From Oceanospirillaceae bacterium (lineage in GTDB: Bacteria; Pseudomonadota; Gammaproteobacteria; Pseudomonadales; Oceanobacteraceae), in assembly GCA_002706025.1 (NCBI GenBank), contig PAJK01000073.1:50973-107193 (forward strand): a stretch of DNA of 56,221 nucleotides, given 5' to 3'. Both the position numbers and the translations under genes were made by a program. A model generated the notes under the pieces. It searched no databases and was not told the DNA's origin. It saw only the letters and a list, made by a program, of their open reading frames with translations. This document shows positions 1 through 56,221 of the stretch, piece after piece; the first letter of the stretch is position 1, and each line of letters opens with the position of its first letter.

Positions 1-684
1 GGCAAAGCGCCGGTGATCGTACTCGACGATGCCGATATCGACGCCGTCGCCGAAGGTGTCAGTAAATACGGCTACTACAATGCCGGTCAGGACTGCACCG
101 CCGCCTGCCATATTTATGCGCTTAAACCCGTGTATGAAAAACTGCTCAGCGCACTGGCCGATAAAGTCTCCGCCATTCAGTTTAATGTTGATGAATCCTG
201 CGACAACCTGCTCGGCCCGTTAATCAGCCAGCGCCAGCGCAACAGTGTTGCCAGCTTTGTTGAACGGGCACTGGAATTACCCCACACCGAATTAATCTGT
301 GGCGGCAGCATTCCCGATATGCCCGGATTTTATTACCAGCCCACCGTGATCGCCGGGGCGCGCCATGAAGATGAAATTGTGCAGCGGGAAGTGTTCGGCC
401 CGGTGGTATCCGTGACCTGCTGTGACAGCATTGAACAAGCCATCGACTGGGCCAACGACTCCCAGTACGGCCTCGCCTCGTCGGTATGGTCAGGCAATAT
501 CGGTAATGCCATGCGCGTTGCCAGCGAGCTGGAATACGGAGCCACCTGGATCAACAATCACTTTATGCTGCCAAGCGAAATGCCACACGGCGGTTTAAAG
601 CGCTCAGGTTATGGCAAAGATCTGTCGATGTTTTCCTTAGAAGACTATTCCGTGGTACGGCATATTATGGTGAACCATAAATAA
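1..684 (+). CDS. patD: Gamma-aminobutyraldehyde dehydrogenase, C-terminal part (5' truncated by window edge)
   Basis: NAD-dependent aldehyde dehydrogenase that oxidises 4-aminobutanal, the putrescine transaminase product, to 4-aminobutyrate in the cytoplasm. The frame is open from base 1 ([12 protein letters not shown]), just after where the catalytic-Glu motif ELGG would lie, so about half of a roughly 475-residue protein is missing. The catalytic Cys is seen in [14 protein letters not shown], and the family motifs [16 protein letters not shown] and [14 protein letters not shown] follow. I recall close similarity to E. coli PatD (YdcW) across the whole visible part, including [13 protein letters not shown] and the ending VVRHIMV. 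The gene ends 47 bases before a strong hairpin terminator. Family is certain; substrate is inferred from similarity. Confidence 0.85.
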
Positions 685-730
685 AGAATTTCTTTAGCTA
701 TTTTTTTATTTTTCATTCGCCCGGAACGCA

Positions 731-756
731 AAAAGGCCTGCAAATGCAGGCCTTTT
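731..756. terminator. Bidirectional intrinsic terminator between convergent patD and TRAP permease
   Basis: Perfect inverted repeat aaaaggcctgca/tgcaggcctttt with a 2-4 nt loop, with an A-run on the left and T-run on the right, so it reads as hairpin plus U-tract on both strands. It sits between the stop codons of two convergent genes. Confidence 0.9.
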
Positions 757-780
757 CTTTCCACTATCAGTACCGAGCAA

Positions 781-2673
781 TCAGGCTGCTGCAGTCTCAC
801 GACGGTGTTTCAGTACGTCCAGCACCACCAGCACGGCAACGATAGCCACCAGGATGATACGGTACTCGTGCGGGATAAAGAGTGTAACCACGGCAATAGC
901 TGCCAGTACTACACGTAATGCTTTACCCAGACGGGTTGCCCACTGACCTTCAATCGCACCGGCAAAAGCACCGATCAGCGCGACGGTCGCCAGAATGGAT
1001 TCAACGTAGCCCCAGATGGTATCGCCATCGGTCCAGATCAGCGTGGAGAAGGCCATCATCGCCGGAATCAGGAAGAAGCCCTGCGCCAGCTTAAAGGCCT
1101 GCACCGCCGTTGGCATAGGCTTGGAACCGGCAATACCGGCACCGGCAAATGCCGCCAGAGCGATTGGTGGAGTAACGTTAGAGGTCTGTGACAGCCAGAA
1201 CACGATCATGTGTGCCGCCAGCAGGCTGACGCCCAGATCCATCATCGCCGGTACCGCCATAATCGACAGTACGATATACGCCGCCGTTACCGGCAGACCC
1301 ATACCCAGTACGATGGCAGCCACAGCAATCAGCAGCAGCACGGACCACAGGTAACCGCCGGACATGGCCAACAGGAACTGAGTGAACTGCAGACCCAGGC
1401 CTGTCTGACCAACCACGCCCACGACGATACCGGCGGTGGCACAGGCCACAGAAATCGGCAGCGCCATCAGCGCACCTTCTTTCATGCCTTCAAAGAATTT
1501 ACCGATGGTGATGCGGCTGTGTTTGCGCAGCATGGCAGCGATCAGAATCGCCGCACAACCGGCAATACCCACCAGCACAGGTGAATAGCTCATCAGCAGC
1601 AGCGCGGTGATCAGAATCAGCGGCAGCAGGAAGTGCCAGCCCTGAGCCATCACGGTACGGATCTGTTCTGTCTGGCTCATGCCTTTCAGGTCGAGCTTAA
1701 CCGCCATCAGGTGCACGTACAGCAGAGTACAGGTGAAGTACATGATTGCCGGAACGATGGATACCAGCAGAATTTCGCTGTAGGAGATACCGGTAAACTG
1801 CGCCATCACGAAGGCACCCGCGCCCATCACCGGCGGCATAATCTGACCACCGGTAGATGCTGCGGCTTCAATACCTGCCGCCTGCTCTGGCTTATAGCCG
1901 AGTTTTTTCATCATCGGGATGGTCAGTGCACCTGTGGTCACTGTGTTGGCAATGGCCGAACCGGAAATAGAACCCAGTGCCGCGGAGGCGATCACACTGG
2001 CTTTGGCCGGACCGCCACGGTATTTACCGGCAACGGCAAAGGCAGCATCAATAAAGAACTGGCCGGCACCGGTCACCTGCAGGAAGGCACCGAACAGTAC
2101 GAAAATAAATACCACACCGGCGGCGATGGCCAGGGGCGCACCAAATACACCGTTGGTGGAGAAAATATGGAAGCGGATCATCTCTTCCAGGCTGAAGCCT
2201 TTACTGGCCACCGAAGCCGGAAGAACATCACCAAACAGTGCGTAGAGAATAAATACTCCAGCGACGATCACCATGGTCATACCGACTGTACGGCGTGTGG
2301 CTTCGAGTAATAACACCACCAGCACGGTACCGGCTATCAGGTCCGGCATCTGCAGACCGTCCAGCAGGAAGCTGATGTCATCGTAATCAAACACAGAAAT
2401 CTGTGCCGCGGCCCAGCCACTGAGCACGATCATAGCCAGATCGATCAGACGGAAGAGCGGATAGAGTTTGGGTCCTGCGTGTTCCTCTTTAACCAGTGGA
2501 TAAACCAGAAACACAAGCACCAGTACCCAGCCCAGATGAACAGGGCGGAACACGGGTGCCGAGAGTTGAGCCGAAATTCCCTGCCAGATCTGAAAGACAG
2601 ATAAGCCAACGGCCAGCAAAGTTGCCAGTAGCAGCAGATAACGCGTTACACTGCTGTTGTTTTCGCCGGTCAT
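781..2673 (-). CDS. TRAP transporter fused permease (DctQM-like, TAXI type)
   Basis: 630-residue, very hydrophobic inner-membrane protein in which the small 4-TM and large 12-TM TRAP subunits are fused, as is usual for TAXI-type TRAP systems. About 16-17 hydrophobic segments are visible. Typical large-subunit motifs include GGQIMPPVMGAGAFVMAQF in the middle and GLPVTAAYIVLSIMAVPA and SNVTPPIALAAFAGAGIAG near the C-terminus. It would use an ion gradient to move a substrate delivered by the TAXI binding protein encoded just upstream. The ATG start at 2673 has GGGAG 6 nt upstream. The gap to the binding-protein gene is 78 nt and contains a hairpin. Substrate unknown; aldehyde dehydrogenases on both sides suggest an amine- or carboxylate-related compound. 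Confidence 0.93.
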   Translation of the reverse strand: MTGENNSSVTRYLLLLATLLAVGLSVFQIWQGISAQLSAPVFRPVHLGWVLVLVFLVYPLVKEEHAGPKLYPLFRLIDLAMIVLSGWAAAQISVFDYDDISFLLDGLQMPDLIAGTVLVVLLLEATRRTVGMTMVIVAGVFILYALFGDVLPASVASKGFSLEEMIRFHIFSTNGVFGAPLAIAAGVVFIFVLFGAFLQVTGAGQFFIDAAFAVAGKYRGGPAKASVIASAALGSISGSAIANTVTTGALTIPMMKKLGYKPEQAAGIEAAASTGGQIMPPVMGAGAFVMAQFTGISYSEILLVSIVPAIMYFTCTLLYVHLMAVKLDLKGMSQTEQIRTVMAQGWHFLLPLILITALLLMSYSPVLVGIAGCAAILIAAMLRKHSRITIGKFFEGMKEGALMALPISVACATAGIVVGVVGQTGLGLQFTQFLLAMSGGYLWSVLLLIAVAAIVLGMGLPVTAAYIVLSIMAVPAMMDLGVSLLAAHMIVFWLSQTSNVTPPIALAAFAGAGIAGSKPMPTAVQAFKLAQGFFLIPAMMAFSTLIWTDGDTIWGYVESILATVALIGAFAGAIEGQWATRLGKALRVVLAAIAVVTLFIPHEYRIILVAIVAVLVVLDVLKHRRETAAA

Positions 2674-2709
2674 TTTTTACTCCCGAAATAAACCTGCAAT
2701 AAAAACGCC

Positions 2710-2729
2710 CGCGGTGACGGATCACGGCG
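2710..2729 (-). other. Intercistronic hairpin between TAXI binding protein and permease genes
   Basis: Imperfect inverted repeat (cgcggtga, loop cgga, tcacggcg; one mismatch) without a T-tract, in the 78-nt gap. This suggests mRNA processing or stabilisation that keeps the binding protein more abundant than the permease. Function is inference. Confidence 0.35.
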
Positions 2730-2751
2730 AGCGCATTAACGATCGATTAAA

Positions 2752-3681
2752 TTACTTGCGCATTTCGTTCAGGTAACGCTGAGAACCCGGGTGCAGAGGA
2801 ACACCTTTCAGGATGTCCATGTTTTCCAGGGTGGTGAACTTAGCAACGTTAATGGCCTGACGGATTTCAGTCATGTGCTCGAACGCAACTTTGGTCATTT
2901 TATAGGCCAGTTCTTCGTCCAGGTCTTTGTTCACAACCAGTACGTTCCAGATCGCCGGAGTTTTGAAAGCAGGTACCTTGTTGTAGGTTTCTGCTGGTGC
3001 GTCAAACTCCATGTAAGCAGGCGCAGCTGCTTCGATTTTGGCCAGTTCTTCGTCGCTGAAAGACAGGATACGGATATCACGGGTCAGGGCCAGTTCGGTG
3101 ATAGCACCAACGCCCAGGCTGCCCACGATCACACCAGCATCAATCTGACCGTTAGCCAGCGCTTCGGTGGTGGCGGTGTAGTTCAGGGACTGACCGTTAA
3201 TTTCGTCTTCAGAGATACCCAGAATATTCAGGATGTTCACTGAGCTTACGCGGGTACCGGAACCTGGTGCGCCCAGAGACACTTTTTTGCCTTTCAGCTG
3301 AGTCACAGAAGTGATGTCAGAGTTGGCAGGTACCATGATCTGTACAACGTTAGGGTACAGAGCAAACAGTACGTTAGCAGGCATCTGACGTGGGAAAGGT
3401 TTTTCACCTTTCTCTGCTTTCAGTGCCACGTTACCCATGGCAATACCTGCCAGCTGTTTGTTGGTGGACACTTTAATGATGTTTTCTACAGACGCTGCAG
3501 TGACTTCTGCACGGGCGTTAATTTCCGGAATGTTTTCACTCCAGATTTTTGCCAGCATGCCACCCAGCGGGTAATAAGTACCGCTCTGGCTGCCGGTACC
3601 GATGGAATAGTTTTCTGCAAATGCAGCAGTTGGTGCCAGCAGAGCGGCGGCCATCATTATTTTAGTTATAAATTGTTTCAT
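2752..3681 (-). CDS. TAXI-family TRAP transporter solute-binding protein
   Basis: 309-residue periplasmic receptor. An N-terminal signal peptide (MKQFITKIMMAAALLAPTAA) ends near AFA-EN. The mature start YSIGTGSQSGTYYPLGGMLA is the characteristic opening of TAXI (TRAP-associated extracytoplasmic immunogenic) proteins, followed by LKGKKVSLGAPGSGTR and an ALANGQIDAGVIVGSLG stretch typical of the family. It would capture a small organic solute and hand it to the fused permease encoded next. The ATG at 3681 has CCGGAG 6 nt upstream. It is first gene of a two-gene minus-strand operon, divergent from the aldehyde dehydrogenase at 4047. Ligand not predictable from sequence. Confidence 0.93.
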   Translation of the reverse strand: MKQFITKIMMAAALLAPTAAFAENYSIGTGSQSGTYYPLGGMLAKIWSENIPEINARAEVTAASVENIIKVSTNKQLAGIAMGNVALKAEKGEKPFPRQMPANVLFALYPNVVQIMVPANSDITSVTQLKGKKVSLGAPGSGTRVSSVNILNILGISEDEINGQSLNYTATTEALANGQIDAGVIVGSLGVGAITELALTRDIRILSFSDEELAKIEAAAPAYMEFDAPAETYNKVPAFKTPAIWNVLVVNKDLDEELAYKMTKVAFEHMTEIRQAINVAKFTTLENMDILKGVPLHPGSQRYLNEMRK

Positions 3682-4046
3682 ACAGACTCCGGTAATTATC
3701 GACTTCTAACAGTTCTGATAAGGCGTCGGCTACCGGAAAGCAGACATAAAATGTGTGTGCTTTCCGGTGGCAAAATACCCTCTACTACTATCGTAGCATC
3801 TACCATCCGGGGGAGGACTATGCGACCTAAGACTAGATTGCGGTCAGGGATTCTGCCGGTCTTGGCGGGAGGTGGCAAAGCATAGTGGCTCGAATTGATC
3901 AGAATTTAATCAGATTAGGTAGTAAACCCTACACCCATTATGTACTTGTACGCAAAGTTTTCATTCCCTACCCACCAGGACATATACACAAAGCCAGTGC
4001 GACAGCGCAGAATGCGGTAAACGCATTGTAAACCGGAGATTTCCCC
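3682..4046. promoter_or_regulatory. Divergent control region with 10-bp inverted repeat, between TRAP operon and aldehyde dehydrogenase
   Basis: 365-bp gene-free stretch. It holds a perfect inverted repeat accggaaagc (3732-3741) / gctttccggt (3759-3768) with a 17-nt spacer, in which a shorter acat/atgt pair also occurs. About 40 bp further lies a G-rich patch ccatccgggggagg (around 3803-3816). No convincing sigma-54 or sigma-70 hexamers could be assigned. It probably contains promoters for both flanking units and an operator for a shared regulator; this is inference from position and symmetry. Confidence 0.5.
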
Positions 4047-5546
4047 ATGACTCAGTACACCACGGCTGAATGGACGGCCAAAGCGGCACAGCTCACCATC
4101 CCGGCCCACGCCTGGGTAAACGGCAAGCCGGCTCAGGCTGTTGCCGGCGAGACTCAGCCATGTATGAATCCGGCCACCGGCGAGGTGCTGGCACAGATTC
4201 CTGACTGCAAACAGGCCGACGCTGATGAAACAGTGAAAATCGCCCGTGCAACATTCAATTCCGGTGTCTGGTCCCGAATGGCACCGATGGAGCGTAAGAA
4301 AATCATTGTGCGCTGGGCGCAGCTGATTGAAGACAACATCGATGAAATGGCTCTGCTGGAATGTCTGGATGTGGGCAAACCGATCAGTGATACCTACGGC
4401 ATCGACGTACCATCCGCGATCAACACTATCCGCTGGACCGGCGAAGCCATTGATAAAATCTACGGCGAAATCGCACCAACTGCTCCGGGCACTCTGGCGC
4501 TGATTCAGCGTCTGCCATTGGGTGTGGTGACGGCGATCGTGCCGTGGAACTTCCCGCTGTCCACCACCGCGTGGAAACTGGCGCCGGCACTGGCTGCGGG
4601 TAACTCGGTGATTCTGAAACCCGATCCGAAAACGCCACTGACCGCTATCCGTTTAGCCGAACTGGCAACTGAAGCCGGTCTGCCGGATGGCGTGCTGAAC
4701 GTCCTGCCGGGCGACGGTGTTAATCTGGGTAAACACCTGGCGCTGCACCCGGACATCGACGGCCAGACCTTCACCGGTTCCACTGCGGTGGGCAAGCTGC
4801 TGATGCAATACTCCGGTCAGAGCAACCTGAAGCGTACCTTCCTTGAGCTGGGCGGTAAGAGTGCCAACATCGTGTTCGCCGATGCTGATCTGGATACCGC
4901 TGCTATGTGGGCTGCGGTTGCCGGCTTCTATAACTGTGGCCAGACCTGCACCGCCGGTACCCGTCTGTTAGTACAGGACAGCATCTATGATGAATTCCTG
5001 CAGAAGGTGGTTGAGCATGCCAAAGCCTGGACGCCGGGCAACCCGCTGGACCCGGAAACCCGTATGGGTGCCGTTATCGACCAGAACCAGATCAACACCA
5101 TCCAGAAATACATTCAGATCGGTAAAGACTCCGGTGCCCGTCTGCTGACCGGTGGCGATGCCTTTAATGGTCTGGGCGGCGACCTTGGCGGTACCTTCCA
5201 TAGTGCAACACTGTTCGCCGATGTGGATAACAGCATGACCATCGCTCAGGAAGAAATCTTCGGCCCTGTGGTATCCGCCATCCGCTTTAAAGATGCAGAT
5301 GAAGCCATCCGCATCGCCAACGATTCCAGATACGGTCTCGCCGGTGGCGTCTGGAGCCGTGATATTTCCACCGCCTTAAAAGTGGCTGATGGTGTGCGCA
5401 CCGGTACCATGGGTGTGAACAACTACTTCGGTGGTGATATCACTGTGCCGTTCGGTGGCTTTGGTGAATCCGGTAATGGCCGCGATAAATCCCTGCACGC
5501 CATCGACGATTACACTGAGCTGAAAACCACCTGGATCGAATACTGA
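4047..5546 (+). CDS. puuC: Aldehyde dehydrogenase, PuuC-like (gamma-glutamyl-aminobutyraldehyde / aminoaldehyde DH)
   Basis: 499-residue cytoplasmic NAD(P)-dependent aldehyde dehydrogenase. Visible landmarks are PWNFPLSTTAWKLAPALAAGNS (cofactor-binding), FTGSTAVGK, the catalytic Glu in LELGGKSANIVFADAD, the catalytic Cys in FYNCGQTCTAGTRLL, and EEIFGPVV. The ending GGFGESGNGRDKSLHA and DYTELKTTWI resembles E. coli PuuC (which ends ...SGNGRDKSLHALEKFTELKTIWI), so oxidation of gamma-glutamyl-gamma-aminobutyraldehyde or a related aminoaldehyde is likely. The start has GGAG upstream. Its stop overlaps the next start (TGATG). Divergent from a TAXI TRAP system and 3.4 kb from patD, so an amine catabolism module is plausible. 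No other puu genes are present; the exact substrate is uncertain. Confidence 0.75.
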   Translation: MTQYTTAEWTAKAAQLTIPAHAWVNGKPAQAVAGETQPCMNPATGEVLAQIPDCKQADADETVKIARATFNSGVWSRMAPMERKKIIVRWAQLIEDNIDEMALLECLDVGKPISDTYGIDVPSAINTIRWTGEAIDKIYGEIAPTAPGTLALIQRLPLGVVTAIVPWNFPLSTTAWKLAPALAAGNSVILKPDPKTPLTAIRLAELATEAGLPDGVLNVLPGDGVNLGKHLALHPDIDGQTFTGSTAVGKLLMQYSGQSNLKRTFLELGGKSANIVFADADLDTAAMWAAVAGFYNCGQTCTAGTRLLVQDSIYDEFLQKVVEHAKAWTPGNPLDPETRMGAVIDQNQINTIQKYIQIGKDSGARLLTGGDAFNGLGGDLGGTFHSATLFADVDNSMTIAQEEIFGPVVSAIRFKDADEAIRIANDSRYGLAGGVWSRDISTALKVADGVRTGTMGVNNYFGGDITVPFGGFGESGNGRDKSLHAIDDYTELKTTWIEY

Positions 5547-6135
5547 TGAGCACGGCAGCGCTGGTACGGGCGGCTAACACCGCAGACATCGCTGCCGTCG
5601 CCGTTCTGTTTGATCAATACCGCTGCTTTTTTATCAGCAGCCATCCGATAAAGAAACCGCGCTGGCTTTTATCAACGCGCGTTTTAACCGCGCTGAATCC
5701 ATTATTCTGGTTGCCGAAAATAGCGCCGGCCAACTGCTTGGTTTCTGTCAGTTGTATCCCACCTTCTGTTCGGTCGCCGCGGCAAAAATTTTTGTTCTGT
5801 ACGATTTATTTGTCGCTGCAGACGGGCGGCGCAGTGGAACGGGAAAAGCGCTGTTAAAGGCTGCAGAGCACACTGCCCGTCAGCACGATGCGGTGAGAAT
5901 GGATCTGGCAACTGCGGTGGATAATATCGCAGCGCAGGCACTGTATGAGTCTCTGGGCTGGCAACGGGACCATGCCTTTTTATACCTACAGCCTGACGCT
6001 TTAAAACCGCACAAACATAGTAAAAAAACGGATACCCGTACAGGAAAGCCGCAGCAAATATGCACATTTGTTTCACACATTCTGCGCCATTTACTGAGCT
6101 TAAAAATTGAACAGTCATTTTTCTGTGACAAATAA
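5546..6135 (+). pseudogene. GNAT acetyltransferase gene split by a -1 frameshift at a T6 run
   Basis: The first frame starts with ATG at 5546, overlapping the aldehyde dehydrogenase stop, and encodes an N-terminal GNAT beta-strand (LVRAANTADIAAVAVLFDQY). At the T6 run 5627-5632 the homologous sequence moves to the -1 frame. There YQQPSDKETALAFINARFN leads into ENSAGQLLGFCQLYPTF, then FVLYDLFVAADGRRSGTGKA (acetyl-CoA loop) and ALYESLGWQRD. The rejoined protein would be about 196 residues, the last 45 or so looking like non-homologous read-through. One missing T explains everything. It could be a true pseudogene, slippage-dependent expression, or an assembly error. The original role, N-acetylation of a small amine or protein, would fit the neighbouring amine genes. 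Confidence 0.75.
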
Positions 6136-6200
6136 TGACAAAGCTCACTGTAAAGACATCTATAGCTGGGTTAGCCTCTTGTCTTAATAACTGTAACGCG

Positions 6201-6233
6201 TTTGTCTTACCCTCGATCAACCCATAAGACAAA
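6201..6233. promoter_or_regulatory. Inverted repeat TTTGTCTTA-N15-TAAGACAAA upstream of GNAT gene
   Basis: Perfect 9-bp arms at 6201-6209 and 6225-6233, plus a third direct copy ttgtctta at 6179-6186. They lie 26-80 bp upstream of the GNAT start at 6259. The arrangement looks like an operator array for a dimeric repressor. The regulator is unknown. Confidence 0.5.
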
Positions 6234-6258
6234 GCGGAAATAACCTGAGGAAAATGTT

Positions 6259-6771
6259 ATGACGCTGATTTTACGCTCGGCTGAAACGTCGGACCGTGAA
6301 GCGCTTAACTCTCTGAACGAGACAGCTGCGCCCCATGTGGACCGCTTAAACGAAGATCATTTCAGCTATCTGGTGGAACAGGGGCTGTGCATCGTAGCCG
6401 AAAACCCACTGGGTAAAATGGAAGGCTACATTATTCTGGTGCGCCACGATGAAAACTTCGAAGCCGAAGATTTCCGCTGGTTTCAGGAAAGCACCAACGA
6501 GCCATTTGTGTATATCGACCAGGTCGTGGTTGATCCGGAATACCGTGGCCGCGGCATCGCATCAGAGCTGTACCGTTGTGCAGAAAAATACGCTGCGCAA
6601 CTGGGTGCTGCTGCACTGACCTGTGAAATCCGTATGGACCCGCTGAACGAAGACTCCCATCACTTCCACCGCGAACACGATTTCGAAGAAATCGGCCGTC
6701 GTCGCAGCCAGGATCACGACGTGCTGCTGATGAAAAAAGCCGTCTGCGAAGAACCCTTCGTTCCTGCCTGA
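6259..6771 (+). CDS. GNAT-family N-acetyltransferase
   Basis: 170-residue soluble acetyltransferase of GCN5 fold transferring acetyl from acetyl-CoA to an unidentified amine. Strand beta-4 and motif A are clear: FVYIDQVVVDPEYRGRGIAS, where RGRGIA is the pyrophosphate-binding Q/R-x-x-G-x-G/A loop. The C-terminal segment FHREHDFEEIGRRR matches the usual FYxxxGF position. The N-terminus LILRSAETSDREAL is typical for the family. Start ATG at 6259 is preceded by gagg. It stands alone, following a frameshifted second GNAT gene and a strong inverted repeat likely to be its operator. Substrate unknown. Confidence 0.88.
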   Translation: MTLILRSAETSDREALNSLNETAAPHVDRLNEDHFSYLVEQGLCIVAENPLGKMEGYIILVRHDENFEAEDFRWFQESTNEPFVYIDQVVVDPEYRGRGIASELYRCAEKYAAQLGAAALTCEIRMDPLNEDSHHFHREHDFEEIGRRRSQDHDVLLMKKAVCEEPFVPA

Positions 6772-6781
6772 GTTATTACCG

Positions 6782-6808
6782 GCACCAGTGTCATTCCGGC
6801 ACTGGTGC
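6782..6808 (+). terminator. Hairpin downstream of GNAT gene (weak terminator candidate)
   Basis: Perfect 9-bp stem gcaccagtg/cactggtgc with a 9-nt loop, 11 nt after the stop codon. There is no T-tract, so termination efficiency is doubtful; it may be a 3' stabiliser. Confidence 0.45.
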
Positions 6809-6913
6809 ACACACCCGCCTAACCAACGCAGATTCTGATTGCAGTGGCTACAACCTCAGTGGCTTGAAAGGCAGTGTGTGCGATAATCACCGCATCTGAC
6901 TGCGGTGAGCCCC

Positions 6914-7813
6914 ATGGCCGACGACAAATCCTCCACCCTGTTAAAACGTGCTTTCTACCGTGCAGGGCCCGACCACCGGGCGCTGCTGGGTGGCGTTATT
7001 CCGGATTTTCTCACCATCCGCCAATGGTTCGATTTCCGCGGCGTGGAAATTGGCAAATGGGTCACCCAGGCCGAACAGGAACAGGCCGCAGCTCTGTTTT
7101 TTGATGCCTTAAGCGACCTCAGTGGCATTCTCGCCGGTACCTGGCTCAATGCCGAAGATAACCTGCTGCTGGGCCAGCAGATCATTTCCCTGCGCGGCAC
7201 CCTGGCGCTGCAATACGGTAAAGGCGGTCGTCCCGGAGTTTCTGCTCACTATTCACCACTGGAGCGCAGTTTCGCGCTGGCTAAAAATGCCGGACCCGGC
7301 AGTATCGCCCATGAGTGGTTCCACGCCTTTGATCACTATATCGCCGGCAAAGTCTTTGGTTCCGGCCATAAAAAGACCGCATTTGGTTCCCGCCTGTGGC
7401 TGGATAACAAACCTTTGCAGCCGCATCGGCTGAACAGCCTGCTGGCTCAGTGCTATGCCGCGGTACTGCTCGATCAGGAGGGCCGCGGCCCGAGTGATAT
7501 GTTCAGAGCGTCCGCGGCGCAGGATAAAAAACACGGCATGCTGTATTTCTCGCAACCGGAAGAAATGTGCGCCCGGGCGTTTGAAGCCTTTGTGCAGGAC
7601 GCCGGAATTAAAAATGCCTTTCTGGTAAAAGGTACGCAGAAATCGGAAGAAGCCAAACTCGGGCTGTACCCACAACAGCTGCAACGTGCACGTATTAATA
7701 TGGCCTTTCAGAATTATTTCTCGAAGCTGACAGCGGCTTTACTGCAGAATGCCAAACGCGAATACACCCTGACGGCTGACGATGATGGCGCCAGCAGCAA
7801 TAAAGAAGGCTGA
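6914..7813 (+). CDS. CLCA_X-like putative zinc metalloprotease (HExxH) coupled to FAN1 nuclease
   Basis: About 299 residues. An upstream in-frame GTG at 6905 is an alternative start. The central motif SIAHEWFHAFDHYIAG gives HExxHxxxH, a zinc metallopeptidase signature in which both His of HExxH bind zinc and Glu activates water. Upstream of it, LRGTLALQYGKGGRPGVSAHYSP resembles substrate-groove strands of HEWFHAFDHY-type domains found in large polyvalent proteins. A downstream YFSQPEEMCARAFEAFVQD segment supplies a conserved acidic helix after the active site. No signal peptide or membrane segment, so it is cytoplasmic. It ends 3 nt before the VRR-NUC nuclease gene, indicating translational coupling. 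I recall such proteins being named CLCA_X; biological function is undescribed to my knowledge. Protease activity is inferred from the motif. Confidence 0.7.
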   Translation: MADDKSSTLLKRAFYRAGPDHRALLGGVIPDFLTIRQWFDFRGVEIGKWVTQAEQEQAAALFFDALSDLSGILAGTWLNAEDNLLLGQQIISLRGTLALQYGKGGRPGVSAHYSPLERSFALAKNAGPGSIAHEWFHAFDHYIAGKVFGSGHKKTAFGSRLWLDNKPLQPHRLNSLLAQCYAAVLLDQEGRGPSDMFRASAAQDKKHGMLYFSQPEEMCARAFEAFVQDAGIKNAFLVKGTQKSEEAKLGLYPQQLQRARINMAFQNYFSKLTAALLQNAKREYTLTADDDGASSNKEG

Positions 7814-7816
7814 TGA

Positions 7817-9694
7817 ATGAATGCCGACAGCGTAAACAGCATCCGCCCGGCCGACGTTAACGACCCACTCTATTACCTTAAGAATTTCACCACCGCTCTG
7901 AACTGGGTACTGGCCCACAGCCGTGACCTGTTAAGCGCGGAGGAAAGTACCCGGCTGGATCGTTTTGCCACACTGTCGCAGGATGCTCAGGCGCTGCTGC
8001 TGCGTATGGTCATGCGCAAAGGCGAACTGTTTTTTCCCTCGGCCCTGATCTACAGCGAAATCAGCGATACAGAGCAGGCGGCCAGCGAGTTAGCACAACA
8101 GGCATTCTGTACTCTGGACCCGCTGTTAACGGCAGTCGAACTCACCGCCCTGCTGAAAAAAGATGAATTGCTGGCGCTGCTGCAACGGCATGCTCATAAG
8201 CCATTGCCGGACAATATCAAACGCTGGAAAAAAGCAGAGCTGGAGCAGCTTGTCAGTGAGCTGTTCGGTGACAGTGGCAGTGGCAGTGGCAGTGGCAGTG
8301 GCAGCAACAGTGACCATGACAGAACCCTGCGTCCGGCCAGCGAGTGGCTGGGCACTGAGGAGATGAACAGTAAGAAGACGAACGATAACGGGAGGAAAGA
8401 CAAGGCTCTGATACGCCTCGACGTTATGCCATTATTCGACACCATTCGCCTGCTGTTCTTTGGCAACGGCTGGCAGAACTGGAGTGAATTTGTGGTCACT
8501 GAACTTGGCCACCTGAGTTATGAAGCTGTGCCACTGGATCAGTCCAGCCGGCCGTTTCATCAACGCGCTGAACTGGATTTTTACCACCAGCTGGCTGATC
8601 TGCAGCAGCAGCTGTTTTTAATCACTGAGCAACTGAAATACAAACAGCTGTCATCCGATGAAGGTGCTGCCTTCATCGCTCAGTGCGCCCAGAGTTTAAT
8701 GACGCTGAAAAAAACGCCCGCAAACCATTTTGCTGAACTGCCACTCTGGTTACAGCAGCGCTGGCAAAAACTGATGGCACGCTGTGGACGCGAATGCGAA
8801 CGCTGTCAGAATCTGCCGCTGGCGCTGAGCTGCTATCAGTTAAGTGATCACCGCGAAGCCCGTGCCCGACGCCTGCGGGTGATGGAATTACAGGCCAGCA
8901 GCGACGATGACTACCGCCTTCTGGTGGCTGCAGCGGAGCAGCAGCTGACCCTTATTCAACAACCGGAAACACGTATAAGCATCCAGCGCATACGCCAGCG
9001 TGCCGCGAAAAAAGCAGGAATAAAACTGCCCGCCGATTCCTGTAAAGCGGATCTGCCCCGAGCCATTAATGCTTACCCATCGCTGCAGTTAACGCTGGCG
9101 GATAACGATGACCATGTTGAATATCAGGTGATGGACTATCTGAATCAGCAGCCGGGTGGGCAGTGCTTTTATGTGGAAAACACCCTGCTGCCCGGTCTGT
9201 TTTCCCTGCTGTTCTGGCCGGCGATTTACGCGCCGGTGAGCGGTGCGTTTTTTCATCCGTTTCAATCCGGCCCGGCCGATCTGTTCCGTGATTATTTTGC
9301 CCGCCTGCGCGAAGAAGAAATTAACGCTGCATTTCTGGCTCTGCAGGATGGCAGTTATGCCGATGTTATCCGTACACGCTTTACGCAGAAACAGGGCATC
9401 AGTTGCCCGCTCATTCACTGGGGCTGGCTCAGTGCTGACGTGGTGGAAAAAGCGCTGGCGGTTATTCCTGCAGCACAGCTGGAAGCCATCTTCCGCCATC
9501 TGCTGCGTGACCTGAAAAACCACGGCCGTGGTCTGCCTGATCTGATCTGGCTGGGCGATAAGCCCGGAGAATGGAAGCTGATTGAAGTGAAAGGTCCGGG
9601 GGACCGGCTGCAGGATCATCAGAAGCTATGGCTGGAGTTTTTCCTGCAGCAGGGGATAGACGCTGAAGTCTGCTACGTCGTGCGGCCGCAATAA
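7817..9694 (+). CDS. FAN1-like VRR-NUC domain nuclease
   Basis: 625 residues, bacterial homologue of the Fanconi-associated nuclease FAN1, a structure-specific 5' flap nuclease that unhooks DNA interstrand crosslinks. The C-terminal VRR-NUC domain shows a PD-(D/E)xK active site: D575 in GLPDLIWL and E590/K592 in KLIEVKGPGDR, followed by DHQKLWLEFF. The N-terminal half carries a SAP-like DNA-binding helix pair (ELLALLQRHAHKPLPDN, then KKAELEQLVSELFG). A central helical TPR-like part lies at about 250-420 with a four-Cys cluster (CGRECERC near residue 330). A Ser-Gly repeat tract interrupts the linker after the SAP-like part. Operonic with the metalloprotease-like gene and followed by a terminator. 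Confidence 0.88.
   Translation: MNADSVNSIRPADVNDPLYYLKNFTTALNWVLAHSRDLLSAEESTRLDRFATLSQDAQALLLRMVMRKGELFFPSALIYSEISDTEQAASELAQQAFCTLDPLLTAVELTALLKKDELLALLQRHAHKPLPDNIKRWKKAELEQLVSELFGDSGSGSGSGSGSNSDHDRTLRPASEWLGTEEMNSKKTNDNGRKDKALIRLDVMPLFDTIRLLFFGNGWQNWSEFVVTELGHLSYEAVPLDQSSRPFHQRAELDFYHQLADLQQQLFLITEQLKYKQLSSDEGAAFIAQCAQSLMTLKKTPANHFAELPLWLQQRWQKLMARCGRECERCQNLPLALSCYQLSDHREARARRLRVMELQASSDDDYRLLVAAAEQQLTLIQQPETRISIQRIRQRAAKKAGIKLPADSCKADLPRAINAYPSLQLTLADNDDHVEYQVMDYLNQQPGGQCFYVENTLLPGLFSLLFWPAIYAPVSGAFFHPFQSGPADLFRDYFARLREEEINAAFLALQDGSYADVIRTRFTQKQGISCPLIHWGWLSADVVEKALAVIPAAQLEAIFRHLLRDLKNHGRGLPDLIWLGDKPGEWKLIEVKGPGDRLQDHQKLWLEFFLQQGIDAEVCYVVRPQ
8270..8305 (+). repeat. Hexanucleotide microsatellite (GGCAGT)n inside FAN1-like gene
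   Basis: gacagt, then four perfect ggcagt units (8276-8299) and ggcagc, encoding an (SG)n linker at about residues 152-163. In-frame hexamer expansion or contraction would alter linker length without frameshift. Confidence 0.9.
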
Positions 9695-9718
9695 GCAGAC
9701 TTAATCAGCGGCCTCAAT

Positions 9719-9740
9719 AAGCGGCTTCAGTCAGCCGCTT
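9719..9740 (+). terminator. Intrinsic terminator after FAN1-like gene
   Basis: Stem aagcggct/agccgctt (8 bp), loop tcagtc, then tt. It overlaps the stop codon of the convergent hydrolase gene, so it may serve both strands. Confidence 0.65.
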
Positions 9741-10839
9741 TTGCCAGTTCGGTAAAATATTCCCCGGCCAGCTGATGCGCCCAGGGTTGAGCGGTTAAAC
9801 CTGAGAAATACGCACAGTGGCTGCCACGGCGGGTCACCGCCAGTATCGCCTGAGGCATTTCACGGATCTGTTCTTTGTATTCCCAGGCGTTATCGATATG
9901 GCACACCGGGTCGTCCTCAGCATTCAGAATCAGCACCGGCACGCGGATATTTTCAAACACGCGCATAGGATTCGCGGCATCCATAAATTCCTGCAGGCTG
10001 TTAAAACCGGCGCATTCATAAATATTCTGATGCAGCTCATGCAGGTTTTCCGATTCGATCAGGGTCTGATACGACGCCATGCCGGAAAAGGATTCGGGAT
10101 GGGAAAATACAAACTGCTTCAGCAGTTTCTTCGCCATCATGCGGCTGTAAACATCCTGCGCGCGGCCAAAGGCATGCTCGATGTTATAGCCCGGACAGTA
10201 AGCCATACCGCCACGGATTTTTGACTGCTCACCTTCTTCGCCCAGATAACGCACCAGCAGGCCAGAGCCCGCTGAAATCCCGATAGCGTACAGAGGTGAC
10301 TGCGGATAGCGTTCAGCGATAACGTCAATCTGTTCACGCAGATCGCCGCTGTCGCCCATGGTATTAAATTTAGCGACGGTTAATGGCAGATCGCCATGAC
10401 CACGACGCTGGCACAGGACGATGCGCCAGCCGGTCTGCTGATAAATATCGCGCATAAAGCCACGCATGCTGTGCGGTGAGCCGGTGATGGTATGCAGCAC
10501 CAGTAAGGTCGGCTTATCGTCCGCATTATCCAGCCCCAGCCAATGCAGTGCGGTGGTACCGCCATCGGCCATGGTCAGCTGTTCGGATTTTTCATAACTG
10601 AGCTTTTTACCCAGGCCTTTTTTGAAACCCAGCGCAATCAGCTGCGCATGGGTGTTAATCATCCATGGCGTAGGAAAATAACGCCGGGTCAGACGCGGTA
10701 AACGGCCGATCATATTACGGTTTTCATCGTTATTCTGATAAACCAGCTCGGGTTTAAGCGCCGCGGTACGCCAGTAATACACAGCAAACACCAGCAACAG
10801 AATAACGGCAGCGATCAGCCACAGCAGCAGCGAGGACAT
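9727..10839 (-). CDS. YheT-like alpha/beta hydrolase with N-terminal membrane anchor
   Basis: 370 residues. Residues 2-23 (SSLLLWLIAAVILLLVFAVYYW) form a membrane anchor, followed by an alpha/beta hydrolase fold. Oxyanion region LLVLHTITGSPHS, then RIVLCQRRGHGD, nucleophile elbow GISAGSGLLVRYLGE, acid in LILNAEDDPV and His in RRGSHCAYF. The layout matches the UPF0017/YheT esterase family, although the usual HGLTGS is HTITGS here. The start chosen is ATG at 10839, with GGAG 6 nt upstream; the open frame continues further upstream but without family-like residues. Probable carboxylesterase or lipase; substrate unknown. Faces the FAN1-like gene and diverges from cytochrome c'. Confidence 0.83.
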   Translation of the reverse strand: MSSLLLWLIAAVILLLVFAVYYWRTAALKPELVYQNNDENRNMIGRLPRLTRRYFPTPWMINTHAQLIALGFKKGLGKKLSYEKSEQLTMADGGTTALHWLGLDNADDKPTLLVLHTITGSPHSMRGFMRDIYQQTGWRIVLCQRRGHGDLPLTVAKFNTMGDSGDLREQIDVIAERYPQSPLYAIGISAGSGLLVRYLGEEGEQSKIRGGMAYCPGYNIEHAFGRAQDVYSRMMAKKLLKQFVFSHPESFSGMASYQTLIESENLHELHQNIYECAGFNSLQEFMDAANPMRVFENIRVPVLILNAEDDPVCHIDNAWEYKEQIREMPQAILAVTRRGSHCAYFSGLTAQPWAHQLAGEYFTELAKAAD

Positions 10840-11163
10840 GAGAATCTCCGGGCAGTCCATTTCCGCCGGGGGTATCCGGCAAATGTAATCAGCGTTAACT
10901 TTAACAGACCCGGTCAGCGTGCGGCTACTGCTGCAGCGCGGATCACACATGCGCCCGCCATGCTTAAAATCAGCAGATTGGATGAGATGGAATGTCAGTA
11001 AATGTCTGATCTGCGCGGCTCTGGTCTGATGTCTGTAAAAAACTGTCAGTAATAATCCTCTGCAGGTGCATGGGTTTATGCCCTTGGTTACACTCGGACG
11101 ACATCTGAAAATATTCAGCACGTGATAAAGACATTCCCCCCGTAATAGTGAGAGGACATCACC
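10840..11163. promoter_or_regulatory. Divergent intergenic region, hydrolase / cytochrome c'
   Basis: 324-bp gene-free stretch. It contains two direct copies of tgtcagtaa (10993-11001 and 11044-11052) and several gtctgat elements between them. No clear -35/-10 pair, FNR box or hairpin was recognised. The cytochrome c' RBS (gagagg) lies at its right end. Confidence 0.4.
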
Positions 11164-11622
11164 ATGAAAAAACTGGCAACGATTACCTTTTCGGCTGCTC
11201 TGGCGTTAACCAGTACCACTGTATTTGCAGACAAGAAAACCGAAGCTGCAATCGATTACCGTCAGTCTGTATTCACTGCCGTTCGCTGGAACTTCGGTAC
11301 TATGGGCGACATGATGAAAGGCAAGAAGGACTTTGACGCCGCTGAATTCAGCAGCCGTGCAGACAACGTTGCAGCACTGGCGAAAATGCCGCTGGAAGCC
11401 TTTATTCCGGGTTCTTATCAGGGAAGCGCGGATGACACCGACGCGCTGCCGGCAATCGGTGAAGACTGGGAAAAATTCTCAGCGGGAATGGATAAGTTCG
11501 CCAGCGATGCAGCGGCTCTGGCTGCCGCTGCGAAAAATGCATCCGCTAAAGATGATGTAGCCTCTGCCTTTATGGCGCTGGCGAAAAACTGCAAAGGCTG
11601 TCACGACAGCTTTAAAGACTAA
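11164..11622 (+). CDS. Cytochrome c' (class II c-type cytochrome)
   Basis: 152-residue periplasmic haem protein. The signal peptide MKKLATITFSAALALTSTTVFA is cleaved before DKK. A four-helix-bundle-like sequence follows, with RQSVFTAVRWNFGTMGDMMKG near the N-terminus, and a single C-terminal haem-binding CKGCH (residues about 143-147), the class II arrangement. Members bind NO and may protect against nitrosative stress or carry electrons. Start ATG at 11164 is preceded by gagagga. Its 3' end overlaps the convergent cytochrome b gene by 11 bp; the two are often neighbours, so electron exchange is plausible but unproven. Confidence 0.93.
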   Translation: MKKLATITFSAALALTSTTVFADKKTEAAIDYRQSVFTAVRWNFGTMGDMMKGKKDFDAAEFSSRADNVAALAKMPLEAFIPGSYQGSADDTDALPAIGEDWEKFSAGMDKFASDAAALAAAAKNASAKDDVASAFMALAKNCKGCHDSFKD

Positions 11623-12334
11623 GCAGTCCCCAGACCGCTGCGACGGATACAGCGATCACAATCAGCCCGGTTACGATCAGACGTGCCGGGCTTTTTGTTG
11701 CCTGCTCAGCGGTGGCCAGATCCACGGCTTCGGCCACCGGCTTTTGGCCCGTTATCATGCCCTGCAGCAACGGCTCTTTGCGGAAACGCTGGTGATAAAT
11801 AACTCCCACCACGTGCACTGCAATGACCGCCAACAGCACATTGAACATGGTTTTGTGCCATTTGGTGATTTCGATACTCAGGTCATAGCCCACCAGATGC
11901 ACTAACGGACCTTCGGTGAAAATATCGTCGTTGGCGAATAAACCACTGCCTGCCTGAAATGCACACAGCAGCAATAACAGAACCACAGCCCAGCCACCCA
12001 GCGGATTATGACCGGCGTACACAGGTTCTTTGCGCTGCAGCAGGGAACCCAGATATTGCAGCGTGGTTTTCGGTGAATAAATAAACTGACGGAAACGGGC
12101 GTAAAAGCTGCCGGCAAAGCCCCACAGCAAACGGAAGATCACCAGCCCGAGTACGGCATAACCACAACGCATATGCCACTGCATCCATTCTCCACCCTGC
12201 TCACCGGTCCACCAGGCAAAGCCGATAAAAAACACCAGCGCCCAGTGAAACAAACGTACAAATATGTCCCAGACCTGAGATTTTTGCCCGTGTGCGGAAA
12301 TATTATCGGTGGCGTCAGCCGTGGTCGTTGTCAT
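11612..12334 (-). CDS. Cytochrome b561 domain protein (di-haem b-type, inner membrane)
   Basis: About 240 residues from ATG at 12334; the open frame runs to 12457 but the upstream residues look non-coding. Four to five transmembrane helices. The family start VWDIFVRLFHWALVFFIGFAW carries the first haem-ligand His, WMQWHMRCGYAVLGLVIFRLLWGFAG is typical of bacterial b561/Ni-Fe hydrogenase cytochrome b subunits, and EITKWHKTMFNVLLAVIAVHVVGVIYH carries further His. A fifth helix lies at the C-terminus. It would pass electrons from quinol to a periplasmic c-type cytochrome, probably the convergent cytochrome c'. The SD is weak (aggga 8-9 nt away). Confidence 0.88.
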   Translation of the reverse strand: MTTTTADATDNISAHGQKSQVWDIFVRLFHWALVFFIGFAWWTGEQGGEWMQWHMRCGYAVLGLVIFRLLWGFAGSFYARFRQFIYSPKTTLQYLGSLLQRKEPVYAGHNPLGGWAVVLLLLLCAFQAGSGLFANDDIFTEGPLVHLVGYDLSIEITKWHKTMFNVLLAVIAVHVVGVIYHQRFRKEPLLQGMITGQKPVAEAVDLATAEQATKSPARLIVTGLIVIAVSVAAVWGLLSL

Positions 12335-12517
12335 GGAGGGGTCCCTGTCGCTGTGATCTTTTACCGTGGAAATAATAGCGAATTTGCGCTCCTGCTCACC
12401 ATAGGTCAGCAGCAGTAGCGGGCTGGAAATGTGTAGGCGTGTGTCCGCTAACGTCAATTAACGTCAGCCTTCAGGCAAATGATGATCTGCCTGCCGTGGC
12501 GAATGGCCGATATAAGT

Positions 12518-12544
12518 AAAACCCGGCTTCAGAAGCCGAGTTTT
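12518..12544. terminator. Bidirectional intrinsic terminator at end of exported coiled-coil gene
   Basis: aaaacccggctt / aagccgagtttt, 12-bp stem with one mismatch and a 3-nt loop, with A- and T-runs at the ends. It overlaps the last codons of the minus-strand gene starting at 13230. Confidence 0.8.
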
Positions 12545-13230
12545 ACACTCAGGTTATACGCCAGCTCACCGGCATACGGGGACAGTCCGATACCAAAATA
12601 TTCCAGCGTAAAGCCAGCACCAACACCCGCCATAAAGTTAACGGCGCGGTCCTGATCTTCACCATAACTGGCAGCAACACCACCCAGCACCACGGGGACG
12701 ATAATTTTCATGCGGTTCTGCCAGCGGTATAAACGGAAATTTTCGCGCATTTTTTCCGCCTCGCCCTGCAGACTTTCCATGGCGGCCGCCTGATCCTGCA
12801 GTATATTCACCTGCTCCTGCAGATCATCTTTCAGTTCTGAATTCTGATCACTGATCAGGTCCAGCGCATCCTGTGCGGCTTTCAGCTCAGCCATCAGCTT
12901 ATCCAGCTCGGCGCGTGACAGACTGACGTTGGTTTTCAGCCGGAAGCACTGTTGATAGGCGCCGCTGCCATCTTCAAAACGCTGCAGACAATAGGCACGC
13001 TCTTCAGCGTAGAGCGTCTCTGTGGATGGCGTTTGGGTTTGTGCAGATTGCTCAGCAGCAACATTCTCACCAGCACTGTTCTCACCTACACCATTCTCAC
13101 CTACACCATTCTCCGCTGCAACAGCAACAGCATCAGCCTGCTGAGCAGAAGCCGGCAGTGCTGTCATCCAGCTTAAGATTGCAATAAGCGTACAGCACTT
13201 CAATGGTTGCTTCGTCCAGGTGATCTTCAT
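12529..13230 (-). CDS. Exported coiled-coil protein with possible C-terminal beta-rich region, unknown function
   Basis: 233 residues, not recognised. The N-terminus is a signal peptide (CCTLIAILSWMTALPASAQQ, cleavage near ASA-QQ). Next come a low-complexity segment with pentapeptide-like GVGEN/GVGEN/SAGEN repeats, a Cys pair (YCLQRF...YQQCFRLK), then a long heptad-like coiled coil (about residues 100-165, ELDKLMAELKAAQDALDLI and onward). The C-terminal 60 residues are amphipathic, Gly/Tyr-rich and end in GF, reminiscent of outer-membrane anchoring strands. The start codon lies 98 nt inside the upstream gene and is preceded by tgagg 9 nt away, so the overlap appears real and coupled. A periplasmic or outer membrane location is inference. 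Confidence 0.7.
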   Translation of the reverse strand: MKITWTKQPLKCCTLIAILSWMTALPASAQQADAVAVAAENGVGENGVGENSAGENVAAEQSAQTQTPSTETLYAEERAYCLQRFEDGSGAYQQCFRLKTNVSLSRAELDKLMAELKAAQDALDLISDQNSELKDDLQEQVNILQDQAAAMESLQGEAEKMRENFRLYRWQNRMKIIVPVVLGGVAASYGEDQDRAVNFMAGVGAGFTLEYFGIGLSPYAGELAYNLSVKLGF

Positions 13231-13567
13231 TTTTTATTGCCTCATCCAGTCCCTGCATGGCATTACTGAGACGGGTTTTCACCCCGCCGATTAACTCGTT
13301 CTGCGTGGCCAGCCGCGCTTTCACTTCATCCAGCACCTGCGCCACATCTTTGACATCACTGCTGATCACACCAAGAGAGTCGGCAATATCCTGCAGGCCC
13401 TGCTCGATTTCGTCTTCTTTGGTTTGTGGGCATACGGCGGAATTCTGTGGCATATAAGCGCTGAACATCATGCAGGGGGTAATGGCCGAAAACGCCATGT
13501 GTGCAGCCAATAGGCCAACACTGACAACCACTCCAGCCACGGCACCGGAAATCATGTCCTTATTCAT
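13133..13567 (-). CDS. Small membrane-anchored helical protein, unknown function, overlapping the next gene by 98 nt
   Basis: 144 residues, not recognised. An N-terminal hydrophobic segment (MISGAVAGVVVSVGLLAAHMAF) could be an uncleaved anchor or signal. It is followed by two Cys (TPCMMF, AVCPQ) and a heptad-rich helix (DSLGVISSDVKDVAQVLDEV region), then another Cys pair near the C-terminus (YAYCNLKLDD, GFCSAG). AGGAG lies upstream of the ATG at 13567. The 3' 98 bp are shared, in another frame, with the 5' end of the downstream exported coiled-coil gene. Both proteins pair a hydrophobic N-terminus with coiled coil and Cys, suggesting a functional pair. Confidence 0.65.
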   Translation of the reverse strand: MNKDMISGAVAGVVVSVGLLAAHMAFSAITPCMMFSAYMPQNSAVCPQTKEDEIEQGLQDIADSLGVISSDVKDVAQVLDEVKARLATQNELIGGVKTRLSNAMQGLDEAIKNEDHLDEATIEVLYAYCNLKLDDSTAGFCSAG

Positions 13568-13681
13568 TGCGGTAATCTCCTGTTCACTGGTGCAAAACTG
13601 CGTAGCAGGCCGCCGTCCAGCTTAAAAGATATTAAAGAGAGCTGTTTTATAGCAGATATGCGTGTCAGCAACACTATCCAT

Positions 13682-13706
13682 CAGGGCCAGCACAACGCTG
13701 ACCCTG
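13682..13706 (-). other. Stem-loop downstream of nudC
   Basis: cagggccagc / gctgaccctg (10 bp with one G-U/A-C position) around a 5-nt loop. No T-tract on either strand, so it may be an mRNA 3' end or an attenuating structure between nudC and the gene pair below. Confidence 0.35.
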
Positions 13707-13761
13707 ACTGAAAGCAAAAGGGGAAGTAAAAACGGCGAGCAAAATGGACAGAAGGGCTGCG

Positions 13762-14595
13762 TCAGGACGCTTCTTCGGCAGAAATCACCCGCACCGCTTC
13801 TTTAATCAGAGTGAGAGCCAGGGTTTTTTCCGGCGGTAATTCCGGCAGGTTATCGATATCAAACCATCCCGCCGTGCGCAGTTCGGTTTCATCAATCACC
13901 AGATCGCCTCCGGCATAGTCACACAGATAGCCCAGCATCAGCTGGTGTGGAAATGGCCACGCCTGAGATAACAGATAACGCGGATTGGTAATCTGAATAC
14001 CGGCTTCTTCTTCGATTTCCCGCGCCAGTGCGTCTTCTGCACTTTCACCGGCTTCGATAAATCCCGCCAGACAGGAATACATACCGTTGCGGAATCCGAG
14101 GTTCTGCGCCAGCAGCAATTTACGCCCGTCGCGCACCACGGAGATCACACAAGGCGATACTTTTGGGTAGGAGCGGTATTCACAGCCGGGACAGGTCAGC
14201 GCTTTATCGCTGTCGTTAAACTCCAGTGGCGTACCGCAACGGCTGCAGAAATTCTGCGTGCTGAGCCAGTAGCGTAACTGTGCAGCGGCATTAACCACCT
14301 TGAACATATCATCCGCTGACATCAGCAGATAATCACGCAGACCGGTTTCCTGCCAGCCTGGAGGGCACTGCGGCAGCTGCACGACGCGCAGCGGGCTGCC
14401 ATTCACCTGGCCCAGTAACAGCTGCAGCTCAGGCTCCATAGCGATGGATTCGGTGGTCCAGGGGGTGACATTAAGTGGATCAGCAATAACCTCCTGCTTC
14501 AGCAGCAGCTGGCTATCGAGAAAATAAAGGGTATTGGTTTCCGGAGAATCTTCACCGGGTACCAGCGCCGGATGATAAATAAAATCAATGGACAT
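13762..14595 (-). CDS. nudC: NAD(H) pyrophosphatase / NAD-capped RNA decapping Nudix hydrolase
   Basis: 277 residues, cytoplasmic. Hydrolyses NADH to NMNH and AMP and removes NAD caps from RNA in characterised homologues. A zinc ribbon is seen as FCSRCGTPL...CPGCEYRSYP, then the complete Nudix box GFIEAGESAEDALAREIEEE with AGI (G-x5-E-x7-REUxEExGU), then the NudC signature as SQAWPFPHQLMLGY (usually SQPWPFPxS). The N-terminal domain is divergent, as is normal for the family. The length matches (about 260-280). Start ATG at 14595 with AGGATAA upstream. It lies downstream of nifA in the same direction, 115 nt apart; co-transcription is possible but unproven. Confidence 0.95.
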   Translation of the reverse strand: MSIDFIYHPALVPGEDSPETNTLYFLDSQLLLKQEVIADPLNVTPWTTESIAMEPELQLLLGQVNGSPLRVVQLPQCPPGWQETGLRDYLLMSADDMFKVVNAAAQLRYWLSTQNFCSRCGTPLEFNDSDKALTCPGCEYRSYPKVSPCVISVVRDGRKLLLAQNLGFRNGMYSCLAGFIEAGESAEDALAREIEEEAGIQITNPRYLLSQAWPFPHQLMLGYLCDYAGGDLVIDETELRTAGWFDIDNLPELPPEKTLALTLIKEAVRVISAEEAS

Positions 14596-14710
14596 ACGCG
14601 GTTATCCTGCAATACATAAGCGCCAATATAGCCGCTTACGCGCAGAATATCCCGCTATTGCCACAGAAACGGATCATTTCAGCAGTGGTTTGTCTGTCCA
14701 CTCAGCTATC

Positions 14711-16288
14711 TCAGAGTTTGCGCACGTTAATCTTCATGGTCTGAATACGGTAAGCGATCTGGCGCGGTGTCATACCCAATAAGCGCGCGGCCTTAGCCTG
14801 CACCCAGCCGGCCTGTTCCAGCGCAGCAATCAGGCGCTCACGTTCATCCATATCCGGGCTGTCGAGATCCACCTGAGCAGCCACCGGGGCGGCGGCAAAG
14901 GTATGTTGGTTGCGCTGACCATCCGGCAGGGAAATCACATCACAGTCAATGGTGCCTTCCTCGCTCATCACTGCCGCGCGCTCCAGGCAGTTCTCCAGCT
15001 GACGCACGTTGCCCGGCCAGTCATGACTCATCAGCATACGCACAGCGCTGTCGGTCAGGCGCAGGTCACGGCCCTGATTGCGGGAAATTTTATTCAGCAG
15101 AAATTCCGACAGTTCCGGTACATCCACCAGACGTTCACGCAGTGCCGGAATCTGGATCGCCATAACATTCAGACGATAGTACAGATCCTCGCGGAAGTTA
15201 CCCTTCTCGACTTCTTCTTCGAGATTACGGTTAGTCGCTGCGACGATACGCACATTTACTTTAATGGTCTGGCCACCACCGACCCGCTCCAGCGTACCTT
15301 CCTGCAATACACGCAGCAGTTTGGCCTGGAACAGCGCCGAAATTTCACCGATTTCATCGAGGAAAAGTGTGCCGCCATCGGCCTGTTCAAAGCGGCCTTT
15401 GCGCTGCTTAACCGCGTTGGTAAACGCGCCTTTTTCATGGCCGAATAATTCTGACTCAAGCAGGTTTTCCGGCAACGAGGCACAGTTCAGACAAATAAAC
15501 GGATTGTGTGCACGCGGCGAGTTATAGTGAATGGCGTTGGCAATTAATTCTTTACCGGTACCGGATTCACCCAGAATCAATACGGTGCTGTCCCATTTAG
15601 CCACGCGGCGCACCTGATCGAAGACGCGACGCATGCCTTCGGAATGGCCGACAACCATATTATCGAAGCCATATTTGGCGCGCACTTCACGCCGCAGTTC
15701 ATCACGCTCACGGGCAATGGTCTGCCCTTCTTCAACATTGACCAGCAGGCGCACGGTCTGCGACAACAGGTCCGCCGTCGCCTTCATAAATACGGTACGT
15801 TCCGGCAGATAGTCATCCGCCGGTACATCCGGCTGCGCTGCCAGTACACCAATGGCGTTGCCTTTGGCATCACGGATCGGCACACCAATAAATGGTAATT
15901 CCAGATCGTATAATTCCAGCCGGTCGAGAAAGCGCGGCTCGCTGGAAATACGGCCAAGGACGATGGATTCGTTAATTTCCAGTACGCGTCCGACAATGCC
16001 TTCACCCGGCTGATATTTTACCGAGGATGAATGTTTATTAACGCTCTCTGAATCAGAATAAACAGCGCCAACCTGAATCAGGCTGTTTTCCGGATCATAC
16101 AGGGTGATAACACCATGACGCAGGCCAGCCTGATTATGCAGAACACCCAGAATTCCGCTGAGCGTTTCTTCAATATTTTTGGCTTTGGATAAGATACCCG
16201 ACACTTCACACATGCAACGGAACTGACGTTCGATCAGTTCGGCTTTGCTGTTAACCCGCATACCTGCATTGGCTATAGAGTGGCTCAT
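14711..16288 (-). CDS. nifA: Nitrogen fixation sigma-54-dependent activator NifA
   Basis: 525 residues. GAF domain (about 22-180), AAA+ sigma-54 activator domain (about 212-445) with Walker A GESGTGKE (240-247) and Walker B GGTLFLDEIGE (305-315), then a FIS-type helix-turn-helix ending in LGMTPRQIAYRIQTMKI, a hallmark of NifA. It activates nif promoters with RNA polymerase-sigma-54 through TGT-N10-ACA sites. The sigma-54 contact loop reads GAFTNA (N291) instead of the usual GAFTGA. The linker after the AAA+ domain lacks the CxxxxC cluster of oxygen-sensitive alphaproteobacterial NifA, consistent with control by NifL, encoded 15 nt upstream. Length and layout match Azotobacter vinelandii NifA. 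Confidence 0.97.
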   Translation of the reverse strand: MSHSIANAGMRVNSKAELIERQFRCMCEVSGILSKAKNIEETLSGILGVLHNQAGLRHGVITLYDPENSLIQVGAVYSDSESVNKHSSSVKYQPGEGIVGRVLEINESIVLGRISSEPRFLDRLELYDLELPFIGVPIRDAKGNAIGVLAAQPDVPADDYLPERTVFMKATADLLSQTVRLLVNVEEGQTIARERDELRREVRAKYGFDNMVVGHSEGMRRVFDQVRRVAKWDSTVLILGESGTGKELIANAIHYNSPRAHNPFICLNCASLPENLLESELFGHEKGAFTNAVKQRKGRFEQADGGTLFLDEIGEISALFQAKLLRVLQEGTLERVGGGQTIKVNVRIVAATNRNLEEEVEKGNFREDLYYRLNVMAIQIPALRERLVDVPELSEFLLNKISRNQGRDLRLTDSAVRMLMSHDWPGNVRQLENCLERAAVMSEEGTIDCDVISLPDGQRNQHTFAAAPVAAQVDLDSPDMDERERLIAALEQAGWVQAKAARLLGMTPRQIAYRIQTMKINVRKL

Positions 16289-16303
16289 AAAGGATCACCC
16301 TTC

Positions 16304-17899
<1,596 letters not shown>

Positions 17900-17951
17900 T
17901 TATGGCGCAATGCATTGTATGCATTATTCTGAAGACACTATTAAACAGGTC

Positions 17952-17967
17952 AGCAAAGAGTGTGCCT
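17952..17967 (-). promoter_or_regulatory. Sigma-54 (-24/-12) promoter of nifLA
   Basis: On the minus strand it reads AGGCACACTCTTTGCT, with GG and GC exactly 10 nt apart (consensus TGGCAC-N5-TTGCW). The predicted transcript start is near 17942, 52 nt ahead of nifL. Two NifA-type sites lie about 96 and 138 bp upstream. Confidence 0.8.
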
Positions 17968-18029
17968 GATGTTTTTTTCGCCTCAGGCCCCATGATTACT
18001 GTCATCTGCCCGACAAGAATTTCATTTTT

Positions 18030-18045
18030 TGTAGCAAAAACAACA
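18030..18045. promoter_or_regulatory. NifA upstream activator sequence 1 (TGT-N10-ACA)
   Basis: TGT at 18030-18032 and ACA at 18043-18045 with exactly 10 nt between. Centred about 96 bp upstream of the nifL start and 187 bp upstream of the predicted rnfA transcript start. Confidence 0.7.
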
Positions 18046-18072
18046 AACGACAAAATTGGCTTTTCGCGCTTT

Positions 18073-18088
18073 TGTAACAAACGCGACA
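18073..18088. promoter_or_regulatory. NifA upstream activator sequence 2 (TGT-N10-ACA)
   Basis: TGT at 18073-18075 and ACA at 18086-18088. It lies 43 bp (about four helical turns) from the first site, so both are on the same DNA face. Centred about 144 bp upstream of the predicted rnfA start. Confidence 0.72.
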
Positions 18089-18198
18089 AGAAGAACTTGT
18101 GTCACCTTTGCTGCAAACGCACTGTTTTCAGGCTTTGCAGACCCATGATGCACAAATAAATGCATCCGCCCATGTTCCGCCTCGCCGAAAAATTCCTG

Positions 18199-18214
18199 TG
18201 GCATGTGAAATGCA
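18199..18214 (+). promoter_or_regulatory. Sigma-54 (-24/-12) promoter of rnfABCDGEH
   Basis: TGGCATGTGAAATGCA: GG at 18200-18201 and GC at 18212-18213, 10-nt spacing, close to TGGCACG-N4-TTGCA. The predicted start is near 18225, about 105 nt before rnfA. Confidence 0.8.
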
Positions 18215-18331
18215 ATAACGCATCAGGCACACATCAGCCTTCACAGAATATGCAGCGCCCCGTCGCCTTTATATAAATCTGCCAATGAAAAACCGGGCTG
18301 GCTACTGGGGTAATGGCATGAGGTATGAGAT

Positions 18332-18904
18332 ATGGATTACTTACTGATATTGGTGAGCACAGCTCTGGTCAATAATATTGTACTGGTGAAATTCCTTGGG
18401 CTTTGTCCGCTGATGGGGGTATCCAGCAGCGTTTCTTCTGCCTGGGGCATGAGTCTGGCGACCACCTTTGTTCTTACCTTATCTGCCCTTCTGAGCTGGC
18501 TGATTGAACATCTTTTACTTCAGCCTTTAGACATAGAATTTTTAAGAATCCTCTCCTTTATTCTGATCATCGCTGCTGTGGTGCAGTTCACCGAAGTGAT
18601 GATGCGTAAAACCAGTCCGGCATTACACAAAGCGCTGGGGATTTTTCTGCCACTCATTACCACCAACTGTGCGGTATTGGGTGTAGCACTGCTGAATATC
18701 AACGAAAAACACAATCTGCCGCAGAGCCTGATGTTTGGTCTCGGATCGGCGCTGGGTTTCGTTATCGTTATGGTGATGTTCGCCGGTCTGCGCGAACGTC
18801 TGGCATTAGCTAATGTGCCGGCGCTGTTTACCGGTACTCCGATCAGTCTGATTACTGCTGGTCTGTTGTCGCTCATATTTATGGGCTTCAGCGGCATGAT
18901 CTGA
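18332..18904 (+). CDS. rnfA: Rnf electron transport complex subunit A
   Basis: 190-residue inner-membrane protein with six hydrophobic helices. It opens [20 protein letters not shown] and contains [12 protein letters not shown] and [14 protein letters not shown], the paired conserved Cys regions shared by RnfA/RnfE and NqrE/NqrD. With RnfE it forms the membrane core that holds an Fe-S cluster between half-channels. First gene of the rnf operon, divergent from nifLA and behind a sigma-54 promoter, so it belongs to the nitrogen-fixation-linked Rnf1 type, which drives reduction of ferredoxin/flavodoxin for nitrogenase with the ion gradient. RBS gaggtatgagat. Confidence 0.96.
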
Positions 18905-18938
18905 CGGCGCAGATAAATAACAGAAAAAAGGAGGCTGT

Positions 18939-19466
18939 ATGTTAATTGCGACTCTGGTACTGACCATTCTGGGTCTGGCACTTGGTGGCCTGCTGGGTCT
19001 GGCTGCACGTTTTTTTGCGGTGGAAGAAGCCAGCCCGATCGTTAAGGAAATTGAAGAAATGTTACCTGGCAGTCAGTGCGGACAGTGCGGATTTCCCGGC
19101 TGCTCCCCGGCTGCAGAAGCCATGGCCAATGGCAGCGCCGACGTTACCTGCTGCCCTCCGGGCGGCCGCGCCCTTGCTGAGAATCTGGCCAAACTGCTGG
19201 ACATTGATCTGTCGACGCTCGGTGAAACCGCTGAGCCCAAACTGGCAACCATTGATGAAGACCTCTGCACCGGCTGTACCCGTTGCTACAAAGCCTGTCC
19301 GACGGATGCCATCGTCGGCGCCAGCAAACAGATTCATGTGGTCTATGCCGATGCCTGTACCGGCTGCAACCAGTGTGTGGATGCCTGTCCGGAAGACTGC
19401 ATCAGCCTGATCAGCACGCCGGTAACTCTGACCACCTGGCACTGGACCAAACCTGAGGCAGCCTGA
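18939..19466 (+). CDS. rnfB: Rnf complex iron-sulfur subunit B
   Basis: 175 residues. An N-terminal transmembrane helix (LIATLVLTILGLALGGLLGL) anchors the protein. It is followed by a 4Fe-4S domain QCGQCGFPGCSPAAEAM...CCPPGG and two ferredoxin-type clusters, CTGCTRCYKACPTDAI and CTGCNQCVDACPEDCI. The Cys spacing is complete. RnfB is the electron exit toward ferredoxin or flavodoxin. Strong RBS aaggagg; 34 nt after rnfA and 2 nt before rnfC. Somewhat shorter than many RnfB proteins, but no domain is missing. Confidence 0.96.
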   Translation: MLIATLVLTILGLALGGLLGLAARFFAVEEASPIVKEIEEMLPGSQCGQCGFPGCSPAAEAMANGSADVTCCPPGGRALAENLAKLLDIDLSTLGETAEPKLATIDEDLCTGCTRCYKACPTDAIVGASKQIHVVYADACTGCNQCVDACPEDCISLISTPVTLTTWHWTKPEAA

Positions 19467-19468
19467 TT

Positions 19469-21049
19469 ATGTTATTTGGACTGGGAACCTTCCGCGGCGG
19501 TGTACACCCCGACGGTCATAAAGAAGACAGCGGCTTTCTGGCAATTAATACTTCATTGCCTTTGCCTGAGCGCCTGTACCTGCCTCTGTGTCAGCATTCC
19601 GGTGAAGATGCGGTGCCATTAGTGCAGGTTGGCGACAGCGTGTTGAAAGGCCAGCGCATTGCCGCAGCAGAAGGACGCCTGTCAGCCAATATTCATGCAC
19701 CGACGTCCGGCACTATTGTTGGTATTGAAACCATTACCATGCCGCACCCGTCCGGTCTGCCGGCCAACGCCATTATTCTTGAGCCGGACGGCATGGAAAA
19801 ATGGACGGAACTATGCCCACCGGAAGATCCGTATAAAACCTCTCCGGAAGAACTGGCCAGCCTGGTGGAAGAAGCCGGTATTGTCGGTATGGGCGGTGCG
19901 ATTTTTCCGGCCGCCATTAAATTACGTCAGGGCCGTCGTTTTGAAATTAAAACCCTGATCGTCAACGGTGGTGAATGTGAACCTTACCTGACCACCGACG
20001 ACCGCTTAATGCGTGAGCGTGCAGAAGAAATCGTTGAAGGTACCAAACTGGTCCGCTACATCATCGAAGCTTATCGCGCAGTTATCGCGGTTGAAGACAA
20101 CAAGCCCAAAGCCATCGCCGCCCTGCAGGAAGCCGCCAAAGACATTGGTTCTATCGAAATTATGGTGGTGCCATCCCGTTATCCGATGGGTTCGGCAAAA
20201 CAATTAATTCAGGCCGTCACTGGCTATGAAGTTCCGGCAGGCAAACGCAGTAACGATATCGGCGTACTGGTGCATAACGTCGCCACTGTGTACGCCATTC
20301 AGCAGGCACTGGTGTACGGCCGGCCATTATTATCACGGGTAACCACAGTGGCCGGTGGCTGTGTTGGCCAGCCGCAGAATGTCGAAGCCTTACTGGGCAC
20401 GCCAATCAGTCATCTGTTTGAACAATGTGGCGGACTGACGAAAACCCCATCCCGTATATTAATGGGTGGGCCAATGATGGGGCAGGTTCTGCCTACCGCC
20501 GAAGTGCCATTAATTAAAGGCAGCTCCGGCATTCTGGCGTTAACCAAAGCCGAAGTGAATGAACATATGCCATCGCCCTGCATCCGCTGTGGCCGCTGTG
20601 TAGACGCCTGCCCGATGGGTCTGTTGCCGCTGGAAATGTCGCGTAATGCCAAACAGGATGATCTTGATGGCGCCCAGGAAGCAGGTCTGCGCGACTGCAT
20701 TCTGTGCGGCTCCTGCGCTTATGTCTGCCCGTCCCATATTCCTCTGGTGCAATATTTTGAATACGCCAAAGGTGAACTGGCCGACCGCAGAGCCAGCCAG
20801 CAGAAGCTGACCTATACCCAGGAATTAATGGCAGCACGTAAGGATCGTCTGGAAGCCGAAGCCGAAGCCAAGCGCGCAGCAAAAGCCGCGAAAGAAGCAG
20901 CTAAGGCAGCCAAAGCCGCGGCTAAAAAAGCAAAAGCGAAAAAAGCAGCGGCAGATGTAAAAACAGAAGTTGCTACAGGCGAAGCCGCTGAGCTGACCGC
21001 AGTAAGCGAAGCAAGTGAAGCCAAAGCCACCAGTGAAAGCGAAAGCTGA
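19469..21049 (+). CDS. rnfC: Rnf complex NADH-oxidising subunit C
   Basis: 526 residues, membrane-associated. The N-terminal signature TFRGGVHPDGHKE, the NADH/FMN-binding region GIVGMGGAIFPAAIKL with VNGGECEPYLTTDDRLM, an SLBB-like domain, then two 4Fe-4S motifs CIRCGRCVDACPMGL and CILCGSCAYVCP. The last roughly 75 residues form a Lys/Ala/Glu-rich tail (AKAAKEAAKAAKAAAKKAKA), as seen in many gammaproteobacterial RnfC, possibly helical and disordered. Entry point of electrons from NADH. Starts 2 nt after rnfB, whose 3' end contains its SD. Confidence 0.96.
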   Translation: MLFGLGTFRGGVHPDGHKEDSGFLAINTSLPLPERLYLPLCQHSGEDAVPLVQVGDSVLKGQRIAAAEGRLSANIHAPTSGTIVGIETITMPHPSGLPANAIILEPDGMEKWTELCPPEDPYKTSPEELASLVEEAGIVGMGGAIFPAAIKLRQGRRFEIKTLIVNGGECEPYLTTDDRLMRERAEEIVEGTKLVRYIIEAYRAVIAVEDNKPKAIAALQEAAKDIGSIEIMVVPSRYPMGSAKQLIQAVTGYEVPAGKRSNDIGVLVHNVATVYAIQQALVYGRPLLSRVTTVAGGCVGQPQNVEALLGTPISHLFEQCGGLTKTPSRILMGGPMMGQVLPTAEVPLIKGSSGILALTKAEVNEHMPSPCIRCGRCVDACPMGLLPLEMSRNAKQDDLDGAQEAGLRDCILCGSCAYVCPSHIPLVQYFEYAKGELADRRASQQKLTYTQELMAARKDRLEAEAEAKRAAKAAKEAAKAAKAAAKKAKAKKAAADVKTEVATGEAAELTAVSEASEAKATSESES

Positions 21050-21074
21050 CGTATTTTTGAGAGAGTAATTTGCC

Positions 21075-22169
21075 ATGACTGCTGAACAGGTTTACACGCC
21101 CACAGCGTCCCCACACGCTCACGATCGTTCTAGTATCGACCGGATTATGCTTCGCGTCTGCATTGCTCTGACGCCGGTCACCCTGTGGGGCTTTTATTGC
21201 TTTGGCTGGCCGGCCATCATTCTGTTCACCATCACCGCTGCCAGCGCTGTCTTAACCGAAGCCCTGTGTCTGTATTTAATCGGCCAGCCGCTCAGCCGCT
21301 TAAAAGATAATTCAGCGCTGTTAACCGGCTGGATGCTGGCATTAACTCTGCCGCCATGGGCCCCATGGTGGGTTGGCGTTGGCGGTTCCTTTTTTGCTAT
21401 TGCCATTGGTAAACAGATTTACGGTGGTATTGGTCAGAACGTATTTAATCCCGCCCTGCTCGCCCGTGTCGCACTGTTAATTTCATTTCCGGTACAGCTG
21501 ACTACCTGGGTAAACGTTACGCCAATTAACAGCGCATCAGCACCGGGCTTTATAGAATCCCTGAAGATTATTTTTGCCAGTGCGCCACTGGCCGATGGTA
21601 TGACCGGCGCCACCTGGCTGGGGGCCAGTAAAGCCGCTGCAGCGGGCGGCGCACATATGAGCGACATGATTGCCGCGGATTTCAGTCTGCAGGATGCCTT
21701 CTTCGGCATGACCCGTGGCAGTATGGGTGAAACGTCGGAAGCACTGGCACTTATCGGTGGCCTTTATCTGATTATTACCCGCGTCATCAGCTGGCACATA
21801 CCAATAGCACTGCTGGGCTCGCTGGCCATACTGTCATTACTCGCTTCGCACACCAATGCCGACAGCTATGCCGGGCCGCTGTTCCACCTGACATCCGGCG
21901 GCATCATGATCGGTGCATTTTTTTACGCCACTGAATACGTCACATCACCTTCCACTGCTGCCGGCAAAATTATCTTCGGCGTTGGTTGTGGTGTGCTGCT
22001 GTTCTGTATCCGCAGCTGGGGCGGTTTTCCGGAAGCGGTGGCGTTTGCCATCCTGCTGATGAACACCCTGACGCCACTGATTGACCGGGCAGTTAAACCG
22101 CGGGCGTACGGCCGTAACCGCAAGGGTAGTGCTGCTAAACACGTTTCTGCTTTACGCAAGGTGTCCTGA
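21075..22169 (+). CDS. rnfD: Rnf complex subunit D (covalent FMN, membrane)
   Basis: 364 residues, about nine to ten transmembrane helices, similar to NqrB. The covalent-FMN motif appears as DGMTGATWLGASKAA, where Thr of TGAT would carry FMN by a phosphoester bond. KQIYGGIGQNVFNPALLARVALL and YATEYVTSPSTAAGKIIFG are typical of the family. It takes part in coupling electron flow to ion movement. Its stop codon overlaps the rnfG start by 1 nt (TGATG). Confidence 0.96.
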   Translation: MTAEQVYTPTASPHAHDRSSIDRIMLRVCIALTPVTLWGFYCFGWPAIILFTITAASAVLTEALCLYLIGQPLSRLKDNSALLTGWMLALTLPPWAPWWVGVGGSFFAIAIGKQIYGGIGQNVFNPALLARVALLISFPVQLTTWVNVTPINSASAPGFIESLKIIFASAPLADGMTGATWLGASKAAAAGGAHMSDMIAADFSLQDAFFGMTRGSMGETSEALALIGGLYLIITRVISWHIPIALLGSLAILSLLASHTNADSYAGPLFHLTSGGIMIGAFFYATEYVTSPSTAAGKIIFGVGCGVLLFCIRSWGGFPEAVAFAILLMNTLTPLIDRAVKPRAYGRNRKGSAAKHVSALRKVS

Positions 22170-22927
22170 TGATCAGCTTCGATATTCAGCCGTACAAAGA
22201 AAAACCGGTTTATCAGGCACTTCTGCTGGGAGGTGCCTGTGCGCTGGTCAGCCTGCTGTTGATTCTTGGTAATCACACAACGCTGCAATCCATCGAAGAT
22301 CATAAAACCGCCGATAAGCTCGCCATGCTTGCGCAGGTACTTCCGCAGAGCTATTACGATAATGATCCGCTGACCGATACCCGTACGCTGCAGCACGAAG
22401 CACTCAGCGCACCGGCCACCTTAATGCTGGCAGAGAAAAATGGTGCGGTAACCGCCGTTGCTGTGCAGCTGTCGATTGCTGGCTGGGGCGGGATTATTAA
22501 TATGATTCTGGCGGTAACTCCGGATGGACAATTAATGGGCGTGCGTATTATCAGCCACATTGAAACGCCCGGACTGGCAGACAAAATCGAAGTGGAAAAA
22601 AGCGACTGGATTACCGGCTTTGATGGCAAGTCTCTGGAGAATGTCAGCGAACAGGGCTGGCATGTAAAAAAAGATGGCGGGGAATTTGATCAGTTTACCG
22701 GCGCAACCATTACCCCCCGCGCAGTGGTTAAAGGCGTTCATACCGGGCTGCTGCTGTATCGCAGCTGGGCAGAAAGCGAAGACGGTCTGAAAACTCTGGC
22801 GGCGGGCATGACATCAGCCGCAGATGAACAAAGTGCGTCGCCTGAGCGCGTGGAAAAACAGGTGCAACAACAATCACAATCGTCGGCAAAAAATACCGGC
22901 AGCGAAGCAACGGAGGCCGCCTCATGA
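22169..22927 (+). CDS. rnfG: Rnf complex subunit G (periplasmic covalent FMN)
   Basis: 252 residues. A single N-terminal transmembrane helix ([18 protein letters not shown]) is followed by a periplasmic FMN-binding domain with the motif [15 protein letters not shown], the Thr being the FMN attachment site. [18 protein letters not shown] is the conserved family segment. The C-terminal 45 residues are Gln/Ser-rich and poorly conserved. Overlaps rnfD by 1 nt and rnfE by 4 nt (ATGA), so the three are translationally coupled. Confidence 0.96.
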
Positions 22928-23601
22928 GTCAGTTTCGTCAGATATTCCGTGAAGGGTTATGGGACAACAACGTTGCCATGGGGCAAATGCTGGCTCTGTG
23001 CCCACTGCTGGCGGTAACCACCAGTGCCACCAATGGTCTGGGCATGGGCATTGCCTCTCTGGCGGTACTGCTGCTGACCAATATCATTATCTCTTCCGTG
23101 CGCGGCGTCATCAGCCCGCAGGTACGGATTCCGGTGCTGATCGTATTAATTGCCACTGTGGTAACTCTGGTTGATATGACCATTAATGCGTTTATGCATG
23201 ATCTGTATAAAGTGCTGGGGCTGTTTATCGCGCTGATCGTTACTAACTGTGCGATTTTTGGCCGTGCTGAAAGTTACGCCAGCAAGCAACCCGTACTCAA
23301 CGCAACCGTCGATGCACTGGCCATGGGATTCGGCTTTATGTGGGTGCTGGTCGCGGTAGGTGGTATGCGCGAAATTCTCGGCAGCGGCACCCTGTTTGCC
23401 AACGCCTCGCTGTTACTTGGCAGTCATTTCGCCTGGCTGGAAACCACAGTCATTCCAAACTATTCAGGTATTCTGTTGGCAATTCTGCCACCTGGTGCCT
23501 TTATGGCGCTGGGTTTCCTGATCGTAATTAAACGCATGATCGACCGCCGCCTGCCACAGAAAGCAGATAACGGGCTGGTTACCATCAGTTCACATTGCTG
23601 A
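22924..23601 (+). CDS. rnfE: Rnf complex subunit E
   Basis: 225 residues, six hydrophobic helices, pseudosymmetric partner of Rnf[25 protein letters not shown] and [15 protein letters not shown] carry the conserved Cys that help hold the intramembrane Fe-S cluster; [15 protein letters not shown] is characteristic. The start overlaps the rnfG stop. Followed 10 nt later by rnfH. Confidence 0.96.
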
Positions 23602-23611
23602 GGACAGAAAG

Positions 23612-23875
23612 ATGCAGGTCAGTGTTATTTATGCGATTGCCGGAAAACAACCCTGGATCACACTGGATGTCGATGATGACTGTGTGCTGGCTGAGGCTGT
23701 GGAACAGTCCGGCCTTCTGAACAAATACCCGGAAATCGACCTCGACAGTATGCGTGTCGGTATTTTTGGCAAACTGGCAACGCCGGAAAGCGAACTGAAA
23801 GACGGCGACCGGGTAGAAATTTATCGTCCGATCACCCGTTCACTGGATGACGATGATGACGACGACGATGATTAA
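23612..23875 (+). CDS. rnfH: RnfH, ubiquitin-like (beta-grasp) accessory protein
   Basis: 87 residues. Beta-grasp sequence QVSVIYAIAGKQPWITLDVD...GIFGKLATPESELKDGDRVEIYRPI, matching the RnfH (UPF0125) family that accompanies Rnf in diazotrophs and RatA elsewhere. Exact function is not settled. Unusual C-terminus: after RSLD it ends in an uninterrupted run of aspartates encoded by gat/gac codons (about 23847-23872). RBS gagga; last member of the seven-gene operon. Confidence 0.92.
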   Translation: MQVSVIYAIAGKQPWITLDVDDDCVLAEAVEQSGLLNKYPEIDLDSMRVGIFGKLATPESELKDGDRVEIYRPITRSLDDDDDDDDD

Positions 23876-23982
23876 TACCAGCCCTTGCTGGCAGCATACT
23901 CCTGACTAACCTCCTCTGGTCCTTTGCGAATCCTTTAAGTTGGCATAAAGTTAACAGCGGTACACCATTATCTGAACCAGAA

Positions 23983-24060
23983 AGGTGCTGAAGGCCGGTA
24001 AGGTACTGAAGGAGTAGGTGCTGAGGGGGAGGTACTGAAGGAGACAAAGTGCTGAAAAGG
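23983..24060 (+). repeat. Five imperfect direct repeats AGGTRCTGAAGG upstream of DUF1289 gene
   Basis: Copies begin at 23983, 24001, 24016, 24030 and 24047 (spacings 18, 15, 14, 17). The block fills most of the 196-bp gap between rnfH and the DUF1289 gene and contains several SD-like aaggag segments. One frame reads KVLKAGKVLKE then stop, so no long protein. Origin unknown; not a CRISPR because the units are too short and the spacers too small. Confidence 0.7.
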
Positions 24061-24071
24061 AAAGCTGCAAT

Positions 24072-24290
24072 ATGACCTCGGATAAACAGTATGCTGATCA
24101 CAACAAGAAAGCCGGGCAAGCCATTTCCTCACCCTGCATCAGGAACTGTTGCCTCGACCACAATGATATTTGCCTCGGCTGTTACCGCACACTGGAAGAG
24201 ATTCGTCATTGGGTAGAATCCACTGTCCAACAAAAGCAAAGTATTCTGGCGCTGTGTGAAGCGCGGCGTCAGGCTGACCGCAAAGGCTGA
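24072..24290 (+). CDS. DUF1289 small cysteine-rich protein
   Basis: 72 residues. The family signature is clear: SPCIRNCCLDHNDICLGCYR followed by TLEEIRHW. The four conserved Cys suggest metal or Fe-S binding; biochemical role is not established. Start ATG at 24072 with aaaagga upstream. Same strand as the rnf operon, 196 bp downstream of rnfH across a repeat block, and followed by a terminator, so it may be the last cistron of the nitrogen-fixation electron-transfer unit. Confidence 0.88.
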   Translation: MTSDKQYADHNKKAGQAISSPCIRNCCLDHNDICLGCYRTLEEIRHWVESTVQQKQSILALCEARRQADRKG

Positions 24291-24336
24291 GCAGGCAGTC
24301 AGCGTAAAATTTTTTAATTTAAATTATTAAAAAAAA

Positions 24337-24354
24337 AGAGCACCGCAGTGCTCT
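24337..24354. terminator. Intrinsic terminator between DUF1289 and lipoprotein genes
   Basis: agagcac / gtgctct, 7-bp stem, loop cgca. On the minus strand it is followed by a run of about ten T, a strong terminator for the lipoprotein gene; on the plus strand the following ctttc is weaker. Confidence 0.85.
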
Positions 24355-24372
24355 CTTTCAGCCGGATTTAAA

Positions 24373-24687
24373 TCAGCACTGAACCTGATCTTCATCCAGA
24401 CCCGCATCTCGTGCCTGCTTTTTAGCTTCTTCACAAGCTGCATCTGCAGCTGCCTGAGCTGCTTCCTGAGCTTTGGCAACCGCTGCTTCTACTGCAGCAG
24501 TATCGCCACTCTCTGCAGCCGCCATAGCTTCTTCAGCCGCTGCCTGAGCTTCATCAACTTTTGCCTGACTGCTTGCTGCCGGAGCAGTGTCTGCTGCAGC
24601 TGTGCTTTCTTTTTCTTCACCACAGGCGGTCAGGCCCAGAGTAAAAACGGTCGCCAGAGTCAAAGCAAAAAAATTACGTGTTTTCAT
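24373..24687 (-). CDS. Small Ala/Glu-rich lipoprotein, unknown function
   Basis: 104 residues from ATG at 24687 (aagga 9 nt upstream). The N-terminus MKTRNFFALTLATVFTLGLTACGEE is a type II signal peptide with lipobox LTAC, so the mature protein is lipid-anchored at Cys. The remainder is about 75 residues of Ala/Glu/Asp-rich helix (AQAAAEEAMAAAESGDTAAV), with two C-terminal Cys (AACEEA and the final QC) that might form a disulfide. No catalytic motif. Similar short helical lipoproteins are common in marine gammaproteobacteria; role not predictable. Confidence 0.8.
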   Translation of the reverse strand: MKTRNFFALTLATVFTLGLTACGEEKESTAAADTAPAASSQAKVDEAQAAAEEAMAAAESGDTAAVEAAVAKAQEAAQAAADAACEEAKKQARDAGLDEDQVQC

Positions 24688-25035
24688 TCCATTTGTCCTT
24701 TTTTGGATAATCAGCTTCCTGGCCGGATTCCCTGATTCAGCCGGCAGACTATTGTCCTGCCGGGCGGTGGCGTCCGGTCCGCGGGCAGTATTGCGATAGC
24801 GGATCACTGGAAAAAGCTACCGTTTCACATTTTGATAATGATATAAACACGATTAACGCCAGAGAAATTTCAGCGGCATACTCTGACTAAACACTGATTA
24901 AATTCCGACCAGATGTGCAAGGCAGCGCAGGAGATTTCTGCAGCGATACGCGGCAGCACAGGTAAGAATATGTCCGCAATCCGCAATCTGATGTTAAGCT
25001 GCATAAATAGCGGCTTCTGCAAACGAGGAAAGTAC
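24688..25035. promoter_or_regulatory. Divergent intergenic region, lipoprotein / small membrane protein
   Basis: 348 bp without a convincing gene. It contains a 7-bp stem ccggcag/ctgccgg (24741-24763) in what would be the lipoprotein 5' leader, and an AT-rich stretch near 24830-24860 likely to hold promoters. No operator recognised. An in-frame extension of the membrane protein back to 24913 lacks an RBS. Confidence 0.4.
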
Positions 25036-25458
25036 ATGGATGTAACGGCAAAAACCACAGACTCTGGCCGGCGAGGCATATTGGTATCGACAGGTCTTCT
25101 GCTGGGAGCGATGGCAGCGCAGCCGTTTTTGTTTATCTTTTCCAAAATACTGCCGGCATCATTCTGGAGCACCTTGCTGCCTCCCCCCTTTGCCGCTGGC
25201 TGGCTGATCAGCTTTATACTGTTAACACCTGCGGTATGGACAGCTATTCATCTTCAGCAGGCATTTAAAAATACGCTCTACACACTTTGCTGTACCCTGC
25301 TGCCAGGTGTGCCACTGGCCCTGACGATAATCTCAGCATCCACGTCCGTGAATAATCTGAGCTACCAATATATCTGGGCATTACTCATCCTAATGCCGCC
25401 CGCCATGCTGCAGCTGGTACTGTTTTCAGCGTATAAGTTTTTGCAAAAAAGAAGATAA
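25036..25458 (+). CDS. Small inner-membrane protein with four predicted TM helices, unknown function
   Basis: 140 residues from ATG at 25036, preceded by gagg 8 nt away. Four hydrophobic segments: ILVSTGLLLGAMAAQPFLFI, FAAGWLISFILLTPAVWTAI, TLYTLCCTLLPGVPLALTII and YIWALLILMPPAMLQLVLFS. It has a short positively charged C-terminus (FLQKRR) and no family motif I recognise. A monocistronic unit convergent with the uspA/TRAP operon. Confidence 0.6.
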   Translation: MDVTAKTTDSGRRGILVSTGLLLGAMAAQPFLFIFSKILPASFWSTLLPPPFAAGWLISFILLTPAVWTAIHLQQAFKNTLYTLCCTLLPGVPLALTIISASTSVNNLSYQYIWALLILMPPAMLQLVLFSAYKFLQKRR

Positions 25459-25524
25459 CTCTGATGAATCCAGCGCTGACTGAACACAGCCAGACTTAAG
25501 CGAATGCGGGTAGAAAGAAAAAAG

Positions 25525-25542
25525 CGGGGGCTGGAACCCCCG
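25525..25542 (-). terminator. Intrinsic terminator of the uspA/TRAP operon (minus strand)
   Basis: cggggg / cccccg, 6-bp GC stem with a 6-nt loop. On the minus strand it is followed by g-c and about seven T. A second small stem gccgg/ccggc (25547-25562) precedes it. Confidence 0.8.
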
Positions 25543-25647
25543 GAAAGCCGGCTTACACCGGCGAGGTTGCTAATCAGGCAGTTCTGATCAGGAGCTTACT
25601 CAGTAACTTGTTCAGGAAGTTCGTCATTCGATCAGTCAGAGGGTCGG

Positions 25648-26139
25648 TCATGAGGTCAAAGGAACGACCAATACCGGTCGCTTACTGTGTTCAATCACTT
25701 TGCCCGCAGTCGAACCAATCAATACTTTGCCCAGACTGTGATCATGACGGGTTCCCATCACGATCACACTGGCACGGATTTCATCCGCTACTTTAAGAAT
25801 TTCCCGCCAGGGCTCGCCCTCAGTGACTTTAGCATCCAGCTGCCCAGCCTGAAGCCGCTCGTCTTCGTCCAGCTCAGTGTCACAGAAAGCCTGCACACGC
25901 TTAAAAATCCCTTCGTGAACTTCCTGTACACAACTGTCGTGCATCGCCTGCAGGGATTTATCACGGGCCATCATTTCTTTAACAATCTTCTCAGCCTGCG
26001 CCCCTGCCGATTCAATCACATGCAGATAGGTGATATGCGATTCATAGTGTCCACATAAGCTGACCGCTGCGCGGAAGGCAGGGCGCGATCCTTCGCGCAG
26101 ATCGGATGCATAAAGAATACGTTTAACTCCGGGTAACAT
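25648..26139 (-). CDS. Universal stress protein (UspA family, ATP-binding type)
   Basis: 163 residues. The N-terminal strand GVKRILYASDLREGSRPAFRAA and the nucleotide-binding motif MGTRHDH...GKVLIGSTAGKVIEHSKRPVLVVP give the G-x2-G-x9-G(S/T) pattern of ATP-binding Usp proteins. Located 12 nt after the TRAP large permease gene with AGGAGG upstream, so it is the last cistron of the TRAP operon. This mirrors the Halomonas teaABC-teaD arrangement, where the Usp protein TeaD tunes TRAP transport, so a similar regulatory role is likely here. Confidence 0.9.
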   Translation of the reverse strand: MLPGVKRILYASDLREGSRPAFRAAVSLCGHYESHITYLHVIESAGAQAEKIVKEMMARDKSLQAMHDSCVQEVHEGIFKRVQAFCDTELDEDERLQAGQLDAKVTEGEPWREILKVADEIRASVIVMGTRHDHSLGKVLIGSTAGKVIEHSKRPVLVVPLTS

Positions 26140-26151
26140 AGACGCCTCCTG

Positions 26152-27480
26152 TCAGCGGTATAAAAGTTCTGGCAGCACCAGGGTGATCACCGGTACCAGA
26201 GTAATCAGTGCCAGACGGACAATATCTGCGCACCAGAACGGCGTGACGCCTTTAAAAATCGTCGCCGGATTAATATTCCGTATCACCGCATTCAGAACGA
26301 AGATATTCATCCCCACCGGCGGTGTAATCAGGCTGATTTCAGTAACCACAACCACCACGATACCGAACCACACCAGATCGAAACCCAAGCTTTCAACCAG
26401 TGGATAGAAAATAGGCACAGTCAGCAGCAGCATGGACAGACTTTCAAACACCATACCCAGCACAATATAAATACCGAGAATTACCAGGATGACACCCAGC
26501 GGACTGACATCCAGCGAAGTCACAAACGCCAGCAGATCGTCCGGCAGTCCGGCACGGTTAATAAAGTCAGAGAAGATCAGCGCACCGATCACTACACCAA
26601 ACAGCATGGCCGTGGTGCGCCCGGTATCACTTAAGGCAGCAAACAGCAGACCCGGTGACAGAGTGCGGCGGAACAGCGCAATCAATAATGCACCACCGGC
26701 ACCGATACCCGCAGCTTCGGTTGGGGTAAAAATACCGAGATAAATACCGCCCATCACCAGCGTGAACAGCGCGACAACACCCCAGACGCCTTTCATCGCC
26801 ATAAAGCGTTCTTTCCACGGCAGTTTCTCACCGGCCGGACCTGCTTCCGGGTTACGCCATACCACGTATTTCACCGCGCCCAGATACATAAGCACACCGA
26901 GCAGGCCCGGAATAAAACCGGCAGCAAAAAGTTCACGGATACTGGTTTCTGTCAGCAGGCCGTAAATAACCAGAATCACACTCGGTGGAATCAGAATTCC
27001 CAGAGTACCGCCGGCAGCAATGGAGGCTGTCGCCAGCGAATCGGCATAGCCGTATTTACGCATTGGCGGCATAGCTACCTTGGCCATGGTCGCTGATGTT
27101 GCCAACGATGAGCCACAGATCGCCGAGAAGCCACCACAGGCAACGACGGTTGCCATCGACAGACCACCCTTGTGATGCCCTAAAAACGCGTTGGACGCAC
27201 GATACAGTGCCTGAGACAGGCCTGAGTTAGTTACCAGATTGCCCATCAAAATAAACAGTGGAATTACCGACAGTCCATATTCCTGCACCGTATCGATAAC
27301 ACGGTTGGAAGCCATGGAAAGAACACCGCTCCAGCGGAAATCCATAAAATTATCGAAGCCCAGGCCCTGCAGATAAGCAAAGCCAAAAAAGCCGGTAAAA
27401 CCCATGGCGAACGCAATGGGAATACGCACTACAATGATCAGAATCAGAAGTATGGCAAAGCCAATCAATGCAACAGTCAT
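26152..27480 (-). CDS. TRAP transporter large permease subunit (DctM-like)
   Basis: 442 residues, about 12 hydrophobic helices. Typical family segments: VIPLFILMGNLVTNSGLSQALYRASNAFLG (N-terminal third), ATVVACGGFSAICGSSLATSATMAKVAMP and GGTLGILIPPSVILVIYGLLTE. Near the C-terminus are EISLITPPVGMNIFVLNAVI and the ending PVITLVLPELL. Carries the ion-coupled transport path; works with the DctQ-like and DctP-like proteins encoded upstream. Start ATG at 27480; 37 nt after dctQ. Substrate discussed under the binding protein. Confidence 0.95.
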   Translation of the reverse strand: MTVALIGFAILLILIIVVRIPIAFAMGFTGFFGFAYLQGLGFDNFMDFRWSGVLSMASNRVIDTVQEYGLSVIPLFILMGNLVTNSGLSQALYRASNAFLGHHKGGLSMATVVACGGFSAICGSSLATSATMAKVAMPPMRKYGYADSLATASIAAGGTLGILIPPSVILVIYGLLTETSIRELFAAGFIPGLLGVLMYLGAVKYVVWRNPEAGPAGEKLPWKERFMAMKGVWGVVALFTLVMGGIYLGIFTPTEAAGIGAGGALLIALFRRTLSPGLLFAALSDTGRTTAMLFGVVIGALIFSDFINRAGLPDDLLAFVTSLDVSPLGVILVILGIYIVLGMVFESLSMLLLTVPIFYPLVESLGFDLVWFGIVVVVVTEISLITPPVGMNIFVLNAVIRNINPATIFKGVTPFWCADIVRLALITLVPVITLVLPELLYR

Positions 27481-27517
27481 AACGCAACCTAAATCTCAGC
27501 AGTTGGTTTTAAGGTGA

Positions 27518-28027
27518 TTATTTTTCTTTAATCACACGGTACAGGCCATAACTGATCATCATGGCAGCGCAGACGTAACTCATCACTGAGATGTACTGCA
27601 CGATATAGCCCGTAGGAATTTCCAGGTATTCAGTCACTACGTCCCTGCGCAACGAACGCTCTGCCAGATACCACATGCGGCTGGCCAATGCGTAAAAAGC
27701 ACCGGCAACCAGAATGACGGATAACAGACCCAGCGCTTTTACCAGCCAGTAATTCATATAGCGGTCGAGCAGATCCACCACCACATGGCCGCCACGCCAG
27801 GTGATAACCGGCATTTCTGCGAAAATAATGACGGCCAGAGCAATCTCCGTCATTTCTGTACTGCCGTTGATGGCATTGCCGAGAAAATACCGGCCAATGA
27901 CATCAACACAGGTGAGCAATACCAATGCAAACAGAACACAACCTGCAATACATTCGAGAAAAAAGGCCAGCCATTTGACTGGCCCTTTTTCCTCATAGTG
28001 TTCTGATACCCAATCAGACACAGACAT
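27518..28027 (-). CDS. TRAP transporter small permease subunit (DctQ-like)
   Basis: 169 residues with four transmembrane helices: WLAFFLECIAGCVLFALVLL, TEIALAVIIFAEMPVITWRG, LVKALGLLSVILVAGAFYAL and GYIVQYISVMSYVCAAMMIS. The conserved DVIGRYFLGNAINGSTEMTE segment is characteristic. It helps assemble and stabilise the DctM subunit. It begins 2 nt after the binding-protein stop codon, so the two are coupled. Confidence 0.93.
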   Translation of the reverse strand: MSVSDWVSEHYEEKGPVKWLAFFLECIAGCVLFALVLLTCVDVIGRYFLGNAINGSTEMTEIALAVIIFAEMPVITWRGGHVVVDLLDRYMNYWLVKALGLLSVILVAGAFYALASRMWYLAERSLRRDVVTEYLEIPTGYIVQYISVMSYVCAAMMISYGLYRVIKEK

Positions 28028-28029
28028 AA

Positions 28030-29079
28030 TTATTCTTCCGCAGCAACGCTTTGAGCAGGTTTATAGGTGTGCGCAATATCACGCAGTTCTTTCATCACCG
28101 CCGGACCGTCAACTTCGCGGTCAGCGACAGACTCAACCCAGATCTGATCCATACCGGAAATCATCTTGTTGAATTCAACCGCCAGTGGTGAATCGGCGCT
28201 CAGCTCGTTGATTTCAACACCGGCTTTACGGGCTTCTTCGTAGCCTTCCATATCACCCTCTTCCCAGGCACGACCAGCCATGGCAGACAGCTTTTCACCG
28301 GATACAGCCAGGATGGCTTCACGATCACGATCGTCCAGATCTTCCATAAATTCAGGGTTAATAAACATGGAGAAGCTACCCATATACATACCGGCAGGGA
28401 ATACAGTGATGTATTTGGTCACTTCATTCAGACGCAGACTTTTCTGTTGAGCCATTGGCATAAAGATGCCGTCAATAACACCCTGCTGCAGCATTTCGTA
28501 GGCTTTTGTGGCTGGCGCACCGACCGGCGTCAGTTTCATACGCTCGGCCAGTTCAGTCTGAACACCACCGCCTACACGGATTTTTTTACCTTCAATATCG
28601 GCCAGGGTTTTTATCGGAAAGTTTGACTGAATAGTACCCGGACCGTGGGAGAACATTGCCAGCACCTGCAGGCCTTCAAATTCGCCAGCCTGACGCAGGT
28701 GTTCATCGTACACACGCCAGAGCGCCACAGAAGCCGCTTCAGCGCCAACCCCCAGACCAGGCTCTTCTACGATCTGTGGTAATTTAAAACGGCCCGGTAC
28801 ATAGCCATGAAAGCTGAAGGAAGCATCAACAACACCATCTTCCACTAACTGGAACATGGTTTTCGGATGGCCAAGGCCATACTCGAGTTTTACTTTAACG
28901 CGCCCTTCCGTCGCTTCTTCAACCCATTTAGCCCAGGTCGGCCACACCACTTCGTTCTGCTTATCCGTCGGTGGCAACCAGGTACCCACACGCAGAACCG
29001 TTTCAGCGGCGGCATTAAATGAAGCAAACAGAGTAGTGGCCAGCAGGCCGGCAGAGGCAATTTTTTTAAGCGTATTCAT
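28030..29079 (-). CDS. TRAP transporter periplasmic binding protein (DctP-like), possibly aromatic acid
   Basis: 349 residues from ATG at 29079 (AAGGTG 6 nt upstream; an in-frame GTG at 29088 is less likely). Signal peptide MNTLKKIASAGLLATTLFAS...AAA. DctP-family landmarks: LRVGTWLPPTDKQNEVVWPTW, FHGYVPGRFKLPQIVEEPGL, LADIEGKKIRVGG and the ligand-contact region GAPATKAYEMLQQGVIDGIF. It binds a carboxylate through a conserved Arg. First gene of the operon dctP-dctQ-dctM-uspA and directly downstream of paaZ in the same direction; no other uptake system lies in the paa cluster, so phenylacetate or a precursor is the inferred ligand. Confidence 0.9.
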   Translation of the reverse strand: MNTLKKIASAGLLATTLFASFNAAAETVLRVGTWLPPTDKQNEVVWPTWAKWVEEATEGRVKVKLEYGLGHPKTMFQLVEDGVVDASFSFHGYVPGRFKLPQIVEEPGLGVGAEAASVALWRVYDEHLRQAGEFEGLQVLAMFSHGPGTIQSNFPIKTLADIEGKKIRVGGGVQTELAERMKLTPVGAPATKAYEMLQQGVIDGIFMPMAQQKSLRLNEVTKYITVFPAGMYMGSFSMFINPEFMEDLDDRDREAILAVSGEKLSAMAGRAWEEGDMEGYEEARKAGVEINELSADSPLAVEFNKMISGMDQIWVESVADREVDGPAVMKELRDIAHTYKPAQSVAAEE

Positions 29080-29331
29080 AATTAGCACCTTGCTGTTTAA
29101 TTATTGTTTTATTCGGGGTGATCCACACGACTGTACAGATTCACCCATTTCACACCTGACTGATCAGGCAATGAACCGGTAAGAAGGCCGACGCTCAGTT
29201 GATAAGGCTTCTGGCCCCTGATACGTCAGCTTTCTCTGATTGCTCTGAAGACAGAGACAATCGTTGTTATTGTTATCTATCCGAAAACCTTCAAAGGATA
29301 TGAAAAAAGCTTTTCACACCCCCCTGTTGTT
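29080..29331 (-). promoter_or_regulatory. paaZ-dctP intergenic region with probable TRAP operon promoter
   Basis: 252 bp. It holds an inverted repeat gggtga (29114-29119) / tcaccc (29139-29144) and a smaller cctga/tcagg stem (29153-29166). Near the paaZ end an AT-rich hairpin gaaaaaagcttttc (29302-29315) could be a weak terminator on the minus strand. Suggests the TRAP operon has its own promoter in addition to read-through from paa. Confidence 0.4.
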
Positions 29332-31380
29332 TCAGTCTTTCTTTTTAACCAATGTCAGGATGTCATAGCTGGCGACTAACTCACCCTCCTGATTAGTCAC
29401 CTGAACATCCCAGGCGACAACGCCCTGTGGTTCACCTTTAGGGCTTTCTTTGCCCTGATCAATTTTGCGCTTACAGGTCAGGCGTGCCTGAATGGTGTCG
29501 CCGATACCCACCGGGGTAATAAAGCGCAGGTTATCCAGACCATAATTCGCCAGAACCGGACCAACACCCGGAGATACAAACAGCCCCGCAGCGGCAGAGA
29601 GCACGAAATAGCCATGAGCAATACGCTTCTCGAACTGAGAATCGCGGGCTGCCAGCTCATCAAAATGCATGTAGAAATGATCACCGGACAGGCAACCGAA
29701 ATTGACGATATCCGCTTCGGTTACGGTACGGCGGTGAGTCAGCAGCGACTCGCCGATCTGTACTTCTTCAAAGTGACGACGGAATGGATGCACATCGGTT
29801 TCAATGGTGTCGGCTCCACGCACATATTCACGGCTTACGGCCGTCAGCATGGTCGGTGATCCCTGGATCGCTGCGCGCTGCAGATAATGTTTCACTGCGC
29901 GGATACCACCCAGCTCTTCACCGCCACCGGCGCGACCAGGACCACCGTGTTTCAGCATTGGCAGCGGTGAACCATGACCAGTGGATTCTTTTGACGATTT
30001 TTCATCAAGGATATGTACACGACCGTGATAAGAGGCCATCACAGGTACCATGTCGGCAGCAATAGCCGGATCACGGGTCACCAATGAAGAAACAAGAGAA
30101 CCTTTACCACGGGCCGCCAGTGCCAGCGCATGATCAGTATCACGGTATGGCATCAGCGTGCTGACCGGACCAAAGGCTTCGATATCGTGGGCACCGCAGT
30201 CGCCATCCGGTGTGTTATTAAGCAGCAGTGTCGGCTCGAAGAATGCACCGTTTTCTGTGCCTTCACCCTGAGTAGCGAAATCACGGCTGTTACCGCAAAC
30301 CACTTCACTGGTTGCCATCAGTGCTTCCAGCTGATGACGCACATCTTTCTGCTGATCGTGGGATGCCAGTGCGCCCATACGAACACCTTCAAGGCGTGGA
30401 TCACCCACAGTCACTTTTGCCAGTCGTGCAGCAATTCTTTCAGCCACTGCATCAATGCGGTTTTCCGGCACCAGTACACGACGGATCGCGGTACATTTCT
30501 GCCCGGCTTTCACCGTCATTTCTGACACAACTTCCTTAACAAACAGATCGAATTCAACATCATCCGGCGTAACATCCGGCGCCAGAATCGCACAGTTTAG
30601 AGAGTCGGCCTCAGCATTGAATGGAACAGAATTTTTAATCAGATTTTCATTGGTACGCAGCATGGCGGCGGTGCTGGCAGAACCGGTAAAGGTAACCATA
30701 TCCTGACCATCTACCCGATCCAGCAGATCACCGGTACGGCCGATCACCAGCTGCAGACTGCCCTGCGGTAACAGGCCGGATTGGTGCATCAGCCGCACGG
30801 CAGCTTCGGTCAGATAACTGGTCGCCGACGCCGGTTTAACAATGCACGGCATACCCGCAAGGAAGTTCGGCGCAAACTTTTCCAGCATGCCCCAGACCGG
30901 GAAGTTGAAGGCATTAATATGCACAGCAACACCACGGCGCGGCACCAGAATATGTGAGCCACAGAACTGACCTTCACGGCCCAGTGGCATGGCATCGCCT
31001 TCATGAATTAAGTTGCCGGATGGTAGTTCGCGTCGCCCCAGGCTGGCATAAGCGAACAGGGTGCCGGCACCACCCTCAATATCCACCCAGCTGTCGATGC
31101 GTGTCGCACCGCTGAGGGCAGATATTTCATAAAGACTTTCCTTATGATCCATCAGGTATTTACCCAGCGCACGCAGGCAGGAGGCGCGGGTCTGGAAATC
31201 CATTTCCAGCAGGGATTTCTGACCTGTGGTACGGGCGTAATCCAGCGACTCAGCGAAATCAATCTGTTCCGCATGCGTGTGATAAATCACTTCACCATTG
31301 ACCGCGCTGGTCAGTGACTGTGCTGCTTCCTGGCCGAGCCATTGGCCGGCAATAAAACTCTGTAATGTCGGGGCTGACAT
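29332..31380 (-). CDS. paaZ: Bifunctional oxepin-CoA hydrolase / 3-oxo-5,6-dehydrosuberyl-CoA semialdehyde dehydrogenase
   Basis: 682 residues, two domains as in E. coli PaaZ (681). The N-terminal aldehyde dehydrogenase (about 1-520) contains VTVGDPRLEGVRMGALAS, catalytic Cys in VKAGQKCTAIRRVLVPE and the FNAEADSLNCAIL segment. The C-terminal MaoC/R-hydratase domain (about 540-680) carries FGCLSGDHFYMHFDELAA, with the Asp/His catalytic dyad (GDHFYMH). It opens the oxepin ring and oxidises the resulting aldehyde, avoiding dead-end condensation products. Start ATG at 31380 with a purine-rich leader. 83 nt downstream of paaE, same strand. Confidence 0.97.
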   Translation of the reverse strand: MSAPTLQSFIAGQWLGQEAAQSLTSAVNGEVIYHTHAEQIDFAESLDYARTTGQKSLLEMDFQTRASCLRALGKYLMDHKESLYEISALSGATRIDSWVDIEGGAGTLFAYASLGRRELPSGNLIHEGDAMPLGREGQFCGSHILVPRRGVAVHINAFNFPVWGMLEKFAPNFLAGMPCIVKPASATSYLTEAAVRLMHQSGLLPQGSLQLVIGRTGDLLDRVDGQDMVTFTGSASTAAMLRTNENLIKNSVPFNAEADSLNCAILAPDVTPDDVEFDLFVKEVVSEMTVKAGQKCTAIRRVLVPENRIDAVAERIAARLAKVTVGDPRLEGVRMGALASHDQQKDVRHQLEALMATSEVVCGNSRDFATQGEGTENGAFFEPTLLLNNTPDGDCGAHDIEAFGPVSTLMPYRDTDHALALAARGKGSLVSSLVTRDPAIAADMVPVMASYHGRVHILDEKSSKESTGHGSPLPMLKHGGPGRAGGGEELGGIRAVKHYLQRAAIQGSPTMLTAVSREYVRGADTIETDVHPFRRHFEEVQIGESLLTHRRTVTEADIVNFGCLSGDHFYMHFDELAARDSQFEKRIAHGYFVLSAAAGLFVSPGVGPVLANYGLDNLRFITPVGIGDTIQARLTCKRKIDQGKESPKGEPQGVVAWDVQVTNQEGELVASYDILTLVKKKD

Positions 31381-31463
31381 AATTGCCTCCGCTTTTTCTG
31401 CGTTGAATAAATTCTTGTTTTTTATCGTGCTACTTTTTACTTTCTTTACCGCTCAGCAGCCGG

Positions 31464-32552
31464 TCAGATTTCATCGAAATCCAGCACCACTTTGTCCGAT
31501 ACCGGATACGACTGACAGGACAGCACATAACCGGCTTCCACTTCGTAATCTTCCAGCCCGAGGCTGACATCCATATCGACTTCGCCTTCAATCACTTTGC
31601 ATTTACAGGTAGAGCAGACACCAGCTTTACAGGAGAACGGCAGATCGGCACCGTTTTCGTTACCGGCTTCCAGCAGGCTCTGAGTGTTCTGTTTCAGCTC
31701 AAAACTCATGGCATGACCGTCACGGATCACAGTAACGTCGGTCATATCAGTATGCTGTTGAGCAGCCTGAGCCCGCTGTTCGCGCTTGCGCTCTTTTTCC
31801 TGCGCGCTGCCAGCAGCTTCAAATAATTCAAAGTGAATCTTCTCAGCCGGTGTTCCGCTTTCTTTCAGCATGTCGCGCACCGTTTCAGTCATGGCCTGCG
31901 GACCGCAGATAAATGCACCGTCCAGGCTTTTCACATCAATCCAGCGGGCAAACAACGAGCGGCATTTATCGGCATCGATATGGCCGTTATAAAGATCAAT
32001 ATCCTGCTGCTCACGACTGAAGACAAAAATCAGGTTAAAGCGACCAAGATAGTCATTTTTTAAATCTTCCAGCTGTTCACGGAACATGGTGGACGACGTT
32101 GCGCGGTTGCCGTACAGCAGAGTAATTTCGCTGTCAGGTTCGGTTTCCAGGGTGGTTCGGGCGATCGACAGGATCGGGGTGATGCCACTGCCGGCAGCCA
32201 CCAGCAGATAATGGCCTTTACGTGCCGGATCCAGTTCTGCATAAAAAGAGCCCATAGGAGGCATCACTTCAAGGGCGTCCCCCACCGACAGTGCATCATT
32301 GGCAAAGGAAGAAAAAACACCGCCCGGCACTTTTTTAATGGCTACGCGGATTTCGCCGTCGTTAACACCACTGCAGATGGAATAAGAACGGCGCACTTCT
32401 TCACCGTTAATGGCTGTTTTCAGTGTCAGGTACTGGCCCTGTTTAAAACGGAAATCACCGGCCAGTTCCGCGGGAATATCGAATACCAGGGATACTGAAT
32501 CACGGGTTTCTCTGCGTTTATCCGCAACCGTCAGGGAATGAAATGTTGTCAT
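31464..32552 (-). CDS. paaE: Phenylacetyl-CoA epoxidase reductase subunit
   Basis: 362 residues from the second of two tandem ATG codons (32552; AGGAG 6 nt upstream). FAD-binding domain (RRSYSICSG), NAD-binding domain (LVAAGSGITPILSIARTTLE, GAFICGPQAM) and a C-terminal plant-type 2Fe-2S ferredoxin with CKAGVCSTCKCKVIEG and a fourth Cys in VLSCQSYP. It passes electrons from NADPH to the PaaABC di-iron oxygenase. Length matches E. coli PaaE (356). Downstream of paaD in the epoxidase operon. Confidence 0.97.
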   Translation of the reverse strand: MTTFHSLTVADKRRETRDSVSLVFDIPAELAGDFRFKQGQYLTLKTAINGEEVRRSYSICSGVNDGEIRVAIKKVPGGVFSSFANDALSVGDALEVMPPMGSFYAELDPARKGHYLLVAAGSGITPILSIARTTLETEPDSEITLLYGNRATSSTMFREQLEDLKNDYLGRFNLIFVFSREQQDIDLYNGHIDADKCRSLFARWIDVKSLDGAFICGPQAMTETVRDMLKESGTPAEKIHFELFEAAGSAQEKERKREQRAQAAQQHTDMTDVTVIRDGHAMSFELKQNTQSLLEAGNENGADLPFSCKAGVCSTCKCKVIEGEVDMDVSLGLEDYEVEAGYVLSCQSYPVSDKVVLDFDEI

Positions 32553-32693
32553 CATTTTCTCCTTTAACCGCATCCTCAGTGGTGTATCTGAGTGCTGCTG
32601 GTTCAGCCTTCGTTCCGGGTTCTGTTTATCGCCAGAACCTGCGGCCACGAATGGCGTTGTTGTTATTTTCTGAGCTGCTTTTAACGGCAGCTG

Positions 32694-33236
32694 TCAGATG
32701 CACTTAAAGTAATCAAACGGCTCAAGACAATCGTTACAGCGGTACAGGGCTTTGCACGCTGTGGAACCGAATTCACTCAGCTGCTCTGTGTGCTCACTGC
32801 CACACTGTGGACAATGCACCTGCACGGGTTCACCCAACAGCGAACGCTTGCTGGCACTGGCCGCTGGCGGCGCAATACCGTAAGCCTTTAACTTTTCCCG
32901 GCCTTCTGCGGTAATCCAGTCAGTGGTCCAGGCCGGGTCGAGTTTCTGTGTCAGCTGTGGATTAACAAATCCCGCCTGCAGCAGAGCATCGCGTACCGCT
33001 TCTTCAATAAATTCCGTGGCCGGACAACCGGAATAGGTCGGTGTAATCAGCACCTGCAAATGCTCATCCTGCCAGAACACTTCGCGCACGATGCCGAGGT
33101 CGACCACACTCACCGCCGGCACTTCCGGGTCCGGTACGTCGTTCAGTACCTGCCAGGCAAAATCAATGTCCGCAGCACTGCCACTGATACGTAATTCAGC
33201 GGCGCTGTCGGTGGAAATCAGATCACCAGCTCGCAT
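32694..33236 (-). CDS. paaD: Phenylacetyl-CoA epoxidase maturation/accessory subunit PaaD
   Basis: 180 residues from ATG at 33236. The start overlaps the paaC end by 14 nt, and the open frame further upstream is read inside paaC. MIP18-like N-terminal domain: AWQVLNDVPDPEVPAVSVVD followed by LGIVREV and ITPTYSGCPATEFIEEAVRD. The C-terminal zinc/Fe-S ribbon contains VHCPQCGSEHTEQLSEFGST, then ACKALYRCNDC and EPFDYFKC. Required for Fe cluster assembly in the epoxidase in studied organisms rather than catalysis itself. Member of paaABCDE. Confidence 0.95.
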   Translation of the reverse strand: MRAGDLISTDSAAELRISGSAADIDFAWQVLNDVPDPEVPAVSVVDLGIVREVFWQDEHLQVLITPTYSGCPATEFIEEAVRDALLQAGFVNPQLTQKLDPAWTTDWITAEGREKLKAYGIAPPAASASKRSLLGEPVQVHCPQCGSEHTEQLSEFGSTACKALYRCNDCLEPFDYFKCI

Positions 33237-33984
33237 CCGGATACGCTCTCTGCAGGAACTGCATTTCTGCCAGCAAAATACCGAGGTGTTCGGTGTGTTT
33301 GCCTTCACGACCACTCAGATAAAAGCTGCGCGCATTGTCCGGCACGGTCAGCGTTGCCCGGGCAAATACATCAGCCACGGTCTGTGCCCATTGCTGCGCC
33401 AACTGATCGCCCTGCGGAATAATGCCGGTGGCCGTCAGCTGCTCAATAACCTCATCGCTTTCCTGCAGCTCAAACGTGAAACGCCACAGAGTGTCGACGG
33501 CGGCTTCCATACGCTGATGGCTTTCTTCGGTGCCGTCACCCAGACGCTCAATCCATTCGCTGGAACGGCGCAGGTGATAGGTCACTTCTTTTAATGATTT
33601 CGCTGCAATCGCCGCAATACGTTGATCAGCAGAAACGGTTAATGCTTCCAGCAGGTGGTATTGCCAGGCGTCGTATAAAAATTGTTTGGTCATAGTGACG
33701 GCGTAGTCACCGTTCGGCTGTTCCACTAACAGCAGATTACGGAATGCACGCTCGTCACGACGGAAACCCAGCATGTCGGCATCGCATCCGTCGTTAATTT
33801 TTTCTGCGGCGTAATCGAGCCAGTTGCGCGCCTGACCGACCAGATCCAGACCGACATTCATTAATGCCATCTCTTCTTCCAGTGCCGGCGCGTGGCCACA
33901 CCATTCGCATAAACGCTGTCCCTGAATCAGGGCACTGTCGCCCATGCGCAGCAGAAATTCGCTCAGTTCATCGTATTTCTTCAT
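33223..33984 (-). CDS. paaC: Phenylacetyl-CoA epoxidase structural subunit C
   Basis: 253 residues, ferritin-like helical fold. Family segments: EFLLRMGDSALIQGQRLCEWCGHAP, EEEMALMNVGLDLVGQARNW, RNLLLVEQPNGDYAVTMTKQFLYD and KEVTYHLRRSSEWIERLGDG. It pairs with PaaA as the non-catalytic partner that lacks a functional di-iron site. ATG at 33984, 10 nt after paaB; its last codons overlap paaD. Confidence 0.97.
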   Translation of the reverse strand: MKKYDELSEFLLRMGDSALIQGQRLCEWCGHAPALEEEMALMNVGLDLVGQARNWLDYAAEKINDGCDADMLGFRRDERAFRNLLLVEQPNGDYAVTMTKQFLYDAWQYHLLEALTVSADQRIAAIAAKSLKEVTYHLRRSSEWIERLGDGTEESHQRMEAAVDTLWRFTFELQESDEVIEQLTATGIIPQGDQLAQQWAQTVADVFARATLTVPDNARSFYLSGREGKHTEHLGILLAEMQFLQRAYPDASW

Positions 33985-33994
33985 TGCATCAGCC

Positions 33995-34276
33995 TCACAT
34001 ATGTCCTACTTCATCCGGCAGTTCGTAAAAACTGGCGTGGCGATAAACCTTGTCGTCCGACGGATCGAACAGTGGTTCTTTTTCGTCAGTGGCGGTGGCG
34101 GTAATCGCAGAAGAAGGCACCACCCAAATACTCACGCCTTCGTTACGGCGAGTATAAAGATCGCGGGCATTTTCAATGGCCATCTGATCATCAGCGGCGT
34201 GAACACTGCCAACGTGCTTGTGATTCAGGCCGTGTTTACTGCGAACAAAAACTTCAAAAAGGGTCCATTGCGACAT
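33995..34276 (-). CDS. paaB: Phenylacetyl-CoA epoxidase subunit B
   Basis: 93 residues, the usual size. SQWTLFEVFVRSKHGLNHKHVGS and HAADDQMAIENARDLYTRRN match the small PaaB subunit, which bridges the PaaAC heterodimers and aids assembly and electron transfer. ATG at 34276, 52 nt after the paaA stop and 10 nt before paaC. Confidence 0.97.
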   Translation of the reverse strand: MSQWTLFEVFVRSKHGLNHKHVGSVHAADDQMAIENARDLYTRRNEGVSIWVVPSSAITATATDEKEPLFDPSDDKVYRHASFYELPDEVGHM

Positions 34277-34328
34277 TATGTTTTCTCCCCGGCCTATCTT
34301 TTGTTATGGCCGTTTTACGTATTGGCTA

Positions 34329-35318
34329 TCAGGCAGCTGAGCGCTGTTTTTTCTTATTGGCATGAGCGACCGCGGCTTCGCGTACCCAGGCTCCGTCTTC
34401 AATGGCATTACGGCGTGCTTCTACCCGTTCGCGGTTACACGGACCGTAGCCTTTCAGTACGTCGTAAAATTCCTGCCAGTTAATTTCGCCAAAATCATAG
34501 TGGCCACGTTCTTCGTTCCACTTGAGATCCGGGTCCGGCGCAGTACAACCGAGTAACTCCAGTTGCGGCACTGTCTGGTCGATAAAGCGCTGGCGCAGTT
34601 CATCATTGGTATGACGTTTAATTTTCCACGCCATGGATTGCGCACTGTTCGGGGAATCAGCATCGCTTGGGCCAAACATCATCAGTGATGGCCACCACAG
34701 ACGGTTAATCGCGTCCTGCACCATTTCTTTCTGCGCTTCGTTACCGTGACGCATCATGTGCAGCAGGATTTCGTAACCCTGACGCTGGTGAAAACTTTCT
34801 TCCTTACAGATACGGATCATGGCGCGGGAATACGGACCATAAGAGGTACGCTGCAGCACCACCTGGTTAACGATGGCGGCACCATCCACCAGCCAGCCCA
34901 CGGCACCCATATCCGCCCAGTTCAGCGTTGGGTAATTAAAAATGGAGGAGTATTTCGCTTTGCCGGTGTGCAGCTTGTCGATTTCTTCATCGCGGTCTGC
35001 ACCCAGGGTTTCCATGGCGCTGTACAGGTAAAGACCGTGACCGGCTTCATCCTGAATTTTCGCCATCAGCTGCAGCTTGCGTTTAAACGTTGGCGCGCGG
35101 GTGACCCAGTTACCTTCCGGCAGCATACCCACCACTTCCGAATGCGCGTGCTGGGAAATCTGACGGATCAGGGTTTTGCGATACGCATCCGGCATCCAGT
35201 TTTTTGCTTCAATTTTGATTTCAGCATCAATCTTCTGCTGGAATGCACGCTCTTCTGCGCCCATTTCATCCAGGCTTTTTACCTGCTTTAAGCCGGTCTC
35301 AACCATTTGTGCATACAT
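34329..35318 (-). CDS. paaA: Phenylacetyl-CoA 1,2-epoxidase catalytic subunit A
   Basis: 329 residues from ATG at 35318, where [19 protein letters not shown] matches the Pseudomonas PaaA N-terminus I recall; an extra 29 codons upstream to 35405 are considered leader. Di-iron oxygenase: ligand helices contain [18 protein letters not shown] and [20 protein letters not shown] (ExxH motifs), with [20 protein letters not shown] near the N-terminus. It inserts oxygen into the CoA-activated aromatic ring. First gene of the paaABCDE(Z) transcription unit, GGAG upstream; a GTATCA motif lies about 130 bp upstream. Confidence 0.96.
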
Positions 35319-35567
35319 AGCTCTGTCTCCGCTTTGCTGTGCGGGTACTGTGCCCGCGCTACCTTGTTCTTTATGGCTGTTGCTTTTTATTTCTTTGTTC
35401 TGCATCCAACTTACGACACTAAAAACAATAAATATTAACTATTTTTGTATCATATAGGGTGCGGAAAAATCCCTTCCCGCAGCGGATCTGGTCGAAGCAT
35501 CCGCCTGCGCATCGGGCAGCGCACAGCCATTCTGCGGCGGTGCTCAGGCACCGCCCAACTCGATTAA
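35319..35567 (-). promoter_or_regulatory. paaK-paaA intergenic control region
   Basis: 249 bp. The segment 35419-35460 is AT-rich and contains TTTTGTATCA (35443-35452), the same motif that recurs upstream of paaF/paaY. It is placed so that a regulator bound there would control paaA. A perfect 8-bp hairpin closes the paaK end. Promoter hexamers could not be fixed with confidence. Confidence 0.55.
35536..35555 (-). other. Hairpin downstream of paaK
   Basis: ggcggtgc / gcaccgcc, perfect 8-bp GC-rich stem, loop tcag, 13 nt after the paaK stop. No T-tract on the minus strand, so a stabilising or Rho-assisted 3' structure is more likely than an intrinsic terminator. Confidence 0.5.
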
Positions 35568-36884
35568 TCAGCCATTGCGTTTATCAAATACGCGTTTGGC
35601 TTTGCCTTCTGAACGCTCAATACCGCCGCTTGGGAACACGTTAACGCCGACGGTAATACCCACCGAGGACTTCACGTGATGACGCAGCTCACCAACGATA
35701 TCGCGGGTCTCGGATTCACTCAGATGAGCGAACTCAGGACGCAGCTCTACGTGAACTTCCATGCTGTCCATATTGCCATTGCGATACAGGTGGATCTGAT
35801 ATTCGTCAGTCAGCTGTTTAACTTTAACCACTTCTTCTTCGATCTGAGTCGGGAAGACGTTAACGCCACGGATGATCATCATGTCATCGCTGCGTCCGGT
35901 GATTTTATCGATACGACGCATACGGCGTGCGGTGCCAGGCAACAGGCGGGTCAGGTCACGGGTACGGTAACGGATCATCGGCAGAGCTTCTTTGCTCAGC
36001 GTGGTAAATACCAGCTCGCCCAGTTCACCGTCCGGCAGTACTTCGCCGGTTTCCGGATTAATAATTTCCGGATAGAAATGGTCTTCCCACACGGTCGGGC
36101 CGTCCTGAGTTTCGGCACATTCCATGGCGACACCCGGGCCCATAATTTCTGACAGACCATAAATATCCATGGCGCGGATACCCATGCGCTGCTCTACGGA
36201 ACGACGCAGTTCTTCGGTCCAGGGTTCGGCACCGAAGATGCCCAGACGCAGGCTCAGTTTGTGCGGATCAATGCCCTGACGCTCCATCTCATCGGCGATA
36301 TTGAGCATATAAGACGGGGTTACCATGATGATGTCCGGATCAAAATCGCGGATCAGGCGTACCTGTTTCTCAGTCTGGCCACCGGACATAGGAATCACTG
36401 TACAGCCCAGACGTTCGGCACCGTAATGCGCGCCCAGACCACCGGTGAACAGACCATAGCCATAAGACACATGCACTTTATCGCTGGAGCGTCCGCCGGC
36501 GGCACGGATAGAACGAGCAACCAGGTTGGCCCAGTTGTCGATATCGCGCTGGGTGTAACCCACCACCGTTGGCTGACCTGTGGTACCGCTGGACGCATGC
36601 AGACGCACGATGTCTTCCATCGGTGTGGCGAACATGCCGTACGGGTAGTTATCACGCAGATCGGTCTTGGTGGTGAACGGCAGTTTGGCCAGATCATCCA
36701 GCGACTGAATATCTTCCGGATGCACGCCCGCGGCATCAAAGCGCTGACGGTACAGCGGCACATTTTCGTAAGCGTGACTGACGCTCCACTTCAGACGCTG
36801 CAGCTGGTGTGCACGCAGTTCGTCAATGCTGGCATGTTCCATAGGATCAAGCTGATCCGGTTTGAATTGCTGGCGGATATTCAT
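35568..36884 (-). CDS. paaK: Phenylacetate-CoA ligase
   Basis: 438 residues from ATG at 36884 (AGAGGG 8 nt upstream; ten more codons upstream are unlikely). AMP-forming ligase that activates phenylacetate to phenylacetyl-CoA. ATP-binding loop RLHASSGTTGQPTVVGYTQ, GIFGAEPWTEELRRSVEQ, DIYGLSEIMGPGVAMEC, MIRYRTRDLT and hinge ITGRSDDMMIIRGVNVFP are all present; the catalytic Lys is in ERSEGKAKRV near the C-terminus. Last gene of paaFGHIJK, 116 nt after paaJ. Confidence 0.97.
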   Translation of the reverse strand: MNIRQQFKPDQLDPMEHASIDELRAHQLQRLKWSVSHAYENVPLYRQRFDAAGVHPEDIQSLDDLAKLPFTTKTDLRDNYPYGMFATPMEDIVRLHASSGTTGQPTVVGYTQRDIDNWANLVARSIRAAGGRSSDKVHVSYGYGLFTGGLGAHYGAERLGCTVIPMSGGQTEKQVRLIRDFDPDIIMVTPSYMLNIADEMERQGIDPHKLSLRLGIFGAEPWTEELRRSVEQRMGIRAMDIYGLSEIMGPGVAMECAETQDGPTVWEDHFYPEIINPETGEVLPDGELGELVFTTLSKEALPMIRYRTRDLTRLLPGTARRMRRIDKITGRSDDMMIIRGVNVFPTQIEEEVVKVKQLTDEYQIHLYRNGNMDSMEVHVELRPEFAHLSESETRDIVGELRHHVKSSVGITVGVNVFPSGGIERSEGKAKRVFDKRNG

Positions 36885-37000
36885 GCTGAGTCCCTCTTTT
36901 ATTTTTGTACTCATGGGCGTTGCCTCATGGATTATGACTGAAACAGGTGAGCCGCATCTTTTATACTTATGTGGTGCAGCCCCACCCGGTTAACTTGCGA

Positions 37001-38212
37001 TCACAGGCGCTCAATCACCATCGCGATCCCCTGCCCGACACCGATACACATCGTGCACAGGGCGTAACGTTTGTTCTGCACTTCCAGTTCATTCAGGGCG
37101 GTCGTAACCAGACGCGCACCACTCATACCCAGAGGGTGTCCCAGGGCGATAGCACCGCCGTTCGGGTTCACGCGCGGGTCATCGTCTTCCAGACCCAGTT
37201 CCCGCAGTACCGCCAGCCCCTGCGCAGCAAAGGCTTCGTTCAATTCAATCACGTCCATATCCGCCAGTGTCAGGCCAGTCTGGGCCAGCACTTTACGGGT
37301 TGCCGGCGCCGGGCCAATGCCCATGATCCGCGGCTCAACCCCGGCGGTGGCCATACCCAGTACGCGGCCACGGGCTTTCAGGCCGTATTGTGCTGCGGCA
37401 GCTTCACTGGCCAGCAACAGTGCACAGGCGCCGTCGTTCACGCCGGAAGCATTGCCGGCTGTCACTGTGCCTTTACCGTCGTTGCGGAATGGCGTGCCCA
37501 GCTTAGCCAGCGCTTCTGCCGTCGTAGACGCACGCGGATGTTCATCGCGGTTTACCACCAGCGCGTCACCTTTGCGCTGGGCAATGCTCACCGGGGTAAT
37601 TTCACGGTCGAGGCGGCCATTTTCCTGAGCCAAAGCGGTTTTCTGCTGCGAGCGCAGGGCGAAAGCATCCTGGTCGGCGCGGTTAACATTAAATTCTTCG
37701 GCAACGTTCTCAGCGGTTTCCGGCATGGAGTCGATACCGAAATCCGACTTCATCAGGCGGTTCACAAAGCGCCAGCCAATGGTGGTATCAAATATTTCCG
37801 CACTGCGGCTGAAAGCCTGCTCAGCTTTGCCCATCACAAACGGCGCCCGTGACATGGATTCCACTCCACCCGCCAGCATCAGCCCGGCTTCACCGGCGCG
37901 GATCGCGCGGGCGGCAATACCCACCGCATCCATACCGGAACCGCATAAACGGTTCACTGTGGTGCCCGGTACCGATACCGGCAGACCTGCCAGCAGCGCT
38001 GACATACGTGCAACGTTGCGGTTATCTTCACCGGCCTGGTTAGCACAGCCGTAAATCACGTCATCCAGCTGTGACCAGTCCAGCGACGGGTTACGTGCGA
38101 TCAATGCTTTCATCGGTACCGCTCCAAGGTCGTCAGCACGCACTGCCGATAACGCGCCGCCATAACGGCCGATTGGTGTACGGATAGCATCAATAATCAG
38201 TGCATCAGTCAT
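37001..38212 (-). CDS. paaJ: 3-oxoadipyl-CoA / 3-oxo-5,6-dehydrosuberyl-CoA thiolase
   Basis: 403 residues from ATG at 38212 (the open frame extends 10 codons further but the family start is MTDALIIDAIRTPIGRYGG). Thiolase landmarks: nucleophilic Cys in VNRLCGSGMDAVGIA, ELNEAFAAQGLAVLRELG, NPNGGAIALGHPLGMSGARL (catalytic His) and the second Cys in CTMCIGVGQGIAMVIE. It cleaves the two thiolytic steps of the pathway to give acetyl-CoA and succinyl-CoA. Overlaps the paaI end by 8 nt. Confidence 0.95.
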   Translation of the reverse strand: MTDALIIDAIRTPIGRYGGALSAVRADDLGAVPMKALIARNPSLDWSQLDDVIYGCANQAGEDNRNVARMSALLAGLPVSVPGTTVNRLCGSGMDAVGIAARAIRAGEAGLMLAGGVESMSRAPFVMGKAEQAFSRSAEIFDTTIGWRFVNRLMKSDFGIDSMPETAENVAEEFNVNRADQDAFALRSQQKTALAQENGRLDREITPVSIAQRKGDALVVNRDEHPRASTTAEALAKLGTPFRNDGKGTVTAGNASGVNDGACALLLASEAAAAQYGLKARGRVLGMATAGVEPRIMGIGPAPATRKVLAQTGLTLADMDVIELNEAFAAQGLAVLRELGLEDDDPRVNPNGGAIALGHPLGMSGARLVTTALNELEVQNKRYALCTMCIGVGQGIAMVIERL

Positions 38213-38684
38213 CAGAGTTCTCCATTGGCAGAATTTCGCCACGAATGCGATAGGACTTACCGTGGAACATGGCGATCAGTGCGCCTTCCTGATTACGGAT
38301 TTCCACATCATAGTTACCGGTACGGCCACTGCGCGATTTCTCGGTCGCCACCGCCGTCAGCAGATCACCGGCAAAGGCGGGGGCGACATAATCAATGCTG
38401 CAGCCAATGGCCACGGTGGCCTGGTTGTAGGTGTTACAGGAAAAAGCAAAAGCCGAATCCGCCAGCGTAAACATGTAACCGCCGTGGCAGGTTTTGTGGC
38501 CCTGCAACATAAACTCCTGCACCACCATGGTCATGGTCGCCCGGCCCGGTGCGACATCGCTGAGACGCATCCCCAGATACTGACTGGCGTCATCGCGGCG
38601 GAACAGTTCATCGGCGCAGGCCTGCGCCAGTTCAGCGGCATTCATGTCGGCCGGATTGATCTTCAGTTCGCGTACTTCAGCCAT
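38205..38684 (-). CDS. paaI: Hotdog-fold phenylacetyl-CoA thioesterase
   Basis: 159 residues from ATG at 38684 with GGAGGAA 7 nt upstream. Hotdog thioesterase signature HKTCHGGYMFTLADSAFAFS and GCSIDYVAPAFAGDLLTAVA. It hydrolyses CoA esters that accumulate when the pathway stalls, freeing CoA. Both ends overlap neighbours by 8 nt (paaH upstream, paaJ downstream), so translation is coupled through paaHIJ. Confidence 0.95.
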   Translation of the reverse strand: MAEVRELKINPADMNAAELAQACADELFRRDDASQYLGMRLSDVAPGRATMTMVVQEFMLQGHKTCHGGYMFTLADSAFAFSCNTYNQATVAIGCSIDYVAPAFAGDLLTAVATEKSRSGRTGNYDVEIRNQEGALIAMFHGKSYRIRGEILPMENSDD

Positions 38685-40203
38685 GAAAGCTTCCTCCCTG
38701 CTGCGCCAGACGACGCAGTAACAGTGATGGGCGATAGCGTTCTTCGCCATACGCCTGTTGCAGGTTTTCCAGTACTGTCAGGGTTGCTGACAGACCCAGT
38801 TGATCCGCCCATGCCAGGGGGCCACGCGGATAATTCACGCCCGAACGCATGGCGGTATCCACATCCGCCGCACTGGCAACGCCGTGCAGCACGGTGTCTG
38901 CGCCTTCGTTGGCCAGCATGGCCACCGTGCGCATCACCACCAGCCCGGGTACATCACTGACTTCGCTGATGCGGATATCGGCTTTGCCCAGGCAGTCGGC
39001 CACCTGTTGCAGTGCTTCGTCAGAGGTTGAAGCCGCGCGGCTTACCGCCAGACGGCTGCTTTTGCTGTAATCCAGCGCCAGATCGATCAGCACCAGATTG
39101 CTCAGGCCATCTTCCCGGGCACGCTGACAGGCCATGCGACCATCACTCAGCGCGACCGTGGCACTGCCAATACGCAGTACGCCGGCATCGGAAGACGACT
39201 CTGCAGTCACCATCACCCCGGCGGCAGCCAGGCGTGACACAAGAGAACTGAGAACACCGCAGTCGCCCAGTGCCGTGCAGCCGGGTACGGGATCACCGCT
39301 CACACTTACGCTGCCAGCCTCTGGTTTAGCGGCATTCTCAGAATAGGAATAAAAGCCCCGGCCGGATTTACGGCCCAGCAGGCCGGCATCCACCAGTTCT
39401 TTCTGAATCAGGGAAGGCTGAAAACGGAAATCGCCGTAATAGCCATCAAATACGGATTTGGTCACAGCGTAATTAACGTCGTGGCCGATCATATCGGTCA
39501 GCTCGAAAGCGCCCATACGGAAGCCACCGCCATCACGCATAATGGCATCCAGCGTGGCGCAGTCGGCGGCCTGTTCCTGCAGCAGACGCAGGCTTTCGGC
39601 ATAAAACGGACGCGCCACACGATTAACTATAAAACCAGGTGTTGAGCGTGCGTAAACCGGTTCTTTACCCCAGGCTTTAGCCGTCGCAAACACACATTCA
39701 GCAATGGCTTTATCGGTTTCCAGACCGGAAACCACTTCCACCAGCTTCATCACCGGCGCCGGGTTAAAGAAGTGCATACCAACAATACGCTGCGGCTGCT
39801 GACGACCGGCACCAAGACTGGTCACTGACAGCGACGAGGTATTGGTGGCGAGAATGCAGTCGGCTTTACAGATGCTTTCCAGCTGCTCTAATAAGCCGCG
39901 TTTTACATCCAGGTTTTCGACGATGGCTTCCAGCACAAAACCCGCATTGGCAAAATCGCTCAGCGCCGCCGCAGGTTGCATGCGGGCGACAGTGGCTGCG
40001 GCCTGCTCTGCGGTAAACTTGCCTTTTTCCACCAGGCGCGCGAGCTGACGCTCAATGTTATTAATGGCGTCGCGGGCTGCACCTTCGCGGGTATCAAACA
40101 GCAATACGCTGTGCCCGGCCTGAGCAGCTACCTGCGCAATACCTGCGCCCATTGCACCGGCGCCGATGACGCCGCAGATAACGGAAGTATCCAGTGCTTT
40201 CAT
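38677..40203 (-). CDS. paaH: 3-hydroxyadipyl-CoA dehydrogenase
   Basis: 508 residues from ATG at 40203 (AAGGGG 8 nt upstream). NAD-binding Rossmann motif ICGVIGAGAMGAGIAQVAAQ, NTSSLSVTSL, catalytic region RIVGMHFFNPAPVMKLVEVV, then STPGFIVNRVARPFYAESLR and the first C-terminal domain DMIGHDVNYAVTKSVFDGYY with LGRKSGRGFYSYS. A second hydroxyacyl-CoA dehydrogenase C-terminal domain is duplicated at about 400-505 (VMRTVAMLANEGADTVLHGV), as in PaaH. Oxidises 3-hydroxyadipyl-CoA to 3-oxoadipyl-CoA. One nt from paaG and overlapping paaI. Confidence 0.95.
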   Translation of the reverse strand: MKALDTSVICGVIGAGAMGAGIAQVAAQAGHSVLLFDTREGAARDAINNIERQLARLVEKGKFTAEQAAATVARMQPAAALSDFANAGFVLEAIVENLDVKRGLLEQLESICKADCILATNTSSLSVTSLGAGRQQPQRIVGMHFFNPAPVMKLVEVVSGLETDKAIAECVFATAKAWGKEPVYARSTPGFIVNRVARPFYAESLRLLQEQAADCATLDAIMRDGGGFRMGAFELTDMIGHDVNYAVTKSVFDGYYGDFRFQPSLIQKELVDAGLLGRKSGRGFYSYSENAAKPEAGSVSVSGDPVPGCTALGDCGVLSSLVSRLAAAGVMVTAESSSDAGVLRIGSATVALSDGRMACQRAREDGLSNLVLIDLALDYSKSSRLAVSRAASTSDEALQQVADCLGKADIRISEVSDVPGLVVMRTVAMLANEGADTVLHGVASAADVDTAMRSGVNYPRGPLAWADQLGLSATLTVLENLQQAYGEERYRPSLLLRRLAQQGGSFHG

Positions 40204-40204
40204 C

Positions 40205-40996
40205 TCAGCGCCCCTTAAATTCAGCCGGACGTTTGGCCATAAATGCCGCCACGCCTTCGCGGTAATCATCCGTGCGGCCAGCCAGACGCTGCAGATCACG
40301 CTCCAGCGTCAGCTGCTCATCAAAGCCATTGCTGACGCTGTCGTTCAGGGCGCGTTTGATATAACCCAGCCCCATCGTTGGCTGTGTTGCCAGCTGACGG
40401 GCCAGCACCAGCGCTTCATCACGCAGGGCTTCGTCGTCGGTGACGCGATAAATCATGCCCCATTCCAATGCCTGCTCAGCGGTTAACGGCTCGCCCAGTA
40501 AGGCCAGCTGTTTGGCCCGCGCCATGCCGATCAGACGCGGCAGGAACCAGGTACCACCGGAATCCGGCACCAGACCGATTTTGCAGAACGCCTGAATAAA
40601 TTTTGCCGAGCGCGCTGCCAACACCAGATCGCAGGCCAGCGGAATATTGGCACCGGCTCCGGCGGCAACGCCGTTAACGGCACAGATCACCGGCATAGGC
40701 AGTTGCTGCAGACGGCGGATCATCGGGTTGTAAAATTTCTCAATGGACAGACCCAGATCCGGCATGTCCGCATCCGGTGCCACGTTGCGGTCAGACAGAT
40801 CCTGACCGGCACAGAAACCACGGCCCTCAGCGGTTAACAGCAGCACCCGCGCGTCAGGGTTTTCTGCGGTCATTTTCAGTGCTTCGCGCACTTCCAGATG
40901 CATGGCTTCGTTAAAGCTGTTCAGTGCCTGAGGTCGGTTCAGGCTAAGCAGTGCCACACCGGCATCCACTGAATAAATAATGTGTTCAAAACTCAT
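40205..40996 (-). CDS. paaG: 1,2-epoxyphenylacetyl-CoA isomerase
   Basis: 263 residues, crotonase fold. GRGFCAGQDLSDRNV forms the first half of the oxyanion hole and VNGVAAGAGANIPLACDLVL the second, and QAFCKIGLVPDSGGTWFLPR carries the catalytic Asp. The GAGANIPLACD form, instead of the Glu-bearing GGGCELA of hydratases, distinguishes PaaG from PaaF. It converts the ring epoxide to oxepin-CoA and also shifts double bonds later in the pathway. 29 nt after paaF. Confidence 0.95.
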   Translation of the reverse strand: MSFEHIIYSVDAGVALLSLNRPQALNSFNEAMHLEVREALKMTAENPDARVLLLTAEGRGFCAGQDLSDRNVAPDADMPDLGLSIEKFYNPMIRRLQQLPMPVICAVNGVAAGAGANIPLACDLVLAARSAKFIQAFCKIGLVPDSGGTWFLPRLIGMARAKQLALLGEPLTAEQALEWGMIYRVTDDEALRDEALVLARQLATQPTMGLGYIKRALNDSVSNGFDEQLTLERDLQRLAGRTDDYREGVAAFMAKRPAEFKGR

Positions 40997-41025
40997 GGAG
41001 AAATCACCCCAGTCCGGTTCTGGCT

Positions 41026-41811
41026 TCAGCGACCGCTGAAACCGGGTTTACGTTTTTCCCGGAAGGCAGCGATGCCTTCGTTACGGTCGTCTGTCGCCGC
41101 CAGCACAGTAAACGCCTGGCGTTCATAGCGCAGACCTGTGCTCAGGTCGGCGTCCATACCACGCAGGATGGCTTCTTTCGCCAGACGCACCGCCAGTGGT
41201 GCTTTGGCGGCAATATCAGCAGCCAGCGCCAGTGCGCGTTCGACGGTAAATTCGGGTTGAGTGATTTCGCTGACCAGGCCGCATTGCAGTGCCTGTTGCG
41301 CCGTGATCGGCTGACCACTGAGCACCATCTGCATGGCCATGGATTTACCCACAGCACGCAGCAGTCGCTGAGTACCGCCAGCGCCAGGCATGATGCCGAG
41401 ATTGATTTCCGGCTGGCCGAATTTTGCATCGCTGCCGGCGATCAGAATATCGGCGTTCATGGCCAGCTCACAGCCACCGCCCAGGCAGAAGCCATTCACG
41501 GCGGCGATTAACGGTTTGCTGAAGCGGGTAATACGCTGCCAGTGCTGCTGGCGCGGATCATTGAGGATGCCGACCATATCCAGCGCCGCCATCTCATTGA
41601 TGTCGGCTCCGGCAGCAAACGCGCGGGCATTGCCGGTGATAACCACGGCACGCACGTCGCCTGCGTCTTCGGCGTTGTCGAGAACAGCGCTCAGTTCACC
41701 CAACAGCTCAGTGTTGAGGGCATTAAGCGCCTGGGGGCGGTTCAGTCTAACCAGCCATACCCCCGCACCGGCTGTTTCAACAGCCAGCGTACGGAAATTA
41801 TCGGTTGTCAT
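41026..41811 (-). CDS. paaF: 2,3-dehydroadipyl-CoA hydratase
   Basis: 261 residues from ATG at 41811 (AAGGTA upstream; the longer open frame runs into the control region). Crotonase-family enoyl-CoA hydratase: oxyanion-hole segment AFAAGADINEMAAL, then NGFCLGGGCELAMNADILIA and KFGQPEINLGIMPGAGGTQR, supplying both catalytic Glu residues. It hydrates 2,3-dehydroadipyl-CoA to 3-hydroxyadipyl-CoA. First gene of the paaFGHIJK run, read away from paaY/paaX through the motif-rich control region. Confidence 0.95.
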   Translation of the reverse strand: MTTDNFRTLAVETAGAGVWLVRLNRPQALNALNTELLGELSAVLDNAEDAGDVRAVVITGNARAFAAGADINEMAALDMVGILNDPRQQHWQRITRFSKPLIAAVNGFCLGGGCELAMNADILIAGSDAKFGQPEINLGIMPGAGGTQRLLRAVGKSMAMQMVLSGQPITAQQALQCGLVSEITQPEFTVERALALAADIAAKAPLAVRLAKEAILRGMDADLSTGLRYERQAFTVLAATDDRNEGIAAFREKRKPGFSGR

Positions 41812-42350
41812 GTGAGTACCTTTTTCTTTTCCGCCCGTTGTTGTTTTTGTTACGGGTCGGCTGCGATCACATGCTTTTTTTATTTCTGCGCTGACAGATT
41901 TTTGCTGCACTTGTGTATCGCTTTTATTCAAACTGCATGAATTTAAGATACAAAACAACAGATTTTTTTAATCTTTACGTATCGCTTTAGTCGTATTCCG
42001 CTAAAAACCCCCGTAAATCCGCGAATTTACGCGATGACAGTGGGGTAAAAATTTAAATACGGCTGGCCAAAAATGATACAAAAGCAGGAAAAACCTTAAG
42101 AATTTTGTGTTTTTATAGTACTTCACAAAGCCATTAAACTTATGTTCTGATACACAAAATCAAAAATAATTAAAAATAACGTATTGTTTTAGACGACCGG
42201 AAATTCTGCCCATTTCAGCCTCAAGGACTACAGCAAAAGCCCGCAGCAAAGGCGACTGTCAAAAGGCAGAAAGCAGGAATCAAAAGGCAGCAGCCTGACA
42301 TAACAGGCTGCCTCAACCGGCTGCGGCAATACGCACAAGAGGAACACCTT
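41812..42350. promoter_or_regulatory. Divergent paaF / paaYX control region with repeated GATACAAAA motifs
   Basis: 539 bp, AT-rich and gene-free. TTGTGTATC (41911-41919) and GATACAAAA (41947-41955) form an inverted pair 36 bp apart (start to start). TGATACAAAA (42074-42083) and TGATACACAAAA (42148-42159) are direct copies 74 bp apart, near seven helical turns. A looser tacgtatcg lies at about 41977-41985. These are good candidate operators for PaaX, or for a TetR-type PaaR encoded elsewhere. The right end (42230-42330) contains aaaggcag-type short repeats before the paaY RBS. Confidence 0.65.
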
Positions 42351-42947
42351 ATGCCCTGCTACCGTATTGATGGCGTAACCCCAGTGGTTCACCCGACCGC
42401 TTACGTCCACCCCACCGCAGTATTGATCGGCGATGTGATCATAGGCCCGGGCTGTTACGTTGGCCCCTGTGCCAGTCTGCGCGGTGACTTCGGTCAGATC
42501 GTGATGGAAGAAGAATCCAATATGCAGGACAACTGCACGGTGCACGGCTTCCCTGATACCGTGACGCGCATTAAGCGCCACGGTCATATTGGTCATGGCG
42601 CCATTCTGCATGGCTGTGTGATCGGTGAAGATACGCTGGTCGGTATGAATGCCGTCATTATGGATTTCGCTGACATAGGCGCTGAGTCGATTGTCGCGGC
42701 AGCGTCGTTTGTTAAGACACGCTTTGAATGCCCGCCGCGCTCTATGGTGATGGGAGCTCCGGCGGATGTGAAGCGCCAGGTCTCTGATAAAGAACTTGCC
42801 TGGAAGCAGAACGCTACCCGTCAGTACATTGATCTGACCAAACGCAGTATCCGCTCTATGGTGGAATGCACACCGCTGACCGAAGTGGAGGAAAACCGTC
42901 CACGACCTCAGACCGGGGAGCATGCTCCACTGAATAAAGAAGGTTAA
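42351..42947 (+). CDS. paaY: PaaY, hexapeptide-repeat thioesterase / gamma-carbonic anhydrase-like protein
   Basis: 198 residues, left-handed beta-helix. Hexapeptide repeats: VVHPTAYVHPTAVLIGDVII then GPGCYVGPCASLRGDFGQIV. The metal-binding His set is in DNCTVHGF and KRHGHIGHGAILHGCVIG. The C-terminal helix WKQNATRQYIDLTKRSIRSM is typical of PaaY. In studied strains it hydrolyses dead-end CoA esters derived from ring opening. ATG at 42351 with gaggaac upstream. Reads with paaX, divergent from paaF. Confidence 0.93.
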   Translation: MPCYRIDGVTPVVHPTAYVHPTAVLIGDVIIGPGCYVGPCASLRGDFGQIVMEEESNMQDNCTVHGFPDTVTRIKRHGHIGHGAILHGCVIGEDTLVGMNAVIMDFADIGAESIVAAASFVKTRFECPPRSMVMGAPADVKRQVSDKELAWKQNATRQYIDLTKRSIRSMVECTPLTEVEENRPRPQTGEHAPLNKEG

Positions 42948-43026
42948 GCGTCAGAACAGCATGACCGAAGAGCCGTTTCTGCACGCCTTTTGGCCAGACA
43001 GAACAAATACCGTGATGCTCAGCGCG

Positions 43027-43032
43027 TATAAT
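43027..43032 (+). promoter_or_regulatory. Candidate sigma-70 -10 box upstream of paaX
   Basis: Perfect TATAAT in the 168-bp paaY-paaX gap, 84 bp before paaX. No good -35 hexamer at 16-18 bp, so an activator or a weak promoter is implied. Confidence 0.35.
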
Positions 43033-43115
43033 GTCCGGCCATTACCTTTATAATGCCGGGCAGACACCGCGACTCATAACAGCAAACCGATACAGCGAAC
43101 TGACACAGCACCCTT

Positions 43116-44039
43116 ATGCCAAAACTGAACTCACTGGACCCGATCACTGAACGCTTCCGCAGCCAGAAACCGCTGCGTGCGTCGTCGCTGGTTATTACTG
43201 TTTACGGTGATTCCATTGAGCCTCATGGCGGTACCGTGTGGCTGGGAGCTCTGATCAAACTGCTGGAGCCCATGGGCATTAATGAACGCCTGATGCGCAC
43301 CACCATTTTCCGTCTGACGCAGGATGGCTGGCTGATGAGCGACCGTATTGGCCGCCGCAGTTATTACAGCCTGACTGGCCCTGGCCGGCGTAAATTCGAG
43401 CAGGCTTTCCGTCGCGTTTACAGCGATCACGATCAGTCCTGGGACGGCAGCTGGTGTCTTATTATTACCCACCAGCTGGATGCAGATCAGCGCAAACAGC
43501 TGCTGGATGATCTCGGCTGGCAGGGCTTTGCCACGCTGTCAGGCCAGGTGTTTGGCAGCCCCAACTACAATCTGTCGCAGGTGCACAGCATCGTCGCGGC
43601 TGCCGGACTGGAAGATAACGTTGTGGTGTTTGAAACCCGGCCACAGCAGGAACTGGCCGGTCGTCCGGTGCGCCTGCTGGTAAAAGAATGCTGGGATCTG
43701 CACGGGCTTGCTCAGCAGTATCAGGAATTTCTGACCCTGTTCCGCCCGCTGTGGAAGGAAATCAGCGAGCAGACCAGCCTGCGTCCGGAAGAGTGTTTTA
43801 TTGCCCGCACCCTGTTAATTCACGAATTCCGTAAACTGGTATTGCGCGATCCATTACTGCCGGATGAGTTATTACCGGGCGATTGGGAAGGCCGCGCTGC
43901 CCGTCAGTTATGCCGTAACATTTATCGCACCCTGACACCGGGTGCCGAGCAATGGCTGGAAGAATCACTGGAAACCGCTGAAGGTCCGTTACCGGTTGCC
44001 GCCAACGGTTTTTATCAGCGCTTCGGCGGTTTGAAATAA
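43116..44039 (+). CDS. paaX: Phenylacetyl-CoA-responsive transcriptional repressor
   Basis: 307 residues, the usual PaaX size. The N-terminal winged helix includes SSLVITVYGDSIEPHGGTVW, LGALIKLLEPMGINERLMRT and TIFRLTQDGWLMSDRIGRRS. The central and C-terminal PaaX domains follow, with SWDGSWCLIITHQLDADQRK and the ending NGFYQRFGG. It represses paa operons and is released by phenylacetyl-CoA. Its likely targets are the GATACAAAA motifs in the two paa control regions (inference). Convergent with the ABC permease gene at 44095. Confidence 0.96.
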   Translation: MPKLNSLDPITERFRSQKPLRASSLVITVYGDSIEPHGGTVWLGALIKLLEPMGINERLMRTTIFRLTQDGWLMSDRIGRRSYYSLTGPGRRKFEQAFRRVYSDHDQSWDGSWCLIITHQLDADQRKQLLDDLGWQGFATLSGQVFGSPNYNLSQVHSIVAAAGLEDNVVVFETRPQQELAGRPVRLLVKECWDLHGLAQQYQEFLTLFRPLWKEISEQTSLRPEECFIARTLLIHEFRKLVLRDPLLPDELLPGDWEGRAARQLCRNIYRTLTPGAEQWLEESLETAEGPLPVAANGFYQRFGGLK

Positions 44040-44094
44040 CAGCTGTCTGAAATAAAAGGCGATATGAAAACAGTCGCCAGGAACAACAGCTCCG

Positions 44095-45678
44095 TCAGCC
44101 TAACCCACCGGCGTTTTCGGCACCGCTGTACCGGCGCAGCCGGCGTGACACAGCGTCCACCAGAATATTCAGTACTGCGGTAACCAGTATCAGAAAGAAG
44201 GCTTTGTCGTAACGGATTTCCTCAAACGCCGAGTCGATAAAGAAACCCAACGTGGCGATCCCCAGAATTCCCATAATGGCGCTCTCACGCAGAATCACTT
44301 CCCAGCGATAAAACAGGAAGGCAAGAAAGCCCGGATACAGACGCGGTGTCTGCTGATAGAGGTAGCGGTTAAAACCCGTTGGATCATCAATGCGCTGGGG
44401 CTGTTTTTCACTGTGCCCGGCAAGCAGAAAACCAATCAGACCACCGTTGTGAATCGCCAGTGCTAACACCGCCGGTAAACCGGAAGGACCAAACACCAGC
44501 AGCAGCACAAAGGCAAAAATCATCTCCGGGGTGGAGCGCATCACCAGTAATAATAAGCGCCCCGGCAAGCGCCCACGGTTAACCAGTGCACGACTGCCCA
44601 GCGGATAAACCAACAGGGCAATAACACCGGTCAGTACCAACGCCAGCTGACTCAGCATTAAGGTATCCAGTAACGCCGGCCAGGCTTCCTGAGTAAATAC
44701 TTTGCTGTACCACATCATGGCACTGGTGAGATCGCCCTGCTGCAATGAGTACGGCCAGATGTCCTGCGAAATAAAACGCCAGAACAGACCGTCCGGAGTA
44801 TCCGGTAACTGCGGCAACAGGAGCACTGCAATAATCGCGTACAGCGGAATCAGCAGAGGTTTAAGCCAGAAACGAATGGTGGCGATCAGCAGAAAAAACA
44901 GCCACAACAGCGCGGCTGCATTGCTGTAATCCCCCTGCTTGAAGGCAGTCTCCAGATGAAATCCCAGCGTCGGTAAACCGATAAAACCCAGAATGGCACT
45001 GGAGCGCAGAGCACATTCAAACCGGTAGCGCACATAGTGCGACATTTCGGCAAAGGCCTGGGGAATTAAGGTATAGGCATAGCGGCTGATTAAATCGCTG
45101 CCCGGCGACAAGGTAGCCTGTGGCAAACGACTCTGGCGGGCAAAAATTTCCGCAAAGACTTTGGCAAACACTCCGGTATAGGGAATTAAAATGGCCAGCA
45201 ATCCTGTCGTCGCACTGAGACCATAAAGCTGCATAAACAGCAGCCCCCAGAAAATCTCATGCACCGAACGCACGGCCGCGGCCAGCCAGCGGATAATCCG
45301 CCACTGCCATTTCAGCGCCAGTAACAGGCCCAGCGGAACAGCAAACAATACCGCTAATAATGCGAAAGCAACGGTCTGACCGAGGGCATAAAACAGGCTC
45401 AGCGGATCATCCCACCACGGAGTAATAAAGCCCCAGCCGATACGACCCAGTTCCTGCCACGGATCCGACGGATAAACCTGAATATCGGCAAACGGCAGAC
45501 AAGCTAAGGCCGAGAAAAGCAGCAGTAACGACAGCCAGCCGAGACTGCGTCCGGTGGATAAGCCTCTGCCCGCAGCAGTAAAGAGGGAGCCACTTTGCTT
45601 CGCTGGCGCAGCTCCCTCAACAGAACTCCCGTCCGCGGCAAAGTCCTCTGGCCGGTTATTGGGCCGGTTATTGGACAT
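44095..45678 (-). CDS. ABC transporter fused permease (PhnE-like, duplicated), putative selenium oxyanion uptake
   Basis: 527 residues from ATG at 45678, overlapping the ATPase gene by 11 nt. Two complete BindingProtein-dependent permease domains in tandem. The first has its EAA-type loop in ECALRSSAILGFIGLPTLGF, the second in EVILRESAIMGILGIATLGF. PhnE-type single permeases are about half this size, so this is an internal duplication/fusion that would replace a homodimer. About 11-12 TM helices. Third transporter gene of the selD-selU operon. A phosphonate or phosphite role is the alternative; context favours selenium. Confidence 0.85.
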   Translation of the reverse strand: MSNNRPNNRPEDFAADGSSVEGAAPAKQSGSLFTAAGRGLSTGRSLGWLSLLLLFSALACLPFADIQVYPSDPWQELGRIGWGFITPWWDDPLSLFYALGQTVAFALLAVLFAVPLGLLLALKWQWRIIRWLAAAVRSVHEIFWGLLFMQLYGLSATTGLLAILIPYTGVFAKVFAEIFARQSRLPQATLSPGSDLISRYAYTLIPQAFAEMSHYVRYRFECALRSSAILGFIGLPTLGFHLETAFKQGDYSNAAALLWLFFLLIATIRFWLKPLLIPLYAIIAVLLLPQLPDTPDGLFWRFISQDIWPYSLQQGDLTSAMMWYSKVFTQEAWPALLDTLMLSQLALVLTGVIALLVYPLGSRALVNRGRLPGRLLLLVMRSTPEMIFAFVLLLVFGPSGLPAVLALAIHNGGLIGFLLAGHSEKQPQRIDDPTGFNRYLYQQTPRLYPGFLAFLFYRWEVILRESAIMGILGIATLGFFIDSAFEEIRYDKAFFLILVTAVLNILVDAVSRRLRRYSGAENAGGLG

Positions 45679-46339
45679 ACAGTCTGTCCAGCTGGTGCGC
45701 AGACAGCTCAACCACCGGACCGTCGTAGCTGATATGGCCGCCTTTTAAGGCAATGATGCGATCAAAATAATCCAGTGCCAGCCGGCGGTTATGCAGACTG
45801 ACGACCAGGGTATCGTGCTCGCTGATCAGATATTTCAGAATATGCCGGGCCTGTTCCGGGTCCAGCGCCGAGACAGGCTCATCACCGAAAAAGACGCTTT
45901 TTTTACGATACAGAGCACGGCCAATGGCTACCCGCTGACGCTGTCCGCCGGACAGTTTATCCATCGAGTGCCAGAGTTTATCGCCAATGCCCAGCGTTTC
46001 TGCCAGATGCTGAATTTCTTCTTTATCGGCTTTACGCGCTTTAATCAGATTGGTGAGGTTATAAAACGCTGAATGACGCTCCAGCCCACCCATATAAATA
46101 TTCTGATACACCGAAAGAATATCCACCAGGCCATTATCCTGTGGACACAGAGCAATCTGTGAAGCCTGCTGCTGATACAGCCATTCCAGCAGGCTGGATT
46201 TACCGGCACCGGATGGTCCGATCAGTGCGACCTTTTCGCCCGGCTGAATGGTCAGGCGGATGTCATGCAGGACGTGGTGGCGGCCTTTTTTAAAAGACCG
46301 CCCATCCAGATGAAACAGAGGTGTTGCCAGACTATTCAT
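45668..46339 (-). CDS. ABC transporter ATPase (PhnC-like), putative selenium oxyanion uptake
   Basis: 223 residues. Walker A ALIGPSGAGKSSLLEWLYQ, Q-loop ALCPQDNGLVD, signature MDKLSGGQRQRVAIGRALYR, Walker B SVFFGDEPVSALDP and the switch His in LVVSLHNRRLAL are all present. The Walker B reads FFGDEP, where GDE is unusual compared with LADEP. Energises the duplicated permease encoded next; 12 nt after the binding-protein gene. Confidence 0.9.
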   Translation of the reverse strand: MNSLATPLFHLDGRSFKKGRHHVLHDIRLTIQPGEKVALIGPSGAGKSSLLEWLYQQQASQIALCPQDNGLVDILSVYQNIYMGGLERHSAFYNLTNLIKARKADKEEIQHLAETLGIGDKLWHSMDKLSGGQRQRVAIGRALYRKKSVFFGDEPVSALDPEQARHILKYLISEHDTLVVSLHNRRLALDYFDRIIALKGGHISYDGPVVELSAHQLDRLYVQ

Positions 46340-46351
46340 CAGCTGGCGCGA

Positions 46352-47212
46352 TTAATCGATCAGACCAATGGCTTTGGCGGTATCTTCAATCGCCTGATAA
46401 TCCGCATTGGTGGCCGGTACAAAGGATTCGCGCGGGAAGCTGGCCAGCAGATCTTTGTCTTTCATGTTCAGCAGAGCCTGACGGACTTTATCTTTAAAGC
46501 CTTCACCGAAGCGGCTGTTTACGTCACCACGGATGGTCCACTGATAATCGGTGTAAGTCGGGGTTTCCCAGATAACAGATACTTTTGCCGGATCAATGTT
46601 GCCCGCCGCCAGTTCGTTTTCCCATACGGTGTAATTCACCGCACCGACCTGATACGCGCCGCTCTGTACCTGGGCAATGGTACGGCTGTGATCGCCGGAG
46701 AAACCAACACGCTCAAACACATCTTCCGGTGCCGCTTTAAAGGCTTCACGCAGATAGAATTCCGGCATCAGACGACCTGAGGTAGAACCTTTGGAACCGA
46801 AGGTAAAGGTTTTGCCTTTCAGTGCATCGGTCAGATTCTCAGCTGCGGTTAAACCTGTGCTGCTGTTGGCAATAAAATAACTTTTGAAGAACTGATCTTC
46901 GTAACCCTGAGCGATGGCTTCCGAACCTGGTACCAGACGACGGGCCTGCACACCGGACAGTCCGCCGAACCAGGCCAGCTGCACCTGATTATTACGGAAC
47001 GCGGTAATGGCTGCGGCGTAAGATTTCACCGGAATGTATTTCACGTCCACATCCAGTTGTTCGCTGAGGTAATCGGCGACTTTATTAAAACGCTGTTGCA
47101 GACGGGATTCGTCTTCATCCGGAATGGCGGTAAAGACAAAAGTTTCTGCCTGAGCAGACAGAGCAGCTCCGGCAAACAGCAGGGTAGAGAACAGTTTTTT
47201 AAACAAACTCAT
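46352..47212 (-). CDS. PhnD-like periplasmic binding protein, putative selenate/selenite ABC transporter
   Basis: 286 residues. Signal peptide MSLFKKLFSTLLFAGAALSA then QAETFVFTAIPDEDESRLQQ. PhnD-family features: VKYIPVKSYAAAITAFRNNQ, QLAWFGGLSGVQAR, KGKTFTFGSKGSTSGRLMPE (oxyanion-binding Ser/Thr loop) and VGAVNYTVWENEL. It belongs to the phosphate/phosphite/phosphonate binding clan; a subgroup encoded beside selD and selU is recognised as a putative selenate binding protein, and this gene has exactly that context (51 nt after selU). Ligand not proven. Confidence 0.85.
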   Translation of the reverse strand: MSLFKKLFSTLLFAGAALSAQAETFVFTAIPDEDESRLQQRFNKVADYLSEQLDVDVKYIPVKSYAAAITAFRNNQVQLAWFGGLSGVQARRLVPGSEAIAQGYEDQFFKSYFIANSSTGLTAAENLTDALKGKTFTFGSKGSTSGRLMPEFYLREAFKAAPEDVFERVGFSGDHSRTIAQVQSGAYQVGAVNYTVWENELAAGNIDPAKVSVIWETPTYTDYQWTIRGDVNSRFGEGFKDKVRQALLNMKDKDLLASFPRESFVPATNADYQAIEDTAKAIGLID

Positions 47213-47263
47213 AAATCAGCCTTTAGGTGTATGTGAAGGTTGGTTTGATTGTTAACCAGAACG

Positions 47264-48361
47264 TTAAGCTAAATATTCGGTGATTTCCGCTGCGGTGCCG
47301 CGGAACTCTACCGGGCCTTTTTTCAGCGTCATCTGATAATCGTACATAGGGTCGTAATAGTCGCTGAGCAGAATGCTGATCCATTCGCGGTGCAGACTGT
47401 TATCCCCCGCCTGATGCTCGCGCAATGCCTGCTGCAATAAATCGCTGAGCTGCTGGTAGCGCACACCACCAAGGCGTTTGCGGATTTTATACATGGATTG
47501 TGTCAGGTCATCGGCAAAAGCCTGAAAGCCAGCTTCATCTCCAGCCACGCGCTGCCATTCTTCCAGCTTGTGCAGAATATAATTGCGGAAGCTATGCTCA
47601 ATCCGTTCTTCCAGCGTACTCTGCACCACAATTAACGGTGACTCTGCCATTTTTTTACGCAGATTCTCCGGAATCGCGCAGCGGCCTATCAGCATGCTTT
47701 CATCTTCCAGCAGAATGGTTTTTTCCGCTGCCGCATGGTTCTGACGGAACAGAGCAATGGCCAGTTTATTTTCAAAATCAATCTGCGATGGCTGACCATC
47801 CGGGCGCTTGCCAAAGGTACTGCCGAGATGATTGGCAATGCCTTCCAGATCAATGCTGTTATCCACACGGTTCAGCAGATCGGTTTTGGCACAGCCGGTA
47901 TTGCCGGCCAGTATGCGGAAATGGCTGTCCTCAACGATGCGTTCCTGAGCATCGATCAGAAAACGGCGCAGAGCTTTGTAGCCGCCTTTAATACGTGGGT
48001 AGTTCACCCCGGCATCACGCATCCACTGTTGTACTGTCTGACTGCGCAGACCACCGCGCCAGCAGAACAGATAGCCATCCGGATGAGCACGGGCAAAATC
48101 CAGCCACTGCTGCAGACGCTCTTCTTTAATTTTTCCGCTGACCAGCTGATGACCGAGTTTAATCGCCGCATCCTGACCATCGCGCTTATAGCAGGTACCG
48201 ACTTTGGCCCGCTCCTGATCGGTCATTAACGGCAGGCTGGCGGTAAACGGAAATGAGCCCTTTTTATATTCCAGCGGTGCGCGGGTATCGAACATGGGCG
48301 TATCGCGCAGAAAGATTTCCGCGAAATTATCCACAACCTGGCTGTCGCCGGTAGCGCTCAT
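47264..48361 (-). CDS. selU: tRNA 2-selenouridine synthase
   Basis: 365 residues (SelU/MnmH/YbbB). The N-terminal rhodanese domain has its active-site Cys in [19 protein letters not shown]. The C-terminal P-loop domain has [20 protein letters not shown] and the family motif [20 protein letters not shown] with [15 protein letters not shown]. It geranylates and then selenates 2-thiouridine at the wobble position of tRNAs for Lys, Glu and Gln using selenophosphate. The P-loop reads GNTGCAKT, where the residue before Lys is Ala instead of Gly. The start overlaps the selD stop by 4 nt (ATGA). Confidence 0.95.
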
Positions 48362-49419
48362 GCCTGACCTCCGTTGATGACTTCTACCCGGAAACCGGCT
48401 TTTTCATCCACCAGCTCACCGATACTCTGTGCATGCACTCCGGCGTTAGTCAGAATCACTTCCAGCGCAGCGGCCTTGTCCGGCTGCACAGCAATCAACA
48501 GCCCGCCACTGGTCTGGGGGTCACAGAACAGGGCTTTCTGTTCAGCCGTTAACGGCGCCAGTTTTTCCCCGTAGGATTCAAAATTGCGCGTGGTTCCGCC
48601 GGGCAGACAACCCATGGCGATATAGTCTTTTACCGGTGGCAACAGAGGTACGGCGTCTTCATAAATCAGCGCATTCACCCCGCTGCCCTCACAGACTTCC
48701 AGCAGGTGCCCCATCAGACCAAAACCGGTAACGTCGGTAATGGCCTCAACGCCTTCAAGCTGCGATACCTCTGCACCCACTTTATTCATGATGCACATAA
48801 CGTCGCGGGCAAGAAATTCGTCTTCTGCGCGCAGTTTTTTCTGCTTCTGTGCGGTAGTCAGAATGCCGACACCCAATGGCTTGGTCAGATACAGTTTGCA
48901 GCCGGCGGTAGCAGTATTGTTCTGCTTGAGTTTGTCTTTCGCCACCAGTCCGGTCACCGCCAGACCAAAAATCGGCTCCGGCGAATCGATGCTGTGACCA
49001 CCGGCCAGCAGAATACCGGCATCGGCACAGGCCTGACGGCCGCCGTCCACCACCTGCTGCGCGACTTCTGGCGGCAACACATTGACCGGCCAGCCGAGAA
49101 TAGCGATAGCCATCAATGGCTTACCGCCCATGGCGTAAATATCGCTGATGGCATTGGTGGCGGCGATACGCCCAAAATCAAACGGATCATCGGCAATCGG
49201 CATAAAGAAGTCTGTGGTGCTGAGAATGACCTGACCATTACCCAGATCGTAAGCCGCTGCATCATCCTTGCTACTGTTGCCCACCAGCAGACTGGCATCC
49301 GCCGGAATCTGCAGTGACGAGGCGAGAATGGTATCCAGCACCTTAGGGGAAATTTTGCAGCCACAGCCAGCGCCGTGGCTGTATTCAGTAAGACGGACAG
49401 GAGATGTAGGTTGCGACAC
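48358..49419 (-). CDS. selD: Selenophosphate synthetase
   Basis: 353 residues. Makes selenophosphate from selenide and ATP. The N-terminal catalytic region [20 protein letters not shown] has Cys19 at the position that is Sec in some species, so this is the Cys form. ATP/Mg-binding segments: [74 protein letters not shown] and [12 protein letters not shown]. First gene of the selD-selU-ABC operon; coupled to selU. No selA/selB or Sec tRNA in the window. Confidence 0.97.
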
Positions 49420-49712
49420 GGGAAAGCCCTGCAGACAGATTAAAACAGGGCGAATGATACGGCGCTGACCGTCACTTGGCGAGGCATCAGTGTGTTACCT
49501 GCCACGATCTTTCACTCAGTCAGGCAGGATCATGACCTGAGTCCAGGGTTGTAAACATCCTGCGTACCACAAACGGGCATTTTCCACAGATTATTCCGAC
49601 CGTTGCACTCAGATTCAGCATTTTGCGCCCCGACCGACGCTCACCTGGCACCTTTCCGCAGGCCCGTATTTTGCTGAATCCTTGTTTTGCTGAGGGTATA
49701 AAGGGGCTGAAA
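49420..49712. promoter_or_regulatory. Divergent selD / AraC-regulator intergenic region
   Basis: 293 bp. Mostly unremarkable sequence between two divergent units. No clear terminator, operator or SECIS-like element was identified. The aaagggg RBS of the regulator lies at its right end. The open frame extending the regulator to 49623 shows no homology-like residues. Confidence 0.35.
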
Positions 49713-50678
49713 ATGCTGATCCAGTCTGAAACCTTTCACGAGGTCAATCACCACGCCCGCTCACTGACCTGCTGGCCACAGGAATACGACCAGCTGACGG
49801 CCGGACGTTTTGAAGGCTATCTGCAGGATGTGCACTTTGATTCGGTGCGGCTGTTCCGCGAGCGTATGAACCAGGGCGTCGCCCAGCACACTCATACACC
49901 GGCCGGGCAGATCGCCCTGTTAGTGCCGATTCATCTGGATGGCAGCAAAACCTCGGATCAGGCGCGTAACGTGCTGGCTGACGGCATCACCCTGCTGCCC
50001 TGCGATGAAGATTTCTTTTTTGTCGGCCCACCGGATACCGATTACAGCGTCATTTCCCTGCAACAGGATCAGCTGCACGATCTGCTCAGCGACGAAGATT
50101 ACGACACCCTGCTCAGCGCCCGCCGCAGCCATGGTATTCAGGTAAAACCGGAATGGCTGAGTCAGGTGCGCAGCACACTTATGTCGCTGCTGCAGGAGCT
50201 GAACAGCAATGACGAACAGCTGTCAGAACAACAAACCGCACAAAAAGAAAAAGCCCTGCGTGACCGTCTGGTGCTGATGGCTCTGGATATTTACAGCGGC
50301 TCACTGGACAGTCATCCGCTGCACCGCAGCGCACGGCCATTAGGCAATCAGCACCACTATCTGGTGCGCCGCTGTCATGAATATGCCCTCAGCGATGAAG
50401 GCGCGACCGCCAGCGTACTGGATATCTGTAAGCAACTGGGCATCGCCCGGCGCACGCTGAATTACAGCTTTGCCAAAGTGACCGGCACCTCACCGGCGCA
50501 GTACCTGCGCGCGGTAAAACTGAATGCCGCACGGCGTCAGCTGCTGACCAGTAATCTGCCGGTCACTGCCGTGGCGGCCAATTATGGCTTCTTTCACACT
50601 GGGTATTTTTCTCAGGAATACCGGCGTTTATTTGGCGAAACGCCCACAGCAACCCGCGCCGGACGGGTGAAAGGATAA
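49713..50678 (+). CDS. AraC-family transcriptional regulator (EutR/FeaR-like layout)
   Basis: 321 residues from ATG at 49713 with aaagggg upstream. The N-terminal sensing domain (about 1-180) shows SLTCWPQEYDQLTAGRFEGY and FRERMNQGVAQHTHTPAGQI. The C-terminal double helix-turn-helix is clear: ATASVLDICKQLGIARRTLN, then GTSPAQYLRAVKLNAARRQL and VAANYGFFHTGYFSQEYRRL, followed by FGETP. The PQEYDQL-type start is seen in ethanolamine/aromatic amine regulators, and a copper amine oxidase lies two genes away, so control of amine oxidation is inferred. The last 67 bp overlap the convergent CtaG-like gene. Confidence 0.85.
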   Translation: MLIQSETFHEVNHHARSLTCWPQEYDQLTAGRFEGYLQDVHFDSVRLFRERMNQGVAQHTHTPAGQIALLVPIHLDGSKTSDQARNVLADGITLLPCDEDFFFVGPPDTDYSVISLQQDQLHDLLSDEDYDTLLSARRSHGIQVKPEWLSQVRSTLMSLLQELNSNDEQLSEQQTAQKEKALRDRLVLMALDIYSGSLDSHPLHRSARPLGNQHHYLVRRCHEYALSDEGATASVLDICKQLGIARRTLNYSFAKVTGTSPAQYLRAVKLNAARRQLLTSNLPVTAVAANYGFFHTGYFSQEYRRLFGETPTATRAGRVKG

Positions 50679-51427
50679 CTGAGCGGACGGGTAATCAGAC
50701 GCTCACCCAGCCAGTAGATCACCGCCGCAACGATAAAGATAATGCCTGCCAGTTTCTGATCGAGGAAGGCTGGCATAGCCAGCGCCTGCGGCAGCGACTG
50801 CATCATATGCATATGCTGATTCGTATTGTGATAAGCGCTGAACAGATCAGCGGATGAGGTCATCACCAATCCCATCAGCAGCATGGGTGCCACCACACTG
50901 ATTGATACCCAAAAATGCTGACAGCCTGCGCCATCAATACGGTAGGACGATGTTGACGGAACAACCACCAGCAGACACAGACTGATACCACTGAGCGCCA
51001 TCATCCATTTCATCAGCGCATAAAAAACAGCACTGTCCATAAACAGGGTATGAAACGACGGCAGCATCCACAGCCAGGTAAGCAGGCCGAAAATAATCAG
51101 TAAAAACGGCAGACAGGACTGCAGCCGGGGGGCATTAAAAGAAGGCCTGACGGACGCTGGTTCAGATGGCATCAGCGATGCCATCCACACCAGTGGTGCC
51201 AGATGATGAATCATCACACTCTGCCAGCTGTGCAGCCACAGAGAATAACGCGCCATCTGATCCAGCCAGGGTGACATACCGGCGATAAACATCACCGCAG
51301 CCGTGATAAATAGTGGCTGACTGACAATCAGCCGCAGACGCTGACCGAGCAGCCACAACAGAACAACCAATGCGGTGGCCGCCAGTGTGTCTGCCAGATA
51401 CCAGATAATCCCGGCTGAATGCGTCAT
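50612..51427 (-). CDS. CtaG-like (caa3_CtaG) multi-pass membrane protein
   Basis: 271 residues with about seven hydrophobic helices. Features resembling the caa3_CtaG family: SLWLHSWQSVMIHHLAPLVW near residue 65, a long helical middle, and DQKLAGIIFIVAAVIYWLGE near the C-terminus, the position of the family's DQxLAGxIMW motif. His, Met and Asp residues in membrane faces (YHNTNQHMHMM) could bind copper. The family helps copper insertion or assembly of cytochrome oxidase. It is encoded 48 nt downstream of a copper amine oxidase gene, same strand. Overlaps the AraC-type gene tail by 67 bp. Family assignment moderate. Confidence 0.65.
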   Translation of the reverse strand: MTHSAGIIWYLADTLAATALVVLLWLLGQRLRLIVSQPLFITAAVMFIAGMSPWLDQMARYSLWLHSWQSVMIHHLAPLVWMASLMPSEPASVRPSFNAPRLQSCLPFLLIIFGLLTWLWMLPSFHTLFMDSAVFYALMKWMMALSGISLCLLVVVPSTSSYRIDGAGCQHFWVSISVVAPMLLMGLVMTSSADLFSAYHNTNQHMHMMQSLPQALAMPAFLDQKLAGIIFIVAAVIYWLGERLITRPLSYPFTRPARVAVGVSPNKRRYS

Positions 51428-51475
51428 ATCACTCTCTCCTGACTGAACTACTGCTTACTGCAAGCCTGCCACCGA

Positions 51476-53488
51476 TCAGCCACAGCAGCTGTCCGATGAG
51501 GCATCCCCATCGCCGGCCGGGCCGTCAGCATTAACACTCTCTCCATCGCGTCCGCCGGGAAGATCCATTGCCGGATTAGAATTGAAGAAGTTATTCGGTT
51601 TCAGGGTAAAACCAACGTATTCCACCGGCATCACCGGAAAATCCTCCGGTTTACAGATATGGGTATGGCCGTAGGTATGCCACACCACGATATCGGTATT
51701 TTCGATATTGCGGTTTTTCTCCGTGTAATACGGGAAGCCGTCGCCTTTGTTCTGGTTCGGGTATTCACCACTGCCATAACGCTGTTTGGGATCGTATGGT
51801 GTTACCCACAGATGCTTACTGGCGAAACCGGCACGCTTGCCAATATAACTGTCAGCATGTGCTAGCATCACCGGATTATGCTCGGCCACCAGCTTATAGC
51901 CGGTCGGGTTGCCGACTTCGTTTTTCACATTAGGATTAATAATTTTCCAGAAACGGCCGCTCTGGCCGTTGGCCTCACGCGCGGCTTCCTGCTCGGTTTT
52001 TAACACACGGGCATCGGTATTAAAGACATTCCCCCAGGGGTTAGCCTCACCGGCTGGCGCCGCGGAGAAATTGGTTTCCATCACTGAGTTATTTTCGCCA
52101 TCAAGCATCATATGCAGACGGGCGTTAAAGAAGTGCTGATGAGTCGGGCCATAGATTTCCGGCGTGACTTTGCCACCATGCGTTGGCGTTGTACCCGGCA
52201 CCATGCCTGCGGTCTGAATAATGCCGGTGAGTTTGGTTTCCAGCTGAATGGTGCCGTCCTGGTAGAGATACCAGTAGAAACCATAATCGTAATTACCAAC
52301 GGTACAGAAAAACGAAATTACCAGACGGCGCGAGCGACGCACTTCAAACACGCCGGTACGGAATTCATAGTGTTTCCACAGGGTGCCGTAATCTTCTTCG
52401 TGCATACACACGGCGTTTTTCATCAGGAAAGGTTCGCCTTTATCGTCCACCGCCGGAATATCAAAATAGCGGATAGCGCCCAAACAGTCGCAGCCCAGCT
52501 CCAGCTGATTGGCAAGACGGCCCAGACCGTATTCACCGCCATCAAAGGCGCATTTCCAGTAGTGGTTAATGGCGGTGTCTGAATACGGTACCGCCATATC
52601 GGTGACACTGGCGCGGTAAATAATTGGCCGTGTTTTGCCGCCATCGGTATAACTTAACTGGTTCAGCACCAGACCTTCGCGTGGAGTAAAGCCGACGCGA
52701 AAATCCCAGTTCTGCCAGCTCACTTTCCAGCCGTCGACAGAAAAGCTGACGCCTTCCGGCTGCACAATGTGCAGAGGTTTTAACCCTTCCCGGGGTTTGC
52801 CCAGAGACGGGGTATCGTAGTTACGTTTGGTTTTCGGTACCGGTACATTGCGCCCGTCGTCGAGCAGGTCGATGACTTTCTTTTCATTGAGATCAATGAT
52901 AGCCACCAGCCCTTCGATCGGATGGGCATAACCGTTATCGGTCATTTCATCGCGGTAAAAGGCGACACCGCGCATCAGACGCTTGCCTTTGTATTTCGGG
53001 TCTTCACCGTAATAACCAAAGGACCATGGGTCGATCTGAATCTTTTCGATATCGTCGTCGGTCAGGCCACGTTTTTTAACCGCTTCGCGCCAGGCCGGAT
53101 CGTTCTGTACGATTTCCACACAGGTGAAAAATTCTTCCACCATAATCGGTGGCTGCCCGGCTTCTGCCGGATCAAGGTTACGCCATTCGGTAATTTTGCC
53201 ACTGTTGAGATCAATAATACCTTCCGACATCTGACCGGTGGCTTTATCCAGCACACTGGCAAAAGCGCGGCGGGAAAACTCGGAGCCTTCGGTGAAATTC
53301 ACCACTTCTTCTTTCGGCGGCTCTTCCAGCTGCAGATAAGGGAAGCGGCAGGTATCACCCAAGCCTTTCTCTCTGCGCAGAATATCGGCAGCCAACTGCA
53401 GTTCTTCCACCGATAACGGATCAAGGGGATGGATCGCTTTGATGCCAGCAGCGGTTTCCGGTTTATTGGTGGTATGACAACAGTTCAT
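51476..53488 (-). CDS. Copper-containing primary amine oxidase (topaquinone type), cytoplasmic form
   Basis: 670 residues. It oxidises primary amines such as phenylethylamine or tyramine to aldehydes, with ammonia and hydrogen peroxide. The topaquinone precursor Tyr400 lies in VGNYDYGFYWYLYQDGTIQ. The catalytic base Asp316 is in YWKCAFDGGEYGLG with gate-region Tyr302. The copper ligands are H450/H452 in GPTHQHFF and H610 in GHTHICKPEDFPVMP. No signal peptide, unlike periplasmic E. coli TynA; nearer the Arthrobacter-type enzymes. Cys-rich ends (NCCH near the start, SCCG at the end) are unusual. Probably in one operon with the CtaG-like gene. The product aldehyde could feed the paa pathway. Confidence 0.94.
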   Translation of the reverse strand: MNCCHTTNKPETAAGIKAIHPLDPLSVEELQLAADILRREKGLGDTCRFPYLQLEEPPKEEVVNFTEGSEFSRRAFASVLDKATGQMSEGIIDLNSGKITEWRNLDPAEAGQPPIMVEEFFTCVEIVQNDPAWREAVKKRGLTDDDIEKIQIDPWSFGYYGEDPKYKGKRLMRGVAFYRDEMTDNGYAHPIEGLVAIIDLNEKKVIDLLDDGRNVPVPKTKRNYDTPSLGKPREGLKPLHIVQPEGVSFSVDGWKVSWQNWDFRVGFTPREGLVLNQLSYTDGGKTRPIIYRASVTDMAVPYSDTAINHYWKCAFDGGEYGLGRLANQLELGCDCLGAIRYFDIPAVDDKGEPFLMKNAVCMHEEDYGTLWKHYEFRTGVFEVRRSRRLVISFFCTVGNYDYGFYWYLYQDGTIQLETKLTGIIQTAGMVPGTTPTHGGKVTPEIYGPTHQHFFNARLHMMLDGENNSVMETNFSAAPAGEANPWGNVFNTDARVLKTEQEAAREANGQSGRFWKIINPNVKNEVGNPTGYKLVAEHNPVMLAHADSYIGKRAGFASKHLWVTPYDPKQRYGSGEYPNQNKGDGFPYYTEKNRNIENTDIVVWHTYGHTHICKPEDFPVMPVEYVGFTLKPNNFFNSNPAMDLPGGRDGESVNADGPAGDGDASSDSCCG

Positions 53489-53819
53489 AAGTATTTCCGG
53501 TAGCAGTCAGGTTATTGCTTCCGATACTAAAAACTGTGGCGGCGGGGATTATCACAAAGTGGCAAGATTTCTGGCAGATGCAGCGCTGAACCCTGTGATA
53601 ACGCCTATGGCAACTCTGTCCATTAACAAAGGGGCTCACCAACAGCAGGGGCCACCATCAACAGAGACACTATCTGACCGAAATCGGAATTATCTGCAAT
53701 TCAGGGGCCGGGATTTGAACAACGAGGGAGCAAAAGAAGAACTGTGCGGGTGCTGCAAAAAGCGTTGCAGATTTGCCGGCCACTGCCAGAACGGCAGCGG
53801 CCTGCGGGATTGAGAGGTA
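53489..53819. promoter_or_regulatory. Intergenic region upstream of amine oxidase with inverted and direct repeats
   Basis: 331 bp. TTATCACA (53549-53556) and TGTGATAA (53594-53601) form an inverted repeat. Between and beside them TGGCA occurs at 53560, 53572 and 53608, the first two 12 bp apart. This is a plausible binding region for the AraC-type regulator and the amine oxidase promoter. A short plus-strand open frame here lacks an RBS and is not called. Confidence 0.45.
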
Positions 53820-54662
53820 TCAGAAACGCATACCCAGCGCGCCGATGTACTCATCATAGTAAATTTTCTGACTGGCTTTATCGCCTTTGTTGCTGGTCAG
53901 TACATCGTCCATATCGGCGTAGCCGTACTTACCGATAAAGCGGAAGAAGAAGTCCTTCCACAGTGATGCTTCAAAGCCCACTTTCACCAGAGTGCTGTGA
54001 CCGGCAACGTGCCATTCGTCGTTACGCTCACCACCCAGCAGGGTCACGTTACTTTTCGGATACATGATGCCCACACCAAAACCGGCGAACAGTGCCAGGT
54101 CAACACGGTCTTTCCAGTTAAATACCGGCAGGTAACCTTCGGTTTCCAGAGAGATCTGGTTAAAACCATCGGTATGTTCAAAGGTCAGAAAATCTTTGGT
54201 CAGCTTCTCAGAACCATCAAGGCCGTAGTCACGCTGAATGCCGTTACGGTCGATATCACCGGATGCATCAACAGTCTGATCCTGAACCATAACGTACTTC
54301 ATGTGGTCCCAGCCCAGAGACACAGACCAGTTGTCCATCACGAAATAACCAAAACGCCAGTTGTACTGTGGAATGGTGATACGACCCGGGTTCAGGTAAG
54401 AGTGAAAGATTTCATGCAGGTTGAAATCGGTCTGACGGTCTTCCGCACGCACGTCATACAGGGTGAAGTCGTGGCCTTCGCCTCTGAAGTGAATGTCACT
54501 GTCGGAGTAAGTAGCGTTGTTCCAGCCCCAGTAACCATAAAAGTCGCCCTGACGGCGCATGGTTGAGGCGTGAACAGGCATGAATACCATGCTTAAAAAC
54601 AGGGATACGAGCGCAGGTTGCCACAGTTTAGCGGCTGCGGATGCTTTTTCAGTCAACTGCAT
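53820..54662 (-). CDS. Outer membrane beta-barrel protein, unknown function
   Basis: 280 residues. The N-terminal signal peptide (LVSLFLSMVFMPVHA, preceded by a charged stretch) ends near HA-ST. The rest alternates aromatic and polar residues in barrel-like strands (QGDFYGYWGWNNATYSDSDI, YNWRFGYFVMDNWSVSLGWD, DLALFAGFGVGIMYPKSNVT). It ends with GALGMRF, the terminal Phe typical of Bam-inserted outer membrane proteins. The segment SDIHFRGEGHDFTLYDVRAEDR occurs in a family of uncharacterised barrels I recall from other Gram-negatives. Stands alone between amine oxidase and moaA. Confidence 0.75.
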   Translation of the reverse strand: MQLTEKASAAAKLWQPALVSLFLSMVFMPVHASTMRRQGDFYGYWGWNNATYSDSDIHFRGEGHDFTLYDVRAEDRQTDFNLHEIFHSYLNPGRITIPQYNWRFGYFVMDNWSVSLGWDHMKYVMVQDQTVDASGDIDRNGIQRDYGLDGSEKLTKDFLTFEHTDGFNQISLETEGYLPVFNWKDRVDLALFAGFGVGIMYPKSNVTLLGGERNDEWHVAGHSTLVKVGFEASLWKDFFFRFIGKYGYADMDDVLTSNKGDKASQKIYYDEYIGALGMRF

Positions 54663-54967
54663 AATTCTGACCAGTCGTTGAGATGGAATGGAAGGGGGTT
54701 GTTTGTCGCGCGCACTATACCAATGGCCTTAACCATTATTTATGCGCGGATATGCAACAGCCTTGTGCACAAGGGCACACAGCCTGTGTGGAAAGGAAAT
54801 GCTGGCAGAGATACGCGGCCTTCAATGAACTTATGGCTCAGCTCAGATGAGCGGAACATTTGTTCCACTAAAGGAACAGCCTTTACCGCTGTTGCCGGGC
54901 GCCTGACACTCCGACAGATGTCTTTAGCTTTGCGGCAAAAGAATCTAAACTGGGGACTTAATTAACG
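54663..54967. promoter_or_regulatory. Divergent region upstream of OMP and moaA with GGAACA operator-like repeats
   Basis: About 305 bp. It holds a hairpin cacaca/tgtgtg (54776-54790) and the palindrome GGAACA-TT-TGTTCC (54853-54866) followed 6 bp later by a third GGAACA (54873-54878). Just before it gctc-agat-gagc is another small inverted repeat. Likely contains the promoters for the OMP gene (leftward) and for the moaA leader (rightward). A 115-codon plus-strand frame here overlaps the OMP start and is not called. Confidence 0.5.
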
Positions 54968-55090
54968 CCGAGCCTGTGCGCCTAAACTGCCGGATTTCTG
55001 ATCCGCAGCATGGCCAGCAGGCCGTGGCAGTCAGCTGCCACCAGGGTTCTGCCGGAAACGAACGGGCCTCCCACATTCGGAAAGGTGTAA
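54968..55090 (+). ncRNA. Moco-riboswitch-like leader of moaA
   Basis: The roughly 120-nt leader contains ccgagcctgtgcgcc, a bulged stem ctgccggat/atccgcag (54987-55008), a strong stem gtggcag-tcag-ctgccac (55024-55041), then accaggg...gggcctccc and ggaaaggtg just before the moaA start. The order and the blocks gccaccaggg, gcctccc and ggaaaggtgta match what I recall of the E. coli moaA leader, a molybdenum/tungsten cofactor riboswitch. The ggaaaggtg block overlaps the presumed SD, so ligand binding would control translation. Assignment by memory of the motif; not computed. Confidence 0.75.
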
Positions 55091-55096
55091 AACATA

Positions 55097-56152
55097 ATGA
55101 ATATGCACATCCCGCTGCGGGTGTTGCAGGAAGGTGAAGATGCCGCTGTCAGCAGCTTCTCTCCGACACAGAACAGCGCTGTGCTGGCCGATAATCATGG
55201 CCGGCGTTTCAGTTACCTGCGCCTGTCGATCACCGACGTCTGCAATTTCCGCTGCAATTATTGCCTGCCTGACGGCTATCAGGGCACAGACCGCAGCGGC
55301 TTCCTGACACTGGAAGAGATCCGCCGCATCGCTGCTGCTTTTGCCGCCATGGGTACCCGCAAAATCCGCATTACCGGCGGAGAACCCAGCCTGCGCAAAG
55401 ATCTGCCGGATGTTATCCGCGTACTGAAGCAGACACATGGGATCGACACTGTGGCACTGACAACCAACGGTTATCGCCTGACTCAGCAGATCCGTGACTG
55501 GGCAGAGGCTGGCCTCGATCAGCTGAACGTCAGCATCGACAGTCTCGATCCACAGCAATTCAAAGCCATTACCGGCCACGACAAACTGCAGGAAATTCTC
55601 AGCGGTATTGAAATGGCCCGGGAACTGGGCATCGGCAATATCAAAGTAAATGCGGTATTGCTGAAAGCGTGGAATATGAATGGCTTTCAGCACTTTCTCG
55701 ACTGGCTGAAAACCACGCCTGTGACCCTGCGTTTTATCGAGCTGATGGAAACCGGTGACAACGCATCCTTCTTTAAAAGCAATCACGTTTCCGGTGAATC
55801 GGTAAAACAACAGTTACTCGATTCTGGCTGGCAGGCCAAAGCCCGTGGCCCACACGATGGCCCGGCACAGGAATTCAGTCACCCGGATTTCAGTGGTGAT
55901 ATCGGCCTGATCATGCCGTACAGCAAAGACTTCTGCAGCAGCTGCAACCGCCTGCGTATTACCGCTAAAGGTAAACTGCATCTGTGCCTGTTTGGTGAGC
56001 AGGGTTATGAACTGCGCCCGTTACTGGCTGAAGAAGACAGCCAGATTCTGCAGCAGCATATCCGCGAATTATTAAGCCATAAAAAAGACAGTCACCATCT
56101 GCAGGAAGGCGAAACCGGCGCAACACGCCACTTTGCCATGCTCGGCGGTTGA
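55097..56152 (+). CDS. moaA: GTP 3',8-cyclase (molybdenum cofactor biosynthesis)
   Basis: 351 residues, radical SAM enzyme that, with MoaC, converts GTP to cyclic pyranopterin monophosphate. N-terminal cluster motif YLRLSITDVCNFRCNYCLPD (CxxxCxxC), SAM-contact GGEPSLRKDL, and the C-terminal second 4Fe-4S cluster FCSSCNRLRITAKGKLHLCL. The C-terminus ends in a Gly-Gly pair (HFAMLGG), essential for activity in characterised MoaA. ATG at 55097, with the Moco-riboswitch-like leader immediately upstream and an N-terminal extension of about 35 residues before the radical SAM core. No other moa gene follows within the window. Confidence 0.96.
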   Translation: MNMHIPLRVLQEGEDAAVSSFSPTQNSAVLADNHGRRFSYLRLSITDVCNFRCNYCLPDGYQGTDRSGFLTLEEIRRIAAAFAAMGTRKIRITGGEPSLRKDLPDVIRVLKQTHGIDTVALTTNGYRLTQQIRDWAEAGLDQLNVSIDSLDPQQFKAITGHDKLQEILSGIEMARELGIGNIKVNAVLLKAWNMNGFQHFLDWLKTTPVTLRFIELMETGDNASFFKSNHVSGESVKQQLLDSGWQAKARGPHDGPAQEFSHPDFSGDIGLIMPYSKDFCSSCNRLRITAKGKLHLCLFGEQGYELRPLLAEEDSQILQQHIRELLSHKKDSHHLQEGETGATRHFAMLGG

Positions 56153-56221
56153 GGGCTTAAGGTTGATGGTTAAGGGTTGAGCGTCGCAGTGCGGTAATCC
56201 GCCCGAAATAAGTACGCAGCG
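56153..56221. other. Window end, no gene seen
   Basis: 69 bases after moaA; short repeated ggttgatggttaagggttga segment, no coding or hairpin signal. Confidence 0.5.

Follow-up and report, generated by a model that had tools for sequence, protein, structure and literature searches.

CLCA_X proteins probably help cells to cope with damaged DNA, because what looks like an SOS switch stands at a quarter of the related genes examined. LexA-like boxes and repair-gene neighbours in part of the family suggest that CLCA_X belongs to the bacterial DNA-damage response. The window (the whole stretch of 56,221 nucleotides analysed here, from a Thalassolituus subclade) carries a CLCA_X-family zincin gene (6914-7813, forward strand) and, as its neighbour, a complete FAN1 gene (7817-9694, forward strand). 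In this subclade CLCA_X would be co-translated with FAN1, a predicted 5'-flap/crosslink nuclease. After DNA damage, CLCA_X may cut proteins stuck on DNA, either crosslinked or tightly bound where forks have stalled or DNA is broken; the DNA would then be processed by a nuclease, FAN1 here and, in one clade of Marinobacteraceae, a complex resembling SbcCD/Mre11-Rad50. Some role of CLCA_X in the DNA-damage response is probable. The fuller reading, a cytoplasmic zincin of this response with the clearing of DNA-bound protein as its likeliest mechanism, is one that we favour tentatively and hold to be slightly short of probable, and removal of crosslinked protein in particular is doubtful. That CLCA_X is an active protease, that its substrate is linked to DNA, that it acts jointly with FAN1, and that the damage link extends to the pair in the window, which has no LexA box, are presumptions.

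The gene pair and its predicted active sites

The CLCA_X stop codon TGA is at 7811-7813 and the FAN1 ATG is at 7817-7819, and therefore the genes are 3 nt apart; the ORF coordinates bear out the spacing given in the initial annotation. CLCA_X has 299 aa when read from its ATG and 302 aa when read from an alternative GTG start at 6905. A ribosome-binding-site-like AAGAAGG for FAN1 is located within the end of the CLCA_X gene (7803-7809, forward strand), 7 nt ahead of the ATG at 7817. The intergenic region before the pair (6772-6913, forward strand) yielded neither a LexA-box-like site nor a match to a sigma-70-like promoter, and a sigma-70 pattern scan of 6700-9900 revealed no promoter-like site. 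Judged by eye, neither product has a signal peptide, in agreement with the initial annotation.

The CLCA_X protein is a full family member, which scored 335 bits against the curated model NF041907 (cut-off 260) over residues 14-276, and 98 bits against LPD1 (PF18796) in a Pfam scan. The zinc-protease motif HEWFHAFDHY recognised initially is encoded at 7310-7339 (forward strand; residues 133-142), and H133, E134, H137 and D140 form a predicted zinc site of the type HExxHxxD. These four residues are invariant in 81/81 aligned CLCA_X sequences (the window and 80 named loci) and in two phage homologues. Conservation of the HExxH residues in the family, on which the initial annotation had made its proposal depend, is thus complete in this alignment. 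The AF2 model of CLCA_X (pLDDT 91.5, pTM 0.90) has helices at residues 131-147 and 215-228. The second helix carries E217 (7562-7564, forward strand), which is invariant across 61 sequences, two phage homologues among them, and which we propose as the third zinc ligand. In this model, the LPD1 region (residues 204-275; 7523-7738, forward strand) seems to make up the C-terminal half of the zincin instead of forming a domain of its own.

Comparison of the model with zincins gave middling VIA-align Z values of up to 8.8, and the best matches were the catalytic domain of anthrax lethal factor and the PPEP-type proteases, including PPEP-1. Anthrax lethal factor and the PPEP-type proteases are secreted, and PPEP-1 is a sequence-specific protease. 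A Foldseek search with the model found no solved-structure match at E 0.001 or better; Wss1 (E 1.3), PprI (E 1.5) and ArdC (E > 1) came up only at values that speak neither for nor against a relationship. No DNA-binding domain was identified in CLCA_X by Pfam and NCBIfam family scans; this result and that of the Foldseek search count against the reading favoured here. From its modelled fold and active site, CLCA_X is predicted to be a cytoplasmic zinc endopeptidase with putative activity.

The FAN1 protein (625 aa) is a family member in the Pfam scan, with FAN1_HTH (PF21315, 96 bits) at residues 18-97 (7868-8107, forward strand) and VRR_NUC (PF08774, 103 bits) at residues 511-622 (9347-9682, forward strand). 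Its closest solved structures are 4r89 and 5y7g, which we take to be P. aeruginosa FAN1. The VRR-NUC catalytic string LPDLI...LIEVKGPGDRLQ, of the PD-ExK type, is intact and aligns with both structures at E of about 1e-86. This is consistent with the complete PD-(D/E)xK site that had been reported for this protein.

Adjacency and co-occurrence of CLCA_X and FAN1

CLCA_X and FAN1 were adjacent in 5 of the 104 counted genomes that have both genes. Four of these are from one Thalassolituus subclade, in which the genes are coupled, and the fifth is from another family, in which they lie tail to tail. Adjacency is therefore nearly limited to this lineage, an outcome that the initial annotation had named as counting against its proposal. 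Inside the subclade the coupling is more than chance, because the junctions of three further Thalassolituus genomes overlap, by 20 nt in G001 and by ATGA in G005 and G006. FAN1 was near CLCA_X in only 2/80 named loci, L027 and L028, which are the genomes G001 and G006. In family f1, FAN1 was located elsewhere in 12 of the 16 genomes with both genes. Two separate adjacencies compare with about 0.06 expected for 104 independent pairs (P for two or more of about 0.0015), with the reservation that independence does not hold for these genomes. The position of FAN1 in G475 is exactly between CLCA_X and the gene that comes next after CLCA_X in the congeneric G526.

The two genes might have become neighbours by an accident of lineage, once in Thalassolituus and once tail to tail elsewhere, so that they have transcription in common but not a pathway. 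The low adjacency (5/104, four in one subclade), the two named loci, the separate location of FAN1 in family f1 and the negative control in the Halomonadaceae-like family given below are all what such an accident predicts. It does not predict that the genes overlap or nearly touch in 4/4 Thalassolituus pairs, that separate adjacencies exceed the expected number (again with genomes that are not independent), or that FAN1 is placed so exactly in G475. We regard an accident of this kind as unlikely on balance.

The genome-wide co-occurrence check suggested earlier gave a divided result that follows lineage. FAN1 was commoner with CLCA_X in family f1 (16/24 genomes with CLCA_X vs 0/10 without) and in Marinobacteraceae (76/82 vs 32/49), but rarer with it in the Halomonadaceae-like family f24 (11/16 vs 94/105), where the direction is reversed and the lineage control is negative. 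In the remainder of the order, FAN1 was present in 7/21 genomes and CLCA_X in none. At the class level, FAN1 was found in 3/3 genomes with CLCA_X over the cut-off, compared with 20/369 overall, and it was found in 42 of the 50 named CLCA_X genomes (50 of the 80 loci). Lineages were counted by eye; CLCA_X below the cut-off was taken as absent (three Halomonadaceae-like genomes and one Marinobacteraceae genome), and G481 was taken as present despite one internal stop. Co-occurrence was rejected as evidence of a linkage between CLCA_X and FAN1, because the counts are uncorrected for phylogeny; the lineage controls also split. The pair alone is weak evidence for a joint role.

LexA-box-like sites and neighbouring genes

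Of 176 distinct CLCA_X genes, 44 have an upstream LexA-box-like site (score of at least 16 of 19.6), which lies within 100 nt of the start in 40 of the 44. The expected number for 176 genes was 0.57 from random windows and 1.98 from 623 other, real upstream regions, whose 7 matches include imuA and four integron-integrase-type genes. The consensus and the weights are our own, modelled on E. coli; with them, the lexA promoters scored at least 16 in 15/16 cases and 14.9 in the remaining one. A box was present in 31/107 CLCA_X clusters at 90% identity and in only 5/23 at 70% identity. On a tree of 174 of the 176 sequences (two were dropped by length), box presence gave 16 Fitch parsimony changes compared with about 39 with shuffled labels. 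Because box presence clusters by lineage, the 44 boxed genes are not independent. These putative LexA boxes therefore exceed chance for part of the family only, in lineages that are not independent.

The upstream scan found no LexA-like box at 132/176 CLCA_X genes, and the pair in the window is among those without one; its best score within 250 nt is 12.6 of 19.6, and CTGTN8ACAG is absent from the whole window. The lexA gene of the same genome has boxes scoring 17.0 and 16.0. No LexA-like box was found at the other three Thalassolituus CLCA_X-FAN1 pairs, and at FAN1 itself a box was present in only 2/56 loci. Twenty CLCA_X loci, selected because they bear a box, were enlarged. Among the 19 with a tagged CLCA_X, the upstream called gene was co-directional in 15 and divergent in 4; in these 15 the box would therefore serve CLCA_X. 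In L082, one LexA-like box is common to CLCA_X and imuA.

Six Marinobacteraceae loci share the operon-like gene order box, CLCA_X, SbcD/Mre11-like and SbcC/Rad50-like with a gap of 38-39 nt, the SbcD-like and SbcC-like family scores being below the NCBIfam cut-offs. Because these loci are close relatives, they amount to about one event. SbcCD reportedly frees DNA from covalently bound topoisomerases by cleavage (PMC6265447). At one Saccharospirillum locus, CLCA_X is divergent from imuA (NF033429, 182 bits, cut-off 150). The clearest versions of the arrangements described here are carried by Marinobacter, Mangrovitalea, Saccharospirillum and Thalassolituus, genera of marine bacteria that are not known to be harmful. 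CLCA_X neighbourhoods are otherwise variable, and no family-wide conserved neighbour was found in the 69/80 named loci with a called CLCA_X. In the other 11, CLCA_X was lost in gene calling, probably because a larger, spurious ORF overlaps it, and these loci were kept in the tblastn checks. In 23 loci, among which some genomes occur twice, a co-directional nrdB precedes CLCA_X at a distance of between 11 nt and more than 4 kb; this neighbourhood was set aside as evidence because the best LexA score of nrdA was 13.7 (read in 12 of the 23 loci).

The proposal of a module for protein- and DNA-crosslink repair thus stands in part. An HExxH protease in DNA-damage handling gains support from the LexA-like boxes (44/176), the SbcD/SbcC order and imuA, but the pair proves little and has no box in the window. 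Crosslink removal as such by CLCA_X and FAN1 would be a further step beyond these arrangements.

The same boxes would also suit a regulatory protease of the damage response, similar to PprI/IrrE of Deinococcus, that cuts one specific protein such as a repressor or a cell-cycle protein and not DNA-bound proteins at large. CLCA_X has only one domain, a catalytic one in which no DNA-binding module was recognised, and the sequence-specific PPEP-1 is among its structural matches. At the CLCA_X loci, however, no gene for a repressor or another candidate substrate was seen as a conserved neighbour, and IrrE/ImmA was unmatched in Pfam at E up to 1. Even with PprI/IrrE as a precedent for a metallopeptidase acting in this way (PMC10904395), we consider a regulatory role fairly improbable, and prefer the clearing of DNA-bound protein.

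Phage relatives and comparison with known systems

Viral contigs and two bacterial genomes contain stretches homologous to CLCA_X inside ORFs 2132-3948 aa long, and homologues are also found in phage records, some annotated as LPD5 or DdrB-like. Vibrio and Marinobacter plasmids carry CLCA_X genes as well, with unrelated neighbours in four records. The probable source from which CLCA_X was domesticated is the polyvalent proteins of phages. CLCA_X could still be a remnant of mobile-element conflict, that is, a stand-alone phage polyvalent protease used as a weapon or counter-defence factor and SOS-induced like many prophage genes. The long phage ORFs, the plasmid copies and the patchy distribution in the Halomonadaceae-like family (16/121 genomes over the cut-off) are consistent with this, and for metallopeptidases of polyvalent proteins a part in processing or attacking proteins during invasion has been proposed (PMC5512222). 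However, the window and the inspected loci look by eye like ordinary chromosomal regions, CLCA_X is common in Marinobacteraceae (82/131 genomes), and the partners found are repair genes. Such a remnant is very unlikely in our view, and a role in the DNA-damage response is preferred.

To our knowledge, no dedicated SOS-controlled protease for DNA-stuck proteins has been established in gammaproteobacteria. Should the boxes and the repair-gene orders carry the meaning they suggest, a so far uncharacterised zincin family would gain a concrete and testable role in damage-induced proteolysis paired with nucleases, and a functional lead would follow for the large polyvalent proteins of the CLCA_X family in phages. 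It is conceivable, if doubtful as a whole, that CLCA_X represents a new class of DNA-damage proteases in bacteria, with no sequence relationship to SprT/SPRTN and of phage-polyvalent origin. This class would be LexA-controlled in some of the marine gammaproteobacteria and would form protein-clearing modules with lineage-specific nuclease partners (FAN1; Mre11/Rad50-like SbcDC), with LPD1 as the protease half that holds the third zinc ligand.

CLCA_X has been known as a zincin family since 2013 (Lenart et al., PMC3650047). The HExxH with a downstream Asp and the phage and plasmid homologues are common to that family (NF041907) and the protein in the window. The terms VRR, nuclease and operon have zero occurrences in the main text of that paper, and no report of an SOS link or of repair partners of CLCA_X was found in the literature searched; compared with the 2013 description, the LexA boxes and the repair-gene orders come from the present analysis. 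The polyvalent zincin MPTase with LPD1 (Iyer et al. 2017, PMC5512222) shares with CLCA_X the Asp three residues past HExxH, the matched LPD1 model and the presence of the family in very long phage ORFs, but CLCA_X in the window is a stand-alone chromosomal gene. The DNA-protein crosslink proteases SPRTN/SprT and Wss1 are also HExxH zincins, and their association with DNA-damage genes is an analogy. The likening of CLCA_X to SprT/SPRTN did not hold by Pfam, in which SprT-like (PF10263), WLM and IrrE/DUF955-type domains were unmatched at E up to 1; unlike SPRTN/SprT and Wss1, CLCA_X has lethal-factor and PPEP-type zincins as its closest structural matches. As for a SprT that might complement CLCA_X, PF10263 itself has only weak matches in the genome of the window (31.5 and 26.7 bits, both above the cut-off of 25.6), which are possibly other M48-like proteins. 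PprI/IrrE of Deinococcus, like the role suggested for CLCA_X, is a metallopeptidase in the DNA-damage response, and it cuts the repressor DdrO (PMC10904395); CLCA_X differs in having no Pfam sequence match to it and no repressor-type partner gene seen at its loci. The FAN1 of the window resembles bacterial FAN1 (PDB 4r89, 5y7g) in its HTH and VRR-NUC domains, intact catalytic string and protein-long alignment, but differs from it in a Gly-Ser repeat linker in mid-protein (8268-8304) and in its predicted co-translation with CLCA_X.

The CLCA_X and FAN1 genes of the window

The initial annotation described two genes on one strand, 3 nt apart, the second with a complete VRR-NUC nuclease site, and this description holds. 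Both ORFs are real. The CLCA_X gene reads on the plus strand from an ATG at 6914 (299 aa) or a GTG at 6905 (302 aa) to 7813, and the FAN1 gene (7817-9694, plus strand, 625 aa) starts 3 nt after its end, with AAGAAGG suitably sited for its ATG. The first protein is a full CLCA_X member (NF041907, 335 bits against a cut-off of 260). In the Pfam scan the second matched the FAN1 HTH and VRR-NUC domains, and its catalytic string LPDLI...EVKGPGDRLQ is complete. The solved structures nearest to it are 4r89 and 5y7g, which we take to be P. aeruginosa FAN1. About six GTGGCA copies in the FAN1 gene (8268-8304) encode a Gly-Ser linker, and this tract is possibly length-variable. The neighbours of the pair that were examined serve ordinary metabolism and transport. 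Upstream lie genes for a TRAP transporter, an aldehyde dehydrogenase and a GNAT acetyltransferase; downstream lie those for an alpha/beta hydrolase, cytochrome c', cytochrome b561 and a NUDIX protein.

Conservation of HExxH in the family had been named as a test, and the motif with its following Asp is unchanged in 81 of 81 aligned sequences. H133, E134, H137, D140, E217, R221 and E224 (counted from the ATG) are also retained in two phage homologues with 28-31% identity. AlphaFold2 models the protein confidently (pLDDT 91.5, pTM 0.90), with HExxH within helix 131-147 and E217 within helix 215-228. An HExxH helix with a Glu on a second helix is the usual arrangement of zincins with a glutamate third ligand. 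From the model we infer that E217 is probably the third zinc ligand and that LPD1 would be the C-terminal half of the predicted protease. The LPD1 model matched residues 204-275 in the Pfam scan (7523-7738), the half holding the putative ligand E217, so LPD1 is perhaps not a domain in its own right.

Adjacency of CLCA_X and FAN1 across genomes

Of 55 related genomes, 24 carry CLCA_X, 23 carry FAN1 and 16 carry both. Four adjacent pairs were found among these relatives, in the window's own genome (G000), G001, G005 and G006, which form one subclade of one genus (called Thalassolituus after its named members) and also have the downstream hydrolase and cytochromes in common. The junction is a 20-nt overlap in G001, a 4-nt overlap (ATGA) in G005 and G006 and a 3-nt gap in the window; because the genes overlap or lie 3 nt apart in all four genomes, the coupling has been maintained there. 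The remaining four CLCA_X genomes of the genus have another neighbourhood, with no FAN1 match. Among 80 named loci (flanks of at most 6 kb, 14 loci totalling less than 12 kb), FAN1 lies near CLCA_X only in those of G001 and G006 (L027 and L028). Both genes occur in 11 of 121 genomes of the Halomonadaceae-like family of G418, which includes Vreelandella, as the FAN1 hit shared by G528 and the genome of L093 shows, and are adjacent in one; in Marinobacteraceae they occur together in 76 of 131 genomes, never closer than about 15 kb. In total, 104 genomes hold both genes (G401 of the class sample included), with five adjacencies, counted by eye on listed coordinates.

Confinement of the adjacency to one lineage had been named as evidence against a functional pair. 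Four of the five adjacencies do lie in the one Thalassolituus subclade, but the fifth, in G475, belongs to another family. There the two genes converge tail to tail with 15 nt between them. The flanking genes are shared by the congener G526, in which the next gene follows directly after CLCA_X and the genome has no FAN1 match. Since the G475 proteins are only 53% (CLCA_X) and 38% (FAN1) identical to those of the window, this adjacency was counted as a second, separate one. The chance of two or more adjacencies in 104 independent pairs is about 0.0015, but the genomes are related, so the second adjacency is suggestive only. Genome-wide co-occurrence, proposed earlier as a check, gave a positive signal in two families and the opposite in another, and was rejected as support. 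At G583:C1:472490-473235 the CLCA_X match is split into two overlapping partial ones, and this copy is possibly broken.

LexA-like boxes and repair-gene neighbours of CLCA_X

A LexA-like 20-mer was searched for in the 220 nt preceding each of 176 distinct CLCA_X genes, with our own weights and the E. coli LexA consensus. On this scale the maximum is 19.6 and the E. coli recA box scores 18.2. Scores of at least 16, 17 and 18 were found in 44, 40 and 21 of the genes, against 0.57, 0.48 and 0.31 expected from random windows and 1.98, 1.70 and 1.13 from 623 regions ahead of other genes of the named loci. Five of the seven hits among these control regions belong to imuA or to genes of the integron-integrase type; imuA and one integrase exceed the NCBIfam cut-off, and the other three were assigned by sequence likeness. 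The box lies within 100 nt of the CLCA_X start in 40 of 44 cases, and is present in 31 of 107 clusters at 90% identity, 17 of 62 at 80% and 5 of 23 at 70%. Box-bearing parts of the tree are a large, mostly Marinobacteraceae clade, five further Marinobacteraceae genes with Mangrovitalea, Saccharospirillum, the G475/G526 genus and a sister Thalassolituus clade with a weaker palindrome (16.1). In 16 genomes, among them that of the window, the lexA promoter carries the same box type (best scores 16.0-18.0 in 15, 14.9 in G418), so the consensus applies. L177 and L178 (in G006 and G007) hold a further, more divergent copy of CLCA_X with 45-46% identity to the one in the window; this copy lies within the Marinobacteraceae box-bearing branch yet is itself boxless.

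In six Marinobacteraceae loci (L266, L267, L269, L271, L272 and L273) a LexA-like box is followed by CLCA_X (at roughly 6000-6800 of the locus in the orientation used), an SbcD/Mre11-like phosphoesterase beginning 38-39 nt past it, and an SbcC/Rad50-like ATPase. One representative of each was run against family models. The SbcD-like protein passed PF00149 (45 bits) and fell under the cut-off of TIGR00619 (54.9 against 77.65); the SbcC-like protein passed the Pfam cut-offs of AAA_15 and SMC_N and fell under the NCBIfam cut-offs of the Rad50 and SMC models. By these scores the two genes are distant family members. In L270, two PHA-metabolism-type genes, identified by eye, lie between CLCA_X and the SbcD/SbcC-like genes. 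The loci are close relatives and so represent about one event; their gene order makes a candidate SOS-controlled protease-nuclease operon. In L082 (Saccharospirillum) CLCA_X is divergent from imuA and an ImuB-like gene (3826-5893, minus strand), and the two sides share a near-perfect LexA-like box that lies between them.

Other neighbours were also seen. Five Marinobacter loci have a gene of the integron-integrase type as the next one called after CLCA_X (about 6780-7740, minus strand, in L034, L043, L049 and L054; also L044); it has a LexA-like box of its own in four of them, and one of the five genes is confirmed by NCBIfam. In 23 Marinobacteraceae loci (e.g. L043, L057, L064, L194) nrdB lies upstream of CLCA_X on the same strand, with a gap as small as 11 nt in some, and nrdA too where reachable; nrdA had no LexA-like box in 12 readable loci.

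Role of CLCA_X and comparison with known systems

CLCA_X, a predicted zinc protease, most likely belongs to the DNA-damage response, and the genes that partner it point to a task on DNA carrying proteins or crosslinks. We infer that it might, beyond the damage response, act as a crosslink protease. The window pair has no LexA-like box in the upstream scan or the whole-window search, 132 of 176 CLCA_X genes have none, and a box precedes FAN1 in just 2 of 56 loci; thus the damage link belongs to part of the family, and we extend it to the window by homology and the FAN1 partner. The two boxed FAN1 genes, in L127 and L107, have strong boxes (18.3 and 17.3), and the other 54 have none. A PprI-like regulatory protease is a live rival reading. 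So is a mobile-element relic: homologues on viral contigs sit inside very long ORFs. It is plausible that CLCA_X was domesticated from such proteins, given these homologues, and this is consistent with the available text of PMC3650047 (2013) and PMC5512222 (2017).

CLCA_X is named in only two papers of the literature searched, which leaves out most subscription papers. Within the same coverage, no CLCA_X/FAN1 pairing was found in searches for FAN1 with metalloprotease, operon, P. aeruginosa, SOS or HExxH, in the accessible text of PMC4103454, or in literature on the LexA regulon and metalloproteases; this silence is not proof that no report exists.

The window protein is a full member of the family described as zincins in the available part of PMC3650047; when searched by term, the main text showed no VRR, nuclease or operon. 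PMC5512222 describes a zincin of polyvalent proteins together with LPD1; the CLCA_X of the window is a stand-alone chromosomal gene. SbcCD, according to the available text of PMC6265447, acts on protein-blocked DNA, cutting next to protein blocks and removing covalently bound topoisomerases, and it is SbcD/SbcC-like genes that follow CLCA_X in the six Marinobacteraceae loci. The Pfam models of SprT, WLM and IrrE were all unmatched by the window CLCA_X, and Foldseek gave no PDB match to its model at E 0.001. In VIA-align zincins rank top: the nearest folds are the anthrax lethal factor catalytic domain (Z 8.8, rmsd 4.3, 196 residues, 11% identity), PPEP-2 (Z 7.7) and PPEP-1 (Z 7.2), values that the VIA-align note grades as middling, and the likeness is one of predicted fold, not of function.
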